In this document: one piece after another, positions 1-32,531 of the stretch
How the letters are laid out: the number at the start of each line of letters is the position of its first letter
How positions within the stretch are numbered: the first letter of the stretch is position 1
Assembly: GCA_029260475.1 (NCBI GenBank)
Contig: JAJDDE010000210.1
Span: 1-32,531 of the forward strand
Source: Phycisphaerales bacterium
GTDB taxonomy: Bacteria; Planctomycetota; Phycisphaerae; Phycisphaerales; UBA1924
Reading direction: 5' to 3'
DNA length: 32,531 nt
Notes under the pieces: model-generated
Database searches by the model: none
What the model was told of the DNA's origin: nothing
What the model saw: the letters and a program-made list of their open reading frames with translations, nothing else
Translations under genes and position numbers: made by a program

Positions 1-141
1 AATGAGGAGCTTCGGGTTCCCGATGGGAACGGAGGCGGTTTCAACCGGCGGGATAGGCCCGCCGAATTACAACATGAGGTAGAGGCGATGAATAGCAGCA
101 AACCGTGGTGGGCGAGCAAGACCGTGTGGGCGAATGTCATG
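1..141. repeat. Direct terminal repeat, left copy (circular-assembly overlap)
   Basis: These 141 bases are identical to the last 141 bases of the window (32391-32531). The reading frame of the TIM-barrel-like gene ending at 32392 runs directly into the start of this copy, and the holin-like gene begins inside it, so the two ends join in biologically sensible order. A repeat of exactly 141 bp matches a common maximum k-mer length of short-read assemblers. It is therefore more likely an overlap of a circular or circularly permuted genome than a natural terminal repeat. Confidence 0.9.
2..82 (+). CDS. Micro-ORF between TIM-barrel-like protein and holin-like protein
   Basis: This is a 26-residue ORF starting MRSFGFPMGTEAVSTGGIGP and ending PPNYNMR. 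Across the circle junction its ATG overlaps the TAA of the preceding gene as TAATG, and its stop sits 5 bp before the next start codon. The overlap style is that of the real gene junctions in this phage, which is the main reason to list it. Glycine, proline and asparagine dominate and no family is recognised. It could be a short structural appendage, or simply a spacer that keeps translation coupled into the holin-like gene. Confidence 0.35.
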   Translation: MRSFGFPMGTEAVSTGGIGPPNYNMR

Positions 142-285
142 GCGCTGATCGCAACACTTGGCGCTGGTTTCGGCCTGAATCTCGGTCTTGATCCTGAGAC
201 GCAGGCGTTGATTTTGGCGGCCGTCATGGCGCTGGTGAATTTGGCGTTGCGCTTCGTGACGAGCGAACCGATCGCATCCGAGTAG
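88..285 (+). CDS. Holin-like small membrane protein
   Basis: This 65-residue protein has a short charged N-terminus (MNSSKPWWASKTVWAN), a hydrophobic segment at about residues 16-33, a turn around GLDPETQ, a second hydrophobic segment at about 42-57, and a polar tail. Two membrane segments in fewer than 70 residues fit small class II-type holins, which form inner-membrane lesions that release endolysin. The context supports this: further small membrane proteins and a spanin-like gene follow, and the endolysin at 30515 lies about 2 kb upstream on the circle. The start follows an AGGCG ribosome-binding site. Function rests on topology and position only, so another phage membrane protein is possible. 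Confidence 0.55.
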   Translation: MNSSKPWWASKTVWANVMALIATLGAGFGLNLGLDPETQALILAAVMALVNLALRFVTSEPIASE

Positions 286-297
286 CACGTGCTCCCG

Positions 298-390
298 ATG
301 GCCTCCCTAGCGTTAAACGTCGTGTTGGCGATTGCGCTGGGGTGTGCCGTCACGGTGATCGTCCGACTGATCGAGGCAATGATCCGATGA
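298..390 (+). CDS. Very small single-span membrane protein
   Basis: This 30-residue ORF (MASLALNVVLAIALGCAVTV then IVRLIEAMIR) consists almost entirely of one hydrophobic helix followed by a basic tail. It lies 12 bp after the holin-like gene and just before the next membrane protein. Its size and position fit an accessory holin, antiholin or pinholin-type peptide, but no family is recognised. The gap would otherwise be empty in a very compact genome, which supports it being real. No clear Shine-Dalgarno sequence precedes the ATG, so translational coupling would be needed. Confidence 0.4.
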   Translation: MASLALNVVLAIALGCAVTVIVRLIEAMIR

Positions 391-403
391 CGAGGCAAGG
401 GAA

Positions 404-664
404 GTGATCGGCGTGCTACTGGGGTCGCCGAAGGTACTCGCGGGACTGGTTGTAGCCGCGGCTATCGGGCTGTGGTTGGTGTGGCGCCGCTCAGGCAAGT
501 TGCTCGGCGATGGCGTGTTCAAGATGGCCGACGAGGATGCGGAGAAATCGATCGGCGAGGCGCTCGGTAGCGCTGACTGGTACCAGAAACAAGGAGAGGC
601 TCGTGAAAAGGACGCTGATGCTCTGCGCGATGCTCGTCCTGACGGCGACAGCGGCAACCGCTGA
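404..664 (+). CDS. N-terminally anchored membrane protein, inner-spanin-like
   Basis: This 86-residue protein starts with GTG (AAGGGAA lies just upstream). It has one membrane helix at about residues 10-27 (VLAGLVVAAAIGLWLVWRR), with positive charges directly after it. A charged, helix-prone remainder of about 58 residues follows. Inner-membrane spanins such as Rz have this layout. The next gene starts inside this one in the +1 frame and overlaps it by 62 nt, which resembles the nested Rz/Rz1 arrangement. The coiled-coil part is short for an i-spanin and the tail is rich in Asp and Arg, so a holin-associated membrane protein is an alternative. Confidence 0.45.
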   Translation: MIGVLLGSPKVLAGLVVAAAIGLWLVWRRSGKLLGDGVFKMADEDAEKSIGEALGSADWYQKQGEAREKDADALRDARPDGDSGNR

Positions 665-1001
665 ACCGGCAGACCCGCCGCGGTTTGCATTCCAGATCGA
701 GGCGCCGGTGTGGCTGAACGCTGGCGACATCGCGCCCGGACCCGGTTTCTTCGTCACGGCGCAATGGCGCGCGAACATCGAGGCGGAACTCGTGTCGCGT
801 GAGGAGGCGGCCGACAATTTCAAAGCCGAGAGCGCGTCACTTCGAGAGGCGATCGAACGCTTTGAGTTCAGGGGTGACTTACGCGACGAGCGATTTGACG
901 ATGTGCGCTCGCAACTCCAATCAGCACGATTCGGCCGAGCACTCTGGCGGGGCGCTGCGCTCGGTGCGATGGTGGCGGTGCTGGTCCTCCTCGCGAAATA
1001 A
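603..1001 (+). CDS. Secreted, C-terminally anchored protein; candidate spanin
   Basis: The GTG at 603 is chosen because AAGGAGAGG lies at an ideal distance (591-599) and the product then starts with a textbook signal peptide (MKRTLMLCAMLVLTATAATA, predicted cleavage before EPADPP). The mature part holds a charged helical region at about residues 55-108 (AELVSREEAADNFKAES and so on) and ends in a membrane helix (ALGAMVAVLVLLAK). Signal sequence, helical ectodomain and C-terminal helix is the layout of unimolecular spanins, which fuse inner and outer membranes at the end of lysis. Known u-spanins are lipoproteins. Here no convincing lipobox is present, since the only early Cys is in LMLC. The call is an inference from topology and neighbours. 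Confidence 0.5.
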   Translation: MKRTLMLCAMLVLTATAATAEPADPPRFAFQIEAPVWLNAGDIAPGPGFFVTAQWRANIEAELVSREEAADNFKAESASLREAIERFEFRGDLRDERFDDVRSQLQSARFGRALWRGAALGAMVAVLVLLAK

Positions 1002-1016
1002 AAACACCCGGCCCCT

Positions 1017-1091
1017 TTGCGCGGTTAGAACCGATAGGTTATGATGCTTGCATTGCTGGGCGCATCGCCCGGCGCAGAACGGGGGAACACG
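1017..1091 (+). promoter_or_regulatory. Promoter plus hairpin leader, copy 1 of a three-copy element
   Basis: A sigma70-like promoter is visible: TTGCGC (1017-1022), 17 bp, TATGAT (1040-1045). It is followed by an 8-bp hairpin with a CAT loop (1055-1062 pairs with 1066-1073) and the box GAACGGGGGAAC (1077-1088), 3 bp before the ATG at 1092. The order GATAGGTTATG, triloop hairpin, GAACGGGGGAAC, ATG recurs almost unchanged at 6391-6454 and in weaker form at 2742-2797. The hairpin would sit at the extreme 5' end of the mRNA. It probably drives the small-protein operon 1092-2705. Confidence 0.65.
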
Positions 1092-1310
1092 ATGACCACA
1101 GCAGCTAGGCCGACACCAGTGCTATGCGATACCGCTCTCTACCTCGGCGACAACGGCGCGTGCTTTTGCGGCGCTCACGCTGGATGCGCGGCGCGGTACT
1201 CGGGCCGTGACATCAGCGGCCAGAGCGTCCATCTAATCACCGAGCAGGATCAGGAATACTCGCTAACCGAGTTTGGCTTCCAGCTTGCCTGCGAGACGTG
1301 CACGCGATGA
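1092..1310 (+). CDS. Small Cys-rich protein, first gene of left operon
   Basis: This is a 72-residue protein beginning MTTAARPTPVLCDTALYLGD. Six cysteines are present (LCDT, ACFCGAHAGC, LACETC), enough for a zinc-binding knuckle, but no known family is recognised. The ATG at 1092 is preferred over the upstream in-frame ATG at 1041 because the latter lies in the promoter, whereas 1092 follows the GGGGGA ribosome-binding box shared with two other operons. The next gene overlaps its stop as ATGA. Being first behind a good promoter suggests early expression. A host-takeover role is possible but not shown. Confidence 0.7.
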   Translation: MTTAARPTPVLCDTALYLGDNGACFCGAHAGCAARYSGRDISGQSVHLITEQDQEYSLTEFGFQLACETCTR

Positions 1311-1513
1311 AGTCACCACGCGAAGATGCCGACACGACTCGCCCGGAAGCGTATGCCTATATGGACGACGGCCCGAACGACGTTGAAATCATCGCCTACG
1401 TGGCGCTCGACGACGGGGCAGCGTGCGTAGACATCGAGGACCGGTTCAACCGCGAGGATATCCGCATCCGCTACAACGGCCGCCTGCTGGTGGTAGCGGG
1501 GCGCGGGCTATGA
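1307..1513 (+). CDS. Small acidic protein of unknown function
   Basis: This is a 68-residue acidic protein starting MKSPREDADTTRPEAYAYMD. It ends in a compact stretch likely to form beta strands (IRIRYNGRLLVVAGRGL). The ATG at 1307 overlaps the preceding TGA as ATGA, the usual junction here, so it is chosen over the upstream GTG at 1298. No motif or family is recognised. The strong net negative charge is reminiscent of small phage proteins that mimic DNA or bind host factors, but nothing in the sequence demonstrates this. Confidence 0.65.
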   Translation: MKSPREDADTTRPEAYAYMDDGPNDVEIIAYVALDDGAACVDIEDRFNREDIRIRYNGRLLVVAGRGL

Positions 1514-1740
1514 TGCGCGCCAAAGCGGACAAGGCAGGTAGAGACCTACGCTTCGACTACGTTCCGATCGACTCGTACGAAAAACGCGCGTTGTGCGAGT
1601 GCGGGGGTGAGCTACAAAGCTGTGGCGGCAGACTGCGGACTAACCCGGCGCTGTATCTCCACCGATGCAAGGGTTGCGACAAGAGGTACCAGCTCGACAC
1701 TATCTATCCTCGCGTGATTCACAGAGAGCGGAAGATATGA
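1510..1740 (+). CDS. Small zinc-ribbon protein
   Basis: This is a 76-residue basic protein. A CECGGEL motif near residue 33 and HRCKGCDKRYQL near residue 57 supply paired CxC and CxxC knuckles about 20 residues apart, with a further Cys (SCGG) between. This pattern fits a small zinc ribbon that could bind nucleic acid or protein. Two adjacent ATG codons (1510, 1513) overlap the preceding TGA, so translation is coupled to the upstream gene. No more specific family is recognised. Confidence 0.65.
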   Translation: MMRAKADKAGRDLRFDYVPIDSYEKRALCECGGELQSCGGRLRTNPALYLHRCKGCDKRYQLDTIYPRVIHRERKI

Positions 1741-1949
1741 CGGTCAGATATGCGTCCGAGAACCTGCGCGTCCTGCGATACGAGACCGGTCGCACTGCGC
1801 GGGAGATCGCGCGCAATGCCGGCGTCACCGAGAAGACGATCTATAGCTGGGAGAGCGGCAGCAGCTCTCCGAGCGCCGATCACCTAGCAGCGCTCGCTGA
1901 CGCGCTGGACGTGTCGGTGCTCGCGTTTTTTGAGGTGGTGGGCCGATGA
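1737..1949 (+). CDS. XRE/Cro-C1-type helix-turn-helix regulator
   Basis: This 70-residue protein is essentially one HTH_3 domain: LRVLRYETGRTAREIARNAG, then VTEKTIYSWESGSSSPSADH, then LAALADALDVSVLAFFE. The turn GVTEKTIYSWESG and the LAxALxVS helix are typical of the Cro/C1/XRE family, which binds operator DNA as a dimer. With no dimerisation or cleavage domain it resembles Cro-like proteins more than C1. It probably regulates phage promoters, perhaps the GATAGGTTATG element upstream of its own operon, but no operator can be assigned. The ATG overlaps the preceding stop as ATGA. Confidence 0.85.
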   Translation: MTVRYASENLRVLRYETGRTAREIARNAGVTEKTIYSWESGSSSPSADHLAALADALDVSVLAFFEVVGR

Positions 1950-2158
1950 CCGAGGACGCGGTCCGCCAGGCGATCGCCGAGGCTGTAGGCACCATGCAGG
2001 GTGTCGCTACCTCGCTGGAGAGAGCGGAGTCGCGTGAGTGCGGGCGACACAGGATCGAGGCGCTGCAGAGGATCCTGCGCTACCACGCGGACAACCTCCT
2101 GGCCGTGCTGCCTGAGGTCGCCAGTGTGTACCACGCGGCTCGGCGAGATGCGCGCTGA
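1946..2158 (+). CDS. Small helical protein of unknown function
   Basis: This 70-residue protein (MTEDAVRQAIAEAVGTMQGV and onward) is predicted to be all helical from its heptad-like Ala/Leu/Arg pattern. It has one Cys and a short basic end (ARRDAR). It overlaps its upstream neighbour by ATGA, and the next gene starts within or just after its end. No family is recognised. Its place between an HTH regulator and a winged-helix protein suggests a regulatory accessory, which is inference only. Confidence 0.6.
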   Translation: MTEDAVRQAIAEAVGTMQGVATSLERAESRECGRHRIEALQRILRYHADNLLAVLPEVASVYHAARRDAR

Positions 2159-2705
2159 GATGACGCAGACCACTCTGGACCTGTTGCGGAGCACGCTCGA
2201 CAGGTGTCGATCCGAGCGCGAGGCGATCTCGCGCGCTGATCTGTGCAGTCGATGCGGCATCAAGGACCGCCGCCTGCGTGAGGCGATCCGCGCACTGCGC
2301 CTCGGTGGAGCGCAGATCGTGACAGCGCCGGGCGGCGGCTACTACACGGCCGCGGCGCCAGAGGCAGCGGAGGAGTGGGCGAAACGAGAGCGCCGGCGAG
2401 CCGTGGCGATCTTCGTCGGCATCGCGGGCGCGTTCGGCCGGCGGCGAATGCTCGAAATGTGGGGGCAGGTGCGGCTCGACGTAGACGAGGCCGTCAGAGA
2501 CGCCCTGAGCGCTAGCGGGTCCGGACCGGCAACCACGCCGCAGGAGGACGTGGCGTATCCGTGCACGGCAAGCGTAGCGCCGGAGGCGGGCCGTGCAGTC
2601 TCCGAGCGTTGCCTCGTGTGCGGGAAGAAGCTGCACGGGCGGCAGGAGCGGTTTTGCTGCGACGGCCACAGGGACGTCTACCACGGGCGGCGGGGACTGT
2701 TCTAG
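2148..2705 (+). CDS. Winged-helix-like protein with C-terminal zinc knuckle
   Basis: This protein has 185 residues. Residues 12-66 (TLDLLRSTLDRCRSEREAIS, GIKDRRLREAIRALRLGG, then a GGGYY wing) look like a winged helix of the type found in phage DNA-binding and replication-associated proteins. The C-terminus holds RCLVCGKKLHGRQERFCCDG followed by HRDVYHGR, a CxxC and CC/H treble-clef-like knuckle seen in many small DNA-binding proteins. The middle is Ala/Glu/Arg-rich and helical. The start is uncertain: ATG 2148 overlaps the preceding gene by 11 bp, ATG 2160 lies just after its stop, and neither has a clear ribosome-binding site. A transcription regulator is the likeliest role. Confidence 0.65.
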   Translation: MRAEMTQTTLDLLRSTLDRCRSEREAISRADLCSRCGIKDRRLREAIRALRLGGAQIVTAPGGGYYTAAAPEAAEEWAKRERRRAVAIFVGIAGAFGRRRMLEMWGQVRLDVDEAVRDALSASGSGPATTPQEDVAYPCTASVAPEAGRAVSERCLVCGKKLHGRQERFCCDGHRDVYHGRRGLF

Positions 2706-2740
2706 CGCCGCCCGTCTACTACCGCCGATGCCGGCGGAAC

Positions 2741-2794
2741 TGATAAACTCATGGATCACCATCGGCCAGAATGGCCACGAGAACGGGGGACAGC
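2741..2794 (+). promoter_or_regulatory. Hairpin leader, copy 3 (diverged) before the recombination operon
   Basis: This has the same order as the leaders before 1092 and 6452: a CTGATAAAC box (2740-2748), a triloop hairpin GGCCA-GAA-TGGCC (2764-2776), and the box GAACGGGGGA (2781-2790) 4 bp before the ATG at 2795. The spacing from GATA to the GAAC box is 39 bp here, against 44 and 43 bp in the other copies. TAAACT (2744-2749) could be a -10 element, but no good -35 is seen, so the promoter is weak or needs an activator. A palindrome, CCGCC-GATGCC-GGCGG (2722-2737), lies just upstream and could be an operator. Confidence 0.45.
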
Positions 2795-3553
2795 ATGAAG
2801 AACGGGGAGCTAGATATTGCCGTCGATGCGGTAGCTACCATCGACCAGGGCGGATCCGAGACCACGCAAACGCTCGCGCTGATCGAGCGGCTGATCAAGG
2901 ACCCAGCCGTTGACGTAGACAAGCTGGAGCGAATGCTCGCGATGCACGAGCGAGTGCTGGCGCGCCAGGCCGAGGCGGCTTTCAACTCAGACTTCGCGGC
3001 CATGCAGACCGAACTGCCGGAGCTGGCAGAGCGCGGGCAGATCGTCGTCAAGGGCAGGGTGCAAAGCACGTATGCAAAATTCGCGGACATCATGGAAACG
3101 ATCAAACCTATCTTGGCGGAACGTGGTTTCGCGCTGTCGTTTCGGACGAGCTTCGACGCAGGCGAGTGCACCGTGTCGGCCGTGCTGCTGCACCGCGAAG
3201 GGCACCAGGTGTCCACGTCGTTTACCGCGAAGGCCGACAGTAGCGGGAACAAAAACCAGATCCAGGGCAGCGGGTCGGCGCAGTCGTACGGGATGCGCTA
3301 CACGACGCGGGCGTTGCTGAATCTCACGACACGCGGACTCGACACCGACGGTCAGGGGACCGCAGCGGCCGAGGCACCAGGCCCCGACGGCTACGATAAC
3401 TGGCTCGCCGACATGGAGGCCGTGGCGGACAGCGGAACGTCGGCGCTCATGGAGGCGTGGACCGGATCTCGGGCCGACTACCGCCGGCACCTGACCGCGA
3501 CGAATCCGCAGCAGTGGGCGCAGGTCAAGGCCCGCGCGGCGCGCGTCTCGTGA
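2795..3553 (+). CDS. erf: ERF-family single-strand annealing recombinase
   Basis: This 252-residue protein matches the ERF superfamily of single-strand annealing proteins, which coat resected DNA and pair complementary strands. Diagnostic stretches are YAKFADIMETIKPILAERGF (the conserved Y-x-xL-x3-P-L region), a middle beta-rich segment around VSAVLLHREGHQVSTSF, and GSGSAQSYGMRYTTRALLNL (the GSAxTYxRRY-like motif). The C-terminal third is low in conserved motifs, as usual. The start at 2795 follows the shared GGGGGA box; an in-frame ATG at 2771 lies inside the leader hairpin. It is paired with the YqaJ exonuclease downstream, forming a Red-like recombination module. Confidence 0.88.
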   Translation: MKNGELDIAVDAVATIDQGGSETTQTLALIERLIKDPAVDVDKLERMLAMHERVLARQAEAAFNSDFAAMQTELPELAERGQIVVKGRVQSTYAKFADIMETIKPILAERGFALSFRTSFDAGECTVSAVLLHREGHQVSTSFTAKADSSGNKNQIQGSGSAQSYGMRYTTRALLNLTTRGLDTDGQGTAAAEAPGPDGYDNWLADMEAVADSGTSALMEAWTGSRADYRRHLTATNPQQWAQVKARAARVS

Positions 3554-3822
3554 GCCGGCGCAAGAGGTTCGTCTTGGAGGGAGAGTGGTCTGGCTATACG
3601 TCGCAACAGCAGAGGGTCGTCCACCGCGAGGTTACGCTGTTTCCTGCAGAGGTCGCGCATTTGCGTGGAATAACCTACGGAGACGGCACGTCGCTGCTGT
3701 TGTCCTTGAGAGAATGTGAGCCGCGAGAGAGAGTGGTAGCCATCCGCGGGTACTGCTCTCTTGTTCGGGCGGCGGCGCGGCTCAACAAGTCCTGGGTCCA
3801 CGTCGCGGAGTTGAGAACGTGA
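3550..3822 (+). CDS. Small protein of unknown function in recombination operon
   Basis: This is a 90-residue basic protein starting at GTG (product begins MSRRKRFVLEGEWSGYTSQQ) and overlapping the ERF stop as GTGA. Predicted strands near the start (RFVLEGEWSGY and RVVHREVTLFP) and a helical C-terminal part suggest a compact domain. No family is recognised. Its position between the annealase and the exonuclease suggests a recombination accessory, but there is no motif evidence. Confidence 0.6.
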   Translation: MSRRKRFVLEGEWSGYTSQQQRVVHREVTLFPAEVAHLRGITYGDGTSLLLSLRECEPRERVVAIRGYCSLVRAAARLNKSWVHVAELRT

Positions 3823-4478
3823 CGGCCAGGGCGTTCCAGATCGTGGACTATCCTCAGCGCTCGCCGGAGTGGTTCCACGCTCGCGTTGGCAGGCTCACGG
3901 GCTCGCGTGCAGCCGCGATGCTCTCGTCGATCAAGTCAGGCGAGGCCGCCGGGCGTCGTAACCTGCGGGTGGAGCTGGTATGCGAGCGTCTCACCACGCT
4001 TGATCAGTCGCCGGACTTCCACTCGCGCGACATGGAGCGTGGCCAGGAGCGCGAGAGCGACGCGATCGCGTTGTTTGAGGGCGCGACCGGCGAACTGGTG
4101 CAGTTCGCGGGGTTCCTTTCTTCCACTGAGCACATGGCGGGGTGTTCGCCCGACGGCTACCTCGGCGACTTCGACGCGATCGTGGAGGCCAAGTGCCCGA
4201 AGGCCGCGACGCATCTCGAGTACTTGGACCGCGGCGCTGTGCCGCCGAAGTATCTCCCTCAGCTCCGGCACAACGTCTGGATTTCGGGCGCCGAGGCCGC
4301 CTACTTTGTCAGCTACAGCCCAGACTTTCCGGAGTCGCTGGCGCTGTCGGTCGTCCGGATCGAGCGCGATCAGCTCGACATCGACGAATACGAGGCTGCG
4401 GCGCTGCAGTTCTTGTCCGAGGTTGACGAGGAATTTGAGCGCGTCGCGGCGATGTCTAACGCGAGGTGTAGCTCGTGA
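3819..4478 (+). CDS. YqaJ-type viral exonuclease (lambda Exo-like)
   Basis: This 219-residue protein carries the YqaJ/lambda exonuclease signatures. The N-terminal motif RSPEWFHARVGRLTGSRAAA is at residues 14-33. The catalytic core CSPDGYLGDFDAIVEAKCPK is at 109-128 and supplies Asp (D112, D119) and the E123-x-K125 pair of the PD-(D/E)xK fold. A helical region follows with PKYLPQLRHNVWISGAEAAY, the usual Q-containing motif. The enzyme resects one strand of duplex DNA to feed the ERF annealase encoded two genes upstream. It starts with GTG, overlapping the preceding stop by GTGA. Confidence 0.9.
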   Translation: MTARAFQIVDYPQRSPEWFHARVGRLTGSRAAAMLSSIKSGEAAGRRNLRVELVCERLTTLDQSPDFHSRDMERGQERESDAIALFEGATGELVQFAGFLSSTEHMAGCSPDGYLGDFDAIVEAKCPKAATHLEYLDRGAVPPKYLPQLRHNVWISGAEAAYFVSYSPDFPESLALSVVRIERDQLDIDEYEAAALQFLSEVDEEFERVAAMSNARCSS

Positions 4479-4681
4479 GGGCCGCACTGATCGACAATGC
4501 GATCAGGCTGGTTATGCTCGCGCGGGCCGTGGCGCGTCGGTGCTTGGTCCCGCTTCGGGTAAGGCGGGTCGCGATCAGGCGACATGGGGCACTGCTCGGA
4601 ACGACCGTGCTTGGGGTGGTCCGCGTGTACGTGTTCGGCGTTCTGGTTGCCGAGATCCAAAAGACGTCCCCGTGGGAGTAG
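4475..4681 (+). CDS. Small basic protein with one hydrophobic helix
   Basis: This 68-residue ORF has a GTG start overlapping the exonuclease stop as GTGA. The N-terminal half is strongly basic (ARAVARRCLVPLRVRRVAIR), then a hydrophobic stretch (ALLGTTVLGVVRVYVFGVLV) could span a membrane. No family is recognised. The junction style and the otherwise empty 220 bp favour a real gene. High arginine content, common in wrong-frame reads of GC-rich DNA, lowers confidence. Confidence 0.4.
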   Translation: MRAALIDNAIRLVMLARAVARRCLVPLRVRRVAIRRHGALLGTTVLGVVRVYVFGVLVAEIQKTSPWE

Positions 4682-4700
4682 CGCCTAAAAGGTCGGGGTC

Positions 4701-4991
4701 GTGAGCGCCAGGGGCCGAGCGTCCATTTGCCGCGCGGACCAGAACCAGCTCGAAATCGTCACCGGACTGCGCGAGGTGCCGGGAGTTTCGGTGCTCGTGC
4801 TATCGCAGCAAGGGCGAGGATGCCCGGACCTGCTGGTGGGGTTTCGGGGCCGCTGCTTTCCGATGGAGGTAAAGATGCCGGGAGAGGGGCCGTCACCGGC
4901 ACAGGTTGAGTGGGCGGAGGCGTGGCGCGGCAGGGCTCCCGTGGTCGTGCACTCGCTACGCGGAGCGCTCTCGGCGCTGGGCATCGGGTGA
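4701..4991 (+). CDS. VRR-NUC-type nuclease
   Basis: This 96-residue stand-alone VRR-NUC domain has a GTG start. The catalytic pattern is visible: the RG-CPDLLVGFRGRCFPMEVK segment supplies D43 and the E56-x-K58 pair of the PD-(D/E)xK fold. It is followed by SPAQVEWAEAWRGRAPVVVHS, the family's usual C-terminal part. Such phage proteins resemble Holliday-junction or structure-specific nucleases and sit in recombination/replication operons, as here after ERF and YqaJ. It is the last gene before a strong terminator hairpin at 5028-5097. Confidence 0.85.
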   Translation: MSARGRASICRADQNQLEIVTGLREVPGVSVLVLSQQGRGCPDLLVGFRGRCFPMEVKMPGEGPSPAQVEWAEAWRGRAPVVVHSLRGALSALGIG

Positions 4992-4992
4992 T

Positions 4993-5021
4993 GCGACTCT
5001 GCGGCTCATTTATGGCATACT
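4993..5021 (+). promoter_or_regulatory. Candidate promoter of short transcript A
   Basis: GCGACT (4993-4998), a 17-bp spacer and CATACT (5016-5021) form a modest sigma70-like promoter right at the end of the nuclease gene. The -10 is preceded by TTTATGG, similar to the TTATG core of the operon promoters at 1040 and 6401. Initiation would fall around 5028, at the base of the terminator stem, giving an RNA of roughly 70 nt. The -35 is poor, and the hairpin could also be reached by read-through from the recombination operon. Confidence 0.35.
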
Positions 5022-5027
5022 GGCGCC

Positions 5028-5097
5028 ATCGACTGGGCGGGCGATGTGCGCTGTTGCGTTACCCCGTTCCGGTGCCCGCCCGCCTGGTCGATATTTT
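5028..5097 (+). terminator. Intrinsic terminator ending the recombination operon
   Basis: A 16-bp stem (5028-5043 with 5077-5092) with a 33-nt loop is followed by ATTTTT (5093-5098). The stem is very GC-rich and is the strongest hairpin after the VRR-NUC gene. It would end transcription coming from 2795-4991 as well as any RNA started at the weak promoter 4993-5021. Confidence 0.75.
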
Positions 5098-5098
5098 T
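5028..5098 (+). ncRNA. Candidate small RNA A with anti-Shine-Dalgarno loop
   Basis: The whole RNA would be one long hairpin: 5028-5043 pairs with 5077-5092 over 16 bp (two G-U pairs), followed by ATTTTT. Its 33-nt loop contains GTTACCCCGTTC (5058-5069). This is complementary to GAACGGGGGAAC, the ribosome-binding box of the operon leaders at 1077 and 6437, at 11 of 12 positions. It also matches 9 of 10 positions of the box at 2781. At the first leader, pairing can continue weakly through the start codon. This suggests trans-acting translational control by a stable terminator-loop RNA. Expression as a separate RNA is unproven. Confidence 0.45.
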
Positions 5099-5139
5099 CA
5101 GAGCGGGGTCGAAACGGGGTACTGGTGGCGTGGGCGCTG

Positions 5140-5169
5140 TTGAGTTTCGCTGCGTGTCGGGTGTATAAT
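5140..5169 (+). promoter_or_regulatory. Strong sigma70-like promoter before the replication gene
   Basis: TTGAGT (5140-5145), an 18-bp spacer and a perfect TATAAT (5164-5169) make this the closest match to the bacterial housekeeping consensus in the window. Transcription would start near 5176. Everything between the two terminators (5099-5139) appears non-coding, so this promoter serves either the short unit 5176-5294 or, by read-through, the replication gene at 5328. Confidence 0.75.
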
Positions 5170-5175
5170 TCGCCC

Positions 5176-5294
5176 ATGCGAGGCTACCAGGCGGAGCGAT
5201 TTATGACGTTTAGGGCGCGTGAACGTAGCCTCGCAGCTATCGTTCCGTCATGCGCGCCTTGCCGGTCCTGGCTCACGCTGGGGCCGGCTTTTTT
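5176..5294 (+). ncRNA. Candidate small RNA B or attenuator leader of replication gene
   Basis: From the TATAAT promoter the RNA would fold a perfect stem (5177-5187 with 5225-5235, 11 bp) and then the terminator hairpin at 5261-5288 with six U residues, giving about 119 nt. The loop of the first stem exposes CGGAG and an ATG at 5203. Competing pairings exist: ATGACG (5203-5208) with CGTCAT (5246-5251), and GGCGCG with CGCGCC. This is the kind of mutually exclusive folding used in attenuators. Either a stand-alone RNA or a conditional leader fits. No known RNA family is recognised. Confidence 0.5.
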
Positions 5295-5331
5295 GTGCCG
5301 AGGACGGGGCGGCGCGGCGAGGACACAATGA
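5203..5331 (+). CDS. Possible leader peptide coupled to the replication gene
   Basis: This 42-residue ORF starts at the ATG at 5203 with CGGAG placed 6 nt upstream, and its TGA overlaps the replication gene's ATG as ATGA, the junction used throughout this genome. It runs straight through the terminator hairpin, so a translating ribosome could prevent the hairpin from forming. The peptide (MTFRARERSLAAIVPSCAPC, then RSWLTLGPAFLCRG) is Arg-rich and has no recognised motif, so it may be a regulatory leader rather than a functional protein, or not translated. The same frame is open further upstream. Confidence 0.35.
   Translation: MTFRARERSLAAIVPSCAPCRSWLTLGPAFLCRGRGGAARTQ
5261..5294 (+). terminator. 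Intrinsic terminator 33 bp before the replication gene
   Basis: GCCGGTCCTGGC (5261-5272) pairs with GCTGGGGCCGGC (5277-5288) over 12 bp around a TCAC tetraloop, followed by TTTTTT (5289-5294). It is a textbook intrinsic terminator. No promoter fits in the 33 bp before the ATG at 5328, so replication gene expression would need read-through or an alternative fold. Confidence 0.85.
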
Positions 5332-6374
5332 AGCTCCCCTACATGCCCTGGTATCCCGGTGACTATCTGGCCGACACTATCCACCTGTCGATGTTGGAAG
5401 ATTGCCTGTACCGGCGCCTGCTCGACGCTATATGGCTCGCTGGAGGGTCGTTGCCCAACATCCCCGAGCAACTACGCCGACGAACGCGATGCACAGAGGA
5501 CGAGTGGAACGAAGCGTGGCCGGCGCTGTCGGGCCTGTTGACCGTCACCGACGAGCTCGTGACGCAGAACCGCCTCAGCCGCGAGGCCGAAAAGGCTGTG
5601 GCCAAGTATGCGAACGCGGTCAGGGCGGGGAAACGCAGCGCAGAGCTGCGCGCGACCCGTTCAACGGATGTTCAACGACCGTTGCAACGGACGCTCAACG
5701 AACGCTCAACGACCGTTGCAACGGATGCTCAACGACCGTTGCAACAGGACGCCCAACAACCAGAACCAGAACTAGAACCAGAAGAAGCAAAGAAGGGAGT
5801 CGCGGTGCCCGCCTCCCTGGCCCCTCTGGATGGACTGCTAGCGAAGGCGCGTTCTGCCTGCGCTAGCACCCGCAAAAGCGGCAAGATGGCCGAGTCGGTT
5901 TGGCAGGGCACGCTCGCTCGACTCGAGCAGTTCGATGTGGCAGCCGTGCACGATGGCGTTACGAGGTATCTCGACCGCGCCTATTGCCTCGACGGCAAAG
6001 GCGAGCGCTACATGCTCGGCGTGGTGCGCGGGATGGTGAAGGAAATTGCGCGGCGCGAGTCGGTGCACGACGACGGCATCGCCGCCAACGCCGCCCCGAC
6101 CCCGACCCCGACCCCGACCCCGGAGCCTGAGTACGCGACCATTCCCGCGGGGTTGACGGACCAGGCCGGCGCTCATCGTCAGATGGTCGAGCGTTTCAAG
6201 GCGACCTTCGCCGATCCCCAAAGTTATGACACCTGGGCGCGGCCGTGCCGGGCGCTGGGAATGAGCGGTGAAACGATCGTGATCCTCGCACCAAACGCGA
6301 CGCTCGCGGACTGGGTTAGGCGCAAGGCCGGCGGCGGGATGTCGATTGTGGTCGGGCAACTGAGGGAGCGTTGA
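5328..6374 (+). CDS. Replication protein: DUF1376 N-terminus, DnaA-domain-I-like C-terminus
   Basis: This protein has 348 residues. Residues 1-95 (MPWYPGDYLADTIHLSMLED, LYRRLLDAIWLAGGSLPN) match DUF1376/YdaU, found in phage replication organisers. The middle is a Gln/Pro-rich linker encoded by iteron-like repeats and a Thr-Pro repeat. The last 70 residues (FKATFADPQSYDTWARPCRA, then SGETIVILAPNATLADWVRR) resemble DnaA domain I, which contacts DnaB helicase. By analogy with lambda O, the protein probably binds the repeats inside its own gene and recruits host helicase. GCGAGGA gives a good ribosome-binding site; an upstream GTG at 5250 lies before the terminator and is rejected. Confidence 0.8.
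   Translation: MKLPYMPWYPGDYLADTIHLSMLEDCLYRRLLDAIWLAGGSLPNIPEQLRRRTRCTEDEWNEAWPALSGLLTVTDELVTQNRLSREAEKAVAKYANAVRAGKRSAELRATRSTDVQRPLQRTLNERSTTVATDAQRPLQQDAQQPEPELEPEEAKKGVAVPASLAPLDGLLAKARSACASTRKSGKMAESVWQGTLARLEQFDVAAVHDGVTRYLDRAYCLDGKGERYMLGVVRGMVKEIARRESVHDDGIAANAAPTPTPTPTPEPEYATIPAGLTDQAGAHRQMVERFKATFADPQSYDTWARPCRALGMSGETIVILAPNATLADWVRRKAGGGMSIVVGQLRER
5660..5751 (+). repeat. Iteron-like repeats inside the replication gene, candidate origin
   Basis: Three 23-24-bp units start at 5671, 5705 and 5728, each holding TCAACGACCGTTGCAAC. Shorter 11-bp half-units lie at 5660 and 5694. Copies 1 and 2 carry the perfect palindrome CCGTTGCAACGG. The units fall in different reading frames (encoding QRPLQ in copies 1 and 3, STTVAT in copy 2), so conservation is of DNA, not protein. 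An A-rich tract follows directly (5752-5797). Iterons within the initiator gene next to an AT-richer tract is the layout of lambda-type origins. Confidence 0.65.
6094..6123 (+). repeat. CCCCGA hexamer repeat coding a Thr-Pro linker
   Basis: Four perfect CCCCGA units plus one CCCCGG unit encode a PTPTPTPTP stretch separating the central part of the replication protein from its DnaA-like C-terminus. Tandem hexamers can change in number by slippage without breaking the frame, so linker length may vary between relatives. Confidence 0.8.
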
Positions 6375-6377
6375 CCG

Positions 6378-6451
6378 TGGACTCACTCTCACCGATAGGT
6401 TATGCTGTTGGAATGGCTGGGCGCCGCCCGGACACAGAACGGGGGAACAAC
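6378..6451 (+). promoter_or_regulatory. Promoter plus hairpin leader, copy 2
   Basis: TGGACT (6378-6383), 17 bp and TATGCT (6401-6406) form a sigma70-like promoter embedded in ACCGATAGGTTATG, identical over those 14 bases to the promoter at 1030-1043. A triloop hairpin (6417-6422 with 6426-6431, loop GCC) and the box GAACGGGGGAAC (6437-6448) follow, 3 bp before the ATG at 6452. Preservation of blocks and spacing, rather than whole-sequence identity, argues for a functional element. It drives the small-protein operon and perhaps everything downstream to the terminase genes. Confidence 0.65.
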
Positions 6452-6586
6452 ATGCCGACGGATCGCAACCCGCTAGCTATCGACCACGCCGACACACGCA
6501 CGCGCGACGATCTGATCCGTGACGGCGAGTGGTACGACGACGACTGGGACCCTTGGACCGACTACGAAGGAGACGACGATGAGTGA
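6452..6586 (+). CDS. Small, very acidic protein behind leader copy 2
   Basis: This is a 44-residue protein ending in an Asp/Glu-rich tail (DGEWYDDDWDPWTDYEGDDD). It begins with ATG 6452 directly after the shared GGGGGA box; an upstream TTG at 6371 lies before the promoter -10 and is rejected. Extreme negative charge with tryptophans is a feature of some DNA-mimic phage proteins that block host nucleases or regulators, but small acidic proteins are common and no family is recognised. It is first in its operon, so early and abundant expression is plausible. Confidence 0.6.
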   Translation: MPTDRNPLAIDHADTRTRDDLIRDGEWYDDDWDPWTDYEGDDDE

Positions 6587-6785
6587 GTCCGTCCAGCGCC
6601 TGCTGAAACGAGGCATGATGGGCTGGCATTGGGTAGGGGAGACGTTACGCGACGGCAGGCCAATACCCAGAGATGGAGAATGGCTGGAGCACGAAGGCGA
6701 CTTGTGTATGTGCACACGCGGCCTGCACTGGAGCAAGCTGCGCGGAAAGGGGTTGGTCAAATGCGGCAAGGTTCAGATTGTGTAG
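6579..6785 (+). CDS. Small protein resembling the DUF7666 group
   Basis: This is a 68-residue protein starting at ATG 6579, 5 nt after GAAGGAGACG. The segment GEWLEHEGDLCMCTRGLHWS resembles the short motif LxxxGxLxLCxxGLHxS seen in DUF7666-type phage proteins of unknown function. The start overlaps the preceding gene by 8 bp. It is a basic protein with two closely spaced cysteines (CMC) and one near the end (VKCGK), so metal binding is possible but not clear. Confidence 0.6.
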   Translation: MSESVQRLLKRGMMGWHWVGETLRDGRPIPRDGEWLEHEGDLCMCTRGLHWSKLRGKGLVKCGKVQIV

Positions 6786-6793
6786 GTGGAGCG

Positions 6794-7108
6794 ATGAGCG
6801 ACCTAGCAGACAAGGTGCGGTGGATGGCGCGCTGCCAAGCGGGGCCGCTGTCATTAGAAGGCGCGGCTGTCGGGGTCGACAGAAAGGAGTACGTGTTCAA
6901 CAGTTCTGACTTCGAGAAGATCCTCGCGCTGGTGGAGGCGTCGAGCGATGGCGTCATACCGGCAGACGATGGGAGGGGCGATCACCTGTGGTGTCCTCAG
7001 TGCGGTGAAGAAGCCGCGCCCGAGGACGAGGTAGTTCACGACTGGGCATGCCCTGCGAACGCCTACGACGCAGCCCGCGCCGCGATCATGGGAGACGACG
7101 ATGCCTAA
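6794..7108 (+). CDS. Small protein with a CxxC motif, unknown function
   Basis: This 104-residue acidic protein begins MSDLADKVRWMARCQAGPLS. Its C-terminal half has HLWCPQCGEEAAPEDEVVHD followed by WACPAN, giving CxxC, His and Cys ligands for one zinc site. This layout is common in small phage proteins that judge nothing by sequence alone; no specific family is recognised. GTGGAGCG precedes the ATG at 6794 at good spacing. Confidence 0.6.
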   Translation: MSDLADKVRWMARCQAGPLSLEGAAVGVDRKEYVFNSSDFEKILALVEASSDGVIPADDGRGDHLWCPQCGEEAAPEDEVVHDWACPANAYDAARAAIMGDDDA

Positions 7109-7442
7109 CGACCCCAAGTGGCCGTGTGTGGTGCCGGTGCGAGTAGACGAACACGGCGACGTGCGAGTCAAGGGCGCTCGCTTCGATGTGGGCCTTGGTG
7201 ACGACAGTGTGACGTTTGAATACCTCGACATCCGCCCGACCGACGAGGGCCGGGTGGCGGAGTTGGAGGCGAAATTGACTCGCGCGACTGACTTGCTTGG
7301 GGCGGCCACACGAGCGTTGAGCGATAAGGATCTATCCCTGAGCACGCGCAAGCTAGTTGTCGCGGACGTCTTGATGCACGCGAGCGCCGCAGGCGTTTAC
7401 GTTCCAACTCAACCAAGAGTCGACGATGAGGCAGGGCGATGA
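7101..7442 (+). CDS. Unknown protein with helical C-terminal half
   Basis: This is a 113-residue protein. The first 50 residues look like beta strands (WPCVVPVRVDEHGDVRVKGA), then a helix-prone segment RVAELEAKLTRATDLLGAAT suggests a short coiled coil. The ATG at 7101 overlaps the preceding gene by 8 bp. No family is recognised. Similar short phage ORFs with coiled coils usually form oligomers, but nothing more can be said. Confidence 0.6.
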   Translation: MPNDPKWPCVVPVRVDEHGDVRVKGARFDVGLGDDSVTFEYLDIRPTDEGRVAELEAKLTRATDLLGAATRALSDKDLSLSTRKLVVADVLMHASAAGVYVPTQPRVDDEAGR

Positions 7443-7960
7443 TTGAAAGCGACGGCGACCTGGCCCCCGTTTATCGCCACCAGCGAGACGACGCACGGCG
7501 ACAACTGAAGGAATCACAGCGGCGCGTGGCTGAGTTGGAGCGGGAGAACGAGCGCCTGACGAAGTTGATCCGCTGGGTTCTTGGCGAATCTCCCGGTGGC
7601 TTGCCTGGATTTCCAGCGAGGCCACTCAAGCGCGGCAAGGGGATTTATTACTGGCGCACAACGCTCCGGGAGTTGTTCAATGAGATCAAAGCGCCGGAGC
7701 CATGCCACCCACCAGGCGACCAGGACGATGCGGGTGCGGATGCAACCGGCTTGGTCACAAATCGAGCAGAGAGCCCGCCGGCTGCTCGGCCTGCCAGAAG
7801 ACTCCCCACGTGTTCGGAGTGTGGTCTGCGCAAGAAACCAATAGGGCGCGACCCTGGAGCAGCGGCAGCAAGCGGGTATTGCGACCACGAGTGTCCGGGA
7901 TACAGAGCGGCTCCATATCCTGGGACCCTGTGGCCCGGCGAGCAGGAGCCGCAGCCATGA
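7439..7960 (+). CDS. Coiled-coil protein with C-terminal Cys motif, unknown
   Basis: This is a 173-residue protein. Residues 12-48 form a likely coiled coil (DARRQLKESQRRVAELEREN then ERLTKLIRWVLGE). A Pro/Ala-rich linker follows, then TCSECGLRKKPIG and YCDHECPGY, two paired-cysteine motifs that could bind one zinc ion. The start overlaps the preceding stop as ATGA. No family is recognised; a small DNA- or protein-binding oligomer is a reasonable guess. Confidence 0.6.
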   Translation: MIESDGDLAPVYRHQRDDARRQLKESQRRVAELERENERLTKLIRWVLGESPGGLPGFPARPLKRGKGIYYWRTTLRELFNEIKAPEPCHPPGDQDDAGADATGLVTNRAESPPAARPARRLPTCSECGLRKKPIGRDPGAAAASGYCDHECPGYRAAPYPGTLWPGEQEPQP

Positions 7961-8178
7961 CACCCCACGAGCAACGCATGTACGAGATCGGGGTGGCGGC
8001 GGTTGATGAAGACCGCGTGAAGCGCAAGATTGCAGCTTGGTTCGAGACGCCCATAATGTCGCGAAACAGGAACGATCGGTGCGAGCTAAGTCAGTTACGT
8101 CGGAACCGCGACGCTGCACAAGTCCATCTCGAATGGGCGCTCGACCGCGCCATCGCAGCCGAGGAGGTGACGGGGTGA
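7957..8178 (+). CDS. Small charged helical protein, unknown
   Basis: This is a 73-residue protein beginning MTPHEQRMYEIGVAAVDEDR. It is rich in Arg and Glu and predicted helical (SQLRRNRDAAQVHLEWALDR). The ATG overlaps the preceding stop as ATGA and is preferred to a far-upstream TTG lying in the neighbouring gene. No motif is recognised. Confidence 0.55.
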   Translation: MTPHEQRMYEIGVAAVDEDRVKRKIAAWFETPIMSRNRNDRCELSQLRRNRDAAQVHLEWALDRAIAAEEVTG

Positions 8179-8474
8179 GCGACGCACGAAGGGACGCATC
8201 CATCGCGCAGCAGCTATCGGTGATGGCGACGCTATTGTCGGAAGATCCGAGCCCAGAAGTGGTCGCGTCCGCCTACGGCCACATGGACCCAGCCGGCCGC
8301 GAGCAGTGCCGCGAGAAAGGCGAACATTTAATCGACTGTCTCATGCAAGTGAACCGCAGGGACGCCGGAAAGTCGCGGCTCTACGTCTCGCGGTGCACGG
8401 TCTGTGGCGGTGTGTTCGACTCAGACCACGGGAGCGATCCGCTTAACGACGTGCGCGCCGAGCCCGCGCCATGA
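8175..8474 (+). CDS. Small protein with paired cysteines, unknown
   Basis: This 99-residue protein has a GTG start overlapping the preceding stop as GTGA (GAGGAGG lies just upstream). The first half is helical (DASIAQQLSVMATLLSED); the second holds YVSRCTVCGGVFDSDHGSDP, a CxxC knuckle with a nearby His that may bind metal together with earlier Cys residues. It belongs to the same run of small zinc-motif proteins as 6794 and 7439. No family is recognised. Confidence 0.6.
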   Translation: MSDARRDASIAQQLSVMATLLSEDPSPEVVASAYGHMDPAGREQCREKGEHLIDCLMQVNRRDAGKSRLYVSRCTVCGGVFDSDHGSDPLNDVRAEPAP

Positions 8475-8515
8475 CCCGCCCCGCAGAAGTGTTCCCCGTG
8501 GGCGCGGTGACATGA
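8471..8515 (+). CDS. 14-residue micro-ORF bridging two genes
   Basis: The peptide MTRPAEVFPVGAVT is framed by ATGA overlaps at both ends, with the stop of the gene before and the start of the glycosyltransferase after, exactly like full genes here. It may only carry ribosomes across the 37-bp gap. Its first residues resemble the start of HigA-type antitoxins (a PAEVFPPGE-like opening), so it could be a remnant left by recombination. That similarity is too short to be decisive. Confidence 0.25.
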   Translation: MTRPAEVFPVGAVT

Positions 8516-9183
8516 TCACCTACGTTGTTTGCCTGTACCGTCCCGACGTGTACGCCCGCGTGTGCCAACCGGCGCTTGCGCTCCAGGAGCAACGCTACGG
8601 CGCGAAAATCGTGCTCGTCGGATCCGACGTTGGTCTCTGCCACGCCTACGAGATCGGGCGTAACGAGGCTCTCCACGAAACGGTCGTCTATCTGCACGAC
8701 GACGTGGAGCTTCTCGACGACGACGCCACAGAGCGCATATTGTCGATCATGGACGAGTCTGGGGCCGCGCTCATGGGCGTGGTCGGATCAGCGGCCGGTG
8801 AGCGCAAGCTCCCGTGGTGGGATGCGCGCGCGAACGTCGGTTCGTGGTGCTGGGCGAACCGGCAGGGGGCGAGGATGTTCCAGCGCGAGCACGGCGCACC
8901 GAATTCGGAGCCTTGGACCGGGCAGCGATCCACCGCCGGCACGTTTGCCGCCGCTCAGTGCCTCGACGGGATACTGCTTGCTGACCGAACAAATCTTCCG
9001 TGGCCGGAGATGCCAGGATGGCACGGCTACGACGTGGACCGATGCATGGCGGCGCGCGAGGTCGGGCCAGTAGTAGCAGGTGACCTGATGGTGTGTCACC
9101 ACGGCCAGCCACACGACGCCGCGTGGCAGGATGGCATCGCTACCGCTATGCAGGCGATGCGAGAGAAATGGGGGATGGAGTGA
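8512..9183 (+). CDS. Glycosyltransferase, GT2-like (StrF-type fold)
   Basis: This 223-residue protein opens with ITYVVCLYRPDVYARVCQPA, a GT-A-like first strand. It then has VGLCHAYEIGRNEALHETVV followed by YLHDDVEL, the Asp pair of the metal- and nucleotide-sugar-binding DxD motif. Later ALMGVVGSAAGERKLPWWDA and the PGWHGYDVDRCMAAR region match the acceptor-side half of the StrF-type GT2-like family. It would transfer a sugar to a phage or host target. Three more sugar or methyl transferase genes follow with ATGA or GTGA junctions or tight packing, pointing to one pathway. Confidence 0.75.
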   Translation: MITYVVCLYRPDVYARVCQPALALQEQRYGAKIVLVGSDVGLCHAYEIGRNEALHETVVYLHDDVELLDDDATERILSIMDESGAALMGVVGSAAGERKLPWWDARANVGSWCWANRQGARMFQREHGAPNSEPWTGQRSTAGTFAAAQCLDGILLADRTNLPWPEMPGWHGYDVDRCMAAREVGPVVAGDLMVCHHGQPHDAAWQDGIATAMQAMREKWGME

Positions 9184-9677
9184 GCGTAACTATTCCGGAT
9201 CGTCCACTGTTGCACCAGTCGTTTCTCGACTACGTAGAGCCTCTGTTGCCAGGCGCGCTCGTGCTCGAGTTCGGCGCAGGCGCCTCGACGCTCTGGTTTG
9301 CTCAGCGCGCGCGGTTCGTCTGGTCTGTCGAAGAAGATGACGACTGGGCCAATGCTGTTGAATCCCAGATCAAGCTCGACGGCTACAGGGGCGACGTGTT
9401 ACGCGCAGCCCACACCAAGGCCAGGATTCCGGCGCCAGACATAATGCTGATCGACGGCAGGAAACGCGGCATGTGTTTGTCGACGTGCGTTCTGTTCGAC
9501 GACGTTCTCTCTGGAGGGCTTGTGGCGATGGACGACGCGCAACGCGAGCGCTACTCCGGTGCGGTTGCGCTTGCAGACTCTTGGAGCCCGAAGCCTCGCA
9601 TAGAGTTCCCGTGGCGCAAGGGCGTCGACCCCGACGAACGACGTGACGTGAAGCTGTATGCCTGGATCGCCCCATGA
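9180..9677 (+). CDS. SAM-dependent methyltransferase-like protein
   Basis: This is a 165-residue protein. VLEFGAGASTLWFAQRARFV is the glycine-rich motif I of class I methyltransferases. WSVEEDDDWAN supplies the acidic motif II residues, and DIMLIDGRKRGMCLS fits motif IV. The C-terminal part is short, as in small sugar O-methyltransferase-like proteins. Its position between two glycosyltransferases suggests it methylates a glycan rather than DNA. The GTG start overlaps the upstream stop. Confidence 0.7.
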   Translation: MSVTIPDRPLLHQSFLDYVEPLLPGALVLEFGAGASTLWFAQRARFVWSVEEDDDWANAVESQIKLDGYRGDVLRAAHTKARIPAPDIMLIDGRKRGMCLSTCVLFDDVLSGGLVAMDDAQRERYSGAVALADSWSPKPRIEFPWRKGVDPDERRDVKLYAWIAP

Positions 9678-10357
9678 AGTACGCCGCGATAATGCGCGTC
9701 CGAAATGAGGCCAACATCGTCGGAGCGTGGTTCGATCACTACGCGCCACAGGTAGACGCCATCTACGTGTTCGACGATGGCTCAACGGACGGCACCGACG
9801 AGATCTGCGAGCATCGCGGCGCGACGGTGGTACGACGAGAAGGCGAGCGGATTGTCTACTCGGCGCAGGGGGCTCAGCGGTGTCAGCTAGCGCAGATGGC
9901 GGAGGCTGAAGGAGCCGAATGGATTTTGTGCGTGGATGCTGACGAGAAATTGACGCTGCCGCGAAACGTGGGCGCAGACGCTCTCTACTTCCGTCTGTTC
10001 GACCGGTACGCTACGGCGGACCCGGCGTGCGACAGGAAATTCGGCCCCGAGTACCGCGATATCATCACGGCGTGGCACGTGGACTCTGCCTTGGGGATTA
10101 CCGTGCGCGAGCCGATACTTGAGCCCGGCGTGCGTTTGGCATACGGCGGCGACTGCAAGCACTTCTCCAAGGCTCGCGGCGCCACCGATTGGGAGCGCAA
10201 GTGCGCACGGTACACTCTCCCCGAGTACCCGGCAGCGTTCCGCGAGAAGTGGGCAGGGCGCCGAGGTAAGTACATCCACACGGAATCGGACTTCGGGCGC
10301 CCGCTGATACGATGGCAGGATAGGCACGTGTACGGCGTGCCGATGGGGGACGAATGA
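9674..10357 (+). CDS. Family 2 glycosyltransferase
   Basis: This 227-residue protein shows clear GT2 signatures. MKYAAIMRVRNEANIVGAWF with YVFDDGSTDGTDEICEHRGA is the nucleotide-sugar site, and WILCVDADEKLTLP holds the DxD motif at about residues 97-99. The acceptor half has KYIHTESDFGRPLIRW. It is short, near the length of a bare catalytic domain, and cytoplasmic. The ATG overlaps the preceding methyltransferase stop as ATGA. Confidence 0.82.
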   Translation: MKYAAIMRVRNEANIVGAWFDHYAPQVDAIYVFDDGSTDGTDEICEHRGATVVRREGERIVYSAQGAQRCQLAQMAEAEGAEWILCVDADEKLTLPRNVGADALYFRLFDRYATADPACDRKFGPEYRDIITAWHVDSALGITVREPILEPGVRLAYGGDCKHFSKARGATDWERKCARYTLPEYPAAFREKWAGRRGKYIHTESDFGRPLIRWQDRHVYGVPMGDE

Positions 10358-10500
10358 TAGCAGCGATCTGGGCGGCGATCTCGTTGGCGGCATATCTTGT
10401 CGTGGGCGGCGTGGCGTTGTTGGTGGCTAGCTACTGGCTCGGCGCGTGCGCTGGGTTAGCCGTGTGCGGGTTCCGGCAGGCGCTTCGGAGGGAGAAGTGA
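10354..10500 (+). CDS. Small membrane protein within glycosyltransferase cluster
   Basis: This 48-residue ORF (MIAAIWAAISLAAYLVVGGV, then ALLVASYWLGACAGLAVC) is almost wholly hydrophobic with a basic tail FRQALRREK. Both ends overlap neighbouring genes as ATGA/GTGA, which strongly supports translation. Two short spans or one long helix are possible. It might anchor the sugar-modifying enzymes at the membrane, or be a small phage membrane protein of other function. Confidence 0.6.
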   Translation: MIAAIWAAISLAAYLVVGGVALLVASYWLGACAGLAVCGFRQALRREK

Positions 10501-11342
10501 AGATCCTATTGGCGGCGCGGTCCTTCGATGGCATCGGCGGATCGCAAACTTGGTGCCAGACAGTGACAGCAGAGCTTGAGCGGCGCGGTCACGTCGTACG
10601 TCGGTACGCTGCCGATCGCGGGACATATGAGATCCCTTGGCCGCATTCGCCGGGGTTCGACCTTGGCATATTCGCCCACGGCACAGAGACATCGGCGGGA
10701 TTCGGGTTGTGCGACCGTACGATCCTCGTCTCACACGGCATCATCGAGCACGAGCGGCCCGTGCCCGGCGCAGATGCGTATGCGTTCGTGTCTGAGGAGT
10801 GTCAGGACTTTTGGGGCGGGCCGGGTGCGTGGCAACCTTCGCGTGTGGTCCGGCAGCCGATAGATTGCAGTTTTTGGAAGGAGCGGCACCTACCAGTGCC
10901 CGAAAAGTTCCGCGTCGGACCGTACGTTCTGAGATTTAGCTACTACGGTGGCCTTCCCTGGCTCGGCGACGTGTGCCGCGAGCTGGGCTATGATTGCCGC
11001 CACGTCAAGGACGACGACCCCGAGACAGCGCGCGAGTGGATACGCGGCGCTGTGGTCGTGATCTCGTCGGGGCGCGGTGCGCTCGAGGCGATGGCGTGCG
11101 GGGTGCCTACGGTGATCTGTGACGATCGACCGTACAACGGAGGGCCAATGCTAGATACCGGCATAGGTGTGACCACGAGCTACTCCGGGCGCGGCGGAAC
11201 CGAGGCAACTCCAGAGAACGTCAGGGCGGCTATCGAGCGCAGCCTGAAGGACAAGCACGGGATTTCACCGAGGCTGATCGTGCATGCGTACAACCACGCG
11301 CCGATGATCGTTGACCAGCTACTGGAACTGGGAGCGGGATGA
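10497..11342 (+). CDS. GT4-like (GT-B fold) glycosyltransferase
   Basis: This is a 281-residue protein with a GTG start. The N-terminus VKILLAARSFDGIGGSQTWC with ELERRGHVVRRYAADRG is the GT-B donor/acceptor opening (a GGSQ loop typical of GT4). The C-terminal half has VVVISSGRGALEAMACGVPT, a variant of the conserved E-x7-E region in which the second Glu motif (ALEAMACGVP) is intact. VTTSYS follows. The protein is shorter than usual GT4 enzymes. It probably adds a further sugar in the pathway encoded by the upstream transferases. Confidence 0.75.
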   Translation: MKILLAARSFDGIGGSQTWCQTVTAELERRGHVVRRYAADRGTYEIPWPHSPGFDLGIFAHGTETSAGFGLCDRTILVSHGIIEHERPVPGADAYAFVSEECQDFWGGPGAWQPSRVVRQPIDCSFWKERHLPVPEKFRVGPYVLRFSYYGGLPWLGDVCRELGYDCRHVKDDDPETAREWIRGAVVVISSGRGALEAMACGVPTVICDDRPYNGGPMLDTGIGVTTSYSGRGGTEATPENVRAAIERSLKDKHGISPRLIVHAYNHAPMIVDQLLELGAG

Positions 11343-11803
11343 TGGCCGTACGGAACCGGACATCTAAAAAGGCCCGGCAAAAGAGCGTCGCGCAGGCCAA
11401 GCGAGAGGCGGCTCAAGACCGGTTCCTCGCGGTGTTCGCCGAGTGCGGCTGTGTCTCGCGCGCGGTGGAAGCAGCCGGCGTCGGTCGGCAAACGCACTAC
11501 GACTGGATCGACGCCGACGAGGGATATCGTGCCCGGTTCGAGGACGCGAAAGAGGTCGCCGTAGATGCGCTCGAATTCGAGGCACGGCGCCGTGCCGTGG
11601 ACGGAGTACAGGAGCCCGTCGGATGGTACAAAGGCGTAGCTGGCGGGACGGTCACACGATACTCGGACACGCTGCTGATATTCCTACTCAAGGGATGGCG
11701 GCCCGGACGATACCGCGATCGAGTCGAGCTTTCCGGCAACGTCGCGGTCCCGGTGTCTGCGGCGATCGCGGAGCGGCTCGGGGTTGGCGGGGGCGAGGAG
11801 TAG
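11339..11803 (+). CDS. terS: Terminase small subunit
   Basis: This is a 154-residue protein. A basic N-terminus is followed by an HTH-like region (FLAVFAECGCVSRAVEAAGV then GRQTHYDWIDADEGY), the DNA-recognition part of small terminases. DTLLIFLLKGWRPGRYRDRV is a hallmark of this family. It recognises the packaging site and feeds DNA to the large subunit at 13211. Two ATGs are adjacent (11339, 11342), the first overlapping the glycosyltransferase stop as ATGA. The methyltransferase inserted between terS and terL is common in phages. Confidence 0.82.
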   Translation: MMAVRNRTSKKARQKSVAQAKREAAQDRFLAVFAECGCVSRAVEAAGVGRQTHYDWIDADEGYRARFEDAKEVAVDALEFEARRRAVDGVQEPVGWYKGVAGGTVTRYSDTLLIFLLKGWRPGRYRDRVELSGNVAVPVSAAIAERLGVGGGEE

Positions 11804-13198
11804 GTGCGCTACGCCTCCGCCTGCGACGGCATCGGGGCGGTGCACTGCGCGTGGCAGCCGCTCGGGTGGGAATGCGCGTGGACTTCAGAGCTCGATCCTT
11901 TTCCGGCGTCCGTCGCTGAACAGCGTTGGGGATTCCCCAACCTCGGCGACATGACAGCGATAACCGACGAGAAATTACATGAGCACGGACCAATCAACGT
12001 TCTGGTCGGAGGAACGCCTTGCCAGTCTTTCTCGGTCGCCGGTCTCCGAGCTGGACTGGCTGACCCTCGTGGAAACCTGGCCCTCTCGTTCCTTGGACTT
12101 GCTCGCCGCACACGGGCCGAATGGGTGGTCTGGGAGAACGTGCCCGGCGTCCTGTCGTCCACGAGTGGAGAGCCAGCGGGTCCGCCGCCAAATCGAATGG
12201 GAGTGGGACACGGAGAGCGAGTCGTGGATATGGTTGAATACGACGAAACAAGTGATTTCGATTGCTTCATTGCCGGCCTGGAAGAACTCGGGTATGGGGT
12301 CGCCTACCGAGTTCTTGACGCTCAGCACTTCGGAGTTCCCCAGCGGCGGCGTCGCGTGTTCGTTGTCGGATATCTTGGAGACTGGCGACGTGCCGCAGCG
12401 GTACTATTTGAGCGCGCGTGCCTGTCGGGGAATCCTGCGCCGAGCCGAGAAGAGGGGGAGGCGGTTGCCGCGCTTTCTGCGAGTGGCGTTGGAACGTGTG
12501 GCGCGGACGACAACCAAGCCCAAGGCGGGCATATAGTCGAGGCGACGGTCTCACCGCCCCTAATGGCCCGCGACCACAAAGGCCCGACGAGCAACGTTGA
12601 CGGGCAGCCTCTCATAGCGCACTCGCTCCGGGGCGAAGGTTTCGACGCGAGCGAGGACGGGACAGGGAGGGGGGTGCCACTGACAGTACAGAGCGTCGCG
12701 CTACGCGGCCGCAGCGAAGGCGGCACGGCCCACGTTTTGGTCGGCGCTGTCGCGTTCTCGTGTAAGGACAGCGGGGGTGATGCTGGCCGCACGGCGCCGA
12801 CGCTTCGGGCGATGGGCCACGCTGCATCTCACGAAAACGGTGGCGGGCAGGTGGCCGTCTGTTTCGACGAAACCCAGATCACCAGCGCTGAGAACCGTAG
12901 CAACCCGCAGCCGTGCGACCCGTCGCACCCGCTCGCCGCCGGAGCTCGCCCGCCGACCTTGGCGGCGCCGGCGGTACGCCGACTCACGCCGATGGAGTGC
13001 TGCAGGCTTCAGGGACTTCCTGACCATTACACGCTGATCGACTATCGCGGCAAGACCGCCGCCGACTCTCCTCGATACAAAGCAATCGGGAACAGCATGC
13101 CCGTCCCTGTCATGGCTTGGATCGGAGAGCGGATCGACTCGTGTGCCGTCTTGCGGTTCGACGACGCACCAGAGGCGCAACAGGCCGCGCTTCTGTGA
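11804..13198 (+). CDS. DNA C5-cytosine methyltransferase
   Basis: This is a 464-residue protein with a GTG start directly after the terS stop. Motif I is ASACDGIGAVHCAWQPLGWE. GGTPCQSFSVAGLRAGLADP is motif IV with catalytic Cys73. WVVWENVPGVL at 109-119 is motif VI (ENV). FGVPQRRRRVFVVGYLGDW is motif VIII. AIGNSMPVPVMAWIGERI is the C-terminal motif X. The long middle (residues 205-390) is the target recognition region, with many Gly/Ser/Asp. It probably methylates phage DNA against host restriction. Target sequence cannot be told. A second ORF lies inside it in the +1 frame (11979-12536). Confidence 0.92.
   Translation: MRYASACDGIGAVHCAWQPLGWECAWTSELDPFPASVAEQRWGFPNLGDMTAITDEKLHEHGPINVLVGGTPCQSFSVAGLRAGLADPRGNLALSFLGLARRTRAEWVVWENVPGVLSSTSGEPAGPPPNRMGVGHGERVVDMVEYDETSDFDCFIAGLEELGYGVAYRVLDAQHFGVPQRRRRVFVVGYLGDWRRAAAVLFERACLSGNPAPSREEGEAVAALSASGVGTCGADDNQAQGGHIVEATVSPPLMARDHKGPTSNVDGQPLIAHSLRGEGFDASEDGTGRGVPLTVQSVALRGRSEGGTAHVLVGAVAFSCKDSGGDAGRTAPTLRAMGHAASHENGGGQVAVCFDETQITSAENRSNPQPCDPSHPLAAGARPPTLAAPAVRRLTPMECCRLQGLPDHYTLIDYRGKTAADSPRYKAIGNSMPVPVMAWIGERIDSCAVLRFDDAPEAQQAALL
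11979..12536 (+). CDS. Overprinted protein nested in the methyltransferase gene
   Basis: This 185-residue ORF is in the +1 frame relative to the methyltransferase. Unlike the Arg/Pro-rich shadow frames elsewhere, its composition is protein-like, with motifs such as FWSEERLASLSRSPVSELDW, GPNGWSGRTCPASCR, NSGMGSPTEFLTLSTSEF and VPQRYYLSARACRGILRRAE. I recall near-identical motifs (SLSDILETGDVPQRYYLS...ACxGILRRAEKRG) in hypothetical proteins of other phages, often beside or over a methyltransferase gene. That is recollection and needs a search. No strong ribosome-binding site precedes the ATG. Function is unknown; binding or modulation of the methyltransferase is a guess. Confidence 0.55.
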   Translation: MSTDQSTFWSEERLASLSRSPVSELDWLTLVETWPSRSLDLLAAHGPNGWSGRTCPASCRPRVESQRVRRQIEWEWDTESESWIWLNTTKQVISIASLPAWKNSGMGSPTEFLTLSTSEFPSGGVACSLSDILETGDVPQRYYLSARACRGILRRAEKRGRRLPRFLRVALERVARTTTKPKAGI

Positions 13199-13210
13199 TC
13201 GCGACCGGCG

Positions 13211-14440
13211 ATGTCACTAGCTGAGTACAACCCTCACCCGATCCAGCAGCAGTTCCATGACGCCGTTCAGTCGCACCGCCGCGTCGCGCTCGTCACCGGC
13301 CGCCAGCTCGGCAAATCCACGGCAGGCGCCGTCGAGGCTGCAATCCAAACGCTGTTCGAGCAGCCGGGCGAGACCGGCGTAATCTGCGCGCCCACCTACA
13401 AGCACGCGCTCGTGTGCCGCGACCTGTTCAACCGCTTCGTGCCACGGGAAATGCGCTCCTGGAACGGCCAAGAGTCGCGGTGGCAGATCAGCAACGGCTC
13501 CACCGTCTACCTGCGATCGATGACCGATGAGGATTCCACGCGCGGGCTCTCGGGATCGTGGGGGTGGCTCGACGAAGCTGCCATGTATTCGCAGAAGAGC
13601 TACGACAACCTACGCCCCGCGTTCGCCGTCGCCGATGCCAAGGTGTGGGCCACGACCACGCCGAAGGGGCACAATTGGCTGCACAGGGAGTTTGTCCGAT
13701 CACCGCAAGACGGCGACATTCTCATTCAGGCAGCCTCGACCGCGTCGCCGTACTTCCCGCAGGCCGAATACGACCGACTCGCGGCCCGCTACGGTGAGGA
13801 CTCGCCGTGGTTCCGCCAGGAAATCCTCGGCCTGTTCGAGGCGTTCGTTGGCCAGGCGTTCCCGGCATTCGACCGCACCAAGCACGTCGAGGTGTGCGAG
13901 GAGACTCCGTGGCCGATGGTCGCAGGGTGGGACGTTGGATGGACCGCGCCAACCGTGATCGTCTGGGGGCAGGTGTCGCCTGACGAGCAGGTCGTGTTGC
14001 GCGGGTGCCGGAAGTGGACCGAGACGGAGCGCATCCTGATTCTGAGCGAGGTCGCCCGCGAGCTGCCGCCGATGTCCGTGCACTGGATACCGACCGATGC
14101 AACCTACGGCGCGCGCCAAGCTGGTGACCCTGGATGGCAGACGGAGATGAGGGCGGCACCGTGCGGGTTCGAGACCCGCAGCGTGAGCACGTCGAGGGTG
14201 TCGGAGACGCGGCGGCTACAACTGCAGCGCCAGTGGATCCACCAACATCGGCTCGTGATCGCCAGGGGATGCGAGGGCGCCGAGCTGCTCATCGACGCAT
14301 TCGAGACCGCCGAGCTGGACAAGAAACCCGAGAAAGACATCCTCTCCGACATGCACCCTCAGACTGACATCATCGACGCGGTAGGGCAGATATTCGCCGG
14401 CACGTTCGGCGCGCACAAGTGGTCGGTGACGGCTCACTAG
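13211..14440 (+). CDS. terL: Terminase large subunit
   Basis: This is a 409-residue packaging motor. The N-terminal ATPase has Walker A GRQLGKST at 30-37 and Walker B WGWLDEAA around 118-124, with the catalytic Glu at 122, followed by a coupling motif VWATTTPKG. The C-terminal RNaseH-like nuclease has Asp241 in AGWDVGWTAPT and later acidic residues in PTDATYG and HPQTDIIDAVGQI. It cuts concatemers and drives DNA into the prohead through the portal encoded next. The ATG at 13211 follows the methyltransferase stop by 12 bp. Confidence 0.92.
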   Translation: MSLAEYNPHPIQQQFHDAVQSHRRVALVTGRQLGKSTAGAVEAAIQTLFEQPGETGVICAPTYKHALVCRDLFNRFVPREMRSWNGQESRWQISNGSTVYLRSMTDEDSTRGLSGSWGWLDEAAMYSQKSYDNLRPAFAVADAKVWATTTPKGHNWLHREFVRSPQDGDILIQAASTASPYFPQAEYDRLAARYGEDSPWFRQEILGLFEAFVGQAFPAFDRTKHVEVCEETPWPMVAGWDVGWTAPTVIVWGQVSPDEQVVLRGCRKWTETERILILSEVARELPPMSVHWIPTDATYGARQAGDPGWQTEMRAAPCGFETRSVSTSRVSETRRLQLQRQWIHQHRLVIARGCEGAELLIDAFETAELDKKPEKDILSDMHPQTDIIDAVGQIFAGTFGAHKWSVTAH

Positions 14441-14540
14441 ATGAGCCATCGCACCGATCCGCTGTGGCGAGTGTCAACTCAAGGGCGTATCATCTCGGCA
14501 GGCGCCTGACTCCATCCCCATCGACACCGAGACGTTGCCT

Positions 14541-16028
14541 ATGCCTACGCTAGCAGAATCCATGATCCGACAGGGCGCCGCTATCGCCACCTGGCGCCGC
14601 GACGCTGCCCGCCGCGAACTCGCGCAGCGACTCGTCGACGCATACTACGCATCCGACGAGGAGGACCTGGACGCGCTGCTCGGCACCATCTTCGAGCGCC
14701 CCGGCGACAAGATCGCCGTTAACCTCGCCGTCATCAAGAAGTTCGGCAACGAGAAGGCGCTCATGTTCCGCGACAGGCCGCGGATGCGGGTGATGGTCGA
14801 CGGCGAGGAGGACGAAGCGCAGTCCGAACTATGGGCTCATATCTACACGGGCGGCAACTGGCAACGTAAGCTGCGCACCGCCAACGCTCTTGAGCAGGTC
14901 GTGCAGACGCTGCACCTACACCCTCGCCCGATGCCGAGTACGGGCAAGATTGACCTCGCCGTTGTCACGCCCGCCGCGTCGATAGCCTGGCAGTCGACGG
15001 AGAATCCTCAGGTTGCAGAGGCCGTGGCGTACCGTACCTCGGGGCGCCCAGACTCTCCGGCCATGACTGCTCTGTCCCCCAGCGTATGGGCGTTCTGGTC
15101 GGCCGATGCAAACCTTCTCGTGGAGCTGAACGAGCGCACCGGCGAGCCGCAGAACGTGCGGCCACCGTCCGACAATCCAGACGGCGTCAACCCTTACGGG
15201 CTGCTGCCGTTCGTGAAGATCGACAAGATCGACCCGAAAGACGACGACTACTGGAATCACGGCGTGGCCGACATGCTCACCGTAGGGGATGCCGCGAACG
15301 TGGCCATCGTGTCGCTGGTGCATTCTCTGATTCACCAGGGGTTCTCCCCGAAAGTGGCAATCAACATGACGGGCGTAGACCTGTCCAAGCACGGCCCCGA
15401 CGTGACCTACGCAGCCGAGCACGTTCCGGAGGGAGAGCACGCTCCGTCCATGTCTACGCTGCGCCTGGATGCTGACTTCGAGGGCATGGTGGCGGGAATC
15501 GAGGCGGTGTTGCAGTACGGCGCATTGATGCACGGAATTCCGCCGTCGGCGTTCCGTCGTGACTCTCAGGGCGGCGCGGAGTCGGGCCGCGCGAAGATCG
15601 TCGACATGCTGCCGCTGCTCGAGGAGCGCGAGCAGGACATCCCGCAGTGGTCCGACAACATGGGCGAGCTGTTCGCAGTCACGCGAGCGGTGTGGAACTT
15701 CTGGCATGATCAGTCAGGGTTCGAGGTTTCCACCGAGTTCATCGGGCGCACATTCTCCGACGACGCCAGGCTCGCTGTGGACTTTGCGGAGGTGAAAATC
15801 CCCGAGACGCCGAACGAGCGCCTCGACCGCCAGGCGAAGGAGTTGAACATGGGCATCAAGTCCAAAGCCGACGTGCTCATGGAGAACAACCCGGACCTGT
15901 CACGCGAGGAAGCCGAGAAGGAACTCCAGCGCATCGCACAGGATACGCGCATGGCTTCGGGGCGCGGGGCGCTTGCGCTGCTGGGTGACACGGTGACGGG
16001 CCCGAGGGCTGAGCCGGGGGTTGTCTGA
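14541..16028 (+). CDS. Portal protein
   Basis: This is a 495-residue protein in the standard position after terL. The N-terminus has AVNLAVIKKFGNEKALMFRD, and a long central region includes YGLLPFVKIDKIDPKDDDYW and GVADMLTVGDAANVAIVSLV. A helical part FEGMVAGIEAVLQYGALMHG IPPSAF follows, as in portal families with a dodecameric ring. The C-terminus (SKADVLMENNPDLSREEAEK) is typical of portal tails. ATG 14541 is taken as start; a TTG 6 bp upstream in frame is an alternative. It forms the DNA entry vertex and docks terminase and later the connector. Confidence 0.87.
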   Translation: MPTLAESMIRQGAAIATWRRDAARRELAQRLVDAYYASDEEDLDALLGTIFERPGDKIAVNLAVIKKFGNEKALMFRDRPRMRVMVDGEEDEAQSELWAHIYTGGNWQRKLRTANALEQVVQTLHLHPRPMPSTGKIDLAVVTPAASIAWQSTENPQVAEAVAYRTSGRPDSPAMTALSPSVWAFWSADANLLVELNERTGEPQNVRPPSDNPDGVNPYGLLPFVKIDKIDPKDDDYWNHGVADMLTVGDAANVAIVSLVHSLIHQGFSPKVAINMTGVDLSKHGPDVTYAAEHVPEGEHAPSMSTLRLDADFEGMVAGIEAVLQYGALMHGIPPSAFRRDSQGGAESGRAKIVDMLPLLEEREQDIPQWSDNMGELFAVTRAVWNFWHDQSGFEVSTEFIGRTFSDDARLAVDFAEVKIPETPNERLDRQAKELNMGIKSKADVLMENNPDLSREEAEKELQRIAQDTRMASGRGALALLGDTVTGPRAEPGVV

Positions 16029-16029
16029 C

Positions 16030-16347
16030 GTGAAGTGGCCCGCGTCGATACCTGTCAACTCGTGCCGCGTGGCGATTAAGTTCGTTCCCGAGATCCTTCT
16101 CCCCGACGATCGCGACGGCGATTTCCGCAACACCGAGGGGTCGCCACAGATCCGCGTCGCCTCAGCGCTCAAAGGCGACTACCTCGACTTCGTTGTGTGC
16201 CATGAGATTATCCACGCATGGCTGCGGGTGAATGGCGTAGAGGCAGACCTACAGGACGGGATGGAGGAGCGACTCGCCGACACGCTCGGACACGAACTGG
16301 CGCGGCTGCTGGTGGCACTGAGGGCCAACGATGAACATTCAATCTGA
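16030..16347 (+). CDS. HExxH zincin-like protein in the head cluster
   Basis: This 105-residue protein contains VVCHEIIHAWLRVNGVEADL, a perfect HExxH zinc-protease signature, with a downstream Glu in MEERLADTLGHELARLL that could be the third ligand, as in gluzincins. It is short, a minimal catalytic helix pair plus strands. The GTG at 16030 is 1 bp after the portal stop, with a GGGGG box at proper distance; a TTG at 16021 overlaps the portal gene. No other protease is obvious in the genome, so a role in head maturation is possible. A conserved but non-proteolytic role is also possible. Confidence 0.65.
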   Translation: MKWPASIPVNSCRVAIKFVPEILLPDDRDGDFRNTEGSPQIRVASALKGDYLDFVVCHEIIHAWLRVNGVEADLQDGMEERLADTLGHELARLLVALRANDEHSI

Positions 16348-16864
16348 GCTGACCGCGCTCGACCTTGAGATCCGCGCGCTCAAAGACGAGGCCGACAATG
16401 ACGCCCGCGAGCTGGTAGAGGCGCTGCTGCCGACCGCCACAACGGGCGAGTTCGCCGACTTGGTTGAAGCGCTATCGACCAGCGTCGAAACGCTGCTGCT
16501 GACCTACGGCGTCGATGCAATGCAACTCACAGCCGAGCAGACGGGCATGCGCGAGGGCGTGCCCATCGTCGAGGCCGATGCCGCCGACATTGCAGCCGCT
16601 ATCGCCGTGTCCGTGTCGATGGTCGCCGCCGGAGGCGATTACGCCGAACAACTAGCCGAGATCAACGCCGCCCGAATGCGCGTGTTCGGCGCCTCCGACG
16701 AGCAGATACTGCAGGGCCTCGAGATCGATCTGCGCAAGCTGCCGCCGGGCCGCACGTACTCGCCACTGATCACCGAATACAGATCGGCAGTGCGCGAGGG
16801 CGTGGTTATGCTCGGCCAGCTCGGGCAGGCCGCGGTGCTGCTCGCCGGCTTCGGTGATGCGTAG
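16331..16864 (+). CDS. Minor head protein, N-terminal part (gpF-like)
   Basis: This is a 177-residue, mostly helical protein (MNIQSELTALDLEIRALKDE and TEYRSAVREGVVMLGQLGQA). It lies in the slot between portal and scaffold usually held by a single Mu-gpF/SPP1-gp7-like minor head protein. The following ORF carries the Cys-rich C-terminal signature of that family and overlaps by 8 bp, so the two look like a split version of one protein. The helical content with Ala-rich segments fits the N-terminal domain of such proteins. Without the second ORF the assignment would be weak. Confidence 0.6.
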   Translation: MNIQSELTALDLEIRALKDEADNDARELVEALLPTATTGEFADLVEALSTSVETLLLTYGVDAMQLTAEQTGMREGVPIVEADAADIAAAIAVSVSMVAAGGDYAEQLAEINAARMRVFGASDEQILQGLEIDLRKLPPGRTYSPLITEYRSAVREGVVMLGQLGQAAVLLAGFGDA

Positions 16865-17285
16865 TCCGTCGTTTACGTGGCAGGCGGTCGGCGATGGGGA
16901 GTCGTGCGACGATTGTCTCCGCCGGCACGGCAAGCGCGCCACGTTCGCGCAGTGGTCGGCGTGGGGGCTGCCGGGCTCGGGGTTTTCCGCGTGCCGCGCC
17001 AACTGCAGGTGTCAACTCCACGGCGCCGGCGGCGTGCAGGAAAACCCCCCTACATCTCAATTCGACCAGGTTAGCGAGGTGTGGGACTCCCCTCAGGTTC
17101 AGTCGTGGCTCGACACCGCGACCGCGCGCGCCGCCCAGACGCAGAACCGCCTACTGATGGGCAACCAGTTCGGCAAGTCCGCCGCCGAGATCCGAGCGAT
17201 CTGGACCCGCGACCCGGGCCGAGTTATCCAGCCGTGGCGAGCTGGCATGTGGCGCGCTGCGGCTGCTGCGCATCGGAGTGGCTGA
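16857..17285 (+). CDS. Minor head protein, Cys-rich C-terminal part (gpF-like)
   Basis: This is a 142-residue protein. SCDDCLRRHGKRATFAQWSA, GLPGSGFSACRANCRCQLHG matches the characteristic CxxC...GxPGxGxxxCRxxCRC pattern near the end of Mu gpF-like minor head proteins, probably a zinc site. The rest (SAAEIRAIWTRDPGRVIQPW) is helical. ATG 16857 overlaps the preceding stop; a GTG 3 bp upstream is also possible. In related phages this domain is fused to the upstream part. Confidence 0.65.
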   Translation: MRSPSFTWQAVGDGESCDDCLRRHGKRATFAQWSAWGLPGSGFSACRANCRCQLHGAGGVQENPPTSQFDQVSEVWDSPQVQSWLDTATARAAQTQNRLLMGNQFGKSAAEIRAIWTRDPGRVIQPWRAGMWRAAAAAHRSG

Positions 17286-17287
17286 GG

Positions 17288-17800
17288 GTGGCTGATCTAC
17301 TCAGAATGGATGTGAAGGGCCTCGCCGACGTGCAGCGTGCGCTCGGCCGCGTGAAGGCCGTGATATCGGAGAAGAACCTGCTCGATACCTTCGGCCCGGC
17401 CATCGCCGCGCAGATCGTCAAGCGTACCGACCAGGGGCGCGACGTCGAAGATCGGGCGTTCGCCCCGCTCAAGTCCGGGAGGGCGTCACGCCTGCGCGTA
17501 ACCGGCCAGCTACACCAGGCCGTTGCCTACTCCAAGTCGAAGCGGCAGATATTCGTGAAGTCGACGCGGCGCGGGCGGGCACGAATCTCAAACGCCGAGC
17601 TTGCCGTAGTCCACCAGCGCGGCAAGGGTGTGCCGGTGAGAAGGTTCCTCGGCCTGAGCCGGCAGGACGTGGTGGCGCTCGACACTCTCACCCTCGCCGA
17701 GGTGAACAAGCAGGGCGCCGCCGCTGCCCGTCCTGGCCTCAAGGTGCGCGGCAAGTTCGCCGTCCGTCGCGGGCGCATCTGGAAGCGCGACGTGGCCTAG
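17288..17800 (+). CDS. Virion morphogenesis protein (Mu gpG-like)
   Basis: This is a 170-residue basic protein. MDVKGLADVQRALGRVKAVI opens a helical part. LKSGRASRLRVTGQLHQAVA matches the VTGxLxxSI-like motif. ELAVVHQRGKGVPVRRFLGL is the HQxG...PxRxFLGLS signature of phage virion morphogenesis/tail completion proteins of the Mu gpG family. GTG 17288 directly follows GAGG; ATG 17306 is an alternative. It probably acts at the head-tail joining step or head completion. Confidence 0.75.
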   Translation: MADLLRMDVKGLADVQRALGRVKAVISEKNLLDTFGPAIAAQIVKRTDQGRDVEDRAFAPLKSGRASRLRVTGQLHQAVAYSKSKRQIFVKSTRRGRARISNAELAVVHQRGKGVPVRRFLGLSRQDVVALDTLTLAEVNKQGAAAARPGLKVRGKFAVRRGRIWKRDVA

Positions 17801-17825
17801 TTTCGCCCCATCTTCGCTGTTTCGG

Positions 17826-17855
17826 TTGCGGTGACGCGAAAGTAAGGCGTAAACT
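17826..17855 (+). promoter_or_regulatory. Weak candidate late promoter before scaffold gene
   Basis: TTGCGG (17826-17831), an 18-bp spacer and TAAACT (17850-17855) lie in the 124-bp gap between the morphogenesis protein and the scaffold, the longest gap within the structural cluster. The match to consensus is moderate, so activity is uncertain. A separate late promoter here would raise scaffold and capsid levels, which are needed in excess. Confidence 0.3.
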
Positions 17856-17924
17856 GCATCCATCTACAGACACCGCCAGACAGCGAGCCCGGAGCCGCGG
17901 CCGGCATCCTAACGGAATGGGAGC

Positions 17925-18677
17925 TTGACGCCCTTGCACGACACCGACACGACCACGACGAGCCCGGCGCCGTCGCCAACTCCGCCGAGCCCGGCGCCCG
18001 CGGACAGCACCGACCCTCAAATCGCCAAGTTGCGGAAGGAAAACGCAACGGCGAGGGAGCGATTCAAGACGGCAGAAGCGGAGCGAGCGGCAGTGCAGGC
18101 ACAACTTGACGACCTGAGCGCGAAGGTCAACGGCAAGGACGCGGAGCGAGCAGAAGCGAAGCGCCAAGCCGAGATCGACGAGCTACGCGCCAAGATCGAC
18201 AAGGCCAACACCGCCGTCATCAACAGCACGTTCGACCGGCTCGCGCGTGACGCTGGGGCAGACCCCGACGCACTCGACGCCGTTCGTCGTGCCGCCGACC
18301 TATCAGGCGTGACCGTGGACGGGGCGGAAGTCTCGGGCGTGGCCGCCGCTGTCGAATCTCTCAAGAGCGAGGTGCCGCAGTTGTTCCAGTCATCCAACCG
18401 GAAACCGGGGGTCACTACCGACCCGCCGGGATCGACGAGCAAATCGTCGATCGACCTGAAGAACATTCAGCCCGGAGACATGACGCGACTGATGCGAGAG
18501 AGCCCAGAGGAATACGATGCGCTGATGAAAGAAGGCATCGACATTCCGACCGGGCGCTTCGTGCGCGACGCTGACGGCAAGATGGTCAAAGAGATGTTTC
18601 GTACTCGCACGGGCGGCAACTCAGCCCAGCGGAACATCGATCAAGCACGCTCGGATTGGAAACGCCAGGTCTCCTAA
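17925..18677 (+). CDS. Scaffolding protein
   Basis: This is a 250-residue, acidic/basic-mixed protein. A Thr/Ser/Pro/Ala-rich N-terminus (residues 1-30) is followed by a long coiled coil at about 32-105 (LRKENATARERFKTAEAERA, LSAKVNGKDAERAEAKRQAE). The central part is helical (STFDRLARDAGADPDALDAV) and the end is basic (NIDQARSDWKRQVS). This layout, directly before the capsid gene, is that of scaffolds of the GP20 type, which shape the prohead shell and then leave. The start is uncertain: TTG 17925 lies very close to GGGAG, and TTG 17934 has a more usual spacing. Confidence 0.7.
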   Translation: MTPLHDTDTTTTSPAPSPTPPSPAPADSTDPQIAKLRKENATARERFKTAEAERAAVQAQLDDLSAKVNGKDAERAEAKRQAEIDELRAKIDKANTAVINSTFDRLARDAGADPDALDAVRRAADLSGVTVDGAEVSGVAAAVESLKSEVPQLFQSSNRKPGVTTDPPGSTSKSSIDLKNIQPGDMTRLMRESPEEYDALMKEGIDIPTGRFVRDADGKMVKEMFRTRTGGNSAQRNIDQARSDWKRQVS

Positions 18678-18689
18678 GAAGGAGTACCA

Positions 18690-19562
18690 ATGGCTAACGA
18701 GATCGACACCGGCGCATCCGCTGGTGAGATGATCCAGGCCGAAGTTCTGAGCAACCGCATTATTCAAGCGGCGTATGGCCCCTCGGTCATGCTCGGTCTC
18801 GTTCGGCTCGAATCTCTCGCTGGCGCCCCGTCCCTCACGGGCGAGTACACGAAAGACCCACTGCTGACCGCGAGTGCACTAACCGACGGCACCGCGATCA
18901 CCAACTCCGCCTACGACCCGACCTCGGTAACCGTCTCGACGGCCGCCGTTGGGCTGGCTCTGGAGCAGACCGACCTGCATCGCGCGGGCTCGATTCTGGA
19001 CATGGGCCACCTGTCGGACATCGCAGGCCGAGCGGTCGCCAACAAGATCGACACCGATCTGCTCGCCGAGGTCGCAGACTTCGGCACGGCGGTCGGATCG
19101 ACCACCGTCAACCTGACGAACGCCAACATCCTGAGCGGGATCTACGAGCTGAAGCTCGGCAACGCCCAGGACCGCGGCGACATCGTGGGCGTGCTGCACC
19201 CGATCCAGGTGTTCGACTGGCTGACCGACATTGCCAGTCTCACCGGGACTGTCGTTGGCACCGAGGCTCTCGGAGCCGCCGCCGGGTTCAACATCAAGCG
19301 CGGCTTCACCCTGTACGGGGTGGAGTGGTTCGAGTCGAGCTTGGCTGCGTCCGTCGCCACCAACGCCGACAGGCAGGGTTACGTGGGCGTCAAGGGCCAG
19401 GGCTCGGGACTGCTCTTCCAGGTGAAGATTGACCCGCGTGTCGAACTCCAGCGCGATGCGAAGATGCCGAGCTGGTCTGTCGTGGCATACGCCGCCTACG
19501 GTGACGAGTGCATCGACACCTCGACCTCGGCTGGCGCGGCGATCATCACCGACCACGAGTAA
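18690..19562 (+). CDS. Major capsid protein (HK97-fold)
   Basis: This is a 290-residue protein with an excellent AAGGAG ribosome-binding site. Segments such as VTVSTAAVGLALEQTDLHRA, the KIDTDLLAEVADFGTAV helix, ANILSGIYELKLGNAQDRGD and FNIKRGFTLYGVEWFES fit the P-domain and A-domain layout of HK97-fold capsids related to N4gp56/P22-coat-like groups. It ends with a Ser/Ala-rich tail. The product lies right after the scaffold, as expected. A strong hairpin follows the stop codon (19582-19619). Confidence 0.85.
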   Translation: MANEIDTGASAGEMIQAEVLSNRIIQAAYGPSVMLGLVRLESLAGAPSLTGEYTKDPLLTASALTDGTAITNSAYDPTSVTVSTAAVGLALEQTDLHRAGSILDMGHLSDIAGRAVANKIDTDLLAEVADFGTAVGSTTVNLTNANILSGIYELKLGNAQDRGDIVGVLHPIQVFDWLTDIASLTGTVVGTEALGAAAGFNIKRGFTLYGVEWFESSLAASVATNADRQGYVGVKGQGSGLLFQVKIDPRVELQRDAKMPSWSVVAYAAYGDECIDTSTSAGAAIITDHE

Positions 19563-19581
19563 TCAACTCGCCCCAACCTGG

Positions 19582-19619
19582 ACCGGGCGCTCGGATTGCC
19601 CACCCGACGAGCGCCCGGT
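19582..19619 (+). terminator. Perfect 12-bp inverted repeat after the capsid gene
   Basis: ACCGGGCGCTCG (19582-19593) and CGAGCGCCCGGT (19608-19619) form a perfect stem with a 14-nt loop, 19 bp after the capsid stop. There is no T-tract, so it is not a classic intrinsic terminator. It could stop RNA decay, protecting the capsid mRNA, or partly end transcription. Confidence 0.5.
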
Positions 19620-19654
19620 TCAAGCCGGGGTCTGACCATTGAAGGGATGTAGAG

Positions 19655-19921
19655 ATGGCGCAGCGACCGAAGGCCAGCACCAAGAAGGCCAGCACCAAGA
19701 AGGCGAGCGCGCCAGAAAAAGACAGCGGCGCTCCGCCGGTTATCGGGATGGCCACTGCCGGCCCGGTGCCGGACGTGTCGTTTCCCGTCCACCTCGTCCA
19801 CTCCACCAACACCATGAACGCGATCAAGGACGGCGAGGTTGTGCAGGTGCCTCGCGCCGCTACAGCAGACAGCGCAGCCGACCTTGCCGGATTGATCAAA
19901 GCAGGGTACATGCGACCATGA
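19655..19921 (+). CDS. Small Lys/Ala-rich-tailed protein after the capsid gene
   Basis: This is an 88-residue protein. Residues 5-17 are a short repeat (KASTKKASTKKAS), caused by a 15-bp DNA duplication, giving a basic N-terminal tail. The rest (VPDVSFPVHLVHSTNTMNAI, LAGLIKAGYMRP) is a small beta/alpha domain. No family is recognised. Its place after the capsid suggests a head-associated or decoration protein, which is inference. Confidence 0.6.
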   Translation: MAQRPKASTKKASTKKASAPEKDSGAPPVIGMATAGPVPDVSFPVHLVHSTNTMNAIKDGEVVQVPRAATADSAADLAGLIKAGYMRP

Positions 19922-20463
19922 CGCAGAACGCCGAAGTCGCCGCCGAACTCGCCGAGCTGCGCGAGCTGAAGGCGACGTTCCAGGAAGAGTTGATGAGGCT
20001 GCGCCAACAGCAGCCCGTTCAACCTATCGGACCGAGCAAGACGACACGGCGCAAGGTGAATACCAACGGCGTGCGCATGTTCGACCCGTCCACGGGCACC
20101 GACTACGACCAGGCCGTGAGCATGGAGATGTGGCGGCCAGACTTGACGCGGTCGTGCCCGTGCGGCCAGGTGAGATATGCGCATACACAGCGGTTCGACG
20201 GCGAGCAGGCGATCGAGCACGCGACCCATGCAGTGATCGACCAGAAGAGCGGTGCTGTCGCGATGCAGGGCTGGCGGGGCGCGTACAGCGAGTCGGGCGA
20301 GTGCCTGATACCGGACGAGCTGTGTCTCGATGACGACAAGCGCGCGCACCTACACGAGTGCACCACCGATCACGAGTCTCAACAACTCAGTGGCGAATAC
20401 GACGAAGAGATGCGCGAGTTCGGCCGCAAGCTTGCCGGCTCCAAACTACAGGCCGTGAGATGA
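19918..20463 (+). CDS. Head-associated unknown protein
   Basis: This is a 181-residue protein starting at ATG 19918, overlapping the preceding stop as ATGA. The N-terminus is coiled coil (VAAELAELRELKATFQEELM). RPDLTRSCPCGQVRYAHTQR gives a CxC pair, and the acidic end holds a Cys and His-rich stretch (HLHECTTDHES). No family is recognised. It lies in the region of structural genes between capsid and connector, so a structural role is likely. Confidence 0.55.
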   Translation: MTQNAEVAAELAELRELKATFQEELMRLRQQQPVQPIGPSKTTRRKVNTNGVRMFDPSTGTDYDQAVSMEMWRPDLTRSCPCGQVRYAHTQRFDGEQAIEHATHAVIDQKSGAVAMQGWRGAYSESGECLIPDELCLDDDKRAHLHECTTDHESQQLSGEYDEEMREFGRKLAGSKLQAVR

Positions 20464-20822
20464 GCCGCGATGCCGTAGAGGCCACAGTCAAGGTCGCAGC
20501 AGAGAGCCTGTCGCGGCTCGGTATGCGTGGCGCTGAGGACTTCGCACGCGGGCAGGTATCGCGGATCGCGGAGGTGTCAGATCGCAAGGCGCGCCACGCA
20601 CCGGAGCCGATCAGACTGGACCCGCACCAGGATTTCACAAGGCCCGAGATGGGCGGCAAGAGAATCAAGGTGCGCATACCAGCATCCGACCGCGGCAACT
20701 GGGAGTTGGAGCGCGCCAATGGACGAGCGACGCCTCGTGTTGGATCGTCTGGCGGACGAACTCGCGTGAGCCATGACCCGATTCAGCGCGCGGCCCGTGA
20801 AATGTTGGAGCGCCACGGATGA
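20460..20822 (+). CDS. Unknown basic protein in head-tail region
   Basis: This is a 120-residue basic protein. Helical N-terminus (AVEATVKVAAESLSRLGMRG) with a following DPHQDFTRPEMGGKRIKVRI strand region and a basic C-terminus. Starts at ATG 20460, overlapping the preceding stop by 4 bp. No family is recognised. A head-tail joining role is possible from its position only. Confidence 0.5.
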   Translation: MSRDAVEATVKVAAESLSRLGMRGAEDFARGQVSRIAEVSDRKARHAPEPIRLDPHQDFTRPEMGGKRIKVRIPASDRGNWELERANGRATPRVGSSGGRTRVSHDPIQRAAREMLERHG

Positions 20823-21778
20823 GCGTTACGATCATGCCCACAGATCGCGACTCAGGGCCGGTGGAGGTGGTGCGCGGGGTGGACCATGCCTTTTCGTTCG
20901 ACGTGTTCAAGGATGATCTGCCAGTAGCGGTCACGGCGTCGCCGACAATCACCATCCGCAAAGGCGGCACCAAGCACGTCAACGCAGCTTCCATGACCGT
21001 GACCACCGGTGGCGATGGCGCCACGAACAACCGACTGACCTACACGTGGGCGCTCGCAGATCATCCGGGGGTGCCGACCGACGACATAATCGTTGAGGTG
21101 GTGGGCACGACCACTGCATCCGACCCGCTGCAATGGCGTTTCCGGCTCGACGCGGTGCGCTGGGGCGTGAAGATGTCGATTACAGAGGACGATCTGTTCG
21201 TGCGCTTCCCGCCGCTGCGCGACATGCGCAACATCGGCGCCGAGGAAGGCACAGCAGACTCGGGCGACACTACCTCGCTGATCGACGCGAAGCTCGCGGG
21301 CATCGCCGACGACTACTACAAGGGCGGCGAAGTCGTGATCGTAGACGGGACCAACCAAGGCGAGGCGAGGACCATCACTGCGTTCAGCGGTGCGACGGGA
21401 GATGTCACGGTGTCGCCGGCGTGGCCGTCTGCGATCGACACAACCAGCGTCTACCGCGTCACTCGCTCATGGCGCCCGCTGATCGTCGAGGCGTGGGCCG
21501 AGATCCGTCTCAAGTTGCGCGACCGCGGCGCCCGCTCTCACCTGATTGTCGACGCCGCGGAACTGCGCGTGCCCCACCTACTGCTAGCGGGCGCGATGGC
21601 GTTTCAGTCCGACACCCGCGGCGGCGTGGCTGGCGATAGTTGGGCGATCGGAAAGGCGCTACGAGACCAGGCCGACGAGTGGTTCTCGACCCGCCGATAT
21701 ACCTACGACGTGGACGACTCCGGCGACCCGGACTCGACGCTGCGGGCTGGTTCAACGATTATCGCGAGGCGGGCGTAA
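20819..21778 (+). CDS. Head-tail connector protein (adaptor-like)
   Basis: This is a 319-residue protein. Residues 1-115 form a beta-rich domain (VVRGVDHAFSFDVFKDDLPV, WRFRLDAVRWGVK), probably an Ig-like module. The C-terminal half starts with MSITEDDLFVRFPPLRDMRN, then RSWRPLIVEAWAEIRLKLRD and LRVPHLLLAGAMAFQSDTRG, resembling gp6-type adaptors that form a ring below the portal. The combination of an Ig-like domain and adaptor is unusual. It overlaps its neighbours by 4 bp and 1 bp. Confidence 0.6.
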   Translation: MSVTIMPTDRDSGPVEVVRGVDHAFSFDVFKDDLPVAVTASPTITIRKGGTKHVNAASMTVTTGGDGATNNRLTYTWALADHPGVPTDDIIVEVVGTTTASDPLQWRFRLDAVRWGVKMSITEDDLFVRFPPLRDMRNIGAEEGTADSGDTTSLIDAKLAGIADDYYKGGEVVIVDGTNQGEARTITAFSGATGDVTVSPAWPSAIDTTSVYRVTRSWRPLIVEAWAEIRLKLRDRGARSHLIVDAAELRVPHLLLAGAMAFQSDTRGGVAGDSWAIGKALRDQADEWFSTRRYTYDVDDSGDPDSTLRAGSTIIARRA

Positions 21779-22194
21779 TGGCGACCACGCAAGCTCGGCT
21801 CGAAGCGTTCCGCGAGGTGCTGATCGCGCAGAAGTTCAGGCAGTCCCGCTACGTGGAGGCGTTCGACACCGACGCGCCCGCGGGTCTCAATCGCCAGTTC
21901 TATCTGACTGGCCCGGTGCTCGAGAGTGTCGAGCTCACAAACTCAACCGCGGACGCCGTCTGGTCGGTCAATGCGGCGCTGTCGTTCGTCCCGTCGCCGG
22001 GGCGTTCAGACGCTGACCGCGGCCGGATTGAGATCGTGGCCGCGCTCGACGCGCTGGTTGGCGCGTGGGCCGCCGACATAACGCTGCACTCCGACGTGTT
22101 CACTGTCACCTCGGCGTCGCCGCTATGGGATGACGAGCACGAGTTCTGGGCCGTGGATCTGACAGCCGAGATGAGACACAAGAGGACGCTATGA
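21778..22194 (+). CDS. Tail completion/terminator-like protein
   Basis: This is a 138-residue protein. Residues 50-138 alternate strands and a helix (LTNSTADAVWSVNAALSFVP, then RIEIVAALDALVGAWAADIT). It ends in WAVDLTAEMRHKRTL, a pattern seen in small tail-terminator proteins that cap the tail tube. The assignment rests on size, fold pattern and position between connector and tail tube. The ATG overlaps the preceding TAA as TAATG. Confidence 0.5.
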   Translation: MATTQARLEAFREVLIAQKFRQSRYVEAFDTDAPAGLNRQFYLTGPVLESVELTNSTADAVWSVNAALSFVPSPGRSDADRGRIEIVAALDALVGAWAADITLHSDVFTVTSASPLWDDEHEFWAVDLTAEMRHKRTL

Positions 22195-22376
22195 AATACC
22201 GACTGCAGAAGGACGCGCCGGCCGGCTACTACACCTGCGGCGAGGGCTGCACGCTGGTTCACGGGCGCGAATACGAGTTTTCGACGACGCAGACCGAGGC
22301 GCTATCAAAGGTCATCGAGCCTGTAACGACCACCACGGCGCCGCGTAAGCGTGCGCCCAAGAAGGAGCGAAGCTAA
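22191..22376 (+). CDS. Small protein with Cys pair and basic tail
   Basis: This is a 61-residue protein. YYTCGEGCTLVHGREYEFST contains a CxxxC pair in a small beta-hairpin-like segment, and the end is Lys/Arg-rich (PRKRAPKKERS). No family is recognised. It lies between the tail terminator-like gene and the tail tube gene, so it could be a small tail or head-tail joining component. Confidence 0.5.
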   Translation: MKYRLQKDAPAGYYTCGEGCTLVHGREYEFSTTQTEALSKVIEPVTTTTAPRKRAPKKERS

Positions 22377-23383
22377 TGGCTGTCGCGAAAGGACACGACC
22401 TGCGCTGCGCGATCGCCAAGGCCGCCACGTGGGGCACGATCGTTGCCGACCCGACCACCGACGCGATGTTTCCGCTGGAGTCGTATTCGGTCAAAAAGTC
22501 CGTCGATCTGATCGCCAACCCCGAGAAGAACGACACGCCCATGCGCTCCACTGCTGCGGCTGGCGTGTCGCGTGTGGACGGTTCACTCGGCCGAGTGCTC
22601 CACTACCAGGGAGACGAGGTGGCGCTCGCCCTTGCGATGGGCACCGCTGGCGCTCCGGTGCAGGTCGGCACGACCGCGTACTACACGCATTCGCTGCTCG
22701 CCAAGTCGTCGCTGCAAGGGCTGTTCGCGTCCCTCTTCACGGACCTGGAGACCAACACCGAGGAGGTCGATTCAGCGAAGTTCAACGGGTGGACGATCTC
22801 GGGTGCCCAGGCAGACCGCGTGAAGATCGCCTATCCGATCATGGGCCGGGAGATGGACATCGCCGGGAACATGGCGTTTGGATCCGCCACCGAGAACGCC
22901 AACGCCAAGGACAATCACGTCCTTTTCTCGCAGCTCCTGTTCTACATCAACGACAACACGGCGGGCGACGTGACGGCCGGCACGGCTGTCGACCTGTCGG
23001 GGTTTTCGGTGCAGCAGAACAACAACCTCGTCGAGCACTTCACCACGGCGGGCCTGCGCAAAGAGCTGGTGCGCGGCGGGCCGCACGAGGTCACCGGGTC
23101 GTTTGCCATCGACACCTACGAGGACACGACCAGGGTTGCCGACATCGTGAACTTCACGCTCAAGAAAGCGGCGTTTGTGTTCACGTCCGGAAGCTACGCA
23201 TTCAAGCTGTTCATTCCTGGTCTGCGGCTCACGGGCGACCTGCCGGAGGTATCGGACTTCGGCCGCATCCCGCAGGCGCTCAACTTCGTCTCCGAGAAGG
23301 TATCGTCGAACCCGACCGGCATGACGTCGACAATGCCTTATATCCAGGTCGTCTCTCAGTTGTCTACCGACCCGCTCGCCTAA
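22376..23383 (+). CDS. Major tail tube protein
   Basis: This is a 335-residue beta-rich protein starting with MAVAKGHDLRCAIAKAATWG, preceded by GAAGGAGCG. Repeating strand patterns (LLAKSSLQGLFASLFTDLET, DIAGNMAFGSATENAN) and helices fit phage tail tube proteins that stack in rings along the tape measure. The gene lies directly before the G/GT chaperone pair, as expected. Length is longer than single-domain tubes, so an extra Ig-like domain is possible. Confidence 0.75.
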   Translation: MAVAKGHDLRCAIAKAATWGTIVADPTTDAMFPLESYSVKKSVDLIANPEKNDTPMRSTAAAGVSRVDGSLGRVLHYQGDEVALALAMGTAGAPVQVGTTAYYTHSLLAKSSLQGLFASLFTDLETNTEEVDSAKFNGWTISGAQADRVKIAYPIMGREMDIAGNMAFGSATENANAKDNHVLFSQLLFYINDNTAGDVTAGTAVDLSGFSVQQNNNLVEHFTTAGLRKELVRGGPHEVTGSFAIDTYEDTTRVADIVNFTLKKAAFVFTSGSYAFKLFIPGLRLTGDLPEVSDFGRIPQALNFVSEKVSSNPTGMTSTMPYIQVVSQLSTDPLA

Positions 23384-23402
23384 CGCACGCACGGAGGTAC
23401 TG

Positions 23403-23789
23403 ATGGCCCTAGACCTGGCTGATATCGACATGTCCACAGCGCGGTGGACGTGCGAGGCAGACCCGGAAATCTGGATCGATGGGATACCGGTGACGCCGGG
23501 GATGCGGCAAGAGGCCACCCGGCGCATTGGTGCGAGCCTCGAAACAGACGGGCATCACTTCAAGCTGTCCGGGCACCAGGTCGTAGATGTGGCGATCGAG
23601 CAGGCGTTGCAGTCTTGGAAAGAGTGGGGAGGTCTCGCGAACAAGGGCGAGCCCATCAAGCTCGACCGTGCGGGTATCGCTTTGGTGGCGTCGTACCTCA
23701 CCGATGAGGTGCTCACCCCGGCCACTAAATTCTTCCTGGCCCTATACCACGAGCGGCGTGATGCACGACTGGAGGCAGCGGGAAACTGA
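23403..23789 (+). CDS. Tail assembly chaperone G
   Basis: This is a 128-residue protein (MALDLADIDMSTARWTCEAD onward) with a GGAGG box before the ATG. It ends in LEAAGN. It is the shorter product of a programmed frameshift pair; the slippery heptamer GGGAAAC lies immediately before its stop. G binds the tape measure protein during tail assembly in lambda-like phages, in excess over the longer GT form. Confidence 0.75.
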   Translation: MALDLADIDMSTARWTCEADPEIWIDGIPVTPGMRQEATRRIGASLETDGHHFKLSGHQVVDVAIEQALQSWKEWGGLANKGEPIKLDRAGIALVASYLTDEVLTPATKFFLALYHERRDARLEAAGN

Positions 23790-24148
23790 CGGCGGCTGCC
23801 GAGTGGTCACTGGTCCGCCAGATCGACTGCTCAGCGCAGCCGATACCGCGCAGTTCAGAGGACGGGCTCTGCTCGCTGCTGGACGGGCCTGCTGTGCCGT
23901 GCACGGCAAGGCGACCGTGCCCGCGGTTCGATCTGCTGCCAGAGGGACGGTTGGCGCCAGAGGACGACTCAGCCATAGCCTTCTGGCTCGACCTGCGGGC
24001 GCTGAAAGAACTTCCGCCACCCGTGGCCGGCGAGTATTACGAGATGAGAATGGGCGCCGTAGCCGATCGATCAGAAGTGGTGTGGCGGCTGCGGCACCTG
24101 GAGGGGTGGATGGCCGAGCACAAGAGGGCTGTGGCTGATGTCAATTGA
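23403..24148 (+). CDS. GT fusion made by -1 frameshift at GGGAAAC
   Basis: If a ribosome slips -1 at GGGAAAC (23780-23786), it reads CTG ACG GCG and continues to the TGA at 24146-24148, giving G plus 120 residues (248 in all). The -1 frame is open from 23762 to 24148. Its own start candidates are only a late GTG (23894), so it is not an independent gene. The extension includes AFWLDLRALKELPPPVAGEY and EYYEMRMGAVADRSEVVW, and it ends over the tape measure start. This is the T domain, which recruits tail tube protein in lambda. Confidence 0.7.
23780..23786 (+). promoter_or_regulatory. Programmed -1 frameshift site
   Basis: GGGAAAC in the zero frame reads G GGA AAC, a classic X-XXY-YYZ slippery heptamer, followed at once by the TGA stop of G. 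Downstream GGCGG (23791-23795) can pair with CCGCC (23815-23819) and AGTG with CACT between them, a possible stimulatory stem. Confidence 0.75.
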
Positions 24149-26615
24149 TATCGACACTCGCGCCAACACGACGCAATCGTCGGCGGCTATCGGTCGGCTG
24201 GGATCGGTCCTCGACACGTCGATCGGCGTAACGGTCGGAAACCTGGCTGCACGGGCGCTGCCTGCGCTTGGCCGGGCTGTCGGTGACGCGATCGAGCGAA
24301 TGGAGCAGATCGCGCCTGTCACCGCCGGGTTCGATGCGCTGAGTGCGTCGATCGGTTCGACATCAGACGTGATGCTCTCGGATTTGCGCGTCGCGACACG
24401 CGGCCTGGTTGGCGACTTCGTGCTGATGAAGCAGGCCAACACGGCGATTATTCTCGGGGTGGCCAAGTCATCGGAAGAATATGCAAGGCTCTCCGGAGCC
24501 GCGATCAAGCTCGGTCGAGCTGTCGGACTGGACGCGGTAAGCTCGATAGATTCTCTCACCACGGGCATCGGCAGGCAGTCGCGCATGATGCTCGACAACC
24601 TCGGCGTGATCGTCAAGGCCGAGGACGCCAACAAGCGGTACGCCGACAAGATCGGGGTTGCATCGTCGGCGCTGACGGAACAGCAGAAGAAGCTGGCGTT
24701 CACCGAGGAGGCGATTCGCCAGGTGACGGAAGCCGCCGATAGCCTCGGCGATGCGAACCTGAACCTGGCCGACCGGATCAACCAGGCGAAGAACGCCGTG
24801 TCGAACATGAAGGATGAGTTTCTGCTCGCGTTCGGCGCATCGGACCGGCTAAATTCCCTGCTCGACGATCTCGGATCGACGATAAGCTCCACGGGCGACC
24901 AGATGACGCTTGCATCGGTGGCCGGAGAATTCTTCGCGGGCCTGCTCTCGGGGATCGCGGATCAGTTCGGCGGCAACGTGGTGCGCGCGATGGCCGAGGG
25001 GCGCCGCCGGCTCGCGGAGTGGAAAGGCGAGGTCGTCGAAACGTCCGGCGAGGTGGACGAGTTTCAGCAGTCGCTCAATAGGTGGGTCGACGAGTTGGGG
25101 AGCCTGAATCTTCAACTCGTAGCCGTCGAGGGGCTGGATGATGCGTTCGAATCGCTCGGCGCGGCCAGCACCGACTACCTGGTCACCGCGCCGCTTTTCG
25201 TGCCGGTGTCGGAGGCTGCCGCCGCCGCCTTCGATGCGTGGAAGGCAAGCATGGATGGCGTGGTCGTCTCGCTCGCCGACGTGAAGGCCGCGCAAGAGGA
25301 AGTAGAGCGCCTCGCACTCGCCGCCGCCGGCCAGAACATCCCGCAGATGACAGGAGCGGTCGACGAGTGGACGATCGCCATGATCGACGCCGACGCCATC
25401 GCGGCTCAGCTCCCCGCGGACCTCCAGGCCATCGACGCCGCCGCGCAACAGACTACAGGAATCTTGGGGCAGCTTGGCGCCGCGTTCACATCCGCATTCA
25501 GCGGCGATCAGCTACTCGCCACGGCGACCAACGCCATCGGCGGGTTGCTCACGGGCGGCATAGACGGGGCGCTCGGAGCCGTACAAGCGGGCCTGACGCA
25601 GATGCTATCGACTGCGTTGAACTCTCTGATACCTGGCCTCGGCGTGATCGCTGGGCCGCTCGTCAACGCCATCACAAATCTATTCTCCAACATTTTCTCG
25701 TCCGCCTCCGTCGGCGAGGATCTCGGGCGCGACCTCGGGGTGTCTATCTCCGCGGGGCTCATGGCCTCGATCGAGCAGACCGCCGACCAGCTAGGAGACA
25801 TCTTCAGCGCCATCACGCTGCGGCTCGCTGACATCATCCGCGAGGTCGGTATCAACACGGAGGCGGATCTGGCGAAGTTCGCGCGCCGCACCCGCGACCT
25901 GTTCTCACTCGTCGAATCCGGCCATCTCTCGCTCGCTCAGGTGCAGTCGGTCATCAACGATCAGTTCGCGCTCCTGGTGGCGGGCGCCGAGAAATTCGGG
26001 CAGACCGGAAACGAGCAGCTCTCCGAATTGATCGAGCTTGCCGAGCGGTTCGGAATCGTGATCGACGCGGATCTGATCGCGCAATTCGAGGCGCTCGGCG
26101 TGACGATTACAGACACCGCCGAGGAGGCCGTTTCAGTGTGGCGCGCGGCAATGGCGGCGCTCGGGATCACGGTCGCCGACTCCACCGCAGAGATCACGAA
26201 GGACCAGATCAAAGCGATCAAGGCGCTCGGACTCTCGGCGGAGTTGGAACGAAAGTTGATCCGGGGCCTACTGGCCGAGCAACAGCAAGCGGAGTTGGAG
26301 GCTATCCAGAGCTTCAAGAGGTCGATTCGTGAGCGGGCGATCGCGCTCGGCGCGACAAACGAGGAGGCGCGCGCCGTGGTGCGCGAGACTCTACGGCAAC
26401 AGCGCGCCGAGGAGCGCAAGGCCGACCGCGAGGCGATCAGGGACGCGAAGCTGAAAGCGCGCGGCATCCGCGACGCATTCAGCGCGGAGCTGGCCGGGTT
26501 CCGTGTCCGGATTCCCGTCGATGTGGACGTGAACACGCGATCCGTGCGGCGGTTGGCTGGGCTGATCGTGGACCAGGTAATGCGCGATCTCGAAGATGGG
26601 AGGATGATCGGCTAA
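24138..26615 (+). CDS. Tape measure protein
   Basis: This 825-residue protein is the largest in the phage and lies directly after the G/GT pair. It is mostly helical with Ala/Leu/Gln-rich repeats. Near its N-terminus is the canonical pattern QANTAIILGVAKSSEEYARL with a following SIDSLTTGIGRQSRMMLDNL and a LxVIVKAEDANKRYADKIG. Residues around 484-520 (LNSLIPGLGVIAGPLVNAIT) are hydrophobic, and the last 150 are charged coiled coil. Length sets tail length, suggesting a tail around 120 nm by the usual rule of about 1.5 angstrom per residue. Confidence 0.87.
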   Translation: MSIDIDTRANTTQSSAAIGRLGSVLDTSIGVTVGNLAARALPALGRAVGDAIERMEQIAPVTAGFDALSASIGSTSDVMLSDLRVATRGLVGDFVLMKQANTAIILGVAKSSEEYARLSGAAIKLGRAVGLDAVSSIDSLTTGIGRQSRMMLDNLGVIVKAEDANKRYADKIGVASSALTEQQKKLAFTEEAIRQVTEAADSLGDANLNLADRINQAKNAVSNMKDEFLLAFGASDRLNSLLDDLGSTISSTGDQMTLASVAGEFFAGLLSGIADQFGGNVVRAMAEGRRRLAEWKGEVVETSGEVDEFQQSLNRWVDELGSLNLQLVAVEGLDDAFESLGAASTDYLVTAPLFVPVSEAAAAAFDAWKASMDGVVVSLADVKAAQEEVERLALAAAGQNIPQMTGAVDEWTIAMIDADAIAAQLPADLQAIDAAAQQTTGILGQLGAAFTSAFSGDQLLATATNAIGGLLTGGIDGALGAVQAGLTQMLSTALNSLIPGLGVIAGPLVNAITNLFSNIFSSASVGEDLGRDLGVSISAGLMASIEQTADQLGDIFSAITLRLADIIREVGINTEADLAKFARRTRDLFSLVESGHLSLAQVQSVINDQFALLVAGAEKFGQTGNEQLSELIELAERFGIVIDADLIAQFEALGVTITDTAEEAVSVWRAAMAALGITVADSTAEITKDQIKAIKALGLSAELERKLIRGLLAEQQQAELEAIQSFKRSIRERAIALGATNEEARAVVRETLRQQRAEERKADREAIRDAKLKARGIRDAFSAELAGFRVRIPVDVDVNTRSVRRLAGLIVDQVMRDLEDGRMIG

Positions 26616-27958
26616 TGCCCATCACCGGATCGCAAACCGCGCCCACGGTAGCCCGACACGGATTTGGCCGCCACGGCGGAACGCGGCACGCATATTTCCA
26701 GATGCTTACGTTTCTCACCGTCGCCGCTTCCGATCGATCGAGCGGGCTGGACTGGCCGGATCTCGTGTGGATCGAGCGCATCGGAAACGACGTGGATAAG
26801 CTGACGTTTACGCTGATCGGTGGAGCCGAGCCTACCGAGGGACAGGTCGTTGAACTCGCGCTAGGTGCGGCTGATCGCACAGTGTTCGGCGGGCCGCTCA
26901 CGCGCTGCAGGATGCTCAACGAGCACCCGTCAGGAGACGCGACGGGGCTGGCGTTCGAGTGCGAGGCCATCGACTACTCAAAGTGGCTGAACCGTCGCCG
27001 CGTGACGGGAAGGTACACCGGCTCAGCCGACACGATTGTCACGTCGGTCCTATCGGACTTTACGAGCGGGTTCACGACCGCCAACGTCGTCGCAGCGGCG
27101 CCGAGCATCGACACGATCTCGTTCAAATACACCACCCTCGCCGAGGCGCTTACGCGCGTCGCAGAGCGTGTCGGGTGGGTTTGGTACGTGGACGCCGACA
27201 AGGATATCCATTTCTTCGACCCGGCGGTTGGCGAGGGAACGCAGCAGGCCGTGGGCCTGTCGGAGCCAGGGCTCGGGTTCTGGGGCGAGGCGATCGAGAA
27301 ATCCGGCGCGCAGGTGCGCACGCGGGCGATCGTCGAGGGTTGGGGGACTGTGACGACCGCTGCCGTCGCTGCCGCCGACACGTCGATCACGGTCGAGGAC
27401 GAGACTGGCATCCAGCAGCTACTGACGGATGGGTACTCGGGAGTCGGGATAATCGGCGTGGACGAGTTCACGTTCACGGGCACGTCGGCGGGTTCGGTGA
27501 CGGGGGTTCCGGCTTCCGGCGCCGGGTCGATCGCGAACGCCTACAACATCGGCGAGAGCGTCAATATCATCGTCAAGCGCAACGATGCGGGGGCGCAGAC
27601 GGCGCGCGCCGCAGTGGAGGGCGGAGACGGTATCCACGAGATATTTGTACAAGACCGCAGGCTGTCGCCGGATGGCGCAGCGAGCCGGGGCGACCAGGAG
27701 GTGAACCGATGGTCGGCTGCTACTATCTCAGGGTCATACGAAACGCACGACCGCCACGCGAGGGCCGGGCGCATCGTCAACATCAACCTGCCCACCGTGT
27801 GGGGCGTGTCGTCTACGGACCGCACGATTCACGAGGTGGTCACTCGCTGGGACAGTAACGACAGGTTTCGCCGCTCGGTGCGATTCGGCCCGCCCGTGGC
27901 GCCGCGCAAGTTCGGCGACGTTCTGAAACAGGCGAAGCTCTCAGGAGTAGAGGCGTAA
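26615..27958 (+). CDS. Tail tip/hub-like protein
   Basis: This is a 447-residue protein. The N-terminal part (SGLDWPDLVWIERIGNDVDK, FTLIGGAEPTEGQVVELALG, FECEAIDYSKWLNRRRVTGR) and RVGWVWYVDADKDIHFFDP follow the pattern of phage hub/baseplate proteins of the gp27/Gp44-like group. A beta-rich insertion sits in the middle (TVEDETGIQQ, GVIGVDEFTFTGTSAGSVTG). It is likely the tail tip structure that caps the tape measure and carries fibres. The start overlaps the tape measure stop as TAATG. Confidence 0.65.
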   Translation: MPITGSQTAPTVARHGFGRHGGTRHAYFQMLTFLTVAASDRSSGLDWPDLVWIERIGNDVDKLTFTLIGGAEPTEGQVVELALGAADRTVFGGPLTRCRMLNEHPSGDATGLAFECEAIDYSKWLNRRRVTGRYTGSADTIVTSVLSDFTSGFTTANVVAAAPSIDTISFKYTTLAEALTRVAERVGWVWYVDADKDIHFFDPAVGEGTQQAVGLSEPGLGFWGEAIEKSGAQVRTRAIVEGWGTVTTAAVAAADTSITVEDETGIQQLLTDGYSGVGIIGVDEFTFTGTSAGSVTGVPASGAGSIANAYNIGESVNIIVKRNDAGAQTARAAVEGGDGIHEIFVQDRRLSPDGAASRGDQEVNRWSAATISGSYETHDRHARAGRIVNINLPTVWGVSSTDRTIHEVVTRWDSNDRFRRSVRFGPPVAPRKFGDVLKQAKLSGVEA

Positions 27959-27959
27959 A

Positions 27960-29153
27960 ATGCCGATCGACGTAACAGCACTCCAAACCGAGATCACAAG
28001 CTGGACCGAGGACAGCGGACAGGGCGACGACGGCACGATCTACGACGACACGACGTGGGCGGCCATCCGTGCGGCGATCGGCAAGGCGGGGCTGAACATC
28101 GCATCCAAGAGCGGCGCTTACACGGCGACCGACACGGACACAGTGATTCTAGGCAACGTGTCGCTCGGCGGGTGGACGCTTACGCTGCCGGCGGCGGCGA
28201 CGAGCGGCGGCTTCGCGTACCACGTCAAGAAGGTGGATAGCTCAGCCAACGCGCTAACGATCAACCCGAACGCATCCGAGACTATCGACGGGCAGACGAC
28301 GCTAGCGCTCACGGGCGATCAGGAGGCGGTGACGATCGTCTGCGATGGCTCGAATTGGCGGGTAGTGGCGCGAAATCTACTCGACGGCTCGGGCGACGTG
28401 AGCATCCCATTGACCGGCGCAACGCTCACGGCTCCCGACCTCGGCACGCCGTCCGCTGTGGTTTTGACGAACGCGACCGGCCTTCCTTTGGCGGGATTGG
28501 CTGGCGGCACCGACGGCGAGCTAATCACGTGGGACGCAGCAGGGGTGCCGGCAACGGTGGACGCGGGCGCGACAGGCCAGGTGCTGACGAGCAACGGTGC
28601 GGGCGCTCCGCCGACGATGCAGACGCTGGCGGCGAGTCCGGTAACAGCTTACGTCGTCACCGTCGCCGACGTCGCCAACACGGTCGCCGAGACGACCTCG
28701 ATGTCGATCAGCGTAGACGACATGGCCGATGGCGACATCATCCATATGGTCGGTGCATACCTGATCAAGAACAACAAGGGCACCACGGGCGACGTGGTCT
28801 ATAAGTTGTACTGGGGGGCGTCAGCATCGGCTGCCCTGGATGGATCGGGCAATGGCACCCTCGCAAACAACGCGGGCGAGGGTTCGCGGATCATGGGGGT
28901 CTACATGATGCGCGTGGGCTCTGACCTGTGGGTTGCAGTTGACCACAATGATCTGTCGAAGGGCTTCGCCGCTAATCAGGTGCCGGTAGCTCCATCTGGA
29001 CAGAATGCTACCCAGCTAACGAACATCGTTGTGATAAGTGCGCCCACGTTCGGAAGCGCACAGACAGTCGCGCTCAAAATCACGCTAGATGCTGCTGATG
29101 TCACCTTCTACGCAAACGCACAGAGTGGGAGGGCGTATCGCTATGGCACGTAA
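27960..29153 (+). CDS. Tail fibre/receptor-binding-like protein
   Basis: This is a 397-residue beta-rich protein, high in Thr, Ala, Gly and Asp, with few charges. A jelly-roll-like N-terminal segment (VSLGGWTLTLPAAATSGGFA) and repeated strands (GELITWDAAGVPATVDAGAT, QVLTSNGAGAPP) resemble fibre shafts. The C-terminal part (SMSISVDDMADGDIIHMVGA, YKLYWGASASAALDGSG) would be a knob. It is placed after the tail tip gene, as host-binding proteins usually are. No chaperone domain is obvious. Confidence 0.6.
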   Translation: MPIDVTALQTEITSWTEDSGQGDDGTIYDDTTWAAIRAAIGKAGLNIASKSGAYTATDTDTVILGNVSLGGWTLTLPAAATSGGFAYHVKKVDSSANALTINPNASETIDGQTTLALTGDQEAVTIVCDGSNWRVVARNLLDGSGDVSIPLTGATLTAPDLGTPSAVVLTNATGLPLAGLAGGTDGELITWDAAGVPATVDAGATGQVLTSNGAGAPPTMQTLAASPVTAYVVTVADVANTVAETTSMSISVDDMADGDIIHMVGAYLIKNNKGTTGDVVYKLYWGASASAALDGSGNGTLANNAGEGSRIMGVYMMRVGSDLWVAVDHNDLSKGFAANQVPVAPSGQNATQLTNIVVISAPTFGSAQTVALKITLDAADVTFYANAQSGRAYRYGT

Positions 29154-29535
29154 GCACCTCGCAGCAGTGGACTCGGCAACGGGGCAGATCGACTACCACA
29201 CCGGGTGGGATGATGCGGACCCGCTACCCTACGGCTACGACGGTGGGCTATCACCGCAACAGGTTCGCCGCGTGTACGACCGCAGGCCCGATAAGCGCAC
29301 CGAGAAGGACGACGGCGCGGGCAACATCATTGCCAAGACCGCCGCCGAGATAGCCGCCTACGATGCTGCCATCGAGGATGCCGAGACAGAGCAGGGCTTC
29401 GACCCGGACGCGCTCAGCGGCAAGGACCGCAAGCTGATGAAGCTGCTGTTCACGATGGCGAACATGATCCGCACCAACAACGGGCAGTCGGTGCTATCCA
29501 AGGCGCAGTTCATCAACTTCGTGAAGGGGCTGTAG
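29143..29535 (+). CDS. Small protein after fibre gene, possible fibre-associated
   Basis: This 130-residue protein starts at ATG 29143 (overlapping the fibre gene by 11 bp), which is preferred to an upstream ATG at 29089 inside the fibre frame. YDRRPDKRTEKDDGAGNIIA then TAAEIAAYDAAIEDAETEQG form a charged helical part, and DRKLMKLLFTMANMIRTNNG with LSKAQFINFVKGL a helical end. This pattern resembles small proteins coded after fibre genes that act as fibre or chaperone accessories. No family is recognised. Confidence 0.55.
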   Translation: MARKHLAAVDSATGQIDYHTGWDDADPLPYGYDGGLSPQQVRRVYDRRPDKRTEKDDGAGNIIAKTAAEIAAYDAAIEDAETEQGFDPDALSGKDRKLMKLLFTMANMIRTNNGQSVLSKAQFINFVKGL

Positions 29536-30168
29536 GTGCCAATCACCGAGACGCCAGACGGCATCATCTTCGACCACGATCCCGACGACGGGCAGATCGA
29601 GCTGTTCATCGGGCCGCTGAGCGCGGTGTCGAATCTGGTTTCGTTCCCGCAGGTGTTGATCGACACGTCCAACCGGAAACTCTACATAATGGACGGCCCG
29701 ATTTTCCAAATGAAGGGCAACCCGGCGCAGTCGTTCTACCGAGCAAGCGGACCAGATAACGCCGAGTGGGACGATGAGCCAATGGCGTTGCGGCAGGATG
29801 CTTCGGTCGGTGGTCCGCGCTTTGAGGCAATCGTTGATACGCCGGACGGTTTGAATAACATTCGGATCGCTGAGATCTACTCGCGGCTCCGGAGCAACAA
29901 CCGGGGATCGCTGCACCTGGGTGTAGAACAGGGCGACGGTCAGATCCGCGACGCGCTTGTGATCAACGAGGACGGCTCTGTAACTGACGGCAACGGGGAC
30001 CCCATAGGAGGCGTAGGACCGCAGGGACCGCGAGGCGCAACGGGAGAGCGCGGGCCATCTGGACCGCCCGGCCCGCCAGGGCCTGCTGCCGAGGGGATGC
30101 TGACACGGCTCAAGAATCGACTCGTGCGCGTGGCGAAGCGCGTTCGGCGATTAGAGAGAGCTGAGTAG
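29536..30168 (+). CDS. Tail-associated protein with a collagen-like Gly-X-Y segment
   Basis: This is a 210-residue protein with a GTG start directly after the preceding stop. Residues 1-150 are beta-rich (IIFDHDPDDGQIELFIGPLS, SNRKLYIMDGPIFQMKG). Residues around 157-181 hold GVGPQGPRGATGERGPSG, a Gly-X-Y run that can form a collagen-like triple helix, and the end is strongly basic (LKNRLVRVAKRVRRLERAE). Collagen-like runs are common in trimeric phage fibres. It is probably a second fibre or spike. Confidence 0.6.
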   Translation: MPITETPDGIIFDHDPDDGQIELFIGPLSAVSNLVSFPQVLIDTSNRKLYIMDGPIFQMKGNPAQSFYRASGPDNAEWDDEPMALRQDASVGGPRFEAIVDTPDGLNNIRIAEIYSRLRSNNRGSLHLGVEQGDGQIRDALVINEDGSVTDGNGDPIGGVGPQGPRGATGERGPSGPPGPPGPAAEGMLTRLKNRLVRVAKRVRRLERAE

Positions 30169-30218
30169 CGTGTTTTTTGCCGACAGCGGTTACTCAATGG
30201 CACAACCGAAGCGAAACG

Positions 30219-30518
30219 ATGAGCGATCTACGAGAGTTGAGCGTCAAATACACGGTCAAGGAATTGTTGTGCGCGATGGACGATCGCTCGACGGAGAATT
30301 TCGCCGGCGTACACGATCGGCTAGACAAGCTCAACGGGCGCGTGCGTGAGGCCGAAAAGAAAGGCGCATCCCACGAGGCCAGGATCGACGAGCACGACAA
30401 GCAGCACACCGCGACGCCGACACGCAAAAACGCGGCTGCTGTCGCTGTGGGGAGCGGCGCTGGCGTCTATGCGGTCTTTGAGTTTGGCGCCCGGATCCTT
30501 GAGTGGTTGTCGAAATGA
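30219..30518 (+). CDS. Membrane protein before the endolysin, holin-like topology
   Basis: This is a 99-residue protein. A charged helical N-terminal part (FAGVHDRLDKLNGRVREAEK) has coiled-coil character, followed by a C-terminal hydrophobic segment (AAAVAVGSGAGVYAVFEFGA) and WLSK. A soluble coiled coil with a C-terminal membrane helix directly before an endolysin resembles XhlA-type accessory lysis proteins. ATG 30219 is preferred over an upstream TTG at 30177 with no ribosome-binding site. A second holin-like protein is coded at 88. Confidence 0.55.
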   Translation: MSDLRELSVKYTVKELLCAMDDRSTENFAGVHDRLDKLNGRVREAEKKGASHEARIDEHDKQHTATPTRKNAAAVAVGSGAGVYAVFEFGARILEWLSK

Positions 30519-31063
30519 TCGACGCCCGCATAGACGCCGCTATCGCCGCCGCGGTGAACCGCTACCCGAACCTCACCCGGGCGTTGATCGCGGCTGTGAT
30601 TGATCGCGAGACCGCTGGGTCCTGGTCGCCACACTCGTCGCGCATAGAACTCGGCTACGTGTACTTGTGGCACCCGACGCACAACGCGCCGGTGAGGCTG
30701 CGCCATTGCATGGAACTGCCGGTCGACTGGCCGAAGTGGCTGCCGGATATCGCCACGTCCGGAACTACCGAGTTCATGCACCAGAAGACCAGCATCGGGC
30801 TGATGCATTTGATGGGCGCCAATGCGAGGCAACTCGGCCACACCGGGCTACTGCTCGAGCTGACCGAGCCCGAGATCGGCATCGAGTACGGCGCCCGCTA
30901 CCTCTCGCGACTCGTAGCGCGGCACGGCATCCGCGGCGGCCTTGAAGCCTATAACGACGGGCGCGCTGACGGGGCGGGGGCGGGCGTTGAGTACGCCGCC
31001 GACGTGATGGCGCGAATGGAGAAATTCGACATTGACCCTCAGACGCCACGGAGTGACTCATGA
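30515..31063 (+). CDS. Lytic transglycosylase-type endolysin (SLT fold)
   Basis: This is a 182-residue protein. Catalytic Glu32 is in AAVIDRETAGSWSPHSS. QKTSIGLMHLMGANARQLGH is the family's GLMQL-like motif near residues 90-108. EIGIEYGARYLSRLVARHG followed by AYNDGRADG near 145-152 completes the soluble lytic transglycosylase (lysozyme-like) fold. It cleaves the glycan between MurNAc and GlcNAc without water. There is no signal peptide, so it needs a holin. It could instead be a tail lysin, but its place behind a membrane gene favours lysis. Confidence 0.82.
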   Translation: MIDARIDAAIAAAVNRYPNLTRALIAAVIDRETAGSWSPHSSRIELGYVYLWHPTHNAPVRLRHCMELPVDWPKWLPDIATSGTTEFMHQKTSIGLMHLMGANARQLGHTGLLLELTEPEIGIEYGARYLSRLVARHGIRGGLEAYNDGRADGAGAGVEYAADVMARMEKFDIDPQTPRSDS

Positions 31064-31251
31064 GCGTGACACTGAAGATCAACGCCCGCAGTCTCAGAAC
31101 CGCATTTATCGACAGGTGCTACGACGAGGGCGCCGACCCCGTGCAGGCGCTCGAGGCGTGGTTGCGCCGCGCGCTGCGCCAAGAAGCCACGATCATGCCG
31201 CGGAGTGAGCGGCTCGGAAACGTGCGCCAGATAGGACAAAGGAAAGCATGA
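31060..31251 (+). CDS. Small basic helical protein after endolysin
   Basis: This is a 63-residue protein (MSVTLKINARSLRTAFIDRC onward). The start overlaps the endolysin stop as ATGA. QALEAWLRRALRQEATIMPR is helical and Arg-rich. A short strand followed by two helices is loosely like a ribbon-helix-helix DNA-binding fold, but no residue pattern confirms it. No family is recognised. Confidence 0.55.
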   Translation: MSVTLKINARSLRTAFIDRCYDEGADPVQALEAWLRRALRQEATIMPRSERLGNVRQIGQRKA

Positions 31252-31382
31252 GCGAGACCGTGCGCGAGGAGATTCGGCGCGTGATCGCCATGCTCGACTC
31301 GGGTGAGGGAGTCGGCACCTATAGCCCGCCGCGAGCTCGCGAGGCGTTGGTGTTGCTACTTGAGCGGGAGCCGGCGAAATGA
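31248..31382 (+). CDS. Small helical protein, unknown
   Basis: This is a 44-residue protein (MSETVREEIRRVIAMLDSGE onward), two helices around GEGVGTYSPP. ATG 31248 overlaps the preceding stop as ATGA, its stop overlaps the next start the same way, and GGAAAG lies just upstream. No family is recognised. Confidence 0.55.
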   Translation: MSETVREEIRRVIAMLDSGEGVGTYSPPRAREALVLLLEREPAK

Positions 31383-32392
31383 CCAGGTTTACGAATAAGG
31401 ACCGGCGCCAACTCGGCTCCGTAGTCAGGCAGTTGCAGCGCATTCGCGGCGACACGCCGCGTGACGAAGACATTCTCCGGCAAGCTCGCGACAAGCTCGG
31501 CGCCGTGCTCGGCCGGCACGCGCCTCCCGTCCCGCCTGGGAATGACCGCGTGCCGCTGTGGCCATTTACCTGCGACATGCTGTACAACGGGCTGCCGGGA
31601 AGTGATAACGGGCGACCGTACCCCGGCCAGACCCTCCACCTCCCGCTACTGAAACCGAGCGAGGTGCGGCGCACACTCGATTACGCGCAAGCGGCCGGGC
31701 ATACCCATATCGCTATATGCACGCGCTCGGGCCTGGACGGCCGCCACAGCTTCAAGCTGGCCGGCGAGTACGACTTTCTACGCGACCCCGAGGAGCTAGA
31801 GCCTCTGTATGAGGAGGTCACCCGCCGCGGCATGGCGCTGATCGTCTTTCTTCTGGAGGACGACGACCGCAGCTACAACGCCAACACGGCGCGTGTGCTC
31901 AAAGGGTGGAAGCGGTTTCTCGATTACTGGTATCCGCGACTCGCGATCTCTGGTGTCTACACCGGCATCGAGGTCAACGAGACGGTCGGCGAGCAGGGCG
32001 GGCTCTCGCGCACCAAGCCTCGCACGCGGGCAATGCAGACGGAACGGGTGGCATGGCTCAATGGCAACTATCCCGGCCTGCCTGTCGGAATGCATCTAAC
32101 CTCCGATGCGCTGATCGAGGTTCCTGGCGTCTACTGGTACGGGTACCAAGCACATGCCACCAGTCACGACGGGTCGCTGCGCTCGCCTGGTGCATTCGCC
32201 AACGAGTTCGGGCCGAACACCGACAACGACCAGCCGCGGCCGGGACTGTGGGCGAAGGAACGCGGCGCTCGGCTTGCTCTCATGGAGGTCGCCGACACAT
32301 CCATTACGCCGGAGATCCTCGCGGGCATGGTCGCGGGCGCTCGAGATGGCGCGAGGGTGGCGGGTAACGAGTTTTCTTCCGGAGTTGGTTAA
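31379..32392 (+). CDS. TIM-barrel glycosidase-like protein
   Basis: This is a 337-residue protein. A basic N-terminus is followed by WPFTCDMLYNGLPG and alternating strand/helix units typical of a TIM barrel: AAGHTHIAICTRSGLDGRHS, RGMALIVFLLEDDDRSYNAN, SGVYTGIEVNETVG, NYPGLPVGMHLTSDALIEVP. Glu and Asp at strand ends (FLLEDDD, GIEVNE) would be the catalytic pair of a glycoside hydrolase. I recall similar phage proteins near tail or lysis genes, so it may degrade capsule or glycan. The exact family cannot be named. Its TAA overlaps the micro-ORF start across the circle junction. Confidence 0.55.
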   Translation: MTRFTNKDRRQLGSVVRQLQRIRGDTPRDEDILRQARDKLGAVLGRHAPPVPPGNDRVPLWPFTCDMLYNGLPGSDNGRPYPGQTLHLPLLKPSEVRRTLDYAQAAGHTHIAICTRSGLDGRHSFKLAGEYDFLRDPEELEPLYEEVTRRGMALIVFLLEDDDRSYNANTARVLKGWKRFLDYWYPRLAISGVYTGIEVNETVGEQGGLSRTKPRTRAMQTERVAWLNGNYPGLPVGMHLTSDALIEVPGVYWYGYQAHATSHDGSLRSPGAFANEFGPNTDNDQPRPGLWAKERGARLALMEVADTSITPEILAGMVAGARDGARVAGNEFSSGVG

Positions 32393-32531
32393 TGAGGAGC
32401 TTCGGGTTCCCGATGGGAACGGAGGCGGTTTCAACCGGCGGGATAGGCCCGCCGAATTACAACATGAGGTAGAGGCGATGAATAGCAGCAAACCGTGGTG
32501 GGCGAGCAAGACCGTGTGGGCGAATGTCATG
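32391..32531. repeat. Direct terminal repeat, right copy
   Basis: This is identical to 1-141. It holds the last two bases of the preceding gene's stop codon, the 26-residue micro-ORF and the first 18 codons of the holin-like gene. These partial copies are not extra genes; they appear because the circle is cut here. Confidence 0.9.

What the first reader, a model, noticed from the sequence alone, without database searches (positions are those of the whole stretch)
5028..5098. Terminator-loop RNA complementary to the phage's own operon ribosome-binding boxes
The 33-nt loop of a 16-bp terminator hairpin carries GTTACCCCGTTC (5058-5069). The boxes GAACGGGGGAAC at 1077-1088 and 6437-6448 are complementary at 11 of 12 positions, with one G/A mismatch at the same place, and GAACGGGGGA at 2781-2790 at 9 of 10. 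At 1077 pairing can extend through the ATG (16 of 18 positions, three of them G-U). Pairing would cover the Shine-Dalgarno region of three operons, so a short RNA could switch their translation in trans. I know of no described phage RNA of this kind. A C-rich loop meeting a G-rich box in GC-rich DNA by chance is the main alternative.
Basis: partly seen in the sequence, partly recalled or inferred. Interest (0 to 1): 0.82.

Follow-up and report, generated by a model that had tools for sequence, protein, structure and literature searches.

The report
Terminator loop mirroring phage ribosome-binding boxes
In a small uncultured phage, the loop of an RNA hairpin that ends one gene cluster is nearly the mirror complement of the ribosome-binding sites that start three gene clusters; the match is real and somewhat more than chance, but nothing yet shows that the phage uses it to control translation.

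Summary
Loop GTTACCCCGTTC (5058-5069) is complementary at 11/12 to the boxes at 1077 and 6437, and at 9/10 to the box at 2781. The boxes are the Shine-Dalgarno (SD) part of a repeated promoter-hairpin-SD cassette 3-4 nt before three ATGs. The hairpin is the terminator of the ERF/YqaJ operon. There is no promoter for a separate 70-nt RNA, and the loop is predicted to be largely folded.

Chance: exact match is unusual (P 0.0005 in loop shuffles; 0.04 expected per genome; 0.003 for two starts). Binding energy with accessibility is not (P 0.06), and the boxes rank 3rd, 4th and 10th of 553 sites. The loop is as complementary (11/12) to its own downstream sequence, 5110-5121. No close relative was found, so covariation cannot be tested.

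An independent parallel appeared. Cluster K mycobacteriophages repeat an SD-position box (SAS). The single reversed copy known in K1 phages lies, in those examined, in the loop of a covarying hairpin in an unannotated noncoding region. There too the loop changes in relatives that are reported to keep the SAS.

Verdict: ordinary terminator with unproven complementarity most likely (0.5); anti-SD RNA plausible (0.28). The claim that no such phage RNA is known is wrong (c4).

The parts
1029..1094 (+). Leader cassette 1: promoter-like ACCGATAGGTTATGAT, hairpin 1055-1073, SD box GAACGGGGGAAC 1077-1088, ATG 1092
2738..2797 (+). Leader cassette 2: promoter-like AACTGATAAACT, hairpin 2764-2776 of different sequence, SD box GAACGGGGGA 2781-2790, ATG 2795 (ERF gene)
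6390..6454 (+). Leader cassette 3: copy of cassette 1, hairpin 6417-6431, SD box GAACGGGGGAAC 6437-6448, ATG 6452
5028..5098 (+). Intrinsic-terminator hairpin (16 bp, then A-TTTTT), 36 nt after the stop codon of ORF 4701-4991
   Evidence: (z -4.1)
5058..5069 (+). Anti-box GTTACCCCGTTC in the hairpin loop, complement of the SD boxes (11/12)
5110..5121 (+). Cis complement of the loop, CGAAACGGGGTA (11/12 with 5060-5071); also the fifth copy of AACGGGGKA
2795..3553 (+). ERF-family recombination gene, first gene of the operon that ends at the hairpin
   Evidence: PF04404, 2e-16
3819..4478 (+). YqaJ-like viral recombinase gene of the same operon
   Evidence: PF09588, 2.8e-23
4701..4991 (+). Endonuclease-like gene (phrog_93), last gene before the terminator

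Best explanation
The hairpin 5028-5098 is the ordinary Rho-independent terminator of the ERF/YqaJ recombination operon (cassette 2 to 5098). The boxes are the Shine-Dalgarno segment of a promoter-hairpin-SD cassette that the phage reuses in front of three early operons. The loop's complementarity to the boxes exists in the sequence but most likely has no dedicated regulatory role: a C-run in a long GC-rich loop meets a G-run SD, and the flanking GAAC matches are a low-probability coincidence found by looking. Shown by sequence: cassette, terminator, complementarity. Inferred: absence of function.
For: Position 36 nt after the last stop codon and before a T-run; no independent promoter upstream of the hairpin; loop largely folded. 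The three boxes are explained by cassette reuse. Pairing energy with accessibility is matched by 6% of shuffled loops, and other sites in phage coding sequence bind as well or better (7986 at -13.9; boxes -11.9, -11.7, -10.5 kcal/mol). Any of 54 starts gets an 11/12 partner from 7% of shuffled loops. The finding was selected from many possible observations.
Against: The exact 11/12 match is rare (P 0.0005 in loop shuffles; 0.043 expected on the whole + strand). It is the only scanned hairpin loop above 9/12, and two starts at 11/12 occur in 0.3% of shuffles. AACGGGG[GT]A occurs exactly five times in the genome, all in the early region's gaps between annotated genes (0.33 expected). Cluster K1 phages show the same anatomy independently.
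Confidence: 0.5

Rival explanations
1. Anti-SD feedback RNA: the terminator hairpin, either still attached as the 3'-UTR of the recombination operon or released by processing, pairs through its loop with the SD boxes in cis (2781) and in trans (1077, 6437) and lowers translation of the early operons once the middle operon is fully transcribed, like icaR 3'-UTR or c4 RNA.
For: 11/12, 11/12 and 9/10 complementarity over three SDs; predicted net energies -9 to -12.6 kcal/mol after opening costs; rarity of the exact match; boxes 3rd, 4th and 10th of 553 sites; parallel in cluster K1; precedents PMC12197685, PMC3868564.
Against: No separate promoter; loop partly folded; energy not better than 6% of shuffles; an A/G mismatch in the middle; no relatives for covariation; in cluster K the loop changes in subclusters reported to keep the SAS.
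Confidence: 0.28
2. Cis partner: the loop pairs with 5110-5121 in read-through RNA, giving an H-type pseudoknot on the terminator or an alternative hairpin 5060-5121, and the resemblance to the leader boxes is incidental.
For: 11/12 complementarity in cis, shuffles P=0.002; without the 5' arm, 5048-5125 folds into hairpin 5060-5121 at -33.7 kcal/mol.
Against: The partner lies downstream of the terminator, so it cannot prevent termination during transcription; the terminator is the more stable fold in the full segment; this does not explain the extra GAAC match to the leaders.
Confidence: 0.12
3. Protein-binding motif: AACGGGGKA is a non-palindromic DNA or RNA site placed in early intergenic gaps in both orientations (four + and one -), for instance for a phage regulator; the complementarity is a by-product of one site being reversed.
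For: Exactly five copies of AACGGGG[GT]A in 32,390 bp, all in the early region's gaps between annotated genes, 0.33 expected on both strands and none of 400 shuffles with five; the match is more unusual as identity than as binding energy.
Against: Three copies are exactly at SD position in a duplicated cassette and need no other reason; the motif was defined after seeing it; no known binding protein.
Confidence: 0.1

Closest known systems
Start-associated sequences (SAS/ESAS) of cluster K mycobacteriophages (PMC3203893, PMC11373665)
   Same: Short non-palindromic box at SD position before several early genes, longer than SD needs, preceded by a promoter with inverted repeat (ESAS) in a subset; K1 phages have a single reversed copy not at a gene start, which in Anaya and relatives I find in a hairpin loop.
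   Different: Different sequence (GGGATAGGAGCCC against GAACGGGGGAAC); 11-19 copies against 3; the K1 reversed copy is in a ~380-nt noncoding region, not in a terminator loop; no sequence homology to this phage.
c4 antisense RNA of phages P1 and P7 (PMC12197685)
   Same: Phage RNA whose complementary segments, probably in loops, cover a ribosome-binding site of the phage's own mRNA.
   Different: c4 acts on ant mRNA and immunity; here three operons share one box and no RNA has been shown.
icaR 3'-UTR / SD pairing and UCCC loops of S. aureus sRNAs (PMC3868564, PMC3861533)
   Same: C-rich 3'-UTR or loop motif pairs with a G-rich SD; the middle operon here would be the same 5'-3' arrangement.
   Different: Experimentally shown there; Gram-positive host mRNA, not a phage; longer 3'-UTR.
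P22 sar and lambda OOP RNAs (PMC12197685)
   Same: Small phage RNAs of 68-77 nt acting on phage mRNAs by pairing.
   Different: OOP is a cis-encoded antisense RNA; sar pairs with ant mRNA only; neither targets a box shared by several operons.

Membership tests
Intrinsic (Rho-independent) terminator | GC-rich stem followed by a T-run at an operon end | tested here: met
   16-bp stem, A-TTTTT, 36 nt after the stop codon
Trans-acting phage sRNA | Own promoter or defined processing site | tested here: not met
   No sigma-70-like promoter found between 4991 and 5028; processing not testable
Trans-acting phage sRNA | Stable RNA of defined size during infection | not testable with these tools
   No transcriptome for this uncultured phage
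Anti-SD pairing RNA (c4 / icaR 3'-UTR type) | Complementarity to SD of its own target mRNAs beyond chance | tested here: inconclusive
   Exact match unusual, binding energy marginal
Anti-SD pairing RNA (c4 / icaR 3'-UTR type) | Covariation of loop and target in relatives, or compensatory mutants | not testable with these tools
   No close relative found in phages, viral contigs, genome contigs or 163 family genomes
Start-associated sequence system (works like) | Repeated box longer than SD need, 3-9 nt before several early starts, in intergenic gaps | tested here: met
   Three boxes 3-4 nt before ATG, all in gaps
Start-associated sequence system (member) | 13-nt GGGATAGGAGCCC consensus of cluster K | tested here: not met
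   Box sequence differs; read against PMC3203893

The most novel reading that the evidence does not exclude
Phages that mark several early genes with one shared, over-long ribosome-binding box also encode a single anti-box in an RNA hairpin loop, a one-to-many translation switch. It would have arisen independently in this phage (terminator loop 5058-5069) and in cluster K1 mycobacteriophages (loop CCUCCUAUCCC in a conserved, unannotated noncoding region).
Probability: 0.22. Interest if true: 0.78.

Novelty: new variant of a known kind. Interest (0 to 1): 0.42.

Why it matters
If real, one short RNA loop would tune the translation of all early operons of a phage at once, through a box shared by their ribosome-binding sites. 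Phage RNAs that block a single start are known; one-to-many control through a shared box is not described in the papers read here. The cluster K parallel makes the idea testable now in cultured phages and would give a role to start-associated sequences, whose function has been open since 2011. If not real, the case shows how a C-rich loop and a G-rich SD can look like regulation in GC-rich DNA.

Tried and rejected
Close relatives for covariation: none in phages, viral contigs by ERF, DUF1376, terminase or leader patterns, genome contigs or family genomes; capsid relatives only at 27-36% identity, too distant for leaders. Rfam: nothing at gathering score; BjrC68 at 21 bits (cut-off 39) judged chance. 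The reverse strand of the loop as an SD of a leftward gene: no start codon at the right distance (read). 5113 as the SD of a GTG ORF at 5125: coding score below 98.7% of in-frame segments, so probably not coding, though also above 98% of out-of-frame ones. The cluster K loop as proof by covariation: rejected, because loops change in subclusters reported to keep the SAS.

Full report
What the window is. The 32,531-base contig repeats its first 141 bases at its end, so it is a complete circular assembly of about 32,390 bp. It is a tailed-phage genome (terminase, ERF recombinase, YqaJ recombinase, DUF1376 replication gene) held as contig 210 of a 3.4-Mb genome. The genes assigned in the early region are on the + strand. 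No close relative was found in 50,697 phage records, in IMG/VR by five protein or pattern scans (the capsid scan gave only 27-32% identity), in GTDB genome contigs or in 163 genomes of the family.

The boxes. GAACGGGGGAAC at 1077 and 6437 and GAACGGGGGA at 2781 lie 3-4 nt before ATG codons at 1092, 6452 and 2795. They are the 3' end of a cassette: a promoter-like AACYGATARRYT element, a short hairpin whose sequence differs between cassettes (GCTGGGCG/CGCCCGGC in the first, GGCCA/TGGCC in the second), then the box. Copies 1 and 3 are 85% identical over 34 nt, so they count as one event. The simplest reading is a reused strong leader with an SD; GGGGG can pair with CCUCC of 16S rRNA with one G-U (established knowledge).

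The hairpin. 5028-5098 is a 16-bp stem followed by A-TTTTT, z -4.1 against shuffles, 36 nt after the stop codon of ORF 4701-4991, the last gene of the ERF/YqaJ operon. It is best read as that operon's terminator. No promoter was found between 4991 and 5028, so a short RNA would have to come from processing. In the predicted fold the 33-nt loop carries an inner stem; only UUACCC (5059-5064) is free.

Is the complementarity more than chance? By exact match, yes within limits. Shuffled loops reach 11/12 to the box with P=0.0005, and the whole + strand is expected to hold 0.043 such sites; it holds one, the loop. No other hairpin loop scanned on either strand exceeds 9/12. Allowing any of 54 starts, 7% of shuffled loops reach 11/12 at one start and 0.3% at two. 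By energy, less so. With accessibility on both sides, 6% of shuffled loops and 4% of C-matched genomic segments do as well, against 0.3% of random 33-mers. Scanning the whole + strand, the boxes rank 3rd, 4th and 10th of 553 sites, and a site inside a coding region (7986) binds best. These numbers are post hoc and the finding was picked from many, so they do not settle the matter.

A wider pattern. AACGGGG[GT]A occurs five times on both strands, all in early-region gaps between annotated genes: 1078+, 2782+, 6438+, 5068- (the loop) and 5113+. Shuffles give 0.33 on average and never five. The motif was defined after seeing it. The fifth copy makes the loop 11/12 complementary to 5110-5121 in cis (P=0.002), and 5048-5125 without the 5' arm folds into that alternative hairpin. 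Three readings therefore compete: trans or 3'-UTR pairing, a cis structure, and a protein-binding motif that happens to be reversed once.

An independent parallel. Cluster K mycobacteriophages carry start-associated sequences, GGGATAGGAGCCC, at SD positions, and Pope et al. (PMC3203893) note that Anaya, Adephagia, Angelica and CrimD each have a single reversed copy not at a gene start. I located it in Anaya (record 59870). It lies in the loop of hairpin GCGCGG-CCUCCUAUCC-CCGCGC, in a noncoding region that blastn finds in 177 phage records, mostly without an annotated gene under the match. The 10-nt core CUCCUAUCCC, the exact complement of GGGAUAGGAG, is kept in 8 of 8 K phages examined from that group (Anaya, Angelica, Adephagia, LastHope, Niklas, Urkel, Yunkel11, LilPharaoh), while the stem shows three pairs with changes on both sides. 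In Amgine, Amohnition, Krueger, Ximenita and Unicorn the loop is another pyrimidine-rich, anti-SD-like sequence, and in Marshawn, LeMond, Keshu, SirPhilip and Pharb it is lost. The SAS is reported as conserved in most subclusters (PMC12699233), although I did not map the SAS sites of those particular phages. So the parallel raises plausibility but also shows a loop that does not track its box strictly.

Comparison with the known. The icaR 3'-UTR (PMC3868564) and UCCC loops of S. aureus sRNAs (PMC3861533) are mechanistic precedents. What would be new is one loop addressing a box shared by three operons.

Verdict. Observation confirmed; interpretation partly supported. Ordinary terminator with unproven complementarity 0.5; anti-SD feedback RNA 0.28; cis structure 0.12; protein-binding motif 0.1. 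Shown: sequences, cassette, terminator position, match statistics, cluster K hairpin. Inferred: any pairing in the cell and any effect on translation.

Noticed in passing
5140-5294: Best promoter-like site of the early region (TTGAGT-18-TATAAT, 5140-5169) followed by a predicted H-type pseudoknot (stem 1 5177-5187/5225-5235, 11 bp perfect; stem 2 5192-5200/5239-5247, 9 bp) and an intrinsic terminator 5261-5294 just before the DUF1376 replication gene; looks like an attenuator leader or small RNA, no Rfam match at gathering score.
   Followed up: partly
5653-5745: Four partly overlapping copies of CGACCGTTGCAACGG-type repeats inside the DUF1376 gene, resembling origin iterons inside a replication gene as in lambda O (the comparison is from memory).
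   Followed up: no
L045 (JF704106.1 59682-60066) and loci L046-L063: Conserved noncoding region in 177 cluster K mycobacteriophage records, unannotated in most, with a hairpin whose loop CCUCCUAUCCC is the complement of the start-associated sequence; not found described in the papers searched.
   Followed up: partly
1-141 and 32391-32531: 141-bp terminal direct repeat: the contig is a complete circular assembly (141 is a usual largest k-mer of MEGAHIT, from memory), so its place in the host bin is not proof of host.
   Followed up: yes
2800-2807: A second GAACGGGG lies in codons 2-5 of the ERF gene, 19 nt after the first; in one of the two interaction scans the loop binds it best of all sites in that leader (-12.6 kcal/mol).
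   Followed up: partly
5045-5060 and 5131-5146: 16-nt direct repeat (88%) between the terminator loop and the -35 region of the next promoter.
   Followed up: no
5125-5331: Open frame of 68 aa after the 5113 box, starting GTG and ending ACAATGA over the start of the DUF1376 gene; coding score between in-frame and out-of-frame segments, so undecided.
   Followed up: partly
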